The notes beneath the pieces were generated by a model. That model made no database searches. It was given only the letters and a program-made list of their open reading frames with translations, and was not told the origin of the DNA. From Candidatus Pelagibacter sp. RS39 (GTDB taxonomy: Bacteria; Pseudomonadota; Alphaproteobacteria; Pelagibacterales; Pelagibacteraceae): a DNA stretch of 64,000 bases. Within the stretch, counting starts at the first letter, position 1; the number at the start of each line of letters is the position of its first letter. The stretch is from NCBI RefSeq assembly GCF_002101315.1, contig NZ_CP020777.1, positions 992,001-1,056,000 on the forward strand. The letters are read 5' to 3'. Position numbers and translations under genes: made by a program. This document shows, one piece after another, positions 1 through 64,000 of this stretch.

Positions 1-151
1 AAACGAATTTCGTAATAACCATTGCGGACGTGGGGGCAGTACCCACCACCTCCACCATTTACAACTTATGGGGGTGAACTAGATTCGACGAGTGACTAAA
101 GGCTATTCTTTCGTTCGGAATTGTTCCTCCGTAACGGGCTAATTTATAATT

Positions 152-181
152 GCTAACGAAAGTTACGCACTTGCTGCTTAA
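152..181 (+). other. tmRNA tag peptide reading frame
   Basis: The frame GCT AAC GAA AGT TAC GCA CTT GCT GCT TAA encodes ANESYALAA and then stops. The small, hydrophobic ALAA end is the usual ClpXP-type degradation signal of SsrA tags. The resume codon is taken as GCT at 152 by analogy with other tmRNAs; it was not determined experimentally. Confidence 0.85.
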
Positions 182-212
182 TTAACTTTGTTAATTAGGT
201 AAACGGGGTCTT

Positions 213-238
213 GGGGCACCTGGCAACAGAACGCCCCT
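213..238 (+). repeat. 26-bp direct repeat, left copy (putative attL, 3' end of ssrA)
   Basis: These 26 bases, beginning GGGGCACCTGG and ending CGCCCCT, recur exactly at 2515-2540. This copy is joined to the rest of ssrA. Sequence on either side of the two copies does not match, so the identity is limited to this core. An exact 3'-end duplication of an RNA gene is the standard scar of site-specific integration. Confidence 0.85.
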
Positions 239-291
239 TTCTTATCCGTGTTTAGCAAAACATATCAACGAAAATAAATAAAGAGTTGTGG

Positions 292-337
292 TTTGACCGC
301 AGTTGTACCGCAGTTCAACTTCAACTACGGGCGCATT
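292..337 (+). repeat. CCGCA-type iterated motifs, left end of the island
   Basis: Three related motifs occur at 297-304 (CCGCAGTT), 308-315 (CCGCAGTT) and 331-337 (GCGCATT). A longer imperfect match runs from 292-319 to 2434-2461 at the other end; both copies share TTTGACCGCA and then CGCAGTT. Paired, iterated short motifs inside both ends suggest integrase arm sites or another recombination-protein site. That function is inferred. Confidence 0.45.
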
Positions 338-347
338 AAAAGTTTTT

Positions 348-755
348 TCATTTAATTAAAAATTTTGAAAGATGTTTATTATAAGATTGAGGAATTTTTG
401 GCCAATTATAAATACCTTTTTCTCTCCAGCTTTTAGATTGATCACCACCCTTTCCGTTAAAGACTTTTATCAATTCATCGTGATCATAAAGGTACATATA
501 ACTACCTTGTCTAAAACATATATGAATGCCCTTATCTAAATACCTCTTATCTAAAGTTAATCTAGACTTAAGTTGAATTTTTAATAAAGTTTTGCCGTCA
601 GTATGTTGTGCTAAAAAGTCTGCTCCCTTCCAATCATCAGAAAGTTTAATAGTTTGGAAGCCATAGTCAGCAAGAACGGATGATACCTTTTGATAGTTAT
701 AGTTCTCTTTTTGTCTTGAATTCAGTTTGGAATAAATAATTTTTTTAAAATTCAT
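348..755 (-). CDS. PD-(D/E)XK nuclease-like protein, island cargo
   Basis: This 135-residue protein has the layout of a small restriction-endonuclease-fold domain: a Glu in the first helix (E17), then GAD46F on a first core strand, then IQ61LK63 on the next, giving an E...D...QxK pattern. The sequence around it (ADYGF, KLSDDW, GADFLAQH) has the look of a conserved family, but I cannot name it securely. There is no signal peptide or membrane segment, so it is probably cytoplasmic. It is the last gene of the four-gene unit, and its start overlaps the previous stop as ATGA. It may cleave or bind nucleic acid; a structural, non-catalytic role is possible. Confidence 0.75.
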   Translation of the reverse strand: MNFKKIIYSKLNSRQKENYNYQKVSSVLADYGFQTIKLSDDWKGADFLAQHTDGKTLLKIQLKSRLTLDKRYLDKGIHICFRQGSYMYLYDHDELIKVFNGKGGDQSKSWREKGIYNWPKIPQSYNKHLSKFLIK

Positions 756-1165
756 TTTAATTTAATTATTTCTTCTGGATGTTTTTTAATACGTTCTAAA
801 GACTTTTTATCTTCATAGCTTTTATATAAATTATCTATTCCAGCCTCTTTTTTAATCTTTTCAAGATTTTCTAAATAATCATCGGGACCACCGTTCATTT
901 TTAGTTTCTGCATTTCATCTCTCATCTTTTTATATTTGAGATATGTGAGTGTTGCTGTTGCCTTTTCTTTTTCATTAAGCTTTTCTCTCAAATCTTTTAT
1001 TAAATAGTCTTTCTCTTCCCCTTCTAACTTCTCACTAGCTTCAAGTGAAATTAAGGTACTTTGAATAAATGCAAAGGTTCTATCAATTATGTGCTTTTGT
1101 TTTTCAATATCCATTATTATTGAATTTAAGACTTTATGTTTGTCGTCTTTTAATTTCATATCCAA
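752..1165 (-). CDS. Hypothetical coiled-coil protein, island cargo
   Basis: This 137-residue protein is highly charged and almost entirely helical by composition, with Lys/Glu-rich heptad-like stretches at about residues 15-100. There is no signal peptide or transmembrane segment. I do not recognise a family. Its start overlaps the end of the upstream small membrane protein by 10 bp, and its stop overlaps the next start by 4 bp, so translation of the three genes is likely coupled. That makes a partner or adaptor role with the neighbouring membrane and nuclease-like proteins plausible, but this is only inference. Confidence 0.75.
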   Translation of the reverse strand: MDMKLKDDKHKVLNSIIMDIEKQKHIIDRTFAFIQSTLISLEASEKLEGEEKDYLIKDLREKLNEKEKATATLTYLKYKKMRDEMQKLKMNGGPDDYLENLEKIKKEAGIDNLYKSYEDKKSLERIKKHPEEIIKLK

Positions 1166-1476
1166 ACTAAAACTCCTAATAATAACAATAAGCCCTCCGA
1201 ATGTGCTTTATAATAAAAAATTCTTTCTAGTGGAAATTTTTTAAAAACTATTGGTGTTATTAATAACGCACAAACTAAAAACCATATTATAACAACATAC
1301 CAGGGCAAATTAGCAAAACCCCAGACAAATATTGAAATCCAAGCTGGGAACGTTAGCGTCGATAACATCTTTTTAATCCCTTTATGATCATCATACAAAG
1401 CTGGGTTATCAGATCTCATAATAACTCTTATGGTGTATCCAACGTGCATTCCAACAATCATTCCTATAAAAAACAT
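1156..1476 (-). CDS. Hypothetical small membrane protein, island cargo
   Basis: This 106-residue protein has about four hydrophobic segments: residues 1-18 (FIGMIVGMHVGYTI), 40-54, 57-75 and 90-106. The linker at about 20-38 is polar and includes a DDHKG stretch. I do not recognise the family. It is the second gene of the four-gene unit, 25 bp after the large membrane protein and overlapping the coiled-coil gene by 10 bp. It is likely an inner membrane protein. Small multi-pass proteins of this kind occur in phage-defence and immunity cassettes, but nothing in the sequence proves such a role here. Confidence 0.75.
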   Translation of the reverse strand: MFFIGMIVGMHVGYTIRVIMRSDNPALYDDHKGIKKMLSTLTFPAWISIFVWGFANLPWYVVIIWFLVCALLITPIVFKKFPLERIFYYKAHSEGLLLLLGVLVWI

Positions 1477-1501
1477 CTAAACCTCTTAACTATATTTTCA
1501 C

Positions 1502-2377
1502 TTAAGCGAAATTTTTAATTTTATTATAAAGATACTTTATACCTGTAGCGTTTGAAATAGTTTCAGCATACTTCTTAATATTTTCTTTAAACCATTCATA
1601 TATTTCACTAAAATTCATTTCTTTCATTTTTTTCTTTAAAATTATTGCCACCACTAAACCAATTATAATACCTAATAATGGACTAGAAAAAAGACTTGCG
1701 GTCATTATAAAAGATCCCATACCAACAAATCCTCTTAAAGATCCTCTCTTAAACTTATTTTTATTTTTATTTTGAGTGTATGATTTGGCTAGTGCAATGA
1801 GTGCAATAATTAAAAGAAAAGGATTAGCCCCTACTGCACCCGCTAATCCTAATGATGCACAAAGTTCAGCGAATTCTTCTTTATCTTTTTTTTTCCAGCC
1901 AAAAAATAATGCAACAACACCTATTGTTGATGATAATACTTCTAAAACATCGACGCTTTGAAAATCATATAGCCATTTTGTTTTAATAAAAAAAGTACTA
2001 CTTATTTTAGATACTAATGAATTGTAGGCTTCCATATTTTCTATATTATGCAAAGGTATACCCATCGGGGTTTGAAGATCTTTTGCCATTGAAATAAAAT
2101 AATTTTTTAATTCTTCTAAATTAGAGTCATCAGGGAGAGTTTCTCTAACCTTCTCCCACATTTTTATTGGAGAATGACTGTCATCAAATAATCTATGTAG
2201 ATAAGAGCCTATTCCAGTATCGTTATAATTTTTATCTATAGCTTTATCGTATAGAGTTGGTGTTTCATCAATTATATTAGAAACAAACTTTTCTAATTGT
2301 TTTCCATATGGTACAGCTAATAATCCAGAAAGTGCAACTGAAACTGTATTGAGTTTATTTTTAATCCAAGATTTCAC
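1502..2377 (-). CDS. Hypothetical membrane protein, first gene of the island unit
   Basis: This 291-residue protein has a soluble N-terminal half (about 1-150) followed by hydrophobic segments near 148-160, 170-200 and 215-248. The last is Gly/Ile-rich (LLGIIIGLVVAIIL) and is followed by a basic KKKMK stretch and an amphipathic C-terminal region. There is no cleavable signal peptide. I do not recognise a family. The Gly/Ala-rich hydrophobic blocks could span or perforate the inner membrane. As the first gene it probably carries the promoter, which should lie between 2378 and about 2440, next to the repeated CCGCA motifs. Confidence 0.75.
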   Translation of the reverse strand: MKSWIKNKLNTVSVALSGLLAVPYGKQLEKFVSNIIDETPTLYDKAIDKNYNDTGIGSYLHRLFDDSHSPIKMWEKVRETLPDDSNLEELKNYFISMAKDLQTPMGIPLHNIENMEAYNSLVSKISSTFFIKTKWLYDFQSVDVLEVLSSTIGVVALFFGWKKKDKEEFAELCASLGLAGAVGANPFLLIIALIALAKSYTQNKNKNKFKRGSLRGFVGMGSFIMTASLFSSPLLGIIIGLVVAIILKKKMKEMNFSEIYEWFKENIKKYAETISNATGIKYLYNKIKNFA

Positions 2378-2421
2378 AATCTAAGATTATCAAATCCTGA
2401 AGATAGACTCAATCTGCTTGG

Positions 2422-2461
2422 CCGCACTTCGATTTTGACCGCAATCTGGGCGCAGTTGAAA
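2422..2461 (+). repeat. CCGCA-type iterated motifs, right end of the island
   Basis: Related motifs occur at 2422-2429 (CCGCACTT), 2439-2446 (CCGCAATC) and 2450-2457 (GCGCAGTT). The stretch 2434-2461 matches 292-319 at about 20 of 28 positions by eye, in the same orientation. It lies between the first island gene and the right 26-bp repeat. It could be a recombinase arm site or an operator for the island genes. Confidence 0.45.
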
Positions 2462-2514
2462 GCTCTAATTAACAACTTTTGCACTAATTGTTCACGAATA
2501 ATGTTACAAAGTTC

Positions 2515-2540
2515 GGGGCACCTGGCAACAGAACGCCCCT
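2515..2540 (+). repeat. 26-bp direct repeat, right copy (putative attR)
   Basis: This is an exact copy of 213-238, the 3' end of ssrA, with no other ssrA sequence next to it. It lies 3 bp before the stop codon of the MazG-like gene. It is best read as the displaced original ssrA end after integration. It can still form the GGGGC/GCCCC hairpin but has no T-run on the plus strand. Confidence 0.85.
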
Positions 2541-2543
2541 AAA

Positions 2544-2915
2544 CTATTTAATAAATTTTCTTAAATCTGGCTTAAAATAATTAGGACCCTTCATAACTTT
2601 ACCTTTGTCATTATAAATGGGTTTACCATCTTTATCTAATTTACTCATATTTGAATTTTGAACTTCTTCAAAACAATCATCGAGATTTATACCAAATGCA
2701 TGTCCTGCACCATATGTTACATAAAGAATATCTGTTAGTGCATCAGCTACTTCGACTAAATCTTTTTTATTCATTGCTTCTATTAATTCATTGAGTTCCT
2801 CTTTAATAAGACTTACTCTTAATGCATTGATCTTTTCACTACTAAATGATGAACTCTGTTTTACGTTCTGGCCAAAAGTTTTCATGAAAACGCCTACTTT
2901 TTCAAAATTTGTCAT
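2544..2915 (-). CDS. MazG-like nucleotide pyrophosphohydrolase
   Basis: This 123-residue all-alpha NTP pyrophosphohydrolase-type protein has the family's metal-binding pattern: EELNE near residues 46-50 and EVADALTD near 66-73, giving ExxE...ExxD. The C-terminal stretch (KLDKDGKPIYNDKGK, then GPNYFKPDL) is typical of short MazG-like proteins in bacteria, phages and eukaryotes. It would hydrolyse (d)NTPs to monophosphate and pyrophosphate, perhaps for pool cleaning. It is divergent from fumC with a 53-bp gap. It lies outside the repeat-bounded island but directly abuts it, so it may be core or part of an older insertion. Confidence 0.85.
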   Translation of the reverse strand: MTNFEKVGVFMKTFGQNVKQSSSFSSEKINALRVSLIKEELNELIEAMNKKDLVEVADALTDILYVTYGAGHAFGINLDDCFEEVQNSNMSKLDKDGKPIYNDKGKVMKGPNYFKPDLRKFIK

Positions 2916-2968
2916 TTTGCTCCTGTTAGTTATCTATTTTTTAATATATAAATGTAGGTAAAGTATCA

Positions 2969-4357
2969 ATGAAATTTCGTAAAGAATTTGACAGTATTGG
3001 ATCTATAAATGTTCCTAATGATAAATATTGGGGTGCCTCTACACAAAGATCAAAAAAATATTTCGATATTGGAGATTTTTTAGTTCGACCAATTTTAATA
3101 AAATCTATAGCAATTATAAAAAAAGCAGCAGCAATAGTACATTTTAAAGAAAAACAACTTCCCAAAAAAATTTCTAATGCGATAATTGCAGCCTCTAATG
3201 AAGTCATCATTGGAAAACTTGATGAGCACTTTCCACTTAAAGTTTGGCAAACCGGATCTGGAACCCAAACTAATATGAATGTTAATGAAGTTATTGCTAA
3301 TAGAGCTATTGAAAAATTAGGAGGGAAAAAAGGTTCTAAAAAACCTGTTCATCCAAATGATCACGTAAATAAATCTCAATCCACGAATGATGTTTTTCCA
3401 ACTGCAATGCATATTGCTATAGCAATAGAAACAAAAAATAAATTATTACCCTCTCTTAAGTTGCTAGACCAAGAGCTTAAAAAAAAAATATCAAATTTTA
3501 AGAATATCATTAAAGTAGGAAGAACTCATTTACAGGATGCCACACCACTTTCTCTAGGTCAAGAATTTTCAGGTTATCAATCGCAAGTCAATGACTGTAT
3601 TTTTAGAATTAGCATGGCTTTAAAAGAAATTTATTCACTCGCGCAAGGAGGTACTGCTGTAGGAACTGGAATAAATAGTAAAAAAAATTTCGACAAAAAG
3701 GTAATTAATGAAATAAGAAAAATTACAAAACTTCCATTCAAACCTACAAAAAATAAATTTGCAGCCTTAGCAGCACATGACGAAATCGTTAACTTCTCAG
3801 GCACTTTAAATACTACTGCAGTTAGCTTAATGAAAATTGCTAATGATATTAGATTTCTTGGTTCTGGTCCAAGGGCAGGTTATGGAGAATTGATTTTACC
3901 TGCAAATGAACCAGGTTCATCAATAATGCCGGGAAAAGTTAACCCCACTCAATCAGAAGCTGTTACCATGGTATGTGTAAAAGTGATAGGCAACCATAAC
4001 GGTATAACAATGGCAGGATCACATGGTCATTTTGAGTTAAATGTATTCAAGCCTTTAATTGCGCATAACATTTTACAATCAATTAGTCTTTTATCTGACA
4101 GTATTAAAAATTTTTCACTTTATTGTGTTAGAGGATTAAAAGCTGATAAAACTAAAATTAAAGAATATTTAGACAATTCCTTAATGTTGGTAACTGCACT
4201 CGCGCCACATATTGGTTATGACAACTCAGCTAAAATTGCCAAGCTAGCACTTAAAAATAAAACGACACTAAAACATGAAGCACTAAAATCTAAACTTATA
4301 AGTGAAAAAGATTACAATAGAATTATTGACCCTAAAAAAATGATTTATCCTGCATAA
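2969..4357 (+). CDS. fumC: Fumarate hydratase class II
   Basis: This enzyme interconverts fumarate and malate in the TCA cycle, without iron. At 462 residues it has the family length. Visible blocks are [13 protein letters not shown] (about 92-104), [21 protein letters not shown] (about 182-191), and the fumarase/aspartase signature [11 protein letters not shown] near 316-326. The set with NANEVI-type substrate loops favours fumarase over aspartase or argininosuccinate lyase. The gene stands alone and its 3' end overlaps the convergent AsmA-like gene by 13 bp. Confidence 0.95.
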
Positions 4358-5910
4358 ACTAGAAAGAATTTTTTTATAAAATTTCTTATAGTAACTTTAT
4401 TAAAAGCATCATTTTTACTTTTATTGTATTGATTTAGAAATTTATCAATTTTTTCAATAGATTTATTATCAATTCTCAAATTATTTATATTTAATTTATC
4501 TAAGGTAAGATCATACACAAAATCTAACCTTATTGTTTTAAAAACATCTCTATAGTTTCTTTTTATTTGAAAGTATCTGAAAAATTTTTCTATGTCATTA
4601 AAGTTAAATATAATTTCACCAACTAATTTCTTACCGTCCGTATCATTTAAAAATTCTATTTCATTAGATTTTATTAAAACAGAGTCGTTCCATTGAGTTT
4701 TAAAATTTTTTATTAAGATTCTTCCATCACCTAAATGTATTTTTAAAATAAAATCTTTTAAGTATTCAAATTTATCAATTTTATCAATATCAATATTTAT
4801 TGATGCATTCAAATTGGGATTATTAAGTAATTCTGAGTCAATTAAATCAATTAGCAAAGATTCACTTTGAAATATTTTTTTTTGACTAATGTAGTTAAAA
4901 TTTAAATCTGTTGAAAAATAAAATGGTTTAAAATTTATCTCACCGCTAAAATCTTTATCTGAGGAGAAAAAATTTAAAGAATTATCCCTAATTTCATATC
5001 TAAATAAATTTCTTTTATTGATTGTCGTAATATCAAAAAAACCACTCATTTTGTCTTCATCATATTCAACAGAAGTTTCAATATCTAATCTTATTTTTTT
5101 TGAGGATAATTTTATATTTTTATCTTCATTAAAAACATTTCTTGAAATATCTAATTTGAAAGGAATATTAAATACTTTGAAAGTTGATTTTACTTTTTGA
5201 AAATTATTCACATCATCATAAAAAAAGTTAAAATCATTTATTTTGGACAGAAACAATAGATCATCATTTTGATCTTTATAAAAAAATTTAGATCTTTTAA
5301 AAATAAAATGATTTTCTTTATCAGAACTATTTAAAGCTTTGAGAAAAAAATCAATATTATTAGAATTAATATTAAATTCTGTATCCTGAAATACTAAATC
5401 TTTTGTTGAGATATTTTCTGATAAAAAAAAATTATTAAATGAAATGTAAAATTTTACATATCCTGAATTAGCTATAACTTTTTCATTATATTTAATATTT
5501 AAATTTTTAGTATAAAAGAATGGCTTAGGAAATAATCCATATTTTACTTTTTCATTAAATTCTATGTTAATATCGTAACTGTCTGAAATATGATTTATTA
5601 AAGAAGTTTTAACATTTTCATCTTTGTAAAATACTGGAATTAGAAAATAACTAAAAAAAAGTAATACTAAAGACGCTATAGAAATAGCTACTTTGTTATC
5701 TAGATAATAAAATTTTTTCTTGCTCTGATTGTATTTCTTTAAATTTCGAATTTTATCAAAAAAACTTTCAATCTTGTTATCTAGGTAATTTAATTTTTTC
5801 TTTATAGGTGCGTGCTTATTAGAACTTTTAAATTTACTAAAAAAGTTATCTAATAACCCATTAATTGGTGATAATATTTTTCTAAACTTTTTTTTATTAA
5901 AATTAAACAT
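4345..5910 (-). CDS. AsmA-like envelope protein
   Basis: This 521-residue protein has an unusually long basic N-terminus (about 1-72), one transmembrane helix near 73-92 ([19 protein letters not shown]), then a long beta-rich, Asn/Phe/Ile-rich region in the periplasm. The region after the helix ([15 protein letters not shown]..., [15 protein letters not shown]) follows the AsmA pattern of an anchored domain that continues into a lipid-binding beta groove. AsmA-like proteins move phospholipid between membranes or affect outer membrane assembly. The basic segment repeats a KK-x3-YLDNK unit twice. Assignment to a subfamily is uncertain. Confidence 0.7.
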
Positions 5911-5941
5911 AAACTGACTGTCTTATAATTAAATTATTCAA

Positions 5942-7978
5942 ATGGTAAACTCTGATTATCTAAAAAATCTTAACGAGGCTCAAAAACAAGCAGTCTTAGC
6001 TTTAGAGGGACCATTATTAATTGTGGCTGGGGCTGGATCTGGGAAAACAAAGGTTTTAACTAGTAGGATTGCACACATAATAAAAAATAAAAACGCTTAC
6101 CCCAATCAAATTCTTGCTGTGACATTCACAAATAAAGCAGCAAAAGAAATGCAGAATAGAGTAAGTAAAATTTTAGGATCATCTGCTATTGGTTTGTCTT
6201 GGCTTGGAACATTTCACTCAATATGTGCAAAATTACTGAGGAAACATGCACCAGCTGTAAATCTAAATTCAAATTTTACAATTATTGATACTGACGATCA
6301 AATCAGATTGATTAAAAATATTTGTAAAGCAGAAAATATCGATGTCAAACAGCTTGCACCAAGATATGTCATCGCAATTATAGATAAATGGAAAAATAAA
6401 GGTTTATATCCAAATGAAGTAAAGATTAATTCTAAAGATATTTATGAAAAAACAATCTTACCTGTCTACAAAATTTATCAACAGAAACTGATCGAGTTGA
6501 ATGCCTGTGATTTTGGAGACCTAATCTTACATTCAGTTAAAATTTTAGAAAAAAATAAAGATATTAGAGACATTTATTCTAAAAATTTTAAATATATTCT
6601 TGTTGATGAATATCAAGATACAAATTTTATACAAAGTCGGTGGCTCAATTTATTAGCAGAAAAAAATAAGAATATATGTTGTGTGGGAGATGATGATCAA
6701 TCAATTTATAGTTGGAGAGGAGCTGAAATTAAAAATTTTCTAGATTTTGATAAAATTTATGAAAATACCAAAATAATAAGACTGGAAGAGAATTATAGAT
6801 CTTCAAAAAATATTTTGTCAGTTGCCTCTTCTTTAATCTCTAATAATCAAAATAGAGTTGGTAAAACTCTTAAATCTACAATGGATGAAGGTGATCTCAT
6901 AAAATTAAATTGTTTTAAGAATGGAAAAGACGAAGCAATAGGTATTTCAGATGAAGTTGAAAACATAAAAAAAAAATATTCTCTTAATAATATTGCAATT
7001 TTGGTAAGAGCTATTTTCCAAACGAGAGAATTTGAGGAAAGATTTTTAAAAATTGGTATGCCTTATCGAATTTTAGGGGGAATTAAGTTTTATGAGAGAG
7101 CTGAGATAAAAGATTGTGTAGCCTATTTAAGATTGATTAACCAAGAAAAAGATGATCTGGCTTTCGAGAGAATTGTAAATAATCCCAAAAGGTCTATCGG
7201 TGAAAGTACAATTAAAACAATACACGAATACTCAAAAAAAAATAAAATTAGTTTAGAAACTTCATCAAGAAAAATGATTGAGAAAAATTTGATAAAACCA
7301 AAGGCAAAAATAGGTTTAACTTTATTTTTAGATTTAATTTCTAAATGGAGAAATGATTTAAAAATTAAAAAATTTAATCATGTAAAATTATTACAAATTC
7401 TTTTAGATGAGTCTGGATATTCTGCAATGTTAAAAAATAAAAAAGATCTTGAAAATGAAAATCGTTTAGAAAATATCAAAGAATTATTGAGTGCAATGAA
7501 AGAATTTGACAACTTAGAGAGTTTTTTAGATCATGTATCACTTGCAACATCTATTGATCAAGATTGGGAGGGTGAAAAAATCAATATGATGACTATGCAT
7601 GCTGCCAAAGGATTAGAATTCGATGTTGTTTTTTTACCTGGTTGGGAAGAGGGATTATTTCCTCATCAAAAATCGATAGAGGAAAAAGGACACAATGGTT
7701 TAGAAGAAGAAAGAAGATTAGCTTATGTGGGAATTACCAGAGCTAAAAGAAATGCAATTATCTCCTTTTCAATGAATAGGTTTTATCAAGGTGATTGGAT
7801 AGATAGTATGGCATCAAGATTTATTGATGAGCTTCCAGAAAATAATTTAGAAAAAAATTCATATTTTGATGAGAGCAAAGATACATTTGAGGAATTTGAG
7901 TTTAATCAAGATTTTGAGCTAGACGATGATTCTAAAAGAAGTCCTGGATGGATTCGATATCAAAAGAGAATTAAATGA
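5942..7978 (+). CDS. uvrD: ATP-dependent DNA helicase, UvrD/PcrA type
   Basis: This superfamily 1A 3'-5' helicase acts in nucleotide excision and mismatch repair. At 678 residues it is slightly short for the family, mainly at the C-terminus. Motifs seen: Q-motif LNEAQKQAV (9-17), Walker A AGAGSGKT (30-37), motif Ia TFTNKAAKEM, Walker B VDEYQDTN, motif III DDDQSIYSWRGA, motif IV LEENYRS, motif V MTMHAAKGLEFDVVFLPGWEEG and motif VI EERRLAYVGITRAK. It overlaps the next gene by 4 bp. uvrB and uvrC lie elsewhere in this window. Confidence 0.93.
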   Translation: MVNSDYLKNLNEAQKQAVLALEGPLLIVAGAGSGKTKVLTSRIAHIIKNKNAYPNQILAVTFTNKAAKEMQNRVSKILGSSAIGLSWLGTFHSICAKLLRKHAPAVNLNSNFTIIDTDDQIRLIKNICKAENIDVKQLAPRYVIAIIDKWKNKGLYPNEVKINSKDIYEKTILPVYKIYQQKLIELNACDFGDLILHSVKILEKNKDIRDIYSKNFKYILVDEYQDTNFIQSRWLNLLAEKNKNICCVGDDDQSIYSWRGAEIKNFLDFDKIYENTKIIRLEENYRSSKNILSVASSLISNNQNRVGKTLKSTMDEGDLIKLNCFKNGKDEAIGISDEVENIKKKYSLNNIAILVRAIFQTREFEERFLKIGMPYRILGGIKFYERAEIKDCVAYLRLINQEKDDLAFERIVNNPKRSIGESTIKTIHEYSKKNKISLETSSRKMIEKNLIKPKAKIGLTLFLDLISKWRNDLKIKKFNHVKLLQILLDESGYSAMLKNKKDLENENRLENIKELLSAMKEFDNLESFLDHVSLATSIDQDWEGEKINMMTMHAAKGLEFDVVFLPGWEEGLFPHQKSIEEKGHNGLEEERRLAYVGITRAKRNAIISFSMNRFYQGDWIDSMASRFIDELPENNLEKNSYFDESKDTFEEFEFNQDFELDDDSKRSPGWIRYQKRIK

Positions 7979-9672
7979 TAAAAAAGAGAATAAATAAACT
8001 CAGAAGTAAATTTATAAATTATGGAATTGATGGATATGTCGTACCTAAAAACGACGAATTTTTTTCCGAATATTCTAATAAAGATAGGCTTAAATTTATC
8101 TCAAATTTCACAGGATCTGCAGGTTATGCGGTAATTTTAAAAAATAGAAACTACCTTTTTGTTGATGGAAGATATACGATCCAAAGTAAAATAGAGAGTG
8201 GTAAAAATTTTAAAATTTTAGATTATTTCAAAATTATTAATACAAGTGTTTTTAAAAATTTAAATTTAGGAATTGATCCTTCATTGTTTACCTCGAAACA
8301 AATTCAGAATTTTTTTTTGAAAAATAATAAAGTTACTATCATAAAGGAAAATCTTGTTGATAAAATTTCAAAAATAAAGAGTAAAAAAAAATCCTCATTT
8401 TACTCAATTGATAAAAGTATAACTGGCGAGAGCCATCACAAAAAAGTTTCTAGGGTCTCATCTTTTCTAAAAAGAAATAAATATGATTATCTATTTATTA
8501 CTGCACCAGAAAATATTGCGTGGTTATTGAATATTAGAGGATACGATAGTCCAACAAGCCCAATACCAAATAGTAATCTTTTACTTACAAAAGAAAAACA
8601 AGTTTTCTTAATTGTTGAAAAATATAAAACAACAAAACTTTTAAGTGAGAAAAAACTTAAACAAAGCCAGATAATTGATCCAAGGTATATATTAGATTTT
8701 TTCGATAAATTAAAAAAAGGAACTATTTTAATAGATGAAAAAACATGTTCTTTATATTTTGAAAAAGTAATTGAAAAAAAATTGAAAATAAAAAAAAAAG
8801 AAGATCCAATTTATTTTCTCAAGTCTATAAAAAATAAAATTGAGATAAAAAATATGATTAACGCTCATGTCATAGACGGAGTTGCATTAACAAAATTTAT
8901 TTACTGGATAAAAAATTTAAAAAAAATGAATATAACCGAAGTTGATGCTCAAAATAAATTAGAGCAAATTAGAAGAATGAACTCAAAATATTTATTTCCA
9001 AGTTTTAAAACTATTGCAGGTAGTGGAAAAAATGGGGCAATAGTTCACTATAGAGCTACCAAAAATAATACAAAGCTAATTAAAAAAAATGAAATATTTC
9101 TATGTGACTCGGGTGGTCAATATAAATATGGTACAACAGACGTAACAAGAACTATCTGCTTTGAAAATCAAAATAAAAATATAAAGAATATTTTTACAAA
9201 TGTTTTGAAAGGACATATTGCTGTTGCTCAAACTGATCTTAATAAAAAAAAAACTGGAAAACTTATTGATAAAGATGCGAGAAAATTTCTTAAAAAAGAC
9301 CGCCTAGATTATAGTCATGGCACAGGACATGGAGTTGGTTTTTTTCTGAATGTTCATGAAGGACCTCAATCTATCTCGAAATCTAATTCAGTAAAAATTC
9401 AAGAGGGCATGATACTTAGTAATGAACCGGGTTACTATAAAAAAGATAAATTTGGAATACGTATTGAAAATTTAGTATATGTAAAAAAAATTGGAAGAAA
9501 ATTAGGTTTTGAAAATTTAACTTTAGCTCCAATAGAAAAAGAATTAATCAATTTTAATCTCCTAACTAAACAAGAAAAAAACTATCTTTTTAATTATCAT
9601 TTAAAAGTTTACTCAAAAATATCTCCATTTTTAAATAGAAATGAAAAAAAATGGTTAGCAAGTTTTATTTAA
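7975..9672 (+). CDS. Xaa-Pro aminopeptidase family protein (M24B)
   Basis: This 565-residue, three-domain aminopeptidase P removes N-terminal residues that precede proline. It has two creatinase-like N-terminal domains (about 1-130 and 140-285), then the M24 pita-bread catalytic domain. The five metal ligands are visible: Asp in CDSGGQ, Asp in TTDVTRT, His in GTGHGVG, Glu in SNEPGYY and Glu in GIRIENL. The C-terminal tail of about 60 residues matches the long form of the family. It is translationally coupled to the helicase gene and its 3' end overlaps ligA by 8 bp, convergently. Confidence 0.92.
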   Translation: MIKKRINKLRSKFINYGIDGYVVPKNDEFFSEYSNKDRLKFISNFTGSAGYAVILKNRNYLFVDGRYTIQSKIESGKNFKILDYFKIINTSVFKNLNLGIDPSLFTSKQIQNFFLKNNKVTIIKENLVDKISKIKSKKKSSFYSIDKSITGESHHKKVSRVSSFLKRNKYDYLFITAPENIAWLLNIRGYDSPTSPIPNSNLLLTKEKQVFLIVEKYKTTKLLSEKKLKQSQIIDPRYILDFFDKLKKGTILIDEKTCSLYFEKVIEKKLKIKKKEDPIYFLKSIKNKIEIKNMINAHVIDGVALTKFIYWIKNLKKMNITEVDAQNKLEQIRRMNSKYLFPSFKTIAGSGKNGAIVHYRATKNNTKLIKKNEIFLCDSGGQYKYGTTDVTRTICFENQNKNIKNIFTNVLKGHIAVAQTDLNKKKTGKLIDKDARKFLKKDRLDYSHGTGHGVGFFLNVHEGPQSISKSNSVKIQEGMILSNEPGYYKKDKFGIRIENLVYVKKIGRKLGFENLTLAPIEKELINFNLLTKQEKNYLFNYHLKVYSKISPFLNRNEKKWLASFI

Positions 9673-11686
9673 GCATCTTTAACCAAGAAGATTGGTCTAA
9701 AATTTTTACACCTAAATTTTTTGCTGCATCGACTTTCCTATTAGTTGGTTTTTCACCAATAATAAGATAATCAAGTTTTTTTGTAACATTGCTGACTATT
9801 GATCCTGAATTTTGCTCAATTAAAGATTTTGCCTCAGAACGGCTCATGTTTGATAGTTTGCCTGTAAACATAAATGTTTTATTGCTTAATGGACCACCAA
9901 CTTTGGGCTTTTCTACATCTTTAACTTCAAGTAATTCATTCAAATTTTTTAATACCTTTAAATTTGTCTCATTGTTGAAAAAATTTTTAATTGAATTTAT
10001 CTGAGTTTCGCCTATTCCATCAATATTCATTAGATCATCAAAATTACTTTTTTTTGAGAGTGCTAAAAAATTTTTAAGTGATTTTAAATTCTTAGCTATG
10101 ATCTTAGCATTTTCTAAACCAATGTGTCTAATCCCTAGAGCATAAATAAATTTTTCAAAAGAAATTTTTTTTCTTAAATTTATCGAATATCTTAAATTAG
10201 CAACTGATTGCTTACCCCACCCGTCCAAACTTTCGATTTTTTTAAAATCAAGTTTGAATATATCTGGTGGGAGTTTGACTAAATTCAAATTCCAAAAATT
10301 TTCAACTATCTTTTTACCGAAACCCTCGATGTTAAAAGCTTCTTTTGAGACAAAATGTTTAATTTTCTCTATAGACATTTTTTTACACTCATATCCCTCA
10401 CTAGAGCATCTTCTTACTGCATCTTCTTTTTTAGTCGTAAAGTTAAAATCTTTAATAGTTTTTGATCCACAAGATGGACATTTAAGAGGAAAATTAAATT
10501 TTTTTGAATCCTTATTCCTCATTTTTAGATCTACAGAAACTACATGTGGTATTACATCCCCAGCTCTTTCAATTAAAACTGTATCATTCACCCTTATGTC
10601 TTTTCTATTTATTTCCTCTTCATTATGTAAAGTTGCATTAGAAACAACTACTCCTCCAATATTTACAGGATTAATTTTTGCTACTGGTGTTAATGCACCA
10701 GTTCTTCCAATTTGAATCTCAATATCATTTATCTTTGAAATTCCACTATTGGCTGAAAATTTATGAGCGATAGCCCATCTTGGGGCATTAGCAACATTAC
10801 CCAATCTTTTTTGAAGATTAAATTCGTTTACCTTATAAACAATGCCATCAATATCAAAATCGATTTCACCTCTTTTTTTTTCAATTTCTTGGTAATTAGT
10901 CATTAAATTTTCTATTTTTTCCAAGGTTTTATTTAAGGGATTGGTTTTAAAACCCCACTCTTTTAAATTTTCAAGATACTCATTTTGTGAAACTGCTTTC
11001 AAACCTTTTTCATGACCAAATGTATAGGCAATAAATTTTAATGGAATTTTTTTTGTTTCTTTAGGATCTTTTTGTCTTAAGGAGCCAGAGGCAGCATTTC
11101 TTGGGTTTGCAAACTTATTTTTTAATTTTTCAAAATCGCTATTTTGGATAAATACCTCACCTCTAATATCAATTTCTCTTGGAAAATTTTTTGACTTAAT
11201 CAGATGCGGAATATCTTTTATAGTTTTTAAGTTTTCTGTTATATCTTCTCCTTCTTTTCCATCGCCCCTGGATAGACCAGTTACAAATTTTCCATTTCTG
11301 TAAATTAATGACGCCGATATGCCATCTATTTTAGGCTCAGCGCTGTATATTATCCTAAAATCATTACCTTTATTTAAAAAATTCAAAATTTTTTTTTCGA
11401 AATTTATTAAATCATCCTCTGTAAAAGCATTACCCAGAGACAGCATAGGAACGGAGTGTTTTACTTTCTTGAAGACTTTGGATGGTTTAAAACCTACTGA
11501 ATTAGATGGAGAGTTAGTACTATTTAGAAATTTATTTTTTTTTTCTAATTTAATTATTTCTGACTTTAATTTATCAAACTCCTGATCATCAACTAAAGGA
11601 TTATTTAAATCATAATAATGCTTATTATATTTTTGAAATAATTTTATCTTCTCTAAATAATCTTCAAAAATTCTATTATTAGACAT
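9665..11686 (-). CDS. ligA: NAD-dependent DNA ligase
   Basis: This protein seals nicks during replication and repair, using NAD+. At 673 residues it has family length. Domains in order: Ia (YYDLNNPLVDDQEFD, about 21-35), adenylation domain with the AMP-lysine in EPKIDGISASL, RGDGKEGEDIT, OB fold with GRTGALTPVA, a Cys4 zinc finger (CPSCGS ... RCSSEGYEC), helix-hairpin-helix repeats, and a C-terminal BRCT domain (about 595-673, FMFTGKLSNMSR). It follows bamD by 3 bp and is the last gene in the long minus-strand division cluster transcript. Confidence 0.96.
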   Translation of the reverse strand: MSNNRIFEDYLEKIKLFQKYNKHYYDLNNPLVDDQEFDKLKSEIIKLEKKNKFLNSTNSPSNSVGFKPSKVFKKVKHSVPMLSLGNAFTEDDLINFEKKILNFLNKGNDFRIIYSAEPKIDGISASLIYRNGKFVTGLSRGDGKEGEDITENLKTIKDIPHLIKSKNFPREIDIRGEVFIQNSDFEKLKNKFANPRNAASGSLRQKDPKETKKIPLKFIAYTFGHEKGLKAVSQNEYLENLKEWGFKTNPLNKTLEKIENLMTNYQEIEKKRGEIDFDIDGIVYKVNEFNLQKRLGNVANAPRWAIAHKFSANSGISKINDIEIQIGRTGALTPVAKINPVNIGGVVVSNATLHNEEEINRKDIRVNDTVLIERAGDVIPHVVSVDLKMRNKDSKKFNFPLKCPSCGSKTIKDFNFTTKKEDAVRRCSSEGYECKKMSIEKIKHFVSKEAFNIEGFGKKIVENFWNLNLVKLPPDIFKLDFKKIESLDGWGKQSVANLRYSINLRKKISFEKFIYALGIRHIGLENAKIIAKNLKSLKNFLALSKKSNFDDLMNIDGIGETQINSIKNFFNNETNLKVLKNLNELLEVKDVEKPKVGGPLSNKTFMFTGKLSNMSRSEAKSLIEQNSGSIVSNVTKKLDYLIIGEKPTNRKVDAAKNLGVKILDQSSWLKMLK

Positions 11687-11689
11687 TTT

Positions 11690-12523
11690 CTAAAAAAGAC
11701 TCTTAATTTTACTTAAAATTTTACTTTTTTCTTTTTTATTTTCAGGAACTTTAATTTCAAATTTTCTATTAAAAATTTTATAAGTTTCTTTATACCACTC
11801 TCCTGAATTATAATTGTAACCTAATAACGAAGCATATTTAAGCGACTCCTTCTCCATGCCTAATTTGTAATAAATTTCTACTAATCTATGTATTGCTTCC
11901 TCTACATGAATTGTAGTCTCATATTCTTTTAAAACATTCTTGAATCTATTGAGAGCAGGTATCCATTTTTTTTTCTTAATATAATGTCTGCCGATATAAA
12001 CTTCTTTAGCGGCGAGTACATCGTCAATTAAATCAATCTTAAATTTAGCATCATAAGCATAATCAGTATTAGGATAATTTTTAATTACAAAATTAAATTC
12101 TTTTTTAGATAAAAGTAGAGGGGCCAAATCTTTTTTTTCACCCTCAATAGTTTCATAATAAACTATTGCTAAAAGATAATGTGCGTAGGCTTTATTTTTG
12201 TCATTGGGATAAGTTTTAAAATATCTTTTGATATTTTCGATTGCTAAACTGTAATAGCCCTGCATGTAATATGAATAAGAAGCCATCAAAACTGATTTGG
12301 GTGCCCATTCAGATTGTGGAAATAAAATTTCTGCTTCTAAAAATTTTTTACTTGCAGCAAAGTAATCACTCATTTCAAATAGATCCATGCCTTTCTCGTA
12401 GGCTGATATCATTTCTATTTTTTGGTCTGTCTCTTTAATTAATTTTATGTTTTTAGTTTCTTTGCTACATGAATAAAAAAATATTAGAGAAAAAATAACA
12501 AAAATTATTTTTAATTTGTACAT
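11690..12523 (-). CDS. bamD: Outer membrane protein assembly factor BamD (lipoprotein)
   Basis: BamD is the essential lipoprotein partner of BamA in outer membrane protein insertion. The N-terminus is a lipoprotein signal (hydrophobic 3-17, lipobox FYSC with Cys at about 20). The mature part is made of tetratricopeptide-like helices, with AYEKGMDLFEMSDYFAASKKF followed by further TPR pairs to about residue 230. The 277-residue length fits alphaproteobacterial ComL/BamD. It lies between lpxC and ligA, so outer membrane assembly and lipid A synthesis sit at the end of the cell wall operon. Confidence 0.9.
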   Translation of the reverse strand: MYKLKIIFVIFSLIFFYSCSKETKNIKLIKETDQKIEMISAYEKGMDLFEMSDYFAASKKFLEAEILFPQSEWAPKSVLMASYSYYMQGYYSLAIENIKRYFKTYPNDKNKAYAHYLLAIVYYETIEGEKKDLAPLLLSKKEFNFVIKNYPNTDYAYDAKFKIDLIDDVLAAKEVYIGRHYIKKKKWIPALNRFKNVLKEYETTIHVEEAIHRLVEIYYKLGMEKESLKYASLLGYNYNSGEWYKETYKIFNRKFEIKVPENKKEKSKILSKIKSLF

Positions 12524-12571
12524 CTAACGAACTATATAGATTTTAGATAAAATTATAAGGATGAATTTTAT

Positions 12572-13492
12572 TTATGCTATTGATCTTAGCAAACTTCTAT
12601 TTATTAAAGTATGAGGTAGTGTTCTTTCTTGAATTTCTATAATAGAAAAATTATCTTTATTACTGAATACTTCTCTCAACAAGCTATTAGTTAAATAATG
12701 TCCACCTTGAGAACAATTAATACTAGCTATCATTCTGTATCCACAAGTATAAAGGTCACCAATGCAATCTAGTATTTTATGATTAACAAATTCTTTTGAA
12801 TTCCTTAAACCTTCTGAATTTAATACTTCCTCACCTTTTACAACGACTGCGTTATCTAGACTTCCACCTTTGGCAAGACCATTTTTTTTAATTTTCTCTA
12901 TATCTTCATAAAGACAGAAAGTTCTTGATTCAAAAATTTCAGTCAGATCATCTTCATAAACATTTTTTTTATTTCTTTGACTTCCTATAATCTGATTTTG
13001 GTATTTTAATTCAAAATCTATATCCAGACTTAATTTTGAAGGCTCAATTGAAATAAATTTATCACCATTTTTAAATTCTATTTTTTTGTTGATTTTAATT
13101 ATCTTAATAGGTTTGTCACTTGGCTCTAAACCTGCTGCTAATATTTCTTCAATAAAAACTTTCGCTGATCCATCTAAAATCGGCACTTCCTCATTATCAA
13201 TCTCAATCAATGCATTATCAATTCCAATTCCAAATAAAGCCCCCATTAAATGCTCAATAGTTGAAACTTTCACTCCATTACTATTACTGATGGTGGTATT
13301 CAAAGCTGTATTACTCACATTCATAAAATTTGGGTAAATTAGATTGTTGTCTTTTAAGTCTATTCTTTTGAATACAATGCCAGTGTCTGGAATTGATGGT
13401 TTGACACAAATCTTAGCTGGTTTTCCAGAATGAAGGCCGACACCACTGAAGGATACTGGATTTTTAATAGTTTTTTGGTTTAATAAAGACAC
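12572..13492 (-). CDS. lpxC: UDP-3-O-acyl-N-acetylglucosamine deacetylase
   Basis: LpxC is the first committed, zinc-dependent step of lipid A synthesis. At 306 residues it has family length. Landmarks: SGVGLHSGKP (about 16-25), TIEHLMGALFGIGIDNA with a zinc His, VPILDGSAK, and the second zinc pair in NHKILDCIGDL, with catalytic His in GGHYLTN. Its presence indicates the cell makes lipid A. In most alphaproteobacteria lpxC follows ftsZ; here it follows the short ftsA-like gene, because ftsZ has moved. Confidence 0.95.
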   Translation of the reverse strand: MSLLNQKTIKNPVSFSGVGLHSGKPAKICVKPSIPDTGIVFKRIDLKDNNLIYPNFMNVSNTALNTTISNSNGVKVSTIEHLMGALFGIGIDNALIEIDNEEVPILDGSAKVFIEEILAAGLEPSDKPIKIIKINKKIEFKNGDKFISIEPSKLSLDIDFELKYQNQIIGSQRNKKNVYEDDLTEIFESRTFCLYEDIEKIKKNGLAKGGSLDNAVVVKGEEVLNSEGLRNSKEFVNHKILDCIGDLYTCGYRMIASINCSQGGHYLTNSLLREVFSNKDNFSIIEIQERTLPHTLINRSLLRSIA

Positions 13493-13555
13493 GTAGAACT
13501 TTTAGTATGGTAATCTTTAAATTTAAAAACAACAAATATTACAAGAAAATACAAG

Positions 13556-14257
13556 CTAGTTAAAAAAATTAAAGAATCTCTCAAAAAATCCTAATTTTTT
13601 TGAGTATTTGTTTGTGATATACACCTCATTTTGATTAAAACCATTTAAGATTTTTTGAGCCATCACATACAAATTATCATTTTTATCATCTAAAAAACTA
13701 TTTAAATAATCTAGGCTCAATATTTTATCTAAAGATATTTGGTATTTTCTAAGAACATCCTCAATAGTTTTTGAGATCCTTTTAGGTATACATATATAAC
13801 TGACTTCAATAGAAAGATTTTTACAATTTTTTTTTTCTGGTAAAGTTTCAAAGTAAGTTCCATCAATATAAAACTTATCAATCTTCATATGAAGAATATC
13901 AAGATCTTCTAGGGTTTTGTTACAGCAACTTTTTGCTTCTAATATTAATTTATTTATAGAATTAGAATTAATTATAATATTATCAAATTTATTTTTAATA
14001 GATAAACGAATTGGAAAAATATTCTGATGATCAATAATCAAAAAAACATTTTTGACAAATTCATTAAGTTTTTTTTCTACCTTAAAAATATTTTCATTAA
14101 GGAAATTGTCTAAAAAATCTAACTCGATTTTATTATTTTGATTATTTATTAATGTTTCTCCTTTATAAACGAACTCATTAGAAGAATTTATTGCAACAAT
14201 TGTAAATTTATTAACCCCTAAAAAAAGAAAAATCTTATTTTCTAAATTATTTACCAT
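13556..14257 (-). CDS. Short FtsA-like protein (domains 1A/1C only, no ATPase half)
   Basis: It occupies the ftsA slot between ftsQ and lpxC but has only 233 residues, against about 410 for FtsA. Residues 1-80 resemble the start of subdomain 1A. Residues about 80-165 resemble the 1C (SHS2) subdomain, including the stretch LHMKIDKFYIDGTYFE. Residues 221-233 (KLGFFERFFNFFN) look like the C-terminal membrane-targeting amphipathic helix of FtsA. The second phosphate-binding motif (DIGGGTT-like) and the whole 2A/2B half are missing. It overlaps ftsQ by 11 bp, so it is retained in the operon. I infer a membrane tether or FtsZ/FtsN contact without ATP-driven polymerisation. Similarity is weak, so the family call is mainly positional. 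Confidence 0.6.
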   Translation of the reverse strand: MVNNLENKIFLFLGVNKFTIVAINSSNEFVYKGETLINNQNNKIELDFLDNFLNENIFKVEKKLNEFVKNVFLIIDHQNIFPIRLSIKNKFDNIIINSNSINKLILEAKSCCNKTLEDLDILHMKIDKFYIDGTYFETLPEKKNCKNLSIEVSYICIPKRISKTIEDVLRKYQISLDKILSLDYLNSFLDDKNDNLYVMAQKILNGFNQNEVYITNKYSKKLGFFERFFNFFN

Positions 14258-14921
14258 CTAATATTATTTGATCTTTTTGACGGAAATCAATTACTATTTC
14301 GTTCTTGAATTTATCTTCATTAGATAAACGAACAAACAAGTTTAGATCTTTTTTTACATCATTTCTTGATAATTTTATAAAATATCCCTCTGATGTTTCA
14401 ATATCCCATCTTTTTGATTTAAAATAATAAAGTTTTATTATTTTTTTAAAATCAAAGTTTGATTTATCAACTTCATTCTTAAAATTTAGAAATTCTTCAA
14501 CATTTAGATCACCGAACACAAATGGCAAACTAGAACTTGAAAAATCATTCAGAATTAATTTTCCATTTGATCCAATAAAATAATTTGAACCATTTTTTTT
14601 TGTTTGTGCAAGTATTTTTGTTTCCTTTATAAATATTCTTAAAGTTGAAGGATAATTTTTAAAAATTTCAAAATGCTCAATAATATTAATTGAATCAATT
14701 TTTTTTTTTAAATATTGTTTATCTATATGAAAAATATTTTTAAAATTTGCATCATTAATAATACTTTCAATTTTTTTTCTTTCATCTAGATTGAGACCAA
14801 TAATCTCTATTTTATTGATTTTTGGAAAATTAAAATTCACCAATGAAATATTGTTTATTGATACAAGGAAACAAAATAGTAATAAGTAAATTATAATTTT
14901 TTTACTTATTAATAGATGCAT
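14247..14921 (-). CDS. ftsQ: Cell division protein FtsQ (POTRA domain)
   Basis: FtsQ joins FtsB/FtsL in the divisome. The 224-residue protein has a short cytoplasmic N-terminus, one transmembrane helix (about 8-26), then a POTRA domain (INKIEIIGLNLDERKKIESII, about 36-56) and a beta region ending IVIDFRQKDQIIL, typical of FtsQ. It is shorter than most, mainly because the cytoplasmic N-terminus is reduced. It overlaps ddl by 20 bp upstream and the short ftsA-like gene by 11 bp downstream, the usual ddl-ftsQ-ftsA order. Confidence 0.85.
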   Translation of the reverse strand: MHLLISKKIIIYLLLFCFLVSINNISLVNFNFPKINKIEIIGLNLDERKKIESIINDANFKNIFHIDKQYLKKKIDSINIIEHFEIFKNYPSTLRIFIKETKILAQTKKNGSNYFIGSNGKLILNDFSSSSLPFVFGDLNVEEFLNFKNEVDKSNFDFKKIIKLYYFKSKRWDIETSEGYFIKLSRNDVKKDLNLFVRLSNEDKFKNEIVIDFRQKDQIILDGK

Positions 14922-15816
14922 CTTTTAAAATTAACTTAATTAGATTTATGAAATTAATTCCAATATACGCTGATATCTCTGGAACTAAAGATAGTTTTGT
15001 CATACCAGGCTGTGTATTAATTTCTAAAAGATAAAATTTACCCTTAAAAAATTTAAAATCTGATCTTGTAACTCCTCTACATCCCATCAAATTATGTGCT
15101 TTTAAAGTTATGTTCATAAGAGCTTTGTATTTTTTTTTTGGTAAATCTACTGGAATAATATGTTCTGTCTTAGCATTAGAATTATACTTTGCTTGATAAT
15201 CATAAAATTTTCTCTTAGGTTTTAGCTCGATCGCTCCAAGTTTCTTTTTACCAATTATGGCTGATTGAATTTCTCGTCCTGGAATAAATTGTTCAATCAT
15301 TACTTTTTTGTAATCTTTTAAGAATTTTAAGTTTTTTAACAAATTATTTTTAGTGCAGATGTACACATTCACACTAGAGCCTTCATTAATTGGTTTAATT
15401 ACAACTGGAAAATTAAATTTTTTTTTTACAAAACTTATGAGTTCCTTATTCGTTTTATTAAAATTATAAATAAAATATTTAGGTGTCAAAATTTTATTTT
15501 TTAAAAATATTTTTTTCGAAATTTCTTTATCCATTGCCTTGGCAGAGGCAATAACACCTGAATGAGTATAAGGTATTCCTACTGTTTCTAAGATTGTTTG
15601 TATATATCCATCTTCACCAAACTGACCATGTAGAGCATTAAAGATACAATTAGGTTTAAAGTCTTTTATTTCAGATAGTAAATCTTTATTGGGTTCACAT
15701 GATCTTACCAGATAATTATTTTTTTTTAGTTCTTTAGCAACCTGTTTTCCAGTCTCTAAGCTAATCATTCTTTCCTTAGAAATACCACCAGAAATTATCA
15801 AAATTTTTTTTTTCAA
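14902..15816 (-). CDS. ddl: D-alanine--D-alanine ligase
   Basis: This enzyme makes the D-Ala-D-Ala dipeptide for the peptidoglycan stem. It is an ATP-grasp enzyme of 304 residues. Visible blocks: SGGISKERMISLETG (9-23), NALHGQFGEDG (about 59-69), ATP-binding VVIKPINEGSSVNV, EQFIPGREI and metal-binding LLEINTQPGMT near the C-terminus. It sits 1 bp after murB and overlaps ftsQ. Confidence 0.95.
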   Translation of the reverse strand: MKKKILIISGGISKERMISLETGKQVAKELKKNNYLVRSCEPNKDLLSEIKDFKPNCIFNALHGQFGEDGYIQTILETVGIPYTHSGVIASAKAMDKEISKKIFLKNKILTPKYFIYNFNKTNKELISFVKKKFNFPVVIKPINEGSSVNVYICTKNNLLKNLKFLKDYKKVMIEQFIPGREIQSAIIGKKKLGAIELKPKRKFYDYQAKYNSNAKTEHIIPVDLPKKKYKALMNITLKAHNLMGCRGVTRSDFKFFKGKFYLLEINTQPGMTKLSLVPEISAYIGINFINLIKLILKDASINK

Positions 15817-15817
15817 A

Positions 15818-16726
15818 TTATTCCAATATCTTAATTTCTTTATCTAATTTTATACCAGTTTTTTCTAAAACTTTTTTGGAAACAAAATCAATTAATTTTT
15901 TCATATCATTAAATGTTGCATTGCCTTTATTTACAAAAAAATTTGAGTGTTTTTCTGATATATGTGCATCACCAAATTTAGTGTCAATAGAAACTGACTC
16001 TCTTATCAACTCCCAAACTTTTTTATTCGTTTGATTTATTGGGTTTTTAAAAGTACTTCCACCCGTTTTAATTTTCATTGGCTGATTTTTCTCTTTCAAA
16101 GATTTCATTTTTTTAACTTCACTATTTACTTTGCTATAATCACTTTTTACCCCCTTAAAAGAAGCACTTAAAAAAATTAGGTCCTCAGGCAAATCGTTGT
16201 TTCTATAATCAAAATTGATTTCATTTGACGGAATAGTTAATAAATTCCCTTTTTTATTAATTGCTTGAATTGAAAGGAGAATATCTTTGAATTCTTTACC
16301 AAAACATCCAGCATTCATCTTAATTCCTCCTCCAATTGACCCGGGAATACAGGATAAAAATTCAAACCCACTCAAATGATTCTCAGTTGCAAACTCAGAT
16401 AAACTTTTATCTAAAACGGCACTACCAGAAATGATTACATCTTCCTTCAATAAAGATATTCGATTAAAATTTTTACTAAGCTTTATTACAACTCCATCAA
16501 AAATACTGTCCGAAATTAAAGTGTTAGATCCTGCACCGATAACAAAGATTTTTTCCTTATTATCGAGTAATTTTAAAAACTTGATTAAATCCTTTAAGTT
16601 TTCAGCCTTATAAAAAACTTTTGACTTTCCTCCAATGTTAAACCAATTTTTTTTCTTTAAATCTTGATCATAAATTATATTTTTATCAAAATCTTTTAGT
16701 AAATTCTTAAGCTGTGGTATTTGCAT
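15818..16726 (-). CDS. murB: UDP-N-acetylenolpyruvoylglucosamine reductase
   Basis: This FAD enzyme reduces UDP-GlcNAc-enolpyruvate to UDP-MurNAc with NADPH. At 302 residues it is the short type II form. FAD-binding motifs are NWFNIGGKSKVF (about 26-37) and GAGSNTLI (about 63-70); GCFGKEF and GGSTFKNP (catalytic Ser region) follow, and the C-terminus carries the HSNFFVNKGNAT block. Its start abuts the murC stop. Confidence 0.95.
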   Translation of the reverse strand: MQIPQLKNLLKDFDKNIIYDQDLKKKNWFNIGGKSKVFYKAENLKDLIKFLKLLDNKEKIFVIGAGSNTLISDSIFDGVVIKLSKNFNRISLLKEDVIISGSAVLDKSLSEFATENHLSGFEFLSCIPGSIGGGIKMNAGCFGKEFKDILLSIQAINKKGNLLTIPSNEINFDYRNNDLPEDLIFLSASFKGVKSDYSKVNSEVKKMKSLKEKNQPMKIKTGGSTFKNPINQTNKKVWELIRESVSIDTKFGDAHISEKHSNFFVNKGNATFNDMKKLIDFVSKKVLEKTGIKLDKEIKILE

Positions 16727-18120
16727 TACATTAATTCAGGTAATTTTTTCATCCAATTTGAAATTGAGCCGGCACCCATTCCTATGACAATCTTATTTCC
16801 ATAAATATTTTGCTTAAGAAATTTAGCTAAATCAATATTATTTTTAATCATAAACAGTTTTACTTTAGAATTTTTTATTATTTCTTTTGCAAAATCACTA
16901 TAATTAAAACCCAATTTTATTTTTTCCCCAGCTGTAAAAATGGGACATAATATAATTGTGTCTGCATCTCTGAAACAATGAGCAAATTCATTTCTTAAAT
17001 CTTTTAATCTTGAGATTCTATGAGGTTGAAAAATACACACTCTTTCAAACTTATCAAAAACTTTTTTTACTCCCTCTAACACAGATTTTATTTCTGTTGG
17101 ATGATGGGCATAATCATCATAAAAATCAACACCATTAAATGTAAATATCTTATTAAATCTTCGCTGGACACCTTTGAAGTTCTTCAGACCTTTTTTAATG
17201 TTAGATACGGGAATTCCTACAGTAAGAGCAACTGCAATTGCAGCTGTGGAGTTTCTTATATTATGAATACCTAATAATGGGATCTGAAAGTTTTTTAAGA
17301 TTGTTTTTTTTTTATTTGGTAAATTTATAGATAAATCAAATTTTGAGAAAAGTTTATCTTGAATGATATTTTTAATAAGAAAATTAGCTTTAGACTTCGT
17401 TCCATAGGTAAAAAAATTTTTATTTTTTATATCTTTTATTAATTCATTGTTAATTTTATCATCAATACAAATAAAAGATTTTCCAAATGACGGAACTTTT
17501 TTTACAAAGTGTAGAAAATGATTTTTTAAATCCTTCATAGATTTATAAAAATCCATGTGTTCTCTATCTATGTTAGTTATAATTGAATATGTAGGAGAAA
17601 TATGAGTAAAGCTTCCATCTGACTCATCTGCCTCTAATATAGACCAGTCACTCTTGCCTAATTTTGCAGTACTCTTTATTGAATTTATTATGCCTCCATT
17701 GATTATTGTAGGATCTAATTTTGTTTTTTCAAAGATAGAACTTACTAAAGATGTCGTTGTTGTTTTGCCATGGGAGCCAACTACAACAATATTTTTCATT
17801 AAAGAAACAAGATTTGCTAACATCTTCCCTCTTTTTATTACTGGTAACTTTTTTCTTTTAGCCTCTATTAATTCTGGATTACTTTTTTTAATTGCAGAGG
17901 AGGTCACTACAATTGTTACATCTTTTATATTTTGTTTTTTGTGACCAATAAAAATTCTGACACCCTGTTTTTTTAATTTTTCAATATTTTTATTCTTATT
18001 AATATCGCTTCCTTGAATTTGAAAACCTTTTGCTTTCATAATCAATGCGAGACCACTCATGCCTATTCCACCAATACCTATAAAATGGATAATCTCTTTT
18101 TTAGCTAATTCAATTTTCAT
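16726..18120 (-). CDS. murC: UDP-N-acetylmuramate--L-alanine ligase
   Basis: MurC adds L-Ala to UDP-MurNAc. It is a 464-residue Mur ligase with three domains: the N-terminal Rossmann part HFIGIGGIGMSGLA (about 12-25), the ATPase P-loop GSHGKTTTTSLV (about 115-126), EADESDGSF, HxNxxN-type INIDREHMDFY, and a C-terminal domain with YDDYAHHPTEIK. It overlaps murG by 11 bp and murB by 1 bp. Confidence 0.96.
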   Translation of the reverse strand: MKIELAKKEIIHFIGIGGIGMSGLALIMKAKGFQIQGSDINKNKNIEKLKKQGVRIFIGHKKQNIKDVTIVVTSSAIKKSNPELIEAKRKKLPVIKRGKMLANLVSLMKNIVVVGSHGKTTTTSLVSSIFEKTKLDPTIINGGIINSIKSTAKLGKSDWSILEADESDGSFTHISPTYSIITNIDREHMDFYKSMKDLKNHFLHFVKKVPSFGKSFICIDDKINNELIKDIKNKNFFTYGTKSKANFLIKNIIQDKLFSKFDLSINLPNKKKTILKNFQIPLLGIHNIRNSTAAIAVALTVGIPVSNIKKGLKNFKGVQRRFNKIFTFNGVDFYDDYAHHPTEIKSVLEGVKKVFDKFERVCIFQPHRISRLKDLRNEFAHCFRDADTIILCPIFTAGEKIKLGFNYSDFAKEIIKNSKVKLFMIKNNIDLAKFLKQNIYGNKIVIGMGAGSISNWMKKLPELM

Positions 18121-19174
18121 TAATAGTTTCCAATATTTTTTGGTTTATATCATTCCATGAGTTTTGGAAATTATGTTTTTCTAAATTATTTTTTTTTTCA
18201 TCGTACTCAGACTTATTCGTAATTATATAATCTAGAAATTTTTCTAAATTTACGTCATTAAAGTCTTTTTGACTCATAATCCAGCAGCAACCTAAATTTT
18301 GATAAAAATTTGCATTTTCAAATTGATGATTGTCTTTTGCTGAAACTAGGGGGATTGTTAGGAATGGTTTATTCATGATTGATAATTCTGCCAAGGTAGA
18401 TGCACCAGCACGCGTAATACATAAGTCTGATTGATTTATCAAATCTGCCAAATTTTCCTCAAAATCAAAAATGGTATTTTCAATTTTAGCCTCATCATAA
18501 ATACTTCTTAATTGATCAGTATTACTTTTATGAGTTTGTTGAATGATTTTGATTTTATTTTTTTTCGACAAATTAACGATTACATTTTTTACCACATTGT
18601 CAAAAATCTTTGCTCCTTGACTGCCACCAACAACCAAAAGACAGAATGCTTTATTTTCTGTTTTAATTTCTCTTTTTTCATAAAAATTTTTTTTAACTAG
18701 TGGAGTTATTATTTGAATTTTATGTTTAAGTTTTTCGGGGAAGTTTTTTAGGCTTTCTGTATAAGTAAAAATTTTTTTACAAAAACCTAAAAAGAATCTG
18801 TTTGCTCTACCTAAAACAATATTGGGTTCAAGTAGGTATATCTTTATTCCTAATAATTTTGCACCAAAACAAACAGGTAATGACATATATCCTCCTGTTG
18901 AAAAAACGACATTAATCTTATTTTTTTTTAATAATAAAACTGTTTTAATCACCAAATAAATTACTTGGAATATTTTAAATATAAAAAATATATTAAGATT
19001 TAATTTAGGAGTATTTATCAAAATAATATCATTTTTTTTACCATCTAGATATTTCAGCCCTCTTGAGTCAGTAGAAATAAAAACATTAAAATTTGAATGC
19101 AAATGTTCACTTAGAATTTTTGCTGGCACTACATGTCCCCCTGATCCTCCTGTTGAAATTAATATATTTTTCAT
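18110..19174 (-). CDS. murG: UDP-GlcNAc:lipid I GlcNAc transferase
   Basis: MurG converts lipid I to lipid II on the inner face of the membrane. The 354-residue GT-B protein shows the first G-loop STGGSGGHVVPA (7-18), STGGYMSLP (about 92-100), LVVGGSQGAKIFD and the donor-binding CITRAGASTLAEL near 253-265. It overlaps ftsW by 4 bp and murC by 11 bp. Confidence 0.95.
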   Translation of the reverse strand: MKNILISTGGSGGHVVPAKILSEHLHSNFNVFISTDSRGLKYLDGKKNDIILINTPKLNLNIFFIFKIFQVIYLVIKTVLLLKKNKINVVFSTGGYMSLPVCFGAKLLGIKIYLLEPNIVLGRANRFFLGFCKKIFTYTESLKNFPEKLKHKIQIITPLVKKNFYEKREIKTENKAFCLLVVGGSQGAKIFDNVVKNVIVNLSKKNKIKIIQQTHKSNTDQLRSIYDEAKIENTIFDFEENLADLINQSDLCITRAGASTLAELSIMNKPFLTIPLVSAKDNHQFENANFYQNLGCCWIMSQKDFNDVNLEKFLDYIITNKSEYDEKKNNLEKHNFQNSWNDINQKILETINEN

Positions 19175-20298
19175 TCAGTTATTTTTCTTTTTGTTAAATT
19201 CAAAATTATACCAGACATTATAGAAATACTTATAATCGATGAACCCCCATAACTTAAAAATGGTAAAGTCATTCCTGTAGTTGGGAATAATCTAATATTT
19301 ACTCCTATATGAATCATTGCTTGCATGAGTATTAAGCTAATAGATCCGGTTAGGATTAGTTTGATCTTTTTGTCATTTTCTTTGTAAACTTTTTTCAGAA
19401 CTGAAAATATTAATACTAGATAGGTTAATAAAATTAACATTATGAAGATTACTCCAAACTCTTCCGAAATTACTGAAATAATGTAATCTGTATGAGCTTC
19501 AGGGACTCTGTTTTTTAATGTCCCCTCTCCAATGCCTTTTCCAAAAAAACCTCCACTTATTATAGCTTCTAATGCTTTATCTGATTGAAAGTTATGAGTA
19601 CCCATTTCAGGATTAAAAAAAGAAAATAATCTATCTTTTATGTATTTAAATTGTGGAAGGTAACTAATGATAGATGCTATCGTGGCTAGAGAGATAAAAA
19701 AAACTAAGCTCAAAAAAAATATACTAATACCAGAAATAAAAATCAAAACTAACCAACTAAAACCAATTAAAAGAGTTTGACCAATATCTGGTTGAAGTAT
19801 CAAAAGACTCGATATCAATATAGTTAACAAAAAAGATAAGAAGTATTTTAAATTAAAATTAGTATATTTTTGAGAGCAAATTATCATACTCATTATCACT
19901 ATTAAAAAAGGCTTTACAAACTCAATAGGTTGTATTCTTGGCAAGACCAACAAATCAATCCATCTCTTGGAACCCTTAATCTCTACTCCAATTATAGGAA
20001 CCAGGAATAACAAAACTAATGATAAACAGAAAAATATTAGTGAAATTCTATAAATTTCTTTTTCAGGTATAAAAGATAAAATAAAAATTAAAAAAAAGCC
20101 AAAAAAAACAAAAACTGTATGTTTAAAAAAAAAGAAATAAGTATTCGTATCTAATTTATCAGATGCAATTAGGGAAGTTGATACTAATGAGAAGAATAAA
20201 CCCGTCAAAAATAAAATTAAGATCAATGATAGAATAGGTTTATCAATACTTTTCCACCATTGATAAAAAGAAATATAACTAAATAATTTTTCTTTCAT
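19171..20298 (-). CDS. ftsW: Peptidoglycan glycosyltransferase FtsW
   Basis: FtsW is the SEDS-family polymerase of septal peptidoglycan, acting with FtsI. At 375 residues it has about ten hydrophobic segments. SEDS landmarks: KGSKRWIDL (about 129-137), QPIEFVKP, LQPDIGQT (about 173-180), GGFFGKGIGEGTLKNRVPEAHTD in the large periplasmic loop with the catalytic Asp region, and the C-terminal TGMTLPFLSYGGSS. It overlaps murD by 20 bp. Confidence 0.95.
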   Translation of the reverse strand: MKEKLFSYISFYQWWKSIDKPILSLILILFLTGLFFSLVSTSLIASDKLDTNTYFFFFKHTVFVFFGFFLIFILSFIPEKEIYRISLIFFCLSLVLLFLVPIIGVEIKGSKRWIDLLVLPRIQPIEFVKPFLIVIMSMIICSQKYTNFNLKYFLSFLLTILISSLLILQPDIGQTLLIGFSWLVLIFISGISIFFLSLVFFISLATIASIISYLPQFKYIKDRLFSFFNPEMGTHNFQSDKALEAIISGGFFGKGIGEGTLKNRVPEAHTDYIISVISEEFGVIFIMLILLTYLVLIFSVLKKVYKENDKKIKLILTGSISLILMQAMIHIGVNIRLFPTTGMTLPFLSYGGSSIISISIMSGIILNLTKRKITE

Positions 20299-21589
20299 TA
20301 ATATATCTTTTTATCAACTTATTAAAATATGAACCTCTTTCCTCAAAATTTTTAAAACTATCAAATGATGCAGAGGCTGGACTAAATAAGATTGTATTAT
20401 TTGAGTTTTTCTTTTTATGAATATTCTTAAAAATTGCTGATACTGCAAGATTTAAATTTTTAAAACTTTTAAGTTCCGCATTTTTCTTTAAATCTTTTGA
20501 AAATTTTTTAAAATTTTTACCAAAGACATAAATCTTAATATTTCTAAAATATTTTTTTGATAATGATATTTTGTCATCTTTTTTTGGAATACCACCAATT
20601 AACCAATGAATATTCTTATACATTTCTAATAATTCTTTTGAAGAAGAATAACTTGTTGATTTAGAATCATTAATGATGATTAATTTATTTTTGTTATAAA
20701 TAATTTTCTGCCTATAATTCAATCCTTTGAATTTATTTACGCTTTCTAATAATTTATTTGATTTTACATTAAATTTTTTTATCATTTCTAAAACAAATGA
20801 GAGATTTGCTTGATTTGATCTTGATAAAAAATATTTGTTTCTAATTTTTTTCAAAATTAGATTGTTCAATTTTGTATCTACATTTACCAGTTTTAATTTA
20901 GGCTTTATTGTTTTAATTCTTTTTTGAATTAAATGATCATTTTTATTTACAAATCCAATTGCTCCTCTTTTTCGATTATTAAAAATTTTAAATTTTGCCT
21001 CTATATAATTTTTTAAATTACCATGTCTCTCCAAATGATCTGGCGCAATATTAAGGATAGCGGCAAATTTTGATGAAAAAATTTTACTATATTCTAATTG
21101 GTAGGATGAAGCCTCAATAACGAAAATTGTTTTTTTTGAGATCTTATTTATAGATAGTATTGGTGTACCAATATTTCCTGCTAATCTTACATCTTTTTTT
21201 TGATCTTTTAAGATATCATATAGAAGTTTGCATGTGGTGGACTTTCCGTTTGTGCCAGTTATTGTTAATGAGACATTTTTATAAAATGAGTAAAAAACAT
21301 CTAGATCTGTATAGATATTCTTATTTTTTTTTCTAAGTAAATTTTTTAACTTACATTTTTTTATATCAATTCCTGGGCTTAATATAATTATATCAAATTT
21401 GGTTTTTAATAATTTTTTAAAATTGAGAGTTTTTTTTTTAATCGACTTATTTATTTTAAGATTTGGGTTATCATCAAATAAATAAACATCATTTTTATTT
21501 CTTAAAAAATTGAATGACGAAAGTCCACTTTTTCCTAATCCATAAATTAAAATTTTTTTATTAAAGAAAATTTGTGAATTATCACTCAT
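20279..21589 (-). CDS. murD: UDP-N-acetylmuramoylalanine--D-glutamate ligase
   Basis: MurD adds D-Glu to UDP-MurNAc-L-Ala. I place the start at ATG 21589 (MSDNSQIFF), giving 436 residues and a TAATG junction with the mraY stop. The frame stays open to 21646, but that extension would overlap mraY by 58 bp and adds no family sequence. Motifs: YGLGKSGLS (N-terminal Rossmann), P-loop TGTNGKSTTCKLL, INIAPDHLERHG, and the C-terminal INDSKSTSYSS and SPASASFDSF blocks. Confidence 0.94.
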   Translation of the reverse strand: MSDNSQIFFNKKILIYGLGKSGLSSFNFLRNKNDVYLFDDNPNLKINKSIKKKTLNFKKLLKTKFDIIILSPGIDIKKCKLKNLLRKKNKNIYTDLDVFYSFYKNVSLTITGTNGKSTTCKLLYDILKDQKKDVRLAGNIGTPILSINKISKKTIFVIEASSYQLEYSKIFSSKFAAILNIAPDHLERHGNLKNYIEAKFKIFNNRKRGAIGFVNKNDHLIQKRIKTIKPKLKLVNVDTKLNNLILKKIRNKYFLSRSNQANLSFVLEMIKKFNVKSNKLLESVNKFKGLNYRQKIIYNKNKLIIINDSKSTSYSSSKELLEMYKNIHWLIGGIPKKDDKISLSKKYFRNIKIYVFGKNFKKFSKDLKKNAELKSFKNLNLAVSAIFKNIHKKKNSNNTILFSPASASFDSFKNFEERGSYFNKLIKRYINERKII

Positions 21590-22674
21590 TATCTTAGTTT
21601 TAATGTAGCAAGTCCTATCATTGCTAAAATAATAGAAATTATCCAAAATCTAATTACAACTGTTGATTCAGGCCAACCTTTCTTCTCAAAATGATGATGG
21701 ATTGGTGCCATTTTAAAAACTCTTTTACCAGTAAGTTTAAATGATATTACTTGCACAATCACTGAAACTGCTTCAAGAACAAATAAACCTCCAGTAATTG
21801 CTAAAACTATTTCATGTTTTGTTATTATACCAACTGCTCCTAAAGAGCCACCCAAAGACAAAGATCCAGTGTCTCCCATAAAAATTTTTGCTGGAGGTGC
21901 GTTGAACCATAAAAAGCCTAAGCAAGAGCCAATGATTGCTCCACAAAAAATTGAAACTTCCCCAGTTCCCTCTATGTAAGGAATTTGCAAATAATTTGAG
22001 AATACAATGTTTCCTGTAACATAACTTATAAATGCAAAACAAGCTGCAACAAGTATAACAGGCACTGTTGCTAACCCATCTAATCCATCAGTGAGATTTA
22101 CAGCATTCGATGAACCAATAATTACAAATATTGAAAAAGGTATAAAAAACCATCCAAGATTAATGATTAGGTTTTTAAAAAAAGGAAAGTATAGATTTGT
22201 TAAATCTTGATAGTCATTAAAGTAAACATAAAAACTAACACCAATTATTGCTAGTATTATTTGAAAAGTTATTTTTAACTTTGATGAGATACCTGAAGAG
22301 TTACTATACTTTATTTTTTTATAATCATCGAATGCCCCAAGCAAACCAAAAGAAATTGCGATATATAAACAAAATAAAACATTTAAATTCGATAAATCAG
22401 CCCATAATAGTACTGATATTAACAAACCAATCAAAATAATTACTCCACCCATAGTCGGAGTTCCTATTTTCTTAACTATATGATCTTCTGGACCATCATT
22501 ACGGATAGGATTTAAAATTTTTTGTTTTGAAAAAAGTTTTATAAAAGTTCCTCCAATAATTAAAACAATAATTAATGAAGTAAAAAAAGATAAACCAGTC
22601 CTAAATGTAAGATATTTAAATACATTTAAAAAACTAAAACTATCAACAAAATTTAGTAAAAATTGATAAAGCAT
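21589..22674 (-). CDS. mraY: Phospho-N-acetylmuramoyl-pentapeptide transferase
   Basis: MraY links UDP-MurNAc-pentapeptide to undecaprenyl phosphate, giving lipid I. The 361-residue polytopic protein has ten predicted membrane segments. Signature blocks: GTPTMGG (about 72-78), FGLLGAFDDYKK, NAVNLTDGLDGLA (Asp-rich, about 190-202), FMGDTGSLSLGG and APIHHHFEKKGWPE near the C-terminus. It lies 1 bp from the murE-murF fusion. Confidence 0.96.
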   Translation of the reverse strand: MLYQFLLNFVDSFSFLNVFKYLTFRTGLSFFTSLIIVLIIGGTFIKLFSKQKILNPIRNDGPEDHIVKKIGTPTMGGVIILIGLLISVLLWADLSNLNVLFCLYIAISFGLLGAFDDYKKIKYSNSSGISSKLKITFQIILAIIGVSFYVYFNDYQDLTNLYFPFFKNLIINLGWFFIPFSIFVIIGSSNAVNLTDGLDGLATVPVILVAACFAFISYVTGNIVFSNYLQIPYIEGTGEVSIFCGAIIGSCLGFLWFNAPPAKIFMGDTGSLSLGGSLGAVGIITKHEIVLAITGGLFVLEAVSVIVQVISFKLTGKRVFKMAPIHHHFEKKGWPESTVVIRFWIISIILAMIGLATLKLR

Positions 22675-25518
22675 TTAATTTAAACCCTTCAAATTATTTG
22701 CTATACTGTTGAAACCTGTCGCATTTGAGGCTTTAATCATTAAATAATCATTATTATTGAAATCTTTCTTAATTAATTCAAAAATTCCTGATTTATTTTC
22801 TAAAATTCTTCCTCTTTTTACTTTCACAATATTATCGAATATTTCTCTTACCATTTTTCCCATAACAAATACTTTATCAATATTTGTCTCGTTTATTATA
22901 GGAACTATTGATTGGTGAAGTTTTTTTGAATGTGAACCAAGTTCCATCATATCTCCAAGCAAAAGATATTTACGATATTTTTTTGTATCTATATTGTCAT
23001 AATTTTTTAAGGCTGATTTTAAAGATAGAGGATTAGAATTATAACTTTCATCAATTAGGTTTATTTTTTTGTTACCTATCTTTATTGTAGAATGATCTCC
23101 TCTTCCTGCTGGACTTCTAAAATCTAAGAAAATTTTTTCATTAAGTTTAAGCACATCTTTGTAAATACTTATTACACTTAAAGCGCTTAAAATATTATAA
23201 ATATTACTTTGAAAATTATTAGAAATTATAAAATATTTAAACTTATCATTAAGTTTAACTTTAATTTTAAATGCATTTTTAACTTTTTTAATATTAAACA
23301 ATTTAACATTTGCTTTTTTAGTTTTAATCCCAAAAGAAATCACATTAATATTATTATTTTCAGCAATTTTTTTATGTAATTTGAAAAAACTATCATCAGC
23401 ATTCAAGACAACAAAACCATTGGGTAATATATTTTTAATTATCTCTGCTTTAGCTAAAGCAATTTGTTTGATATTTTTGAAATTTTTTGCATGTGCATAA
23501 TTTATGTTAGTTATCAAGCCAACATTCGGTTTTATAATATTTGTTAAATTATCTATTTCCCCTTTTTTATCCATACCAACCTCTAAAACTCCAAATTCAT
23601 CACTATGTTTTAAATTAAGCAAACTTAATGGGACTCCAAATTTATTGTTATATGATTTTGGAGAAATACTAACTCTAGAAATCTTTCTTAACACATTGCC
23701 CAATAATTCTTTAAGAGTAGTTTTTCCACAACTTCCTGTAATAGCTATTATGTTTGTATCGATATTTTTTCTAAATATTTTTGAAATTTCAGTCATAAAC
23801 TTTAATGTATCTCTTACTTTAATTTGATGTCTATTATTGAATTTGCTCAAAATTTTATTTCCTACGACTAATGAAGCTTTATTTTTAAATGCCTCTGCAA
23901 TGAATTTATTTCCATCATTTTTTTTTCCTTTAATAGCAAAAAAAATATCATTCTTATTTATTTCTTTTGAGTTGATTCTTACTTTATCTAATTTTGTTAA
24001 AGAAATTTTATTTTTAATTTTAGATACTTCTTTAATAATATTTATCTTTAAGTTTTTTGATAAGTTTGTATTCTTAAGTTTAATAGAATCTAAAATAATT
24101 TTTTTATCTGAAAAGTAAATTTTCTTTTTACCGAAATCTTGTGTTTTCTCATGTCCTTTTCCAGCAACCAACAAAATATCACCTGTATTTAAATTTTTGA
24201 TTGCTTCAGAGATAGCTTTTTTTCTATCAGGAATTTCTTTTATCAAAGCGTCTTGCATACCTTTTTTAATATCATCTCTGATTTTTTTTGGATCTTCAAA
24301 TCTAGGATTATCATCAGTTAAATAAATTTCGTTAGAATAATCACATGCAATCTTTCCCATTTTAAATCTTTTATTTTGATCTCTATTTCCACCACAACCA
24401 AAAAGCAAAACAATCTTTTTATTTGGAAATTGCTCTTTAAGGTTTGAAAGACATATTCTTAGTGCATCTGGTGTATGTGCATAATCAAGTATTACTTTAG
24501 ACTTATTTTTAATTTTACCTATTTTTTCAAGTCTTCCGTCTATTGGCTTAAGTTGTGACAAAACATTTAGAATCTTGATTAATCTAATATTACTATTTTT
24601 CGCTGCAATAATCGCCATTAAAATATTTTTTAATTGTATTTTTCCAATAAGATTTAAATTTATTTCTCTCGTTAAATTATAGTATCTTATTTTTAATATT
24701 TGTTTCTCACCTCTATAACTATGAGATAAAATTTGAAATTGATTTTTGCTATTATTTAAAACATGCAATTTCAATTTTCTAGTAATTGCAATTTTTTTTA
24801 TTCTTTTAAATTCTGGTAATGTTTCATCTGTTATTACATTTCCTTTCTTTCCTATCAAATTTTCAAATAGGTACTGTTTTGCTTTAAAATATTCTTTAAA
24901 ATTTTTATGATAATCTAGGTGATCTTGGGATAAATTTGTAAAAATACCTGATGAAAACTTTAAACCATTTAATCTATGTTGACTTAGGCCGTGGCTAGAG
25001 GCTTCCATAATTACATTGTTAATTTTTTGAGATTTTAATTTAGATAATATTTGACCTAATCGAATTGGGTCTATTGTTGTATTTGGCAAATTAGATCTAA
25101 AATTTTTTGATTTTACACCTAATGTTCCGATTGAGGCGACTTTTATTTTATTTAGATTTAATAATTGAAAGTAAAAATCTGAAACAGATGATTTTCCATT
25201 TGTTCCAGTTACAGCAATTAAATTATTTGGTTTATTCTTATAAATTTTAAAAGCAGTTTCTGCTAAAAGTTTTCTAATATTTTTAGTATGAATGAATAAA
25301 ATATCCTTTTGAAAATTTCGAATTCTTTTCTCGCTAATAATGATTTTAGAACCTTTTTTTATTGCAGTAGAAATAAATTTATTTCCATCAAAATGGTTCC
25401 CTTTTATAGCAAAGAAAATATTATCTTTTTTAATATTTTTTGTATTGAAAGAAATTCCTGAGAAAAAGATTTTTTTTTTACTATTATCTATATTGGTAAA
25501 ATAATTGCCTAATAACAT
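22675..25518 (-). CDS. MurE-MurF fusion: meso-DAP ligase plus D-Ala-D-Ala adding enzyme
   Basis: One 947-residue frame carries two complete Mur ligases. Residues 1 to about 475 are MurE, with P-loop TGTNGKSSV (about 104-112), TNLSQDHLDYH, and the DNPR motif that marks meso-diaminopimelate specificity. Residues about 490-947 are MurF, with DIFFAIKGKKNDGN, P-loop TGSCGKTTLKE, INYAHAKNF, and ESYNSNPLS. No stop or frameshift lies between them. Two successive steps of stem peptide synthesis are thus in one polypeptide, which may channel UDP-MurNAc-tripeptide. Separate genes are the norm; MurE-MurF fusions are known in a few bacteria. The gene sits at the normal murE-murF place between ftsI and mraY. 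Confidence 0.95.
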   Translation of the reverse strand: MLLGNYFTNIDNSKKKIFFSGISFNTKNIKKDNIFFAIKGNHFDGNKFISTAIKKGSKIIISEKRIRNFQKDILFIHTKNIRKLLAETAFKIYKNKPNNLIAVTGTNGKSSVSDFYFQLLNLNKIKVASIGTLGVKSKNFRSNLPNTTIDPIRLGQILSKLKSQKINNVIMEASSHGLSQHRLNGLKFSSGIFTNLSQDHLDYHKNFKEYFKAKQYLFENLIGKKGNVITDETLPEFKRIKKIAITRKLKLHVLNNSKNQFQILSHSYRGEKQILKIRYYNLTREINLNLIGKIQLKNILMAIIAAKNSNIRLIKILNVLSQLKPIDGRLEKIGKIKNKSKVILDYAHTPDALRICLSNLKEQFPNKKIVLLFGCGGNRDQNKRFKMGKIACDYSNEIYLTDDNPRFEDPKKIRDDIKKGMQDALIKEIPDRKKAISEAIKNLNTGDILLVAGKGHEKTQDFGKKKIYFSDKKIILDSIKLKNTNLSKNLKINIIKEVSKIKNKISLTKLDKVRINSKEINKNDIFFAIKGKKNDGNKFIAEAFKNKASLVVGNKILSKFNNRHQIKVRDTLKFMTEISKIFRKNIDTNIIAITGSCGKTTLKELLGNVLRKISRVSISPKSYNNKFGVPLSLLNLKHSDEFGVLEVGMDKKGEIDNLTNIIKPNVGLITNINYAHAKNFKNIKQIALAKAEIIKNILPNGFVVLNADDSFFKLHKKIAENNNINVISFGIKTKKANVKLFNIKKVKNAFKIKVKLNDKFKYFIISNNFQSNIYNILSALSVISIYKDVLKLNEKIFLDFRSPAGRGDHSTIKIGNKKINLIDESYNSNPLSLKSALKNYDNIDTKKYRKYLLLGDMMELGSHSKKLHQSIVPIINETNIDKVFVMGKMVREIFDNIVKVKRGRILENKSGIFELIKKDFNNNDYLMIKASNATGFNSIANNLKGLN

Positions 25519-25520
25519 TG

Positions 25521-27191
25521 TTAATTAACTTCCGTGTATTTTGTGGCTAAAATAGGCCCAATCTTTTCTATAATTTGACCAACAACTTCAACAGAAGTCC
25601 AACCTGCAGTATTAAAAGGAGTTCCTTTGTATTTTATTCCAGATCCATCTCTATAATCATAAACATATTCACTATTTGTTTTAGGCTCATCCAACATCAC
25701 AACTAGGCTATACTTAGGGTTTGAGGCAGGAAAAATGGATGCAAAGGTATTAATTTTTTTTCGAGAATATCCACCTTCTAAAATTTTTTCAGCAGTGCCT
25801 GTTTTTCCTGCAACTTCGTAACCCTCTACATTAGCTAATGTTGCGGTTCCTTCCTTTGTGGTTACAATTTTTCTCAATATTGTGACTAGATTTGTTGAAA
25901 CATTTTCATCTAAAATTCTTTTTCCTCTGGTATATTTTTCTTTTTTTATAAGAGTAGGGTTAACCTTATAACCACCATTAGCGATAGTGGAGTAAGCACT
26001 AGTTAATTGTAAAATTGTAGTGGTAATTCCATGTCCGTATGAGGTAGTTGCAAGCTTACATTTTCCCCAATTAAAGGATATTGGTTCACCCATTTCCTCT
26101 ATATCAAATTTTATTGAGTTAATTAAGTCGAGATCATTTAAAAATTTTTTATATTTTTCAATCCCAATTGCTTGACCGATTCTCACCGAACCTATGTTAC
26201 CTGATCGGATTAATATTTCTTCAGCAGTTAAATTGGAGGGAATTTTTTTATCGTATTCACTTATTTTATTTTTTCCGCAAGTAATACTTTTTTCTAGATT
26301 TTTAAATTGAGTATTTGGCTCTATTATCTTTTCATTTAAGGCTGCTGCTAAAGTAAAAGTTTTAAAAACAGAGCCCAATTCATAAACACCTTTAGTAGCT
26401 CTATTAATATAATTCACATCTGTAATATTTTGTCTTTGGTTTGGGTCAAAATCAGGAAGGGAAATAATTGATAGTACTTCGCCGTTATTTATATTCATTA
26501 AAATCGAAGCACTTCCTTTGGTTTTAAATATTTTATTAAATTTTACTAGCTCCTCTCTTATTAAAAACTGAATATCTTTATCGACAGTAAGTTTAATAGA
26601 TTTATCGCTTTTTTTTAAATCTAAATCTAATGATTTCTCTAACCCAGAAATCCCTTGGTTATCATCATCAATTTGTCCAATTATATGACTAAATAAATTT
26701 TTTTGAGGGTAAACTCTTGTAAGATTTTCATGTGGTTTTATTGATTTATCACCCAACATCATAATTTTCTCGTAATTTTCTTCTGAAATTTTTTTTTCAA
26801 ACCAAAAAAATTTATTTTTTGAAATTTTGGAATTAATTAATTCAAAATCTTTATCAGGAAAGATATATTTTAGATTAAGTAACAATTTTTTTTTATCTAT
26901 CGCTTCAGTTGGATTAATTCCAATATCAATAGAATTAACAGTTTTTGCTAAAAAATGATTGTTTCGGTCTAAAATATTTGCTCTCTGAATTTTATTAAAA
27001 GAGCCATAATTCTTTGAAATATTGGAATTCAAATCTCTAGATCCAAGATGAGTAAGATGAATACAATAAATTATAGAAATAAGGAAAAAAATAAAAAAAA
27101 TAAATGCAATTCTATTAAATCTAATATCAAAATTTTTTTTTTCACTTTTAAATTCAAATTCTTCTTTGTTTTCTTGGAGAATAAACTTCAT
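25521..27191 (-). CDS. ftsI: Septal peptidoglycan transpeptidase FtsI (PBP3)
   Basis: FtsI crosslinks septal peptidoglycan with FtsW. The 556-residue class B PBP has a cytoplasmic N-terminus and a TM helix near 27-46. The pedestal domain includes RANILDRNNHFLA (about 89-101). The transpeptidase domain has the active site SVFK in YELGSVFKTF, SGN in IRSGNIGSVR and KTG in VAGKTGTAEK. A PASTA domain is absent, as expected for proteobacteria. It follows ftsL by 4 bp and precedes murE-murF by 2 bp. Confidence 0.95.
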   Translation of the reverse strand: MKFILQENKEEFEFKSEKKNFDIRFNRIAFIFFIFFLISIIYCIHLTHLGSRDLNSNISKNYGSFNKIQRANILDRNNHFLAKTVNSIDIGINPTEAIDKKKLLLNLKYIFPDKDFELINSKISKNKFFWFEKKISEENYEKIMMLGDKSIKPHENLTRVYPQKNLFSHIIGQIDDDNQGISGLEKSLDLDLKKSDKSIKLTVDKDIQFLIREELVKFNKIFKTKGSASILMNINNGEVLSIISLPDFDPNQRQNITDVNYINRATKGVYELGSVFKTFTLAAALNEKIIEPNTQFKNLEKSITCGKNKISEYDKKIPSNLTAEEILIRSGNIGSVRIGQAIGIEKYKKFLNDLDLINSIKFDIEEMGEPISFNWGKCKLATTSYGHGITTTILQLTSAYSTIANGGYKVNPTLIKKEKYTRGKRILDENVSTNLVTILRKIVTTKEGTATLANVEGYEVAGKTGTAEKILEGGYSRKKINTFASIFPASNPKYSLVVMLDEPKTNSEYVYDYRDGSGIKYKGTPFNTAGWTSVEVVGQIIEKIGPILATKYTEVN

Positions 27192-27195
27192 ATCA

Positions 27196-27507
27196 TCATT
27201 TTTCGCTATCTATAATTTTGACATCGTTTGTAAGAATTTTTTCTTTTGTGAAGTCAATAATTTCAATTTCATTAATATTCTTTAGGGTTAACTTATCTTC
27301 AAAATAAAGATTTTGATAACTAAGTAGTTTTTCTGAGGAGCTTAAATAATCAAATTCAAGTTTTACATTATCTAATTCTAAATTTAAATTGAGTATATTC
27401 TCTTTTAAACTAAACAATTCTTCATCAATTTTCTTCGTAGAATTTTTTATAAAAGAGGTGATTACAATAAGTGAAAAAATTAAACTAATAGTTAACATTT
27501 TTTTCAT
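27196..27507 (-). CDS. ftsL: FtsL-like cell division protein
   Basis: This 103-residue bitopic protein has one TM helix (about 4-20), then a leucine-rich coiled coil (about 30-75, [29 protein letters not shown]). That is the FtsL/FtsB layout. Sequence is weakly conserved, so the call rests on topology and position between rsmH and ftsI, where ftsL is nearly always found. It overlaps rsmH by 4 bp. Confidence 0.8.
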
Positions 27508-28514
27508 AAGTTCAGTCCAAGATTTTCGATTTCTATTAAATCTTTAAATTTTTCCAAGATATCGGTTTTAAAATCATAAAAATTTTCCTTTTTTATTAAG
27601 CACCTTAATTTTGCAGACCTAGAAGGAGGGTTTTCTTTTAGTTCTAGACTTGATGGCACTATTGGCTTTTTTTGATGTAAGTTAAATAAGACTTCTTCTT
27701 GTATTTCCTCAGGTTGGTATCTAGATACACTTTTATGTTCTGAGAGACTTCTAAAGAAATATTTTACAATTTTATCCTCTAAAGAATGAAAAGTTACAAT
27801 AACCAAAATACCATCTTTTTTTAAAACTTTAGCTGCTTGGATCATTCCATGAATTAATTCACTTATTTCTTTGTTAACAAAAATTCTTAATGCCTGAAAA
27901 ACTTTTGTTGCAGAATGAATTTTTTTATTATTTCTTTTTTTTGATTTTTCAATAATTTTTACTAAATGAGGGGTATCTATTTCTTTTAACAATCTGTCTT
28001 TAAGAATATTTTTAACGATTAATTTTGCATCTCTTTCATCGCCAAAAGATTTGAAGATTTTAACAAGGCTTTTTCCATCTAATTTATTTATTGCTTCTTT
28101 AGCTGAAAATTCATTTAAACCCATCCTCATATCTAATGATCCACTAGAATTAAAAGATAATCCTTTTTTTGGATCTTTAATTTGCGTAAATGAATAACCT
28201 AAATCGAATAATACACCTCTGATATTTTCATTTTTGAGTTTTAAATTTCCTAATTTACTAAAATTTAAATTCTTAAAGATAAATCGATCTGGAAATTCTT
28301 TTTTAATTTCTTTTGCAACTTTAAAACTTTCTGAATCTCTATCAAAACCAATTACTTTGTTGTCTTTATTCTTAAGAATTTCTCGAGTGTAGCCGCCTTG
28401 ACCGAAAGTACAATCAATAAATGTGCCACCATATTGAGGGGAAATAATGCTAATAATTTCTTTTAGCAGTACTGGATAATGTTTTGTTTTATCCTGTACT
28501 ATGGTGGCTTCCAT
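27504..28514 (-). CDS. rsmH: 16S rRNA (cytosine(1402)-N4)-methyltransferase
   Basis: RsmH (MraW) methylates C1402 in the ribosomal P site, using SAM. The 336-residue protein shows [10 protein letters not shown], the SAM motif [14 protein letters not shown] (about 35-48), [18 protein letters not shown], and the C-terminal [15 protein letters not shown] block. In most dcw clusters it directly follows mraZ; here ftsZ lies between them. Confidence 0.96.
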
Positions 28515-28532
28515 TTATTTTTACGAAGACCA

Positions 28533-29999
28533 TTAATTTTTTTGTCTTCTTAAAAATGCTGGTATCTCTAAATCATCCTCCTGATCATCATTATCCTGAG
28601 ATAACAAATTTTCTGGGGAAGATGTTTCGTTATGAGAACTAAATAAGTCTGGTGCATCCCTATCTACTCCAAACTCTTTTAAATCATCTTTTATCTCATC
28701 TTCTAGAGTTGATTCTCCAACAGCTTCTTGTGTGAAAGAACTTTCCTCATCCTCTTTAGTGTTTTCAACTAAGCTTTCAACTTGTTGATTCTTTAATAGT
28801 TCCTCATGATATTGGTCATTGATTTGATTGATATTTTGATTTGCAACAGTCTCACTTAGATTTTCAGTGGTAATTTCATTCTCTAATTTTAGAGCATTGG
28901 CCCCACTTGAAATAGGAGCGCTATTTGAAAAATTAAAAGAAGTATTAGATCCTAAATTGGAAAAATCAGAATATCCAGGATTTCTATTTTGTATCCTGTG
29001 TACCATATTGATAACTGATTTTGTTTCAGGTTGTTGTCCATCTAAAGCAGTTGCAACAATTGATACTCTTATTTTACCTTCAAGAGATGGGTCGGTTATT
29101 GCACCAATAATAACTTCAGCATCAGCCTCTACTTCAGATCTTATTTTGTTAACTACTTCGTCAACTTCAAATAATTTAAGATCTTTACCACCTGTAATAT
29201 TGACAAGTAATCCCTTAGCACCTTTAAGAGTATAGTCATCAATTAAAGGGTTGCTAATTGCCATCTCTGTAGCTTTCATAGATCTACCTTCTCCTTCGGC
29301 TTCTCCTGTACCCATCATGGCCTTACCCATAGATGCCATAACTGTTTCGACATCTGCAAAATCTAAATTGATTATTCCAGGTCTTACCATCAGATCTGTA
29401 ACACTTTGCACACCATGCATTAAAACATTATTTGATAAATTGAACGACTCCTCAAATGTAGTTTGTTCATTCGCTATCTTAAATAAATTTTGATTGGGAA
29501 TTACTATTATAGTGTCTACATGTTTTCTTAATTCCTCAAGACCAATTTGAGCTCTTCTCATTCTTGAGGGACCTTCATATAAAAATGGTAGTGTAACTAC
29601 CCCAACAGTTAAAATATTTAATTCTTTTGCAGCTCTTGCAATAACATGTGCAGCACCAGTTCCTGTTCCACCACCCATTCCAGCGGCTATAAAAACCATA
29701 TTTGCACCTTGTAAAACATTAATGATATCATTTAAAGACTCATCAGCTGCAGCTTGTCCAATGTCAATTTTTGCACCCGCTCCTAAGCCTTTAGTTAAAT
29801 TTAAACCAATTTGTATTTTTGATTTTGCTTTACTATGTTTGAGATCTTGTGCATCAGTGTTAACAGCAATGAATTCAACACCTTGCATTCCATTTTCAAT
29901 CATCTCATTAATAGCATTTCCGCCTGCACCACCAACGCCCATTACTAAAAGTCTAGGTTGTAATTCTTTTATCTCTGGCGTTTTAAAGTTAATTGTCAT
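28533..29999 (-). CDS. ftsZ: Cell division GTPase FtsZ
   Basis: FtsZ is the tubulin-like GTPase of the division ring. I set the start at ATG 29999 ([13 protein letters not shown]), giving 488 residues. It is preceded by a GGGGGA ribosome-binding site 5-6 bases upstream. The frame stays open to 30167, but that extension lies inside mraZ and has no family sequence. Landmarks: [20 protein letters not shown], the GTP signature [13 protein letters not shown], and FADVETVM. After about residue 320 comes a long acidic linker, then the C-terminal conserved peptide EIPAFLRRQ, which contacts FtsA and other partners. Its position behind mraZ is unusual; the normal place is between ftsA and lpxC. Confidence 0.97.
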
Positions 30000-30024
30000 T
30001 TTGTTATCCCCCGTTATTTTTAAG

Positions 30025-30468
30025 TTAATGCTCCCATTTAAGACCGGCACGATTAAAATTTGCTTTTCTTCTTGCAGTGACCTTAAATTTTTCAAAAATT
30101 GTTGGTTCCCATATTTGAAAAGTTTTTCCCTGACCAACAAACACCATGCTATTTTTAATTTTTGCATGTTTTAGTAATTTTGGCGTAAGTGAAATTCTTC
30201 CCTCACTGTCAAATTGTAAATTTATGCTTTCTGATAATATTGATGTTGCAAAAAAATCCCTTTTTTCTTCAAATGGATTTAGGGTATCTATTGAATTTGA
30301 AATTTTCTCAATTCTATCTTGAGGCCACGCCTCTATTGATTGATTGTTAAATGATGGATAACAAATAACTCCATTATATCCTAAATTAGATAAATAAGAT
30401 CTAAAGCTCGCCGGCACTGACACCCTTCCTTTTTTGTCTAATTTGTTTTCGTAGGTTGATAAAAACAT
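30025..30468 (-). CDS. mraZ: Transcriptional regulator MraZ
   Basis: MraZ is a DNA-binding repressor of the dcw cluster. The 147-residue protein has two SpoVT/AbrB-like repeats: N-terminal [14 protein letters not shown] (about 11-24), and the second at about 84-98, [17 protein letters not shown]. It is the first gene of the cluster, 25 bp before ftsZ. Its promoter region holds three TGGG boxes at 10-bp spacing (30498-30521), the known MraZ target type, so it likely regulates itself and, here, ftsZ directly. Confidence 0.95.
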
Positions 30469-30497
30469 AAACCATATTTTCCTTTATCCCCTTTATA

Positions 30498-30540
30498 TGG
30501 GAATATGTGGGATATTATGGGTTTTCAAGCAAGGTGTCAA
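30498..30540 (-). promoter_or_regulatory. mraZ promoter with three MraZ-type TGGG boxes
   Basis: Read on the plus strand, TGGG occurs at 30498, 30508 and 30518, exactly 10 bp apart, as in TGGGN-N5 MraZ operators. On the minus (coding) strand a perfect -35 TTGACA lies at 30535-30540. A -10 candidate TAATAT (30512-30517) follows at 17-bp spacing; CATAAT (30514-30519) at 15 bp is the alternative. The boxes overlap the -10 and the start region, which fits repression. I do not recall the box orientation relative to mraZ in E. coli well enough to compare it. Confidence 0.75.
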
Positions 30541-30622
30541 TAGATACAATTTAGAGTTTAAACAAGCAATTTTAGCTAATTTATTTTATAAATTGTTGAT
30601 AGTTTAAATATAAGAAGAATTT

Positions 30623-30975
30623 GCCAGACAAACTATAAGCCGGGTTCTGTCATTTAAACCTATCATTTCTCTAGGTTTGAAATCACTTCCAAACTCAAGC
30701 GACTAACCCAGGTGACTAGCCAAGAATTGCTTTTAGTTTTTCAACAGTGTCACCTCTACTTAGTCTTGCTCCCAGTGGGGTTTTCCAGCGTTCATTGTTA
30801 CCAATAGAACCGGTGTGCTCTTACCACACCTTTTCACCCTTGCCATGTTATGGCGGTTTATTTTCTGTGGCACTATCCCTAGGGTTGCCCCCGCCAGGTA
30901 TTACCTGGCACTGTATCCTTGCGGAGCCCGGACTTTCCTCTTTAATTAATTAAAGCGATAAGTCGTTTATCTGGC
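30623..30975 (-). ncRNA. rnpB: RNase P RNA, bacterial type A
   Basis: This is the catalytic RNA that matures tRNA 5' ends. On the minus strand it starts GCCAGATAAACG and ends GTCTGGC, which pair as P1. The universal GAGGAAAGTCCGGGCTCC block lies near the 5' end, GGGGGCAACCC and GGTAAGAGCACACCGG in the middle, and CAGAACCCGGCTTA near the 3' end. The length of about 353 nt fits the ancestral type. It is divergent from nothing close and lies between mraZ and the amidase gene. Confidence 0.95.
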
Positions 30976-31025
30976 TAAATCAATTTATTACTAAATTAAA
31001 TTTTTTCAACAATAATTAATTGAAA

Positions 31026-31751
31026 TTATAGCAAGTTTTTACTTAAAATTAGGCATTCTTGATCGGTAATCCCATTAACTAATCCTTGTCTAAATCTACG
31101 TTGAAATGCTTTGACTAAAAGTTTTTTTTTATCAATTGAGCTTTTTGATTGAACACTTGTATAACCAATCTTGCGGAGATTCCTAAAAAATTTATTTTCA
31201 TCTAACAAATTTATTTTTTTAAGTCTGAATTGTTTAAGTTTTTTTTCATCTAATTTATGCCAGTGTGCAAGTTTAAACTTTGCCAGTTCTTTCCATGGAA
31301 ATTTTTCTCCTGGATCTTTTTTACGATTTGGGGCAATATCTGAATGTCCTAAAATATTCTTACAATTTATTCTGTATCTTTTTGTCAAAAATCTTAAGAG
31401 TTTTTTAACTGAACTCATCTGTTTATTAGGAAATTTCTCGTATAAGTTTTCATGACCAGAATTTTGTATTTCAACACCAATTGAGTAACGATTTAGAGAT
31501 TGAATATTTTTCCAATTTGATTTTCCTGCATGCCAAGCCTCATAAAGGTCTGGTACTAAATTAATTATTTTTCCATCTTTTTTAATAAAGTAATGAGCGC
31601 TAACTTTTGACTTATAATCGGTTAATCTATTTAAGGCTGACAGCTCATTTTTCATCCCTGTGTAATGGACAATTATATATTTAATGTTTTTTTTTTGTCT
31701 TTTAGGCGTGTTAAAATTTGGAGAATAATTTTGTGTTATTTTAAGCCACAT
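31026..31751 (-). CDS. N-acetylmuramoyl-L-alanine amidase, AmiD-like
   Basis: This zinc amidase cleaves MurNAc-L-Ala bonds in peptidoglycan or anhydro-muropeptides. The Ami_2 domain spans about residues 22-165. Zinc ligands are His in IIVHYTG, His in GHSDIAPNRKKDPG and the Asp just after it; WHAGKSNW is also conserved. The C-terminal 55 residues (KIGY..., LLVKAFQRRFRQG) look like a PG-binding-1 domain, as in AmiD. There is no signal peptide or lipobox in the predicted start, unlike E. coli AmiD, so a cytoplasmic AmpD-like recycling role is possible. Confidence 0.87.
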   Translation of the reverse strand: MWLKITQNYSPNFNTPKRQKKNIKYIIVHYTGMKNELSALNRLTDYKSKVSAHYFIKKDGKIINLVPDLYEAWHAGKSNWKNIQSLNRYSIGVEIQNSGHENLYEKFPNKQMSSVKKLLRFLTKRYRINCKNILGHSDIAPNRKKDPGEKFPWKELAKFKLAHWHKLDEKKLKQFRLKKINLLDENKFFRNLRKIGYTSVQSKSSIDKKKLLVKAFQRRFRQGLVNGITDQECLILSKNLL

Positions 31752-31816
31752 TTAAGCTATAATTTTGATTAATTCCTATTTTATTTTGTTTCTCATTGTA
31801 ATATACAAGATCAACA

Positions 31817-32605
31817 ATGATTAAGAAAATTATAGTTATAATAATTACAACTTTTACGTTAGTTTCAAATTTGCAAGCTGGTTCAGACGGTGAGTTAATT
31901 TTAAAAAAAAATGAACCATCTGAAATAAAAGACTGTTCAGAAACTTTTAATAAAGCTTCTTTCGCACTTAATCAAGGATTAGATAAAATTATTTTTAAAC
32001 CAGTTGCAAGTGTTTATAGATTAATGCCTTCGCCAGTAAAAACTGGGGTAAGTAATTCATTAAATAACCTTGGTAATTTAGTTACAATCCCCAATAATCT
32101 TTTACAGGGAGATTTTGCCTTAGCGGGAATAAATTCTGGAAGATTTGTAATAAATACGACAGTTGGAATTTTAGGTTTGTTTGATGTTGCATCATACCTA
32201 GGATTTGAAGAATACACAAAAGAGGATTATGGACAAAGTCTTGCAGTGCACGGGGTAGGACCGGGATGCTATTTAGTGCTGCCAGTATTAGGACCTAGTA
32301 CTGCTAGAGATACTGTTGCTTCGCTTGCCAATTTTTATGGTGGTGATGCTTGGTATAATGTAACCGTAAGAAATGACACACAATACTTTAGAGATGTAGA
32401 TTATTATTCATCTAAAGTTACAAGTGGAGTTGATTTTAGGGCTAAAAACTTCGACTCAATTGAAAATCTTGAAAAAAACTCACTTGATTTTTATGCATCT
32501 GTAAAAAGTCTTTATCTCCAAGATAGACAACAAAGAATCTTGAATAGTCAAAAAATTATTGAAACTCAAGATGATAGTGATTGGGAAGAAATAGAAACAC
32601 AATAA
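31817..32605 (+). CDS. mlaA: MlaA/VacJ-family outer membrane lipid asymmetry protein
   Basis: MlaA removes mislocalised phospholipid from the outer leaflet and passes it to MlaC. The 262-residue protein has a signal peptide (1 to about 21, ending LQA). No lipobox cysteine follows it directly, so it may not be lipidated. Family blocks: FNKASFALNQGLDKIIFKPVA (about 43-63), NLGNLVTIPNNLLQGD, TTVGILGLFDVAS, and YGQSLAVHGVGPGCYLVLPVLGPS (about 136-159). The hydrophobic ring segment is recognisable. mlaC follows 12 bp later; the MlaFEDB transporter is not in this window. Confidence 0.92.
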   Translation: MIKKIIVIIITTFTLVSNLQAGSDGELILKKNEPSEIKDCSETFNKASFALNQGLDKIIFKPVASVYRLMPSPVKTGVSNSLNNLGNLVTIPNNLLQGDFALAGINSGRFVINTTVGILGLFDVASYLGFEEYTKEDYGQSLAVHGVGPGCYLVLPVLGPSTARDTVASLANFYGGDAWYNVTVRNDTQYFRDVDYYSSKVTSGVDFRAKNFDSIENLEKNSLDFYASVKSLYLQDRQQRILNSQKIIETQDDSDWEEIETQ

Positions 32606-32617
32606 TTTCATTAGCAA

Positions 32618-33208
32618 ATGATGAAAAAAAAATTGTTAGTATTTTTAATTGTTTATTTTTCAATTATTTCAGTCTCATTTTCAATTGAACCAGACATTTT
32701 TGTTCAGTCTACCGTTAACAGGGCTTCAAAATTACTAGGTGAAGATATATCTAAAGATGAAAAAATAGAAAAGCTTAAGTTAATTGCTAAAGAGACAGTT
32801 GATATTAAAGGCATTGGTTTTTATACTCTTGGCGCAAAAAGAAAAACTATAAATGAAGAAGAAAAACTTAAATACTCTCAATTATTTGAAGAATATTTTT
32901 TAAAAAGTTTTTCTAGTAGACTAGCAGAATACACGAACCCCGAAATTGACGTAACAAATAAAGAAAAAATTAGTGAAAACTACACTATTGTAAACAGTAT
33001 CCTAAAAGCGACCAAAGAAAGACCTGAAATAAATATTGATTGGAGGATTTATACAAAAGATCCTGATAATCCTCTAATAAGAGATTTAATTATTGAAGGA
33101 CTGAGTTTGGCTAGAACTCAAAAGGAGGAATTTGCTTCAGTTTTAAGTTCTAATGAAAACAACATCGATGCTTTATTTAAAGTTTTAAAAGAATTTGCAG
33201 ATAATTAG
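32618..33208 (+). CDS. mlaC: MlaC-like periplasmic phospholipid-binding protein
   Basis: MlaC shuttles phospholipid between MlaA and the MlaFEDB complex. The 196-residue protein has a signal peptide (about 1-23) and a Tol-Tol-Ttg2 (MlaC) fold: VNRASKLLG, VDIKGIGFYTLG (about 64-75), YSQLFEEYFLKSFSSRLAEY, DWRIYTKDPDNPLIRDLIIEGLSLARTQKEEF. The IRDLxIEGxSLxxTxR block near 150-168 is the family hallmark. It forms a two-gene unit with mlaA. Confidence 0.9.
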   Translation: MMKKKLLVFLIVYFSIISVSFSIEPDIFVQSTVNRASKLLGEDISKDEKIEKLKLIAKETVDIKGIGFYTLGAKRKTINEEEKLKYSQLFEEYFLKSFSSRLAEYTNPEIDVTNKEKISENYTIVNSILKATKERPEINIDWRIYTKDPDNPLIRDLIIEGLSLARTQKEEFASVLSSNENNIDALFKVLKEFADN

Positions 33209-33227
33209 AGTTTTGGCTAAAATAATT

Positions 33228-33304
33228 TGGTGGGCCCGCCAGGACTCGAACCTGGGACCAATACATTATGAGTGTACTGCTCTAACCAACTGAGCTACAG
33301 GCCC
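33228..33304 (-). tRNA. tRNA with CAT anticodon (tRNA-Met, or tRNA-Ile2)
   Basis: The cloverleaf is complete: acceptor GGGCCTG paired with CGGGCCC (one mismatch or weak pair), D-arm GCTC-AGTTGGTTA-GAGC, anticodon loop CTCATAA (anticodon CAT), T-arm CCAGG-TTCGAGT-CCTGG, and encoded CCA at 33228-33230. CAT may be elongator Met or, after lysidine modification, Ile (AUA). I cannot separate these from sequence alone; the initiator is unlikely because the acceptor end is paired. Confidence 0.93.
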
Positions 33305-33463
33305 TTAGATAAAACTAGTTTTTATATCATTAAAAAAGTTAATCAAGCTTGAATGTTTATATTTTGTTTTTGATTGTTTTCACACGTAATTTCATTTGTT
33401 GGTAAATAATTGATAAGTTTTTATTGAATATAAAGTCTTATTTTTTGGTATATAAAAGGTGTA

Positions 33464-34204
33464 ATGAGTTTCAAAAAAAATTTAAGTTATAAAGCTTTTT
33501 CTAAAAGTGAATTTAAAAGTATTAAACATTCAACATACTTTGAAGTTTACGATGAATTATTTTCAAAATATAGAAATAAAAAAATTACGTTTGTTGAAAT
33601 TGGTATTCTAGGTGGTGGATCTTTATTCATGTGGAGAAATTTTTTTGGTCCCAAAGCAAGGATTATAGGAATTGATTTAAACCCGAGTGCAAAAAAGTGG
33701 ACAAAGTATGGATTTGAGATTTTTATTGGTGACCAGTCAGATATTAATTTTTGGAAAAAATTTAAAAAAAAAGTTGGGAAAATAGATATAATTTTAGATG
33801 ATGGAGGACATAGATATATTGATCAGATTACATCAATAGAGTGTATTTTAGACAATATTAAACATAATGGTTTAATTGTTGTAGAGGACACCCATACATC
33901 CTATATGGATGGATTTGGAGATAAAAAATATTCTTTTATAAATTATATCAAAAATAATATTGATAAAATTAATCATAAATCCCACAAACTAAAGAATAGA
34001 AGTTCCAAAGAAAATATTTGGTCAATAAAAGTTTATGAGTCAATAGTTGCAATATTTGTTAAAAGTAAGCAAAAACAAACTAAATCCGAACCGATCACAA
34101 ATAATGGAATTGATGATAATGCAAAAGATTTTAGAGTTGAAAAAAATAAACAAACTAAAAGTTTTAGAAAAATTCTCGACAAAATTAAGAATTATTTCAG
34201 ATAG
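33464..34204 (+). CDS. Class I SAM-dependent methyltransferase, sugar O-methyltransferase-like
   Basis: This 246-residue protein has a Rossmann methyltransferase core: VEIGILGGGSLFMWRNFFG (about 44-62, motif I with glycines), GIDLNPSA (motif II acid), and DIILDDGGHRYIDQ. The DDGGH/DDGSH motif is typical of metal-dependent sugar O-methyltransferases. VVEDTHTSY follows. The C-terminal 45 residues are Lys/Asn/Gln-rich and probably disordered. It is followed 8 bp later by a glycosyltransferase-like gene. The pair sits between two tRNA genes and likely modifies a surface polysaccharide; the substrate is unknown. Confidence 0.8.
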   Translation: MSFKKNLSYKAFSKSEFKSIKHSTYFEVYDELFSKYRNKKITFVEIGILGGGSLFMWRNFFGPKARIIGIDLNPSAKKWTKYGFEIFIGDQSDINFWKKFKKKVGKIDIILDDGGHRYIDQITSIECILDNIKHNGLIVVEDTHTSYMDGFGDKKYSFINYIKNNIDKINHKSHKLKNRSSKENIWSIKVYESIVAIFVKSKQKQTKSEPITNNGIDDNAKDFRVEKNKQTKSFRKILDKIKNYFR

Positions 34205-34212
34205 TTTAAACT

Positions 34213-35205
34213 ATGAAGTTAGTTTTTTTTGCATTTAAACATAGATATAGATATAAGGATTTAAATAACTTTTTACATTCCAGACTTTATGGAAAATATT
34301 TTCTTTTAAATCTAGGTGGACCTTTTAAGCATTTAGTAGCAAAAATTTTATTAAATACACACTTAGGTTTTGCTGTTTCTTGTGATGCAAGACCTTTAAT
34401 AAAAAACAAAAAATCTGGCATTAACTTTTTCATAAGAGGCACAAATCTTAATATTCCAACTAACTTTAGACATCTTGATAATAATTTTGTGAGTATCAAA
34501 AATCCATTTATTCAAGAAGAAAATATTTTTCAAATTTATCCGATAAATATCCCAAATTCAAAAATTAATTACGAACCGAAGATTATTTTTATAGGAGGTG
34601 CAAACATTGATATAAATGATGAACAAAAAATTCTTTGGGAAAAATGTAAAAAAGAAGTTTTTGATAATTTTACAATTTTAGATAAAAAAAAGTTTTGGAA
34701 AAAGTATTTAGGTGAAAATAATATTGAGGATATATTCATTTTTTACAAAAAATTCAAACTTTTACTAAGATATGAGGTTATAAAATATCTAAAAAAAAAA
34801 TTTGGTAAAAAGTTTATCCTTATTGGAAATGACTGGAAAAATTATTCAATAAACTCTTTACCATCAAATTTTAATCCTAATTATATAAAAAAACTTTACA
34901 AAGGTAATATTTGCCTTGATTTTGGATCGGCTGAAGGAAGCTCGTCTCTCTATTCAAGGTCTAATGGAATCATTGAGGCTGGTGGATTAATTTTACAAAG
35001 TAAGCAAATTGACTCTACGGATATTTGGGGAAATTTAGAAAACAAGATCACATTTAAAAATTTCAATGATTTAGAAGTTGTAATAAATAAACTATTAAAT
35101 AATCAGGATTTATCAAACAATATATTATTAGATATTTTTAAAAACTTTGAAAACAGTAAAAATTTAATCGAAAATAGTTTAGATCAAATATTTAGGGATA
35201 TATAA
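34213..35205 (+). CDS. Glycosyltransferase-like protein (CgeB/GT4-like C-terminal half)
   Basis: This 330-residue protein is not firmly recognised. The C-terminal half (about 195-330) has a GT-B feel: FILIGNDWKNY, GNICLDFGSAEGSSSLYSRSNGIIEAGGLILQSK, then a helical tail. The block with a Ser/Glu-rich stretch, Arg-Ser-Asn-Gly and Glu-Ala-Gly-Gly resembles the nucleotide-sugar binding end of CgeB-type glycosyltransferases. No signal peptide or membrane segment is seen. It forms a two-gene unit with the methyltransferase upstream. Function is inferred as polysaccharide decoration. Confidence 0.6.
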   Translation: MKLVFFAFKHRYRYKDLNNFLHSRLYGKYFLLNLGGPFKHLVAKILLNTHLGFAVSCDARPLIKNKKSGINFFIRGTNLNIPTNFRHLDNNFVSIKNPFIQEENIFQIYPINIPNSKINYEPKIIFIGGANIDINDEQKILWEKCKKEVFDNFTILDKKKFWKKYLGENNIEDIFIFYKKFKLLLRYEVIKYLKKKFGKKFILIGNDWKNYSINSLPSNFNPNYIKKLYKGNICLDFGSAEGSSSLYSRSNGIIEAGGLILQSKQIDSTDIWGNLENKITFKNFNDLEVVINKLLNNQDLSNNILLDIFKNFENSKNLIENSLDQIFRDI

Positions 35206-35216
35206 GTATTTTTATT

Positions 35217-35291
35217 TGGTGGGCCGTGTTGGTTACGCTCCAACTACCCCTGCAATGTCAATGCAGTACTCTACTATTGAGCTAACGGCCC
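35217..35291 (-). tRNA. tRNA-Val(GAC) with atypical D- and T-loops
   Basis: All stems pair: acceptor GGGCCGT/ACGGCCC, D GCTC/GAGT, anticodon CTGCA/TGCAG, T GTTGG/CCAAC. The loop TTGACAT gives anticodon GAC (valine), and CCA is encoded (35217-35219). The D-loop is AATAGTA, without the G18G19 pair of bases. The T-loop is AGCGTAA instead of TTCRANN. G19 and C56 are kept, while 18/55 become A/G and 54/58 are swapped from T/A to A/T. The 5' end lies 3 bp after the rpoD stop codon, so it probably shares the rpoD transcript. Confidence 0.85.
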
Positions 35292-35294
35292 AAA

Positions 35295-37121
35295 TTAACT
35301 TTCTAAGAAACTTTTTAGTTGTTTAGATCTACTTGGGTGCTTAAGCTTTCTAAGAGCTTTAGCCTCAATCTGTCGAATTCTCTCCCTTGTCACAGAAAAC
35401 TGTAGTCCTACCTCTTCTAAAGTATGATCTGTATTCATCCCAACTCCAAATCTCATCCTTAAAACTCTTTCCTCTCTAGGAGTTAAAGTAGATAATATTT
35501 TTGTTGTGGCCTCACCCAAATTTGATTTAATAGCCTGTTCTAAAGGAGCTAATGCTTTTGTATCCTCAATAAAATCACCTAAGCTACTATCTTCTTCATC
35601 ACCAACTGGTTTTTCTAATGAAACTGGTTCCTTTGAAATTTTTAAAACTTTTCTTACTTTATCTAAGGGCATTCTAAGTTTTTTTGCTAACTCTTCAGGA
35701 GTAGCCTCTCTTCCAAATTCACTTAAAATAAGTCTTTGTGTTCTAACTATCTTATTAATGGTCTCAATCATATGAACTGGAATTCTTATTGTTCTGGCCT
35801 GATCGGCAATTGACCTTGTTATAGCTTGCCTTATCCACCACGTAGCATATGTTGAAAATTTGTAACCTCTTCGATATTCAAACTTATCAACTGCTTTCAT
35901 TAATCCAATATTTCCCTCTTGAATCAAATCTAAAAATTGAAGACCCCTGTTGGTATATTTTTTTGCAATTGAAATTACTAATCTTAAATTAGCCTCTACC
36001 ATTTCTTTCTTAGCAATTCTTGACTCTTTCTCCCCTTTTTGAACTCTACTTACTAATTTTTTAAAGTCAGTTACTGACATTCCTAATTTATGACTAATTT
36101 CAATTAACCTTTCTCTAATATTTTTGAATTCCTCTTTGTTTTTATTAAAAAACTGTTTCCATAAAGTATTTGTATCTAAAAACTTTTTTAAGTTAGGATT
36201 AATTTCATTACCTATATAAAACTTTATAAATTCATTTCGTGGAATTTTTTGGTCCATTGCGAGTCTTAAAAGATTACCCTCTAAAGAAATGATTTTTTTA
36301 TTCTCAACATAATGTTTTTGAACAAGTTCTTCTAATACAGACGGTGATAATTGCAAAGATTTAATGTTTTCTAAAATATCATTTACAATTTTTATATAAC
36401 CTTTTTCTTTTGATGGAGAAAAAGTCTGTGAATTAAGAACACAATCTAATTTCTCTTTTTGATATTTTATAAGTTTACGATACTCTTTTGTTAGTACATG
36501 AACCGTTTGTAAAACTTTTGGTTTAATCTCAGATTCCATAGCAGCAAGTGTTGGGTTAAAATCGTCATCATTATCATCATTAGAATTTTCTTCTTTTTCA
36601 TCTTCTCCAGCATTCTTTTGCTTAGCACTAGGACCTGTATTTTCGTCCTCCATATAATTGGTATCAATATCAATAATTTCTCTGACTAATATTTCATCTT
36701 TTTGTAATTTTTCATCCCATTCAAATAATTGTTGTGCAGTAATAGGACTTTGGGATAAAGCAATTAACATTACATCTTTTCCTGCTTCAATCCTTTTAGC
36801 AATTGCAATTTCTCCTTCTCTAGATAATAGTTCAACACCACCCATTTCCCTTAAATACATTCTAATTGGGTCATCACTTTTTTCGATTGTTTTACCCTCT
36901 TCTTTAGAAGAATTTTCTTTTTTCCTTAGAACTTTAAAATCTGATTTCTTTTCAACTAATACTATTCCTTCATTTAAGATATGAATAAATGCTTGTGATA
37001 AATTTTCATCTGATAGATTTCTCTTACCAAGAGATTTGCTTAATTCCTCATGAGTAATAAAACCTCTATGAGTTCCTCGACCCATTAATCTAGCAAATGA
37101 TTTAGTAATAATTCTTTCCAC
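35295..37121 (-). CDS. rpoD: Primary sigma factor RpoD (sigma-70)
   Basis: This housekeeping sigma factor has 608 residues. Region 1.1 is at the N-terminus, region 1.2 reads [21 protein letters not shown] (about 83-103), then comes an acidic non-conserved insert (Asp/Asn/Glu-rich, about 155-200). Regions 2.1-2.4 hold [39 protein letters not shown] and [15 protein letters not shown]. Region 3 and 4 follow, ending with the helix-turn-helix [30 protein letters not shown]. It lies 67 bp downstream of dnaG, the standard macromolecular synthesis operon order. Confidence 0.97.
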
Positions 37122-37188
37122 AACAATTTAAGTTAGAGAGACTTATATAATATCAAATTAACAAAAATCCATTGCTAATTTATTCAGA

Positions 37189-38964
37189 TTAGTTGATTTT
37201 TCTCTCGTTTTTAAGCTCTTTTAGCTGGTTAAAAGTCGTTTCACTTAAATCTTCTGAAAACCTCGATTCTAATTCTCGGATTCTTAATTCCAAATCATGA
37301 TTAAATAAATCTTTCGAAATATCATCCAGTAGCTCCATCACTTGACTATCATTTTTAGGTTTATTTTTTAGAATATGTTTAATTGGTGCGAACTTATTTA
37401 TCTTATCTAACAATTGTTTATCAATATTAAGTTTTTCAATATCAATAGTTTCATTTGATTTTAATTTATTAATTGCCGAACTGAATATTTGTTTATTAAT
37501 ATCTGAGAATAATTTGATATTTTCTACTAAATGAATATTTGACTGAAAAAGAGATAAGTTATTTAAGAACAAATATAATAAAGAAAATTCTTTTAACTCA
37601 ACAGCAGTAATTCCCTTACTTTCATTATAAAGTTTTTTTGTTGATTCAAGAGATCTTGTTTTCTTAACAGAAAACTTATTCTTATTTTGATTAAAATGAG
37701 GTGTTAATTCTGCAATTTTATCTAAAAAAAATTCAAGAACATATTTTTTAATAAAATTATCTTTAATTGTATTTGCTATGGATCTTAGTTTTTTTTCAAA
37801 TATTGCCATAGAAGATGGATTATTTTCAGTTTGTTTTTTATAATGACTGAAAATAAATTGGTGAATTGGCAATTTGTTCTGTTTCGTAAAATCTAAAAAA
37901 TAGTTTTTACCATTTTTATTTACAAAACTATCAGGATCCTCTTTATCTGGTAAAAATAAAAAAGATATTTGTTTTTCAGGTTTCAAATCTTTAATAGAAT
38001 TTTCTGCTGCTCTTAAAGCAGCTTTATAGCCACTCTCATCTCCATCGAAACAGATTATAATGTCATCAAAGAACTGATTTAATGTTAAAATTTGTTTATC
38101 AGTTAAAGAAGTACCAAGATTTGCAACAACGTTTTCAACTCCATTTTTACTTAAACCAACTACATCCATATAACCTTCAACTAAAAAAATATGATCTAAC
38201 TTATTAGATAATTTTCTTGCTAGGTCTAAATTATATAAGTTTGAACCCTTTTTGAAAAAATTTGTCTCTGGTGAATTAATATATTTTGCTAAATAATCTA
38301 AGTTTTCAATTATTCTACCACCCAAAGCGATTGGCTGTCCTGAAATATTGTTTATCGGAAATATCAATCTCCCTTTGAATCTCTCTACACATTTTTTTTT
38401 CTTTTCATCAAAATAAAATAAACCACTTTCTAATAAAGTTTTTTCACCAAATTTTTTTTTAAGTTCATCAAAAAAACTTGGATTTTTTTCAACAAAACCA
38501 ATTTTAAATTTTTTAACTTCATTTTTACTTAATGATCTATTCTTTAAATAATCTCTGGCGTTTGAGAGTTTTTCATTTTTTAATAGCTGATCATGATAAT
38601 AATCAACATATTTACTATAAATTGATAAATACTCCTTCCAACTTTTTTCTCTCTCTTCATCTTGTTTTGTAAATAGATATGGTTGCATTCCTGCAATATT
38701 AGCAAGATATTTTACTGCTTCTCCAAACCTTAAGTTTTGAGTTTTCATAACAAAATCGAAAATATTTCCATGCTCTGAAGTTGCGAAGCAATGATAAAAT
38801 TCTTTTTCATCATTAACTGTAAAAGAAGGGGTTTTCTCATTTTTAAAAGGTGATAGTCCAACAAACTCCTTTCCTCTTTTTTTTAAAGCTACAACTTTTG
38901 AAACAACGCTAGAAACTTTAAGACGAGTTTTAATTTCATCTAAATATTCTTTTGGATATTTCAT
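37189..38964 (-). CDS. dnaG: DNA primase DnaG
   Basis: DnaG makes RNA primers for replication. The 591-residue protein has an N-terminal zinc-ribbon domain (about 30-95), a TOPRIM catalytic core (IFLVEGYMDVVGL, about 258-270, and CFDGDESGYKAALRA) and a helical C-terminal DnaB-binding domain. In the zinc ribbon the usual CPFH is SPFK, and the usual CFGC is CFAT, so three of four zinc ligands are gone while the surrounding EKTPSF and FYHCF are kept. The TOPRIM residues are intact, so it should be active. Its start is shared with the yqeY stop. Confidence 0.95.
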   Translation of the reverse strand: MKYPKEYLDEIKTRLKVSSVVSKVVALKKRGKEFVGLSPFKNEKTPSFTVNDEKEFYHCFATSEHGNIFDFVMKTQNLRFGEAVKYLANIAGMQPYLFTKQDEEREKSWKEYLSIYSKYVDYYHDQLLKNEKLSNARDYLKNRSLSKNEVKKFKIGFVEKNPSFFDELKKKFGEKTLLESGLFYFDEKKKKCVERFKGRLIFPINNISGQPIALGGRIIENLDYLAKYINSPETNFFKKGSNLYNLDLARKLSNKLDHIFLVEGYMDVVGLSKNGVENVVANLGTSLTDKQILTLNQFFDDIIICFDGDESGYKAALRAAENSIKDLKPEKQISFLFLPDKEDPDSFVNKNGKNYFLDFTKQNKLPIHQFIFSHYKKQTENNPSSMAIFEKKLRSIANTIKDNFIKKYVLEFFLDKIAELTPHFNQNKNKFSVKKTRSLESTKKLYNESKGITAVELKEFSLLYLFLNNLSLFQSNIHLVENIKLFSDINKQIFSSAINKLKSNETIDIEKLNIDKQLLDKINKFAPIKHILKNKPKNDSQVMELLDDISKDLFNHDLELRIRELESRFSEDLSETTFNQLKELKNERKIN

Positions 38965-39425
38965 TATTTATTTAACATCTGTTTTAACAAGGCGCCAGCT
39001 TTTGAAAAATCAATTTCATCAGCATGCTTTTTTTTTAATTCACCCATTACTTTTCCCATGTCTTTAATAGAGCTTGCGCCTAATTTAGATATAGTTTCCT
39101 CGCATATCTTTTTAGTATCTTCGTCATTCAATTGTTTAGGTAAAAAACTTGATAGAATATTAAATTCGTTTTGCTCAATTTCTAGAAGATCAGAGCGATT
39201 ATTTTTTTTATAAATTTCAATTGATTCGGTTCTTTGTTTAATCATTTTTTTTAATAATTTTTTTATATCTTCATCATCTGTCTCTTTTTTGTTAGGGCCG
39301 GACCTGTTTGAGATATCGAGATCCTTAATTGATGATAAAATTAACCTATAAGTTGAGATTTTTATTTTATCTTTAGATTTTAAAGCATTTTTATATTCAG
39401 TTTCAATTGTTACTTTTAACGACAT
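38964..39425 (-). CDS. yqeY: YqeY/GatB-like domain protein
   Basis: This 153-residue protein belongs to the YqeY family, related to the C-terminal tRNA-binding domain of GatB. Landmarks: YRLILSSIKDLDI, KMIKQRTESIEIYKKNNRSDLLEIEQNEFNIL (about 70-101), FLPKQL, and DMGKVMGELKKKH (about 122-134). The exact role is unknown; it is often next to dnaG, as here. It is divergent from carA with a 126-bp intergenic region that should hold both promoters. Confidence 0.9.
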   Translation of the reverse strand: MSLKVTIETEYKNALKSKDKIKISTYRLILSSIKDLDISNRSGPNKKETDDEDIKKLLKKMIKQRTESIEIYKKNNRSDLLEIEQNEFNILSSFLPKQLNDEDTKKICEETISKLGASSIKDMGKVMGELKKKHADEIDFSKAGALLKQMLNK

Positions 39426-39551
39426 AATTTTTTAATCTACTTTAAAGAAAAAATTCTTCAAAAGAAAAATTGTTTTTTTACAATTTTATAATACATCTCT
39501 GTTGCGATAATAAATCAATTATTGTATTAACCTTTAACTTATGAGTTGTAA

Positions 39552-40745
39552 TTGACCAAAAAAGTAAAAAAAGCTCACTTAAAAAATTATCAAAAAAATA
39601 CAGGTATTTTAGTCTTAGAAAACAAAAAGATTTTTAGAGGTATTGGAATTGGATACCAGGGAGAGGCGACTGGTGAGGTTTGCTTTAATACCTCATTAAC
39701 TGGATACCAAGAAATAATATCAGATCCATCTTATGCTGGACAAATAATAAACTTTACCTTTCCTCACATTGGAAATGTAGGAACAAATAAAGAAGATTTC
39801 GAATCTGATAGAATTTGGACTAAAGGAGTTATTTTTAATTCTGAGATTACATCGCCATCAAATTATAGATCATTTCAACATTTAGATACTTGGTTAAAAA
39901 AAAATAAGATAGTTGGAATTACTGGACTTGATACAAGAAGTTTAACGAATTTTATAAGAGACAAAGGTGCTCCAAAAGGAACCATAGCTTACTCAAATAA
40001 AAGTAAATTTCATATTAACAAACTTATTAATTCTACGATTAAATGGAGTGGTCTAAAAAATTTAGATCTAGCAGAAAAAGTTACCACGCAAAAAGATTAT
40101 GTTTGGAAAGGACTAAAAACTTGGAGAAAAGAACATGGCTATAGAAAAAATAATCAAAATTCATTTCATGTGGTGGCCATAGATTATGGAATAAAAAAAA
40201 ATATTTTGAGATATTTTTCTGATTTTAAATGTAAAGTTACTGTAGTTTCTTGCAAAACATCTGCAGAAAAAATTTTATCTCTTAAACCTAATGGTGTTTT
40301 CTTATCTAATGGACCTGGAGATCCAGCTGCAACAGGAAAATACGCAATTCAGATAATTCAAAATCTTATTAAAAAAAAAATACCATTATTTGGTATCTGC
40401 CTTGGTCATCAGATACTCGCACTTGCATTGGGTGGTAAAACAAAAAAAATGAAATTAGGTCATAGAGGAGCAAATCACCCAGTTAAAAATTTAATTAGTG
40501 AAAATGTCGAAATCACTAGCCAAAATCATGGTTTTGAAGTTGTAAGAGAAAACTTACCAAAAAATATTCAGATTACTCATAAATCATTGTTCGATAATAG
40601 TATCGAGGGAATAAGATTAAAGAATAATCCTGTATTCTCAGTTCAATATCACCCAGAATCAAACCCAGGACCACAAGACAGTGTCTATTTATTCCAGGAA
40701 TTTATTAACAACATGAAAAAAAATGCCAAAAAGAAAAGATCTTAA
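39552..40745 (+). CDS. carA: Carbamoyl phosphate synthase small subunit
   Basis: CarA hydrolyses glutamine and passes ammonia to CarB. The 397-residue protein starts at TTG 39552; no ATG gives full length. The N-terminal domain has [16 protein letters not shown] (about 45-60). The glutamine amidotransferase domain has LSNGPGDP, the nucleophile Cys in FGICLGHQ, and [10 protein letters not shown] with His/Glu of the triad. A five-codon frame (ATG at 39541) ends in a TGA that overlaps this TTG, so coupled reinitiation is possible. It overlaps carB by 23 bp. Confidence 0.95.
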
Positions 40746-43700
40746 AAAAATTTTAGTTGTAGGTGCTGGACCAATTATTATTGGTCAAGCTTGTGAATTT
40801 GATTATTCAGGAACCCAAGCTTGTAAGGCATTGAAAGATGAAGGTTATAAAGTTGTATTAATTAACTCAAATCCAGCAACAATTATGACAGATCCGGATG
40901 TTGCTGATAAAACCTACATTGAGCCTATTACTTTAGATGTTTTAGAAAAGATTCTCAAAAAAGAAAAACCAGATGCAATTCTCCCAACAATGGGTGGCCA
41001 GACTGCTCTTAACCTTGCAATGGAAGCAGAAAAAAAAGGGATTTTAAAGAAATATAAAATTGAATTAATTGGCGCAAATTCAAAAGCTATATCCAATGCA
41101 GAAGATAGGAAAAAATTTAGAAAAAACATGATTGATATTGGTTTAGATCTCCCAAAATCAGAGATCGTAAGCAATATTAATCAAGCATCAAAAGTTTTGA
41201 ATAAAATTGGTTTGCCAGCAATAATAAGGCCAGCTTTTACGCTTGGAGGTTTAGGAGGAGGAATAGCAAAAAGTAAAAAAGATTACGTAAAAATTATCAA
41301 AAATGGGTTGTATGAGTCTCCAGTGAGCCAAGTGCTTGTGGAAGAGTGTTTAGAAGGTTGGAAAGAATTTGAAATGGAGGTTGTAAGGGATAAAAAAGAT
41401 AATTGTATAATTATTTGTTCAATAGAAAATGTAGATCCAATGGGAATACACACGGGGGACTCGGTTACAGTTGCTCCTGCATTGACATTAACTGACAAAG
41501 AATATCAAGTAATGCGTAATGCTTCTATTGCGTGTTTGAGAAAAATTGGAGTTGAGACAGGTGGTTCAAATGTTCAATTTGCAATAAATCCCAAAAATGG
41601 GCGAATGGTAATAATTGAGATGAACCCTAGAGTATCAAGATCATCAGCCCTTGCATCAAAAGCAACTGGATTTCCCATTGCTAAAGTTGCTGCAAAACTT
41701 GCGGTTGGATACACGTTGGATGAATTAAAAAATGAGATTACCAAAGTTACTCCAGCATCATTTGAACCAAGTATAGATTATGTAGTAACCAAAATTCCAA
41801 GATTTACTTTTGAAAAATTTTCAACTTCTCCGGCAATTCTAGGAACATCAATGAAATCAGTAGGGGAAGCAATGGCAATTGGAAGAAACTTTAAAGAGTC
41901 ACTTCAAAAAGCATTGGTTTCTCTTGAGACTGGTTTCTCAGGATTAGACAGAATATTTAATCTTAATAAAAAACAAATTGAAAAAAAACTGAAAGAAAAT
42001 ATTCCAAATAAAATCTTACTTGTTGCTGAAGCGATGAGGAAAAAAATCAAGCTTAAAAAAATTTATAATTTATCAAAAATTGATCCGTGGTTTTTAAACC
42101 AAATTAAAGAAATAATAGAAAATGAAATTAGAATCAAAAATAATGGATTACCTAAAAATTTTGATGATTTTAACCAAATAAAATCGATAGGATTTTCAGA
42201 TAAAAAACTTTCTGAGCTGTCAAATTTATCTGAGGATATTGTGAGAAAAAAAAGAACTGCACTTAAAATTTTGCCAGTGTTTAAAAAAGTTGATACTTGT
42301 GCTGCAGAATTCAAATCCTTTACGCCATACATGTACTCAACATATCAAAGAAATTTCTCAATAAATTCAGAGTGTGAAGCTGACCCGTCTGTTAAGAAAA
42401 AAATTATAATATTAGGTGGAGGGCCTAATAGAATAGGACAAGGAATAGAATTTGATTATTGCTGTTGTCAAGCAAGTTTTGCGTTAAAAGCTGTTGGTTT
42501 TGAGACTATAATGGTTAATTGTAATCCTGAGACTGTTTCAACAGATTATGACACCAGTGATAGATTATATTTTGAGCCTTTAAAAGAAGAATATGTTTTC
42601 AATATTATAAAGAGAGAGAAAGATAAAGGGAATTTAGTCGGTATCATTACGCAATTTGGTGGTCAAACTCCAATTAAATTAGCCAAATTTTTACATGATA
42701 ATAATCTTCCAATTTTAGGAACTCAATACTCATCCATAGATCTAGCAGAAGATAGAGATAGATTTAGAAAACTTTTAGAAAAATTAAATTTGAATCAAGC
42801 TGAAAGTGGAATTGCAAAAAATTTTCAACAAGCAATTAAGATATCTGAAAAAATAGGTTTACCCTTAATGGTAAGACCCTCTTATGTTCTTGGAGGAAGG
42901 GCGATGGAAATTGTTTATGAAAAAAGTCAGCTTAAAAATTTTGTCGAGGAAGCTTTTAAAGCTGCAGAAAAAAATCCAATTCTTATAGATAAATTTATTG
43001 ATCATGCGATGGAGGTTGATGTTGATGCTATATCTGATGGTAAAGAAGTGCATGTAGCTGGAATAATGCAACATATTGAGGAAGCAGGAATTCATTCTGG
43101 CGACTCTGCTTGCAGCTTACCACCTGTTTCCATAAAACCTTTTTTAATAAAAGAAATTGAAAAGCAAACAAAAAATTTAGCTATAGCACTTCAAGTAAAA
43201 GGTTTCATGAATGTTCAATATGCAATAAAGAAAGATGAAATTTTTGTTATTGAAGTAAACCCAAGAGCTAGTCGGACTGTGCCCTTTGTCTCAAAAGCTA
43301 AAGGAATACCGTTGGCAAAGATAGCTTCGAGAGTTATGGCCGGTGAGAAACTTTCAAAATTTAATTTAAAAGATAAATCTAAAGGAATGTTTGCTGTAAA
43401 AGAGGCTGTTTTTCCGTTTAATAAATTTCCTAATAGTGATTTATTATTAGGTCCAGAAATGAAATCAACTGGAGAAGTGATGGGATTCGACAAAAATTTT
43501 GGGATGGCATACGCAAAAAGCCAGATAGCATCCTCTAATTCGTTACCTACAAGAGGTCTAGCTTTTTTATCATTAAAAGACTCTCATAAAGATGAGGGAA
43601 TAGCACTTGCAAAAGAACTTTTAAAACTAAAGTTCCGTTTGTGTGCCACAAAAGGAACTGCTGAATATATTCAAAAACATGGCATGAGTTGTAAAATTAT

Positions 43701-43947
43701 TAATAAAGTAAGCAGTGGATCACCTCATATCGTTGATGTGCTTGACTCCAAAAAAATAGCTTTAGTAATTAATACTGGTGGTGGCAACACAGAACACAGA
43801 TTAAACGATGCTATTGCTTTAAGAAGAGCAACTCTTAAAAATAAAGTGCCCTACTGCACGAATATGTCAACAGCACTTGCATGTATTGAGGGTATTAAAT
43901 CACTTAAAACGAAAAAATTGGAGGTCACGTCTCTTCAAAATATTTAA
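40723..43947 (+). CDS. carB: Carbamoyl phosphate synthase large subunit
   Basis: CarB makes carbamoyl phosphate from ammonia, bicarbonate and 2 ATP, for arginine and pyrimidine synthesis. At 1074 residues it matches the family length. Two homologous ATP-grasp halves are visible: [18 protein letters not shown] and [12 protein letters not shown] in the first, [12 protein letters not shown] and [17 protein letters not shown] in the second. The allosteric MGS-like domain is at the C-terminus ([16 protein letters not shown], about 966-981). It follows carA with an overlap and ends 4 bp into the convergent oxygenase gene. Confidence 0.97.
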
Positions 43948-44606
43948 TCAACTTTCCAATCAGTTTCAAATGTAACATAGTTGACTTGAATACATCTTCT
44001 TTCTTTAACAATTTTTTTCTTTTCCATACCGTGCCATGTATTTGGACCACTTGTAAATAAATAACCATAATTATGCTTGTAGGGAACTGTTTTAACTTTT
44101 TCTAATTTTTCATTATAAAAATCAGTTCCCAATTCCTCTGATTCATTTGCATTATTTATAAAAATAAGTCCTGACATTAATTTTTCTTTAATGTCACAAT
44201 GTGGCTTTAGCCAAAAACCTTCACGATCACATATAACTTCAAGTCTGACATATGAGCCTGATAAATCTTTATTAATCATTTTGGAGATAGTTTCGCATGT
44301 CTCTTTAGATTGAAGTTCATTAATAAATTTTACTAAATTTGGAAATTGGGAAGCATTTTCTTTTGTAACAAAACATCTAAATTTTATTGCCTTACCACCT
44401 GAAGCTATGCCTTCTCTAAATTCGGCGGCACCGCCATCTATTGCTCTTGTGCCATCGTAATTAAGATTATGTTTACTTACATCAGGAATATCCGCACCTT
44501 CTATTTCTTTAATAGCGTCTTCGCTTAAAGCATTATTATATTCCCAGTGATTAAATGGGAATTCATACTTTTTTGAGTTTTTCAATATAGAATTAAGAAA
44601 AGTCAT
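43944..44606 (-). CDS. 2-oxoglutarate/Fe(II)-dependent oxygenase-like protein
   Basis: This 220-residue protein has the iron facial triad of the double-stranded beta-helix oxygenases: HCD in [11 protein letters not shown] (about 140-150) and the distal His in NTWHGME (about 191-197), then Arg in [11 protein letters not shown] for 2-oxoglutarate. No signal peptide is present. The substrate is unknown. It is the second gene of a two-gene unit with the ELM1-family protein, overlapping by 14 bp, which hints at a shared surface or glycan modification task. Confidence 0.8.
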
Positions 44607-45543
44607 AATCTTTAAATTGTTTCTCTATATATCCCGATATTCTATGAGTTTCATTAAGTTTTTTATAATTCCATTCTTCCACTCTGTCCTCTAAGTTTTT
44701 AATAATATCTAGGGATTTAAAAAGCTCAAAAAATTTTTTGAAGCGAATATTTTTTTTAATAGCTGGCATTTGAGCCACATATATTGGTCTTCCTGACATA
44801 GCTGCTTCAGATATCATAGATGTAGAGTCACAAGTTACAATTATATGATTAGCTAGTTTAAGTGATGACAAATAAGCTTTCTTATCAATATCTTGAATTA
44901 TAATTTGGTTATCATCAAAAAAATTTTGGGCTTTATCAATAATTCTTTGTGGTGTTCTCATTGAGGGTATAAAAATTAGTTGATAACCTTGATTGATAAA
45001 ATTTTTTTTAGTTTTAACAAAAATTTTATCAATTATTTTATCATTAAAATCATAATACTTATTTGGGCCACCGGCAATAAACGTTATTACTTTTTCTTTT
45101 TTAATTCGAGGTTTTAGATAATCAATATTTTCGTCTAACTCTTTTTCAGTGAGATAATGAATTGCTCCTTTGGTTTTTAGAACATTTATACCCTGAAGAC
45201 CATCATGCTCTGGTGCAATAACAAAATCAAAATTATTTAATGATACTTTTGGATCCTGAATATGGATGTTCATTATTTTACTTCCAAATTTTTTTTTTAA
45301 AAAGATTGATGGAACTACACTTTTTCTTCCACATGAAATTACTACATTAAATTTTTTTGATATATCATTTTTGAAAACAAAATCTTTTACTGGTGTCAGT
45401 TTTGGAGGAATCATTTTCCAAAAATTATTTAGTTCAATTTTTTCGTGTATAAATTCAAGATTGAGAGCTTTAGCAAGCCCCTCAACTTGACTAATCATGC
45501 CATGCATTCCCTCGGTCAATAATAAACCTTTTAATTTAGTCAT
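44593..45543 (-). CDS. ELM1/GtrOC1-family protein (DUF1022)
   Basis: This 316-residue protein belongs to the family named after plant mitochondrial fission factor ELM1, common in alphaproteobacteria. Seen: LTEGMHGMISQVEGLAKAL (about 9-27), VVISCGRKSVVPSIFLKKK, IHIQDPKVSLNNFDFVIAPEHDGL, FIAGGPNKYYDF, and CDSTSMISEAAMSGRPIYV (about 238-256). The fold looks like a GT-B glycosyltransferase with MurG-like acceptor and donor halves, but activity is not established. It is divergent from trxB with a 21-bp gap. Confidence 0.85.
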   Translation of the reverse strand: MTKLKGLLLTEGMHGMISQVEGLAKALNLEFIHEKIELNNFWKMIPPKLTPVKDFVFKNDISKKFNVVISCGRKSVVPSIFLKKKFGSKIMNIHIQDPKVSLNNFDFVIAPEHDGLQGINVLKTKGAIHYLTEKELDENIDYLKPRIKKEKVITFIAGGPNKYYDFNDKIIDKIFVKTKKNFINQGYQLIFIPSMRTPQRIIDKAQNFFDDNQIIIQDIDKKAYLSSLKLANHIIVTCDSTSMISEAAMSGRPIYVAQMPAIKKNIRFKKFFELFKSLDIIKNLEDRVEEWNYKKLNETHRISGYIEKQFKDYDFS

Positions 45544-45564
45544 TTATCACTATATAGCTTTCAT

Positions 45565-46509
45565 ATGAGTCAAAATCCAACTAAACACACAAAAGTGTTA
45601 ATAATTGGGTCTGGTCCTGCTGGATACACTGCTGCAGTTTATGCGGCAAGAGCAATGTTAAATCCGATTTTAGTTTACGGATCAGAGCCAGGAGGCCAAC
45701 TAACTACAACAACAGATGTTGAAAACTTTCCTGGATTTGCTGATGTAATTCAGGGTCCATGGCTTATGGATCAAATGAAAGAGCAAGCAAAAACAGTTGG
45801 TACAGAAATGATTGAAGATCATATTAGTTCAGTAAATTTAAAAACAACACCTTTTGAGGCTGTAGGTGACACTGGTCAAAAATATACTGCTGATAGTATA
45901 ATAATTTCCACAGGTGCCCAAGCTAGATGGTTAAATATTAAATCCGAACAAGAGTTTAGGGGATTTGGTGTATCAGCGTGTGCAACATGTGATGGTTTTT
46001 TCTTTAAAGATAAAGAAGTTGCTGTTGTAGGTGGAGGTAATGCGGCTGTTGAAGAAGCAATGTTTCTTACAAAATTTGCTTCAAAAGTAAAATTAATTCA
46101 CAGAAGAGATAGTTTGAGAGCTGAAAAAATGCTTCAAAAAAAACTCATGGAAAATAAAAAAATTGAAATCATTTGGGATACAGTCGTTGAGGATGTAATT
46201 GGAGATAAAGATCCAAAAAATGTAAAAGGAATAAAAGTCAAAAATGTAAAAACAAATAAGATTGATGAAATAAAATTAGATGGTGTCTTCATTGCTATTG
46301 GTCATGACCCTGCAACTAAATTATTTAAAGATCAACTTAGCATGGATAATGAGGGTTATTTAATAACAAAACCAGATTCAACAGAAACTAATGTGCCAGG
46401 TGTTTATGCAGCCGGAGATGTTAAGGATAAAACATTTAGGCAAGCGGTAACTGCTGCTGGTATGGGATGTATGGCGGCACTAGAGGCTGAAAAGTTTTTA
46501 TCTCATTGA
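45565..46509 (+). CDS. trxB: Thioredoxin reductase
   Basis: TrxB reduces thioredoxin with NADPH through FAD. The 314-residue protein has the FAD motif IGSGPAGYTAAVYAARA (14-30), the redox CATC in SACATCDGFFF, NADPH-binding VGGGNAAVEEAMFLT, HRRDSLRAEK, and the second FAD block GVYAAGDVKDKTFRQAVTAAGMG. The length is standard. Confidence 0.96.
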   Translation: MSQNPTKHTKVLIIGSGPAGYTAAVYAARAMLNPILVYGSEPGGQLTTTTDVENFPGFADVIQGPWLMDQMKEQAKTVGTEMIEDHISSVNLKTTPFEAVGDTGQKYTADSIIISTGAQARWLNIKSEQEFRGFGVSACATCDGFFFKDKEVAVVGGGNAAVEEAMFLTKFASKVKLIHRRDSLRAEKMLQKKLMENKKIEIIWDTVVEDVIGDKDPKNVKGIKVKNVKTNKIDEIKLDGVFIAIGHDPATKLFKDQLSMDNEGYLITKPDSTETNVPGVYAAGDVKDKTFRQAVTAAGMGCMAALEAEKFLSH

Positions 46510-46510
46510 A

Positions 46511-47458
46511 GTGAAAAATAATCTCCATGTATTCTTAGGTGCCACAGTTGCAGATGCAGCAGCCAGGCCGTTACATTGGGTATATAATCAAAAAAAATTA
46601 AGTATTTATATTAATGGAAAAAAAGACTTTTCTTTCTTAAAAAAAAACAGAAGTCCTTTCTACAATATAAAAACTGGAAAAGTCTCTGGTTACAATGAAA
46701 TTGGTCAAGTGATGTTTAATACACTACTGGAGGGACACGAAAATATAGAGAAACGTTTCAAAAAAAATATTCTTAAAGACTTTGGCCCTGGAAGTAAATA
46801 TTGGAAAAATTTGAAACTGAGATCTAAATATAAAAAAGTCAAAGACTGGCGCGGTATGATTAAGGGGCCATGGATACATCAAAATATTATTGAGACGGTA
46901 AAAAACATTAAATTAAAAAAGAGGATTTCTGGTGGTATAAAAGTAAATGAGTCAGATGGTTTTTGTGCTACTCTTCCATATTTTCTCTATGGCTTTGATT
47001 TTAAAAGTTTAGAAAAAATTTTCAAAATTGTAACAGTTTCAAAAATAAGTTTTAAATATGCTCTAGCAAAATTTTATTTAATAGATTTTGCATTAAAGGG
47101 AGCTAAAGACCCAATCAAAGAATTCATTAAAAAATTCAACAGAAATCCTTTTTTTAAGAAAATTGTTGATGACATTAAAAAAATAAGAAAATTTAAATCA
47201 AAGTTTAATCCAGCCACCATAAAGAAATTGGGTATGGCTTGTAGCTATCCAGGAACTTTTAATAGCTCAATATATACAATCATCAATTCAAAAAATTATA
47301 AAGATGCTATTTTAAAAACGATAAAAGCTGGTGGGTGCAATTGTTCTAGAGCAAATTTTACTGGAGCATACTTTGCAGCTTTAAAAGGTTCAAATTCTAT
47401 TCCAAATAACTGGATTAAAAAAACAATTCCAGCAAAAAAGGTTTTAAATCAAAAATAA
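46511..47458 (+). CDS. ADP-ribosylglycohydrolase-family protein (J1-crystallin type)
   Basis: This 315-residue all-alpha protein starts at GTG 46511, 1 bp after the trxB stop. The N-terminal block VFLGATVADAAARPLHWVYN (7-26) and the C-terminal GGCNCSRANFTGAYFAALKG (about 276-295) followed by IPNNWI match the ADP-ribosylhydrolase fold, closest to the J1-crystallin/selenoprotein J branch. The usual GGDNxSR aspartate is replaced by Cys (GGCNCSR), so metal binding may be altered. The trxB neighbourhood suggests coexpression only. Confidence 0.8.
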   Translation: MKNNLHVFLGATVADAAARPLHWVYNQKKLSIYINGKKDFSFLKKNRSPFYNIKTGKVSGYNEIGQVMFNTLLEGHENIEKRFKKNILKDFGPGSKYWKNLKLRSKYKKVKDWRGMIKGPWIHQNIIETVKNIKLKKRISGGIKVNESDGFCATLPYFLYGFDFKSLEKIFKIVTVSKISFKYALAKFYLIDFALKGAKDPIKEFIKKFNRNPFFKKIVDDIKKIRKFKSKFNPATIKKLGMACSYPGTFNSSIYTIINSKNYKDAILKTIKAGGCNCSRANFTGAYFAALKGSNSIPNNWIKKTIPAKKVLNQK

Positions 47459-50841
<3,383 letters not shown>

Positions 50842-50860
<19 letters not shown>

Positions 50861-51597
50861 TCATTACTGGTGGTGCTACTAGAGTTGGTGCTGCAATAGC
50901 TGAGAAATTATCTGGTCCTAACGTAGAAATTACGATTCATTATAATAAATCAAAGTCAAAAGCTGAAATCTTAAAAAATAGATTAGAAAAATTTGGAACA
51001 AAAATTTATTTAGTAAGTGGTGATTTAAGTAAAGAGAGGGATATTTATAAAATAATAAAATTCTCAAAGTCAAAAATGAAATTTTTTGACTGTTTAGTAA
51101 ATAATGCTTCATTGTTTGAAAATGATAAATTGAATAATTTTACCTCAAAAAGCTGGGAAAAACATATTTCAACAAACTTAAAAGCCCCTGCTCTTTTATC
51201 AAAAGAATTTTCAAAAAATATTCGAGGGAAAAATAACAATATAATAAATATCGTTGACCAAAGAGTATTTAAACTAACTCCATATTTTTTTTCATATACC
51301 TTAAGCAAAACCGGTTTATATACTTTGACCAAAACTAGTGCGATGAGCTTATCACCAAACATAAGGGTTAATGGTATAGCTCCTGGACCAACAATTAAAA
51401 ATAAAAGACAATCAGAAAAACACTTTAAAAGTCAGTATTTAGCGACTCCGCTTAAAAAACAAGTTGATGTAATTGAGATTTGTAACGCAGTTGACTTTTT
51501 TTTAAAAAACAGATCTATTACCGGACAGGTTATAGCTATAGATAGTGGTCAAAGTTTAAACTGGCAAACACCAGACATAATAAAAGGGAAAGAATGA
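50842..51597 (+). CDS. SDR-family pteridine reductase (FolM/PTR1-like)
   Basis: This 251-residue SDR has TGGATRVG (9-16), the TGxxxRxG variant of PTR1/FolM. In place of the usual catalytic Ser is an Asp (VDQR), 13 residues before the Tyr of YTLSK, the same spacing as the Asp-Tyr-Lys triad of trypanosomatid PTR1. NNAS and IAPGPT are also present. It would reduce dihydropterin or dihydrofolate with NADPH. It overlaps uvrB by 19 bp and folB by 4 bp, so a folate/pterin role is supported by context. Confidence 0.82.
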
Positions 51598-52019
51598 AAA
51601 AAAATAATCTTAAAATTGTAAAGATTGATAAGTCTAAAAATCTATTTAATTATGAAAAAAAAATACTTATTAATGAACTTATTTTGGATTTAAAACTAGG
51701 TTATTATGATTTTGAAAAAGAAAAACCTCAAAAAGTAAAATTTAGTCTTGAAATTGATTATCAAGATAAAAAGCCTTCAAATGATAAGGACATTAAATCT
51801 ATTGTAAATTATAGTACAATTGTAAAACTTATTACAAAACTGGTTAAAAAAAAGCATTACAATTTCCTAGAAACTTTAGCAGAATCTGTTTTTGATGAAT
51901 TATTCAAAGATAAAAGGATTGCAAAAATAATGCTTAAAATTGAGAAAATGGAGATTTTAAAAGAATGTTCATCAGTTGGTATTCAAATTACCAAAAAAAG
52001 AAGTCATGATAAGTTCTGA
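51594..52019 (+). CDS. folB: Dihydroneopterin aldolase
   Basis: FolB splits dihydroneopterin to 6-hydroxymethyl-dihydropterin and glycolaldehyde in folate synthesis. The 141-residue protein has [26 protein letters not shown] (about 29-54), [33 protein letters not shown] (about 82-114), and the C-terminal strand [18 protein letters not shown]. Its first 25 residues are an extra Lys/Asn-rich stretch. It is coupled to the pteridine reductase by a 4-bp overlap. Confidence 0.88.
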
Positions 52020-53841
52020 AACCGGAAAAGAAGTAATAAAAAAAGAACTACCTTTAATTCCTAAACTGCCAGGTGTTTACAGAATGCTTAACGAAAAAGG
52101 TGATATCCTTTATGTTGGAAAAGCAAAAAATTTACCTAACAGACTTAAAAGCTATGTTGTGGAGAAAAATCATATAATAAGGACTGAAAGAATGTTGTCT
52201 CAAACAAGAAAGCTTGAGATAACAACTACTTCAAATGAGAGCGAAGCATTATTACTTGAAGCTAATTTAATCAAAAAATATAAACCAAAATTTAATATCC
52301 TTCTAAGAGATGATAAATCTTTTCCATTCATTTTTATTGGAAATAAAGATCAATGGCCACAAATTAAAAGACACAGAGGGAAGAAAACAAAAGAAGGATT
52401 TTATTTTGGACCATTTGCATCAGCTGGTTCAGCTAATTGGACTATAAAGATGATACAAAAAATTTTTCACTTAAGAGTTTGCGATGATACTGTTTTTAAA
52501 AATAGACAACGTCCATGTATTTTATATCAAATTAAAAGATGCTCAGGTCCATGTGTAGGTTATATAGAAAAAGATGAATATAAAAAAACTGTGGATGACG
52601 CAATAGAATTTGTTTCTGGAAAATCAAGAAAGATACAAAAAAATCTTTCAGAACTAATGGAAAAAGCAAGTGAAAATTTAGATTTTGAAAAAGCAGTAAT
52701 CTTAAGAGATCGAATAAAATCTTTAAATATTATTCAATCGTCTCAAAGAATTAATGAAGCAAATTTAATTGAGGCAGACGTAATTGCTGGGTATAAAGAG
52801 TCTGGAAAAACATGTATTCAAGTTTTTTTTTATCGATCAAAGCAAAACTGGGGAAATCAAGCTTTTTTTCCAAAACACGATCCTGATGAAAAACTTAGTG
52901 ATATATTAAACTCATTTGTTTCTCAATTTTATGAAAACAAAAGTGTACCCTCATCAATAATACTATCAGAAGAAATAAAGGAAAAAATTTTAGTCGAGAA
53001 AACTCTTTCTCAAAAAGAGGAAAAGCAAATTAACATTTCAGTTGCCAAAAAAGGCTCAAAGTTAAAAGTTATTCATCAAGCAATTAAAAATGCCAAAGAT
53101 AGTTTAAATAGAAAGCTTTATGAGAGTCAAAATAATAAAGAACTATTTGATTCAGTAGCAAGCAAATTTAATCTTGAGACAAGTATTAATCTTATAGAGG
53201 TTTATGACAATAGTCATATTCAGGGAACAAATAGTGTCGGAGCTTTAATTGCTTATGGCGATGAGGGATTTATTAAAAAGAGATACAGAAAATTTAATAT
53301 CAAACTTAAACAAAATGAACAAGATGACTATGGGATGATGCGAGAAGTGTTAAATAGAAGATTCAAGAGAGCTATCCAAGAAAAAGATAATTACCTCACT
53401 TTTCCTGACTTAGTGCTCGTTGATGGTGGAAAAGGTCAGTACTCGGTCGCTAGAGAAACTTTAAATGAACTAGGACTTCATGATTTACCAATTATAGCGA
53501 TGGCTAAGGGGAAGTTAAGAAATAGTGGAAATGAAACCTTTTTTCATAATGGCAAAGAGTTTAAATTTGAAAAAAATGACCCCACTCTTTTCTTTCTACA
53601 AAGAATAAGAGATGAATCTCATAGATTTGCTATTAGTGCTCATAGAGCTAAAAGAAAAAAAGGAATAAGCAAGTCATTGTTAGATCAGATTGAAGGTATT
53701 GGTTCTATTAGAAAAAGAGCTTTATTAAATCATTTTGGTTCAGCACGGGCTGTTGAGTCTGCTAGTCTTGATGAGATAAAATCAGTTGAGGGTGTTGAGG
53801 CAAAAGTTGCAAAAAAGATATATAACTTTTTTCATGAATAA
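52006..53841 (+). CDS. uvrC: Excinuclease ABC subunit C
   Basis: UvrC makes both incisions in nucleotide excision repair. Start chosen at ATG 52006 ([10 protein letters not shown]), 611 residues, overlapping folB by 14 bp; an upstream TTG at 51976 is possible but less likely. GIY-YIG domain [26 protein letters not shown] (3' incision), a UVR motif ([16 protein letters not shown], about 212-227), RNase H-like 5' nuclease domain with [16 protein letters not shown] and LVDGGKGQ, and C-terminal HhH ([18 protein letters not shown]). Confidence 0.95.
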
Positions 53842-53849
53842 AAAAAAAT

Positions 53850-54434
53850 ATGCTTAAAAAAATACCAAATATTTTGACTATTGGAAGGATATTAATTGTT
53901 CCTTTTTTTGTATTGTCTTTTTACTTGCCTGGATTTTACGGGGATTTAACAGCTTTAATTTTATTTATAGTTGCATCTTTCACAGATTTTTTAGATGGAA
54001 TGTTAGCCAGATTTCTTGGGGAAGAGTCAAAGCTTGGGGAATTACTAGATCCAATAGCAGATAAGATTATTGTTGCAACTGCTCTTATACTTTTGGTAAT
54101 GGATGGCACTATTAGAAATTATGAAGTAATAGCTGCGATCATTATCTTAACTCGAGAAATATTGATTTCAGGATTAAGAGAATTTTTAGCTAAAGGAAAA
54201 ATTAAATTACCAGTTTCAAATTTAGCAAAATTGAAAACTATATTACAAATGGTTTCTATAGCTCTTTTGTTGTCAGGTGAAACTGGAAATAAAATTATTA
54301 ATTTTCAAGACTATAATGCCCAAACTATTGGCATGATTCTCCTATGGCTTTCGGCTGCTTTAACTCTTTTCACTGGTTATGAATATATGCGAAAGGGAAT
54401 TGATCACGCAATTTCAGAGGATAGCAAAGATTAG
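53850..54434 (+). CDS. pgsA: CDP-diacylglycerol--glycerol-3-phosphate phosphatidyltransferase
   Basis: PgsA makes phosphatidylglycerol-phosphate, the precursor of phosphatidylglycerol. The 194-residue membrane protein has 4-5 membrane segments. The CDP-alcohol phosphotransferase signature DG-x2-AR-x8-G-x3-D-x3-D is visible as DGMLARFLGEESKLGELLDPIAD (about 49-71). It starts 8 bp after uvrC and its end overlaps ilvE by 4 bp, convergently; uvrC-pgsA is a common neighbouring pair in bacteria. Confidence 0.94.
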   Translation: MLKKIPNILTIGRILIVPFFVLSFYLPGFYGDLTALILFIVASFTDFLDGMLARFLGEESKLGELLDPIADKIIVATALILLVMDGTIRNYEVIAAIIILTREILISGLREFLAKGKIKLPVSNLAKLKTILQMVSIALLLSGETGNKIINFQDYNAQTIGMILLWLSAALTLFTGYEYMRKGIDHAISEDSKD

Positions 54435-55312
54435 GCTGCTTTCTTTTTTCTAACTAGTTGCTGATAACTTTCGTTTAAACCAATTATTAAATCACAAACT
54501 TTAAATTCATTATCAGCAATACACGACACAGGAGTCACTTCTGCTGCAGTCCCTGTTAAAAAACATCCAACAAAATCCTGTAATTCTTTAGGATTAATTT
54601 TTCTTTCATTAACTTTGATATTTTTAGATTTTGCAATTTCAATTACTGTTCTTCTTGTAATTCCGTCCAGAAAAGAATCTGGAACAGGTGTATGAAGCTC
54701 ACCATTCTTATCTTTGAAAAAAATATTTGCCCCAGTTGCCTCAGCAATATTACCTTCATGATCTAACATTAAAGAGTCTGTATAACCATTTTTTTCAGCT
54801 TCATGTTTTGAAAGTGTACATATCATATATAGACCTGAAGCTTTTGTATCCCATGGAATTGTATTGGGAGCTGGCCTCCTCCAATTTGAAATATTCAATT
54901 TAATTCCCTCAACTTTTAATTTTGGGTCAAAATACGAACCCCATTCCCAGGTCGCAATTGCAACATGAATTTTTGTTTGTTGAGCAGAGATTGCCATCAT
55001 TTCACTTCCTCTCCAGGCTACTGGTCTCACGTACCCATTTTCAACTTTTTGATTTTTTATTATAGAATTTGAAGCAGCGTTAATTTCCGCTTCAGAATAA
55101 GGTATTTCGAATCCCATTCGCCTTGCTGAGTAAAAAAATCTTGAAGTATGCTCCTCTAGTTTAAAGATTGAGCCATCATAAACTCTTTCTCCTTCAAAAA
55201 CACAGCTAGCATAATGTAATCCATGACTTAAAACATGCACTTTAACATCTGACCAATCTACTAATTCGTCATTGTACCATATTTTACCAGATCTTTTATC
55301 GTAAGGTATCAT
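54431..55312 (-). CDS. ilvE: Branched-chain amino acid aminotransferase
   Basis: This PLP class IV aminotransferase carries out the last step in leucine, isoleucine and valine synthesis. The 293-residue protein has VHVLSHGLHYASCVFEGERVYDG (about 26-48), RFFYSARRMGF, the PLP-lysine stretch WDTKASGLYM (about 153-162), and the signature EAEKNGYTDSLMLDHEGNIAEATGANIFF. LTGTAAEVTPV near the C-terminus is the second phosphate-binding block. Confidence 0.94.
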   Translation of the reverse strand: MIPYDKRSGKIWYNDELVDWSDVKVHVLSHGLHYASCVFEGERVYDGSIFKLEEHTSRFFYSARRMGFEIPYSEAEINAASNSIIKNQKVENGYVRPVAWRGSEMMAISAQQTKIHVAIATWEWGSYFDPKLKVEGIKLNISNWRRPAPNTIPWDTKASGLYMICTLSKHEAEKNGYTDSLMLDHEGNIAEATGANIFFKDKNGELHTPVPDSFLDGITRRTVIEIAKSKNIKVNERKINPKELQDFVGCFLTGTAAEVTPVSCIADNEFKVCDLIIGLNESYQQLVRKKKAA

Positions 55313-55381
55313 GTATGAAATATAAAATTATTACTGAAAAATATCTATGTATATATAATATGTCAATATAACTTACCTGTG

Positions 55382-55819
55382 ATGAAAGAGCTTTTATATT
55401 TAAAAGATGAACAATTAAAACATTTAATTGAAAAATTATTTATCAGTTATAGAGAAACTTTTTCAGACTCAAAAAAAATTCTCAATAAATATCATATTGG
55501 TTTAGCCCATCAAAAAACTATTCATTTAATATCTATGTATGAGGGAATATCGATTTCAGAACTTATGAGAAAACTTAAAGTATCAAAGCAAAGTTTAAAT
55601 AGAGTTTTAAAAGACTTAATTAAACTTGAGATAATTTTTTTTAATAAAGATGATAATGATACAAGAATTAAGCATATTTTTCTAAATGAAAAAGGAAAAA
55701 AAATTTTTAAAGAGATTTTTGAAATACAAAAAAAAAGAATTTATAACGCATTACTAAATTCAAGCTCTCAGGAAGTTCTTAATTTTGATGAAGTTTTAAA
55801 TAGAATAATAAATGGATAA
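55382..55819 (+). CDS. MarR-family transcriptional regulator (PetP-like)
   Basis: This 145-residue winged-helix protein has the recognition region ISISELMRKLKVSKQSLNRVLKDLIKLEII (about 56-86) and the wing DDNDTRIKHIFLNEKG (about 91-107), typical of MarR. I use ATG 55382; a GTG directly before it is possible. It overlaps the response regulator by 8 bp. A MarR gene just ahead of an OmpR-type regulator matches petP-petR of Rhodobacter. The ligand is unknown. Confidence 0.85.
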   Translation: MKELLYLKDEQLKHLIEKLFISYRETFSDSKKILNKYHIGLAHQKTIHLISMYEGISISELMRKLKVSKQSLNRVLKDLIKLEIIFFNKDDNDTRIKHIFLNEKGKKIFKEIFEIQKKRIYNALLNSSSQEVLNFDEVLNRIING

Positions 55820-56489
55820 TTTTCAAGCTCATATTTTAGTAGTCGATGATGATGAAGGTATAAGATCATTAGTTAAAAAATATTTAAATGAGAAAAAATA
55901 TTTAATTACCACAGCTGATAGTGCAGAAAATGCATCAGAAAAAATAAGCATCATTAAATTTGATTTAATAATCTTAGACATAATGATGCCTGGAAAAAGT
56001 GGATTAGATTTTTTAAAAGAGCATAAAGAAAATGTAAATACTCCAGTAATATTATTGACTGCAAAAGGTGAGCCAAATGAAAGAATAGAGGGGCTTGAGA
56101 TGGGAGCAGATGATTATTTGTCGAAACCATTCGAACCTAAAGAACTGGACCTAAGAATTAAAAATATAATTAATAAAACAAAAAAAAATAATTTTAAAAA
56201 AATTATAAAATTTGAAAACGTTCAAATTGATTTGAATAAACAAATAATATTTCATGGTAATTCAGAATTCAAAATAAATAATACTGAAAAAAAAATATTA
56301 GAAAAAATGATTAACAATCCAGGAAAAGTATTTGAGAGAGAAGAAATTGGAAAATTAATTGACCTAGACAAAGAAAGATCAATTGATGTTATTATAACAA
56401 GATTGAGAAAAAAAATTGAAATAGATCCAAAAAATCCTAAATTTCTTCAAACTATAAGGGGAGCTGGCTATGTTTTATGGATTGAATAA
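55812..56489 (+). CDS. OmpR-family response regulator (PetR-like)
   Basis: The 225-residue protein has a receiver domain (VVDDDEGIRSL with the acidic pocket; phospho-Asp in LIILDIMMPGKSG; Thr in LLTAKGE; Lys in LSKPFEP), then an OmpR/PhoB winged helix (about 130-225) with RSIDVIITRLRKKIEIDPKNPKFLQTIRGAGYVL. It overlaps the sensor kinase by 20 bp. The set MarR-regulator-kinase is likely one transcript. Targets are unknown. Confidence 0.92.
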   Translation: MDNFQAHILVVDDDEGIRSLVKKYLNEKKYLITTADSAENASEKISIIKFDLIILDIMMPGKSGLDFLKEHKENVNTPVILLTAKGEPNERIEGLEMGADDYLSKPFEPKELDLRIKNIINKTKKNNFKKIIKFENVQIDLNKQIIFHGNSEFKINNTEKKILEKMINNPGKVFEREEIGKLIDLDKERSIDVIITRLRKKIEIDPKNPKFLQTIRGAGYVLWIE

Positions 56490-57789
56490 ATTGGTAAAAA
56501 ATTTATTGCCAAAAAGATTATTCTACAGAGCTTTATTGATAGTTGCTATTCCAGTGATTTTAATTCAATTAATAATTACAATAGTTTTTTTTGATAGTCT
56601 TTGGATAAAAACCAATAAAGGAATGACACGAGCATTAGTTAGTGAAATTCAAACTTTTATTGAAGTTTATAGTAATGACAATTACGAAAAAGACGACATT
56701 AAAAATATTTTTTCATTATATCAAGATTTGAATATTGAATTTATTGAAGATGATAATTTTAATTTTTCTTACAATGAAAGATGGTTTAGTCCAATAGATA
56801 GAACACTGAGGAGAGAATTAAAATCTAGGTTTGCATTAGAAATATTTTGGTTTGATACAACAAGCTATAAAGAGCTAGTTGATCTAAGAATAAAATATCA
56901 AAATGGTTATTTCAAATTTATTGTTCCTAAAGATAGACTAACAAGTACATCTGCAAGATTGTTTGGATTGTGGATAACAGTTCCAGCATTTATTGTTGTC
57001 ATTATTTCACTAATATTTTTAAAAAATCAAACAAGACCAATTACAGCTTTAGCCAAAGCTGCTGAAAAATTTGGGAGAGGCGAAAATGTTGACGAATTTA
57101 AGCCTTCAGGCGCAGCTGAGATACGTCAGGCAGGTTATGAATTTGATAGAATGAGAAAAAGAATAATGAGACATTTAAATCAAAGATCTGAGATGCTATC
57201 TGGGATTAGTCATGATTTAAGAACACCTTTAACGAGAATGAAATTACAAACTGAGTTTATAAAAGATAAATCCTTAGCTGGTAAGTTAGCTGAGGATATA
57301 AATGAAATGGAAAAAATGCTTAATGAGTATTTGCAATTTACAAGCTCCTCTTTTGTTGAAAAAGATGAACTTTTTAATCTTAGTGATTTAATGGATGAAA
57401 TTATAATCAAATATAATAACGAAAATATTACGAAAGAAATACCACCAAGAGTTTATTTAAATGGGCGAAAAAATTTAATTAAAAGATGTCTGAATAATCT
57501 TATAGAAAATTCTATTAAATACGGAAACAAAATAAATGTTGAACTTACAAAAAATAAAACAAACTTAGTAATAAAAGTTGAAGATGACGGTCCAGGAATA
57601 CCAAATAGTGAATATGACAATGTGTTTAAACCTTTCTATAAAATAGATAAAGGAAGGGCAGATTCAAAATCTAGTGTGGGTCTTGGTCTATCAATAGCAT
57701 CTGATATCGTCCGTTCTCACGGGGGTAATATAAAATTAAATAAATCTAATTTGAATGGACTTGAGGTTAAGATTTTTTTGCCCGTTTAA
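56470..57789 (+). CDS. Sensor histidine kinase, EnvZ-like
   Basis: The 439-residue membrane kinase has TM1 at about 19-39, a periplasmic domain of about 130 residues, and TM2 near 165-186, then a HAMP segment (NQTRPITALAKAAEKFGRGENV). The H-box is SGISHDLRTPLTRMKL (phospho-His), the N-box KRCLNNLIENSIKYG, the G1 box VEDDGPGIP and G2 VGLGLSIASDIVRSHGG. It partners the overlapping response regulator. Its 3' end overlaps the convergent ubiK gene by 23 bp. Confidence 0.93.
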   Translation: MFYGLNKLVKNLLPKRLFYRALLIVAIPVILIQLIITIVFFDSLWIKTNKGMTRALVSEIQTFIEVYSNDNYEKDDIKNIFSLYQDLNIEFIEDDNFNFSYNERWFSPIDRTLRRELKSRFALEIFWFDTTSYKELVDLRIKYQNGYFKFIVPKDRLTSTSARLFGLWITVPAFIVVIISLIFLKNQTRPITALAKAAEKFGRGENVDEFKPSGAAEIRQAGYEFDRMRKRIMRHLNQRSEMLSGISHDLRTPLTRMKLQTEFIKDKSLAGKLAEDINEMEKMLNEYLQFTSSSFVEKDELFNLSDLMDEIIIKYNNENITKEIPPRVYLNGRKNLIKRCLNNLIENSIKYGNKINVELTKNKTNLVIKVEDDGPGIPNSEYDNVFKPFYKIDKGRADSKSSVGLGLSIASDIVRSHGGNIKLNKSNLNGLEVKIFLPV

Positions 57790-58015
57790 TCTTTTTTTTC
57801 AAAGCCTCTTTTTTTTCAAGTTTTTTCTCCAAATTTTCGACTCTTTTAGAAAGAATATCAAACTCATCCTTACTCGTTAATTTCATTTTAAATACAATTT
57901 CATCTCTTTTTGATTTTAAAATGTTTACTATCTCATTTTTTAAGTCTCTAGATGAGACTAATCCTTGTTCTAAAAGTTTAGTAAATTTATCAAATACGAA
58001 TTTTGAATTTTTCAT
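57767..58015 (-). CDS. ubiK: UbiK/BMFP-family accessory protein
   Basis: This 82-residue protein has an N-terminal amphipathic helix (about 5-35) and a C-terminal coiled coil (DEFDILSKRVENLEKKLEKKE, about 50-70) ending in a Lys/Arg-rich tail. This is the pattern of the BMFP family (YqiC/UbiK), which assists the ubiquinone biosynthesis complex and can trimerise on membranes. It is divergent from lgt with a 50-bp gap. Confidence 0.8.
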   Translation of the reverse strand: MKNSKFVFDKFTKLLEQGLVSSRDLKNEIVNILKSKRDEIVFKMKLTSKDEFDILSKRVENLEKKLEKKEALKKKIKRAKKS

Positions 58016-58065
58016 ATATTTATTAAATAAGTTAATATATCTTTACTCTATTATTATAATTAAAA

Positions 58066-58842
58066 ATGTTCATTAATAATTTTGACCCAGTTGCATTTAG
58101 TTTGTTTTCTTTAGAGTTTAGGTGGTATTCTTTATCGTATATATTTGGAATCCTTGCTGGATGGGTTTTAGCAAAAAGAATTTTTATAAAAGACGATAGC
58201 TTAAAAGAAAAATTCGACGATTACATTACTTTTGTAATCTTGGGTATTATAATTGGTGGCAGATTAGGTTACATAATTTTTTATAATTTTGATTACTATT
58301 TAGTAAACCCTGTTGAAATTTTTAAAATTTGGAATGGGGGAATGTCATTCCATGGTGGACTATTAGGTGTAATTGTGATGAGCATATGGTTTGCAAGAAA
58401 GCATAGTCATAATTCATATATTTATCTTGATGTTGTCTCTTTAGTTGCTCCTGTAGGAATCTTTTTTGGGCGTATTGCAAATTTTATTAATTCGGAGCTT
58501 TATGGGAAAGAAACTGGCTTACCATGGGGAGTTAAATTTGAAAAAATTGATGAAATATATCGTCATCCATCTCAACTTTATGAAGCTTTTTTTGAGGGTC
58601 TGTTATTGTTTTTTATATTGATATATTTTCATAAAAGATCATCAGCTAAAAATCCTGGTTTCATATCTGGAATATTTTTAATATTTTACTCTACATTCAG
58701 ATTTCTAATAGAATTTTTAAGAATTCCAGATGAACAATTAGGTTATGTCTTGTTTAGCTTGAGTATGGGACAAATTTTATGTTTAGTATTTTTTATATTT
58801 GGTTCTTATTTGACTTTAAAAAAATATGATCATCAAAAATAA
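58066..58842 (+). CDS. lgt: Prolipoprotein diacylglyceryl transferase
   Basis: Lgt puts diacylglycerol on the lipobox cysteine of prelipoproteins such as BamD. The 258-residue protein has about seven membrane segments. Signature blocks: EFRWYSLSYIFGILAGW (about 17-33), GGRLGYIIFYNF, GGMSFHGGLLG (about 90-100, essential His) and GRIANFINSELYGKETGLPWGVKF. The C-terminal RFLIEFLRIPDEQLG is typical. It overlaps the midA-like gene by 17 bp. Confidence 0.95.
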   Translation: MFINNFDPVAFSLFSLEFRWYSLSYIFGILAGWVLAKRIFIKDDSLKEKFDDYITFVILGIIIGGRLGYIIFYNFDYYLVNPVEIFKIWNGGMSFHGGLLGVIVMSIWFARKHSHNSYIYLDVVSLVAPVGIFFGRIANFINSELYGKETGLPWGVKFEKIDEIYRHPSQLYEAFFEGLLLFFILIYFHKRSSAKNPGFISGIFLIFYSTFRFLIEFLRIPDEQLGYVLFSLSMGQILCLVFFIFGSYLTLKKYDHQK

Positions 58843-59875
58843 TTTTGAAATCTCTTTAGATAAATTTATCAATTTTGCTCTGTATGATAAAAAAAAAGGA
58901 TACTATATGCAAAAAAGTCCTTTCGGACGAAAAGGTGATTTTATAACTGCACCAAATATTTCCAGAATGTTTTCTGAGATGATAGCTATTTGGATTTTAG
59001 GATTTTGGGAAAATTTAGGAAATCCAAAAAAAATTAATTTGGTAGAACTTGGTGCAGGAAATGGTGAAATGATGAAAATTTTACTTGAAACTTTTAAAAA
59101 GTTTCCAATGTTTTTTGACTCATGCAATTTTTTAATTCATGAAAAGAGTCTAAAATTAAAAAAAATTCAAAAAGATAAATTAGACAAAGATAAAATAATT
59201 TGGATTACCGATCTGAAAGAAATAAAAAAATTTCCAACAATTTTTATTGCTAATGAATTTTTTGACGCAATGGCAATAAAACAATTTATAAAAAAAAGAG
59301 ATATATGGTTCGAAAGATATGTAATTTTTAAAAATAAAAAAAAAGCCTTTTTTAATGAAAAAAGTTTTAATATGAGTAAATTTGAGAAAGAAATTGGTTA
59401 CAATATTTCAAAAAATCAAAAATTTATTGAATACTCATTAGTTGGAGTAAGTTATTTAAAAAAAATCACTGATATGATTAAAAAAAATAACGGTGGTCTT
59501 CTAATAATAGATTACGGGTATATGGAAAAAAAGATGAAAAATACTCTTAAATCAATTTCAAATCATAAACACAGCAATGTTTTAGAAAATATTGGGAAAT
59601 CAGATATTACCCATAATATAAATTTTTACCTTTTTAAAAAAATAATTGATCAATTGGGTGGCTTAAAAGATTTAATAACAACTCAAGGGAGCTTTTTAGT
59701 AAAATTAGGAATAAAAAATAGAGCTGAAATAATTTCGCAAAATCAAAACTTTTCAAAAAAAGCAGATATTTATTATAGATTAAAAAGACTAATAGATGAT
59801 AAAGAAATGGGAAATTTATTTAAGGTAATGTTTATTAAAAAGAAAAATAATAAATATAAATTGGGGTTTAATTGA
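58826..59875 (+). CDS. NDUFAF7/MidA-family SAM-dependent methyltransferase
   Basis: This 349-residue protein belongs to the DUF185/MidA family, whose mitochondrial member methylates an arginine of complex I subunit NDUFS2. Seen: KKKGYYMQKSPFGRKGDFITAPNISRMFSEMIAIW, the SAM motif LVELGAGNGEMMKILLE (about 72-88), IFIANEFFDAMAIKQF and LLIIDYGYMEKK (about 227-238). It lies between lgt and pgeF, the conserved alphaproteobacterial order. Confidence 0.9.
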   Translation: MIIKNNFEISLDKFINFALYDKKKGYYMQKSPFGRKGDFITAPNISRMFSEMIAIWILGFWENLGNPKKINLVELGAGNGEMMKILLETFKKFPMFFDSCNFLIHEKSLKLKKIQKDKLDKDKIIWITDLKEIKKFPTIFIANEFFDAMAIKQFIKKRDIWFERYVIFKNKKKAFFNEKSFNMSKFEKEIGYNISKNQKFIEYSLVGVSYLKKITDMIKKNNGGLLIIDYGYMEKKMKNTLKSISNHKHSNVLENIGKSDITHNINFYLFKKIIDQLGGLKDLITTQGSFLVKLGIKNRAEIISQNQNFSKKADIYYRLKRLIDDKEMGNLFKVMFIKKKNNKYKLGFN

Positions 59876-60630
59876 TAGTTTCAAAAAAATTATCTAAATT
59901 AAAAGAAATCAAACATGGTTTTTTCAATAATAAAGGTGGGTGCTCGACAGGTATTTATAAAAGTTTAAATTGTGGACCAGGTTCTAATGACTACAAAACA
60001 AAAGTTTTTAAAAATTTGAGAATTGTTAAAAAAAAAATTAGTAAAAATTCAAAAAATATTTTTTTACTGCATCAAATACATAGTAATAAATTTATTTTCA
60101 TCAATAAATATTCTAAGTACCTAAAAAAAAAGAGAGCAGATGCAGTAATTACTGACATTCCAAGATTGCCAATTGGAATTCTTACAGCTGATTGTGTACC
60201 AATATTAATTTATGATAAAAAAAAAAAGATGGTAGCTGCTATTCATGCTGGATGGAAAGGTGCATATAAAGGAATTATTTCAAAAGTAATAAATTTCATG
60301 ATTAAAAAGGGCTGTGAAAATAAGAATATAATTGCTGTTATAGGTCCTTGTATTGCCCAAAAAAGCTATAACGTAAAAGAAGATTTTAAAAAAAAATTCC
60401 TAAAAAAAGACAAAAGAAATAAAGTTTTTTTTAAAAAAAGAAAAAACTTAATTTATTTTGATTTATCAAAATATGTTAAATTACAACTCAAATTAATGAA
60501 AATTACAAATTTAGATACGATAAATATTGATACTTTTCCCAAAAAAAATAATTTTTTTAGTGCAAGAAGGTCTTTGCGTTTAAATCATGATGATTATGGT
60601 AGAAATATTTCATTAATTATGATTAATTAG
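59872..60630 (+). CDS. pgeF: Purine nucleoside phosphorylase/laccase-domain protein (YfiH family)
   Basis: The 252-residue protein starts at TTG 59872 in a TTGA overlap with the previous stop. It has GVxTADCVP-type GILTADCVPILIYDKKK (zinc ligands, about 103-119), AIHAGWKGAYKGI (about 124-136) and IGPCIAQKSYNV (about 160-171), the metal centre of the multicopper polyphenol oxidase-like family. Members act as purine nucleoside phosphorylases or as peptidoglycan-editing factors; I cannot tell which holds here. Confidence 0.9.
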   Translation: MIVSKKLSKLKEIKHGFFNNKGGCSTGIYKSLNCGPGSNDYKTKVFKNLRIVKKKISKNSKNIFLLHQIHSNKFIFINKYSKYLKKKRADAVITDIPRLPIGILTADCVPILIYDKKKKMVAAIHAGWKGAYKGIISKVINFMIKKGCENKNIIAVIGPCIAQKSYNVKEDFKKKFLKKDKRNKVFFKKRKNLIYFDLSKYVKLQLKLMKITNLDTINIDTFPKKNNFFSARRSLRLNHDDYGRNISLIMIN

Positions 60631-60639
60631 AGTTTTTCA

Positions 60640-61572
60640 ATGAAATTATTAACTGGAAACAGCAATAAAGTTTTAAGTAAAAACATTGCTAAATACTTAA
60701 AAACAAAACTTGTAAATTCAAGTATTAGAAAATTTGCTGATGGCGAAATTTATATTGAAATAAATGAAAATATAAGAGGAAACAGTATTTTTATTGTTCA
60801 ATCTATCTCTTCTCCAGCAAACGATAATTTAATGGAATTATTGTTATGCATTGATGCTCTAAAAAGGTCCTCAGCAAAAAATATAACGGCAGTAATACCT
60901 TATTTTGGATATGCAAGACAAGATAGAAAAGTTGTTCCAAGAACTTCGATATCTGCAAAGCTTGTCTCAAATCTAATTACTAAAGCTGGTGCTGATAGAG
61001 TGGTAACTGTAGATTTGCATGCAGGTCAAATTCAAGGTTTCTTTGATATTCCTGTTGATAACTTATTTTCTACTCCAATATTTGCAAGACACGCTAGAAA
61101 GAAAATTAAAAGTAAAAAAATTATTTGTGTTGCACCTGATGTGGGAGGAACTGAAAGAGCTAGAGCACTTGGAAAACTTTTAAATGTAGGACTAGCTATT
61201 GTTGATAAAAGAAGACCTAAACCTGGACAATCACAAGTTATGAACGTCATCGGTGATGTAAAAGGTCAAACCTGTATTATAGTTGATGATATAATTGATT
61301 CAGGGGGTACAATTGTTAATGCAGCAAAAGCTTTGAAATCTCGTGGGGCAAAAGATGTGTACGTTTATATTACTCATGGAGTTTTAAGTGGAGATGCAAT
61401 TAAAAAAATTAAAAACTCAGTAATTAAAAATTTAGTAATAACTGATACAATAGACAATGTTCATAAAACTAAAAATGTCAAAAATATTGAGGTTTTGCCA
61501 ATATCAGGTCTAATGGGTGAAGCAATAAAGAGAATTTCAAATTCAACATCTGTATCAGATTTATTTAAATAA
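60640..61572 (+). CDS. prs: Ribose-phosphate pyrophosphokinase
   Basis: Prs makes PRPP from ribose 5-phosphate and ATP, for nucleotides, His and Trp. The 310-residue protein has FADGEIYIEINENIRG (about 28-43), YFGYARQDRKVVPRTSISAK (about 88-107), DLHAGQIQGFF, and the PRPP-binding signature CIIVDDIIDSGGTIVNAAKAL (about 210-230). It starts 9 bp after pgeF. Confidence 0.96.
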   Translation: MKLLTGNSNKVLSKNIAKYLKTKLVNSSIRKFADGEIYIEINENIRGNSIFIVQSISSPANDNLMELLLCIDALKRSSAKNITAVIPYFGYARQDRKVVPRTSISAKLVSNLITKAGADRVVTVDLHAGQIQGFFDIPVDNLFSTPIFARHARKKIKSKKIICVAPDVGGTERARALGKLLNVGLAIVDKRRPKPGQSQVMNVIGDVKGQTCIIVDDIIDSGGTIVNAAKALKSRGAKDVYVYITHGVLSGDAIKKIKNSVIKNLVITDTIDNVHKTKNVKNIEVLPISGLMGEAIKRISNSTSVSDLFK

Positions 61573-61615
61573 ATTCCTTGATTATTTATAAACATGAGTT
61601 AAAAAGCTCTGTTTT

Positions 61616-62353
61616 ATGAGTTCAATAGAAGCAAACATTAGAGACAATACTACCAAAGGACAGTTAAACGCTATTAGAAATAGTGGAAATGTTCCAGCTA
61701 TTATATACGGTGGTAAAGATAAAAATCAAAAAATATCTATTTCAAAAAAATTACTTAAAACTTTGATTGAAAAAGAAAATTTCTTTTCAAGCATAATCAC
61801 TCTTAATGTTGATGGAAGTAACCAAAATGTATTACCAAGAGAGATTAAATATCATATCATAACCGATGAACCAATTCACGTAGATTTTTTAAGAGTACTT
61901 CCAGGTGTAAAAATAAAGATAGAAGTACCTGTAAATTTTATTAATCACGACAAGTCGCCTGGTCTTAAAAAAGGTGGGGTTTTGAATATTGTAAGAAGAA
62001 AAGTAGAATTAAAATGTCCAAGTGAAAAAATACCTGAAAATTTAACAATAGATCTAGATGGTGTTGATATTGGAGAAAGCTTCAAAATTTCTTCAGTAAA
62101 ATTAGATCCAGAAGTTGTTCCAACAATTCAAGGAAGGGATTTCGTAATAGCAACATTAGCAGCTCCAACGGTTATGAAAGAACCTGAAAAACCTGCTGAA
62201 GCAGAAGCTGGAGAGGGTGAAGAAGGAGCTGAGGGTGCAACTACTGCAGCGGCCGATGGGGATAAAGCTGCTACTGAGGGTGATAAAGGAGATAAAAAAG
62301 AGGGTGATGATAAAAAACCTGCTGACAAAAAACCTCCTGAAGAAAAAAAATAA
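61616..62353 (+). CDS. rplY: 50S ribosomal protein L25, Ctc (TL5) type
   Basis: L25 binds 5S rRNA. The N-terminal 5S-binding domain (1 to about 93) and the TL5 beta domain (about 95-190, VKIKIEVPVNFINHDKSPGLKKGGVLNIVRRKVELKCPSEKIPENLTID) are complete. The last 50 residues are low complexity: first Ala/Glu/Gly-rich, then Lys/Asp/Gly, Pro/Lys. This tail is locally richer in G+C than its surroundings. Such acidic tails are common on alphaproteobacterial L25. It lies between prs and pth, the usual order. Confidence 0.94.
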   Translation: MSSIEANIRDNTTKGQLNAIRNSGNVPAIIYGGKDKNQKISISKKLLKTLIEKENFFSSIITLNVDGSNQNVLPREIKYHIITDEPIHVDFLRVLPGVKIKIEVPVNFINHDKSPGLKKGGVLNIVRRKVELKCPSEKIPENLTIDLDGVDIGESFKISSVKLDPEVVPTIQGRDFVIATLAAPTVMKEPEKPAEAEAGEGEEGAEGATTAAADGDKAATEGDKGDKKEGDDKKPADKKPPEEKK

Positions 62354-62383
62354 TCAACTAAATTGAAAATTAATCAATAGATC

Positions 62384-62944
62384 ATGCTTTTATTTGTAGG
62401 ATTGGGTAATCCAACACCAGACAGTGAAAATAATCGACATAATGTTGGGTTTAAAATTATAGACGCAATAAACAAAAAATTTAGTTTATCAAAACAAAAA
62501 CCAAAATTTAAAGGCCTATTAACCACTGGCAATATAGGAAATGTTAAAGTTTATGCCATCAAACCTTTGACCTTTATGAATAATTCAGGAATTTGTATTA
62601 GAGAGCTTATTGAATATTTTAAAATTGATGCTCAAGATGTAATAGTTTTTCATGATGATCTAGATGTGGAATTTGGAAAAATTAAAGCTAAATTTGGAGG
62701 ATCAAGCGCAGGACACAATGGAATTGCATCGATTGATAAGTTTATCGGCAAAGATTATTCTAGAGTTAGAATAGGTATAGGTAAACCCAAAGGAAACATC
62801 GAGGTTTCAGATTATGTTTTACAAAATTTTGACGAAGATGAGTCATTAGGTATTGAAAAAATATCAAACCATATAAATGACTCAATTTCTTTTCTTGTTG
62901 AAAAAAAATTAGATCTTTTTTCTAGTACAGTAAATAATAAATAA
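62384..62944 (+). CDS. pth: Peptidyl-tRNA hydrolase
   Basis: Pth releases tRNA from abortive peptidyl-tRNA. The 186-residue protein has GLGNPTPDSENNRHNVGF (7-24, with catalytic Asn and His), PLTFMNNSG (about 64-72), VFHDDLDVEFGKIKAKFGGSSAGHNGIASI (catalytic Asp, about 91-120) and YSRVRIGIGKP. It ends in a TAATG overlap with ychF. Confidence 0.95.
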   Translation: MLLFVGLGNPTPDSENNRHNVGFKIIDAINKKFSLSKQKPKFKGLLTTGNIGNVKVYAIKPLTFMNNSGICIRELIEYFKIDAQDVIVFHDDLDVEFGKIKAKFGGSSAGHNGIASIDKFIGKDYSRVRIGIGKPKGNIEVSDYVLQNFDEDESLGIEKISNHINDSISFLVEKKLDLFSSTVNNK

Positions 62945-64000
62945 TGAGTTTCAAGTGTGGGATCGTTGGTTTGCCAAATGTGGGTAAATCTACTCTCTTC
63001 AATGCATTAACTAATTCCAATAAAGCTCAAGCAGCTAACTTTCCATTTTGTACAATTGATCCAAATATTGGAGTAGTTAGTGTGCCTGATTATCGATTAG
63101 AAAATTTAGCCAAAATTTCTAAATCAAAAAAAATTATACCTACTACTATTTCTTTTGTTGACATAGCTGGTCTTGTAAAGGGTGCATCTAAAGGTGAAGG
63201 TTTGGGAAATAAATTTTTATCTCATATCAGAGAAGTAGACGCTGTAATACATATGATTAGATGTTTTGACTCTAGTGATATTCAAAATGTAAATCCTACA
63301 GTTGACCCTGTTAGAGATCTTGAAATAATTGAGACAGAAATGAAACTTGCAGATTTAGAGTCCATTCAAAAAAGACTTGAAAAAAATAACAAAAAAAATA
63401 TTGATGAGGATCAAATTAAAATTCTTCAAAGTTGTTTAGATTTAATTAATAATGATCAAGATTTAACAAGTTTAAAATCAGAATTTAGCAAAAAACAACT
63501 AAATTTAAGTGGTTTATTGTCTTTGAAGCCTAAAATATTTGTTTGTAATGTTGATGAGAAAAGTGTCCAAAATGGAAACGGTTACACTAAATCATTCTTA
63601 GAAAAATTTGGTTTAGAAAACACTTTGATTGTATCAGCTGATATTGAAAATCAAATCAATGAATTAGATAGTGAAGAAAGAAAAAACTATATGGAAATGA
63701 TTGGTTTAAAGGACACTGGCTTGGATATGTTGATACAAAAAGGTTATAAGATTTTAGAATTAGACACTTTTTTTACCTCAGGCCCTGAGGAAACAAGAGC
63801 CTGGACTATTCAGAAAAATTGTTTAGCTCCAAAAGCTGCTGGTGAAATACATACTGATTTTGAAAAAGGATTTATTAGAGCTGAGACTATTTCTTATAAT
63901 GATTTTGTTGAAAATGATGGATGGGTAAATTCTAAAACAAATGGAAAAATGAGATTGGAAGGTAAAGACTATATTGTTAAAGACGGTGATGTTTTAAACT
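62944..64000 (+). CDS. ychF: Ribosome-binding GTPase/ATPase YchF (3' end outside window)
   Basis: This OBG-family P-loop protein prefers ATP and binds ribosomes. It starts at ATG 62944, overlapping the pth stop, and is open to the window edge: 352 codons, near the normal 363. G1 reads GLPNVGKSTLFNAL, G3 DIAGLVKGASKGEGLGN, G4 is NVDE (in place of NKxD, as in the family), and the C-terminal TGS-like domain has LDTFFTSGPEETRAWTIQKNCLAPKAAGEIHTDFEKGFIRAE. Only the last few residues are cut off. Confidence 0.95.
   Translation, partial: MSFKCGIVGLPNVGKSTLFNALTNSNKAQAANFPFCTIDPNIGVVSVPDYRLENLAKISKSKKIIPTTISFVDIAGLVKGASKGEGLGNKFLSHIREVDAVIHMIRCFDSSDIQNVNPTVDPVRDLEIIETEMKLADLESIQKRLEKNNKKNIDEDQIKILQSCLDLINNDQDLTSLKSEFSKKQLNLSGLLSLKPKIFVCNVDEKSVQNGNGYTKSFLEKFGLENTLIVSADIENQINELDSEERKNYMEMIGLKDTGLDMLIQKGYKILELDTFFTSGPEETRAWTIQKNCLAPKAAGEIHTDFEKGFIRAETISYNDFVENDGWVNSKTNGKMRLEGKDYIVKDGDVLN

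Follow-up and report, generated by a model that had tools for sequence, protein, structure and literature searches.

SAR11 bacteria are regarded as streamlined, with few mobile elements. What, then, is the DNA that lies directly behind the ssrA gene of the SAR11 genome studied here, framed by two copies of the end of that gene, how did it get there, and might it still move? The gene itself, a permuted (two-piece) alpha-type tmRNA gene (Rfam RF01849, 177.9 bits, E 1.2e-49), occupies positions 1–240 on the plus strand of the window (the whole 64-kb stretch of DNA that was analysed), with its 5′ end upstream of the window start.

The duplicated end of ssrA

The 3′-terminal hairpin of ssrA at 213–238, the left att core, is repeated as 26 identical bp at 2515–2540, the right att core, both on the plus strand; direct comparison thus bore out the exact duplication claimed in the original prediction. 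The pair is the sole recurring 26-mer of the 64-kb window when both orientations are checked, about 5e-5 direct pairs being expected from base composition, and the core sequence is also found in phage-borne tmRNAs. Just before the right core lies a conserved right-end sequence, TTCACGAATAATGTTACAAAGTTC (2491–2514, plus strand), close versions of which end other cassettes with other cargo on the right, and beyond the core follows a MazG-like/PRA-PH gene (2544–2915, minus strand; PF01503, 6.6e-23), the host neighbour at the empty site (see below). An intact ssrA gene and a gene-end direct repeat at both borders are among the marks by which site-specific integration is recognized, and both were found here. 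The GC content of the cassette is about that of its surroundings, so that a recent arrival gains no support.

Between the repeats lie 2,276 bp with four ORFs, each read from the minus strand, and with no recombinase; the ORF list and the family searches agree here with the four unidirectional unknown genes that had been predicted. ORF1 (348–755, minus strand, 135 aa) may have a PD-(D/E)XK nuclease fold, as suggested by an AlphaFold model (mean pLDDT 72.1) with Hjc as its best PDB match (E 1.1e-3, TM 0.35) and by a match to DUF4365 that stays under the cut-off (E 0.022); a role in host defence would be a guess. ORF2 (752–1165, minus strand, 137 aa) has a 92% identical homologue in the SAR11 SAG AG-439-C22 (L192), where it adjoins a homologue of ORF1 (54%), both within the middle cassette of a tandem array of three. 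ORF3 (1156–1476, minus strand, 106 aa) is hydrophobic by eye and has no notable family match, and ORF4 (1502–2377, minus strand, 291 aa), the structure model of which was unusable (pLDDT 39.5), shares 33% identity over 180 aa with a protein of an arm-matched cassette in genome G328. None of the four reached a cut-off in Pfam or NCBIfam, and their matches in PHROGs and PADLOC had E-values of 0.019 or worse. Integrase, replication or packaging genes, as an autonomous phage satellite of the PICI/VEIME type would carry, were not recognized in 239–2514.

Empty, filled and tandem sites in relatives

An empty site, as predicted, was found in genome G045 (L082), where ssrA with its single core copy is followed after 20 bp by the start of the MazG-like gene, and where the joined flanks of the window cassette are identical at 175 of 201 positions. 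A second filled/empty pair (L088/L079) agrees at 276 of 304; the sequence past the core in this pair was considered as an element end and rejected, since it is host flank. The closest of the fetched genomes, G231 (L167; ssrA 99.5%, mazG 96%), carries a 3.1-kb cassette without ORF1–4 at this place. With L082 empty and L167 filled otherwise, ORF1–4 are a variable content of the locus; their fixation in all relatives would have spoken against insertion. The 69 stretches around core copies gave 38 ssrA loci with an identifiable downstream host gene. Twenty of these have a gap of at most 350 bp and one core (in at least three, L066, L087 and L097, the gap contains a single small gene), six have two cores and 12 have an insert without a recognizable second core. 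Among the 18 loci where the gap exceeds 350 bp, the 12 that lack a recognizable second core mean that decay is common or that other processes act.

Other cargo between such repeats, for which the original prediction had proposed a search, is common in the relatives, and includes in some cases restriction systems and candidate defence genes. The smallest cassettes are about 0.3 kb. In genome G185 (L207), the left end is 98% identical to that of the window cassette over 100 bp, 23 of these being core, and the right end 95% identical over 56 bp, 26 of these being core, while the left core has three mismatches and the right arm lacks the exact motif described below. The cargo of L207 differs from that of the window and matches that of G025 at 95%/90% identity; the ends in G025 differ. 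The ssrA-end core was present in all 57 high-quality genomes of the genus that were searched, with at least two copies in 27, and cassettes are likewise found at core copies outside ssrA (L206). Contigs break at the small-peptide cassette of G019 (L042), which may therefore be part of the ssrA island.

Arm-like repeats at the cassette ends

The attP site of a tyrosine integrase has been defined as a core with arm-type repeats on both sides (PMC11963761). Judged by sequence only, the window element has this layout, with a GC-rich repeat pair of 11-bp period on the inner side of each 26-bp repeat: on the left GACCGCA-GTTG-TACCGCAGTT (295–315, plus strand), 57 bp past the core and within the left end common to L207, and on the right GACCGCA-ATCT-GGGCGCAGTT (2437–2457, plus strand), brought out by the end-pair test and the motif search described here. 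The arm sequence of the window is CCGCAGTT. Exact GC-rich repeats of this 7-N4-7 form are concentrated beside cores, with 26 separate ones in the 28,002 bp within 110 bp of a core against 13 in 1,831,268 bp elsewhere, a 131-fold enrichment with overlapping registers merged (203-fold, 56 against 18, when every register is counted).

The two ends of a cassette also resemble each other. Among 39 cassettes of at least 290 bp (a 180-bp interval in L163, an overlap artefact, and the 285-bp cassette of L192 being left out), a cassette's own ends scored 30.6 of 42 against 27.1 in permuted pairs, and none of 100,000 permutations scored as high (p about 1e-5). A score of at least 34 was reached by 11 of the 39 cassettes and by 74 of 1,482 mismatched pairs, so that a clear match of arm pairs between the two ends is missing from most cassettes; L060, L088, L096 and the small-peptide cassettes are examples, and the integrase element L154 (see below) scored 30. 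In 300 genomes, TGGCGTC-N4-TGGCGTC occurs six times, always beside a core, and the arm motif of the window four times, namely twice in the window and at cassette ends in G185 and G328, while the backward-read controls gave two matches and one, respectively. The paired repeats look like the arm-type sites of a tyrosine integrase.

Integrases at ssrA and the search for a helper

The genome of the window has a single match to PF00589, at 673,750 (G000), about 318 kb away, and none to the serine recombinase families PF00239 and PF07508. Its fit to XerD-type models is weak (72 bits, with 330 as the cut-off), and it is far under the cut-off for IntI (31 bits against 265); the search of this genome returned one Xer-like recombinase and no ssrA-type integrase. 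In the relatives, integrases adjoining ssrA, for which the original prediction had also proposed a search, do exist and are rare: a tyrosine integrase directly after ssrA was seen in two of 399 genomes (L154 and L169) among the listed relatives of the L154 integrase, a count that could miss a divergent ssrA integrase and that was made in genomes mostly in many contigs. The two proteins are 52% identical to each other and have the R, HxxR, GH and Y motifs. The L154 element spans 6.1 kb, with the integrase, small genes and a primase-like protein, and no conjugation genes were recognized in this one complete integrase-bearing relative. The L169 contig ends after the integrase; its left end matches those of the integrase-less cassettes L200 (76/84) and L201 (79/83). 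Of the 21 genomes with a match to the L154 integrase, all of which were inspected, two have it at ssrA and the others elsewhere, several beside tRNA genes. In G245 a fragment lies some 7 kb from ssrA, on the opposite side. PF07508 was absent from the eight genomes tried, and the 300 genomes searched for the window's arm motif yielded no integrase that carries it.

No helper emerged from IMG/VR with the core or the right-end sequence as query, nor with the integrase, the primase or ORF1. The eight contigs with the exact core were rejected as helpers because all eight have a tmRNA gene match before it. An 18-base part of the core occurs in 18 contigs, these eight included; three of the other ten have a tmRNA match by blastn, three resemble tmRNA ends by eye and four (L140, L142, L146 and L147) were assigned to neither group, with no integrase seen by eye in their ORF lists. 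The right-end motif matched no contig, and the integrase, primase and ORF1 searches gave no confirmed relative.

Origin and possible mobility of the cassette

The insertion of the cassette at ssrA is well supported, and 239–2540 is probably an integrated, integrase-less, att-flanked cassette, which would be mobilized by the integrases of rare satellites. The integration scar and helper-dependent cargo cassette of the original prediction gain support from the empty sites and the other cargo, the helper step being the part that we infer. Insertion would have restored ssrA and left the second core copy at the far end. Integrases are carried by small elements at ssrA elsewhere in the genus; those of matching specificity would bind the arm-like repeats and act on the cassette in trans. 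Since both arms and the conserved right end are kept, an integrase of matching arm specificity should still accept the window cassette as a substrate, and the cassette may be mobile at present. Integrase-bearing and integrase-less cassettes have ends in common, and cargo is exchanged between end frames.

The same outline could be produced by an integrase element that inserted once, lost its integrase by deletion and is now dead, with cassettes spreading and vanishing as ssrA and the host flanks undergo homologous recombination. The large-gap loci without a second core fit such a history, as do the degraded cores and arms of several cassettes and the resemblance of L201 to an integrase element with its integrase replaced. 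It is nevertheless unlikely, because the window cassette retains identical cores, both arms and the right end, G185 frames different cargo with nearly identical ends, the order of the cassettes is variable and core copies at other loci (L206) hold cassettes as well. A chromosomal recombinase might instead move the cassettes in the manner of dif-exploiting elements. The one at 673,750, with its weak XerD-type fit, is the sole tyrosine recombinase found in the window genome, and just a single one is listed in 35 of 38 genomes with a match (its own included), the reading frame usually being about 325 aa long and the Xer status putative. Yet the core is the ssrA end and not dif-like by eye, element-specific arms are unusual for Xer, and phage-type integrases are found at ssrA in two relatives, one of them with cassette-shared ends, all of which makes this explanation very improbable.

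Least probable of all, to the point of being hardly credible, is that the second copy serves as a terminator or RNA hairpin and was duplicated for that role, with no tie to integration. Its 25-mer does fold as a hairpin (−11.8 kcal/mol, z −2.5), and copies elsewhere are often found between convergent genes, many followed by T-rich DNA. In the window, however, a T-rich stretch follows only the left copy (TTCTTATCC past the shared T), the right copy continuing with AAACTATTT; moreover, the element-specific right end and arms stand beside the copies, and empty sites have one copy. The original prediction had named a conserved RNA gene or terminator as a case against integration. No RNA family was found above chance at 2300–2700 (three matches, E 1.2–4.5, far below the cut-offs), which disposes of a known RNA gene; the terminator is excluded less firmly, since the scan that found no terminator-like site in 1–3000 was limited to loops of 3–8, may be unable to score this hairpin and counts for little.

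Returning to the mobilized cassette, a broader and more tentative view, to which somewhat less than an even chance is given, is that SAR11 has a dispersed cassette system with end frames of their own arm specificity, a shared ssrA-derived core and swapped cargo, with several chromosomal landing places (ssrA and the extra copies of its end), and with integrases that come only from rare visiting satellites. With integrases supplied in this way, the arm repeats would be the address that decides which helper moves which cassette. Cassettes at ssrA ends offer a means of turning over genes at the strain level where no integrase is resident, and their matched end repeats make helper–cassette pairs testable individually.

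Comparison with known systems

Integron cassettes are small exchangeable gene units, lined up in tandem at a fixed place and associated with a hairpin-forming repeat, all of which applies to the SAR11 cassettes; unlike in integrons, no IntI was found in the window genome, and the core, accompanied by arm-like repeats, is the end of ssrA. VEIMEs are small integrase–primase satellites of marine bacteria. Tycheposons are satellites of the same description (in part after PMC10872708). The L154 element resembles both in its integrase, small genes, primase-like protein, size and RNA-gene target, whereas integrase and primase are both missing from the window element.

CIMEs are described as keeping attL and attR, as having lost their integration and transfer genes, as lying in tandem with other elements and as deriving from ICEs or IMEs (PMC5704250). 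The window element, by its sequence, likewise keeps attL and attR and has no integration or transfer genes, the difference being that no conjugation gene was recognized in L154, the one complete integrase-bearing relative. Cassettes with variable cargo, ended by repeats of tRNA gene ends, have been described in the additive flexible genomic islands of Ca. Actinomarinales (PMC7771536) and in fGI-2 of Methylophilaceae, with islands from 330 bp (PMC10872708). The target in SAR11 is ssrA instead of a tRNA gene, and the available parts of those two accounts describe neither arm sites nor a matching integrase.

The ssrA gene of Dehalococcoides is a one-piece gene. Tandem islands follow it, with a 20-bp repeat of the ssrA 3′ end closing each of them and a conserved motif just before the repeat; the integration module is absent from 15 of 31, which were regarded as possibly cis-mobilizable, the recombinases are of the serine type (DsiB/DsiA), and the vcr islands are about 12 kb (PMC3146451). 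The SAR11 cassettes agree in their place at ssrA, their tandem order, their ssrA 3′ end repeats, the conserved sequence that precedes the repeat and the occurrence of members without an integration module. They differ in the permuted ssrA, the size down to about 0.3 kb, the arm-like repeats and the cores at additional loci, and no serine integration module of the Dehalococcoides type was found, the ssrA integrases here being of the tyrosine type. With analogues known in the Dehalococcoides ssrA islands, the CIMEs and the additive islands, the window element is a new variant.

The ssrA end and the element beside it

The permuted tmRNA gene (ssrA) is already under way at the start of the window, and its last 26 bases (213-238) match 2515-2540 exactly; no further 26-mer is repeated in the 64-kb window in either orientation, which bears out the original prediction of an exact duplication of the ssrA 3′ end. 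The 25-mer GGGGC-ACCTGGCAACAGAAC-GCCCC, which closes the tmRNA coding piece, folds as a hairpin whose loop is kept in phage-borne tmRNAs, with the outer stems altered in some (by eye), and conservation of this core at ssrA is therefore explained by RNA function. Core copies away from ssrA need some cause other than tmRNA function. Marine phage contigs (L131-L138, L144, L145, L148) were seen to carry tmRNA genes of their own with the same 3′-end loop; by eye, the outer stems of some show compensating changes.

The 2.3-kb interval between the window's cores resembles its surroundings in base composition and is occupied by four minus-strand ORFs (ORF1-ORF4, 348-2377), for which no convincing match was found in Pfam, PHROGs, PADLOC or NCBIfam. 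Relatives of ORF1 occur in a SAR11 single-cell genome and another proteobacterial MAG; its structure model is weakly nuclease-like (mean pLDDT 72), the best PDB match being a Holliday junction resolvase (E 1.1e-3, TM about 0.35).

When a 23-base core was searched with up to 3 mismatches allowed, it was found in 49 of 61 own-genus genomes (first draw), in none of 40 genomes from a different family within the order, and in 339 of 399 genomes of a larger draw, including all 57 with completeness of at least 90% and contamination of at most 5%, among which 27 held two or more copies (hand count). The core read backwards, used as a control, gave zero matches in both draws (61 + 40 genomes; 399 genomes).

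Empty sites, filled sites and other landing places

Insertion of core-bounded cassettes at ssrA by site-specific recombination is well supported. Around the first-draw core copies 69 stretches were fetched, with 44 ssrA loci among them, and the host gene 3′ of ssrA proved to be one of three: a MazG-like gene (2544-2915 in the window), a 334-aa gene or an 889-aa gene, the latter two presumably nadA and ppdK by name. This gene could be reached at 38 of the 44 loci, which by hand count comprised 20 that have a single core and no more than 350 bp between ssrA and the host gene (a small gene occupies this gap in at least three, L066, L087 and L097), 6 with two cores, and 12 with an insert and no second core at up to 5 mismatches. 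The whole set, partly selected for multiple cores, holds 61 ssrA loci, with the host gene reached at 50. The empty site that had been predicted, a single core with ssrA followed by the MazG-like gene, was found at its cleanest in L082, where 20 bp separate the core from that gene and the window's flanks, once joined, are identical to the site at 175 of 201 positions. The closest fetched relative by ssrA (L167, 99.5%) carries a different 3.1-kb cassette.

Other cargo between the same repeats, likewise anticipated, was found in genome G185 and in the single-cell genome AG-439-C22 (L192), among others. The latter has three cassettes in tandem 3′ of ssrA, closed in order by cores with 0, 2 and 5 mismatches; the second contains homologues of ORF2 (92%) and ORF1 (54%), and the third is a small-peptide cassette. 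A family of secreted-looking peptides of about 68 aa adjoins an ssrA-end copy at several loci (L080, L042, L071, L073, L068, L086, L061, L084, L090, L192) and constitutes a 317-bp cassette in L080.

Core copies are also present at other conserved loci. In 9 of 25 stretches without ssrA (L034, L040, L044, L054, L065, L067, L071, L074, L085) the core is flanked by genes of 690 and 261 aa, which we take to be PNPase- and FabI-like; in the window genome it is absent from this locus. This locus is a second landing place, and small genes often stand on either side of the core there. A further non-ssrA locus, in genome G328, is occupied by a cassette of 2.0 kb that contains an ORF4 relative (33% over 180 aa) and bears the arm motif of the window at the right end.

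Ends, cargo and paired repeats

In G185 (L207), the window's left end (98% over 100 bp, of which 23 belong to the core, itself with 3 mismatches) and right end (95% over 56 bp, of which 26 belong to the core) occur within the island ahead of the MazG-like gene, framing two other genes; these have counterparts (95% and 90% identity) in the cargo of G025 (L060), where the ends are different. The ORF2 homologue of AG-439-C22 sits between ends with another heptamer, GATCGGC. By these sequence comparisons, a cassette's cargo can be separated from its ends. Among the cargo found elsewhere are two type I restriction systems, the candidate defence protein PDC-S11, and GIY-YIG and homing-type nucleases; they come from 10 hand-chosen proteins (2 of them without a Pfam match) and imply no frequency.

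Inside each core of the window lies a repeat pair with an 11-bp period, GACCGCA-GTTG-TACCGCA (295-312) on the left and GACCGCA-ATCT-GGGCGCA (2437-2454) on the right. Several other cassettes have different heptamers about as far in, with the two ends of a cassette resembling each other (TGTACGG, TGGCACA, ACTCGTC, AGTCGGC and others). Pairing was scored as a four-way match out of 42 in 39 cassettes with a length of 290 bp or more: own ends averaged 30.6, a mean that 0 of 100,000 permutations reached, against 27.1 (sd 0.40) for permuted ends; 11 of 39 own pairs scored at least 34, as did 74 of 1,482 mismatched pairs. Pairing is therefore clear for the mean and for roughly one cassette in four, but not for every one. 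In 111 stretches, with registers merged, exact GC-rich 7-N4-7 repeats numbered 26 in the 28,002 bp lying no more than 110 bp from a core versus 13 in 1,831,268 bp elsewhere. In 300 genomes TGGCGTC-N4-TGGCGTC occurred 6 times, always beside a core, and the window motif CCGCA-N7-CGCAGTT 4 times, all at cassette ends (window twice, G185 and G328 once each); backward-read controls gave 2 matches and 1 match, respectively. The position and pairing of the repeats, together with the general description of attP (PMC11963761), suggest that they are integrase arm sites.

Possible source of the integrase

A PF00589 match was present in 38 of 49 first-draw genomes. By position, match and core copy always fell on different contigs in these 49, apart from the two genomes that consist of one contig, with more than 300 kb between match and core. 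Integrases next to ssrA, sought as the original prediction proposed, were found in G201 (L154) and G282 (L169): the G201 integrase has matches in 21 of 399 genomes, and in these two of the 21 an integrase lies directly 3′ of the ssrA core. The L154 element is 6,148 bp bounded by exact cores, and contains the integrase (PF00589, 6.7e-21) with small genes alongside and a 733-aa primase-like protein (PF19263, 1.5e-7; PHROG DNA primase, 8e-25); another cassette follows, closed by a core with 4 mismatches. Similar primases occur with related integrases in L181, a stretch with a tRNA-Gly gene (primase 81%; integrase frame with two stops), and in L171, a stretch with tRNA-Cys, -Asn and -Arg genes (primase 60%), and the three elements may form one family of small satellites in SAR11, directed at several targets. 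A related integrase was also noted beside tRNA-Met in L149-L153; its adjoining genes in L151-L153 are presumably type I restriction genes.

With its TGGCGTC arms, the left end of the L169 element matches the left ends of the integrase-less L200 (76/84) and L201 (79/83); by eye, the match with L201 extends as far as a probable initiation codon of the L169 integrase. At their right ends L200 and L201 match at 404 of 420 bp, and about 2.8 of the 4.0 kb of the L200 interior is without match in L201. The ends shared by integrase elements and integrase-less cassettes suggest that rare satellites supply the integrase. The window genome yielded no serine recombinase match; its only tyrosine recombinase (L160:5706-6659) fits the XerC/XerD models far below their cut-offs, and may be a divergent single Xer.

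Comparison with known systems

Judged by title, opening of the abstract or selected passages, none of the papers found in a library with few subscription papers and no preprints describes such ssrA cassettes in SAR11. Close analogues are the ssrA islands of Dehalococcoides and the additive islands of other plankton.
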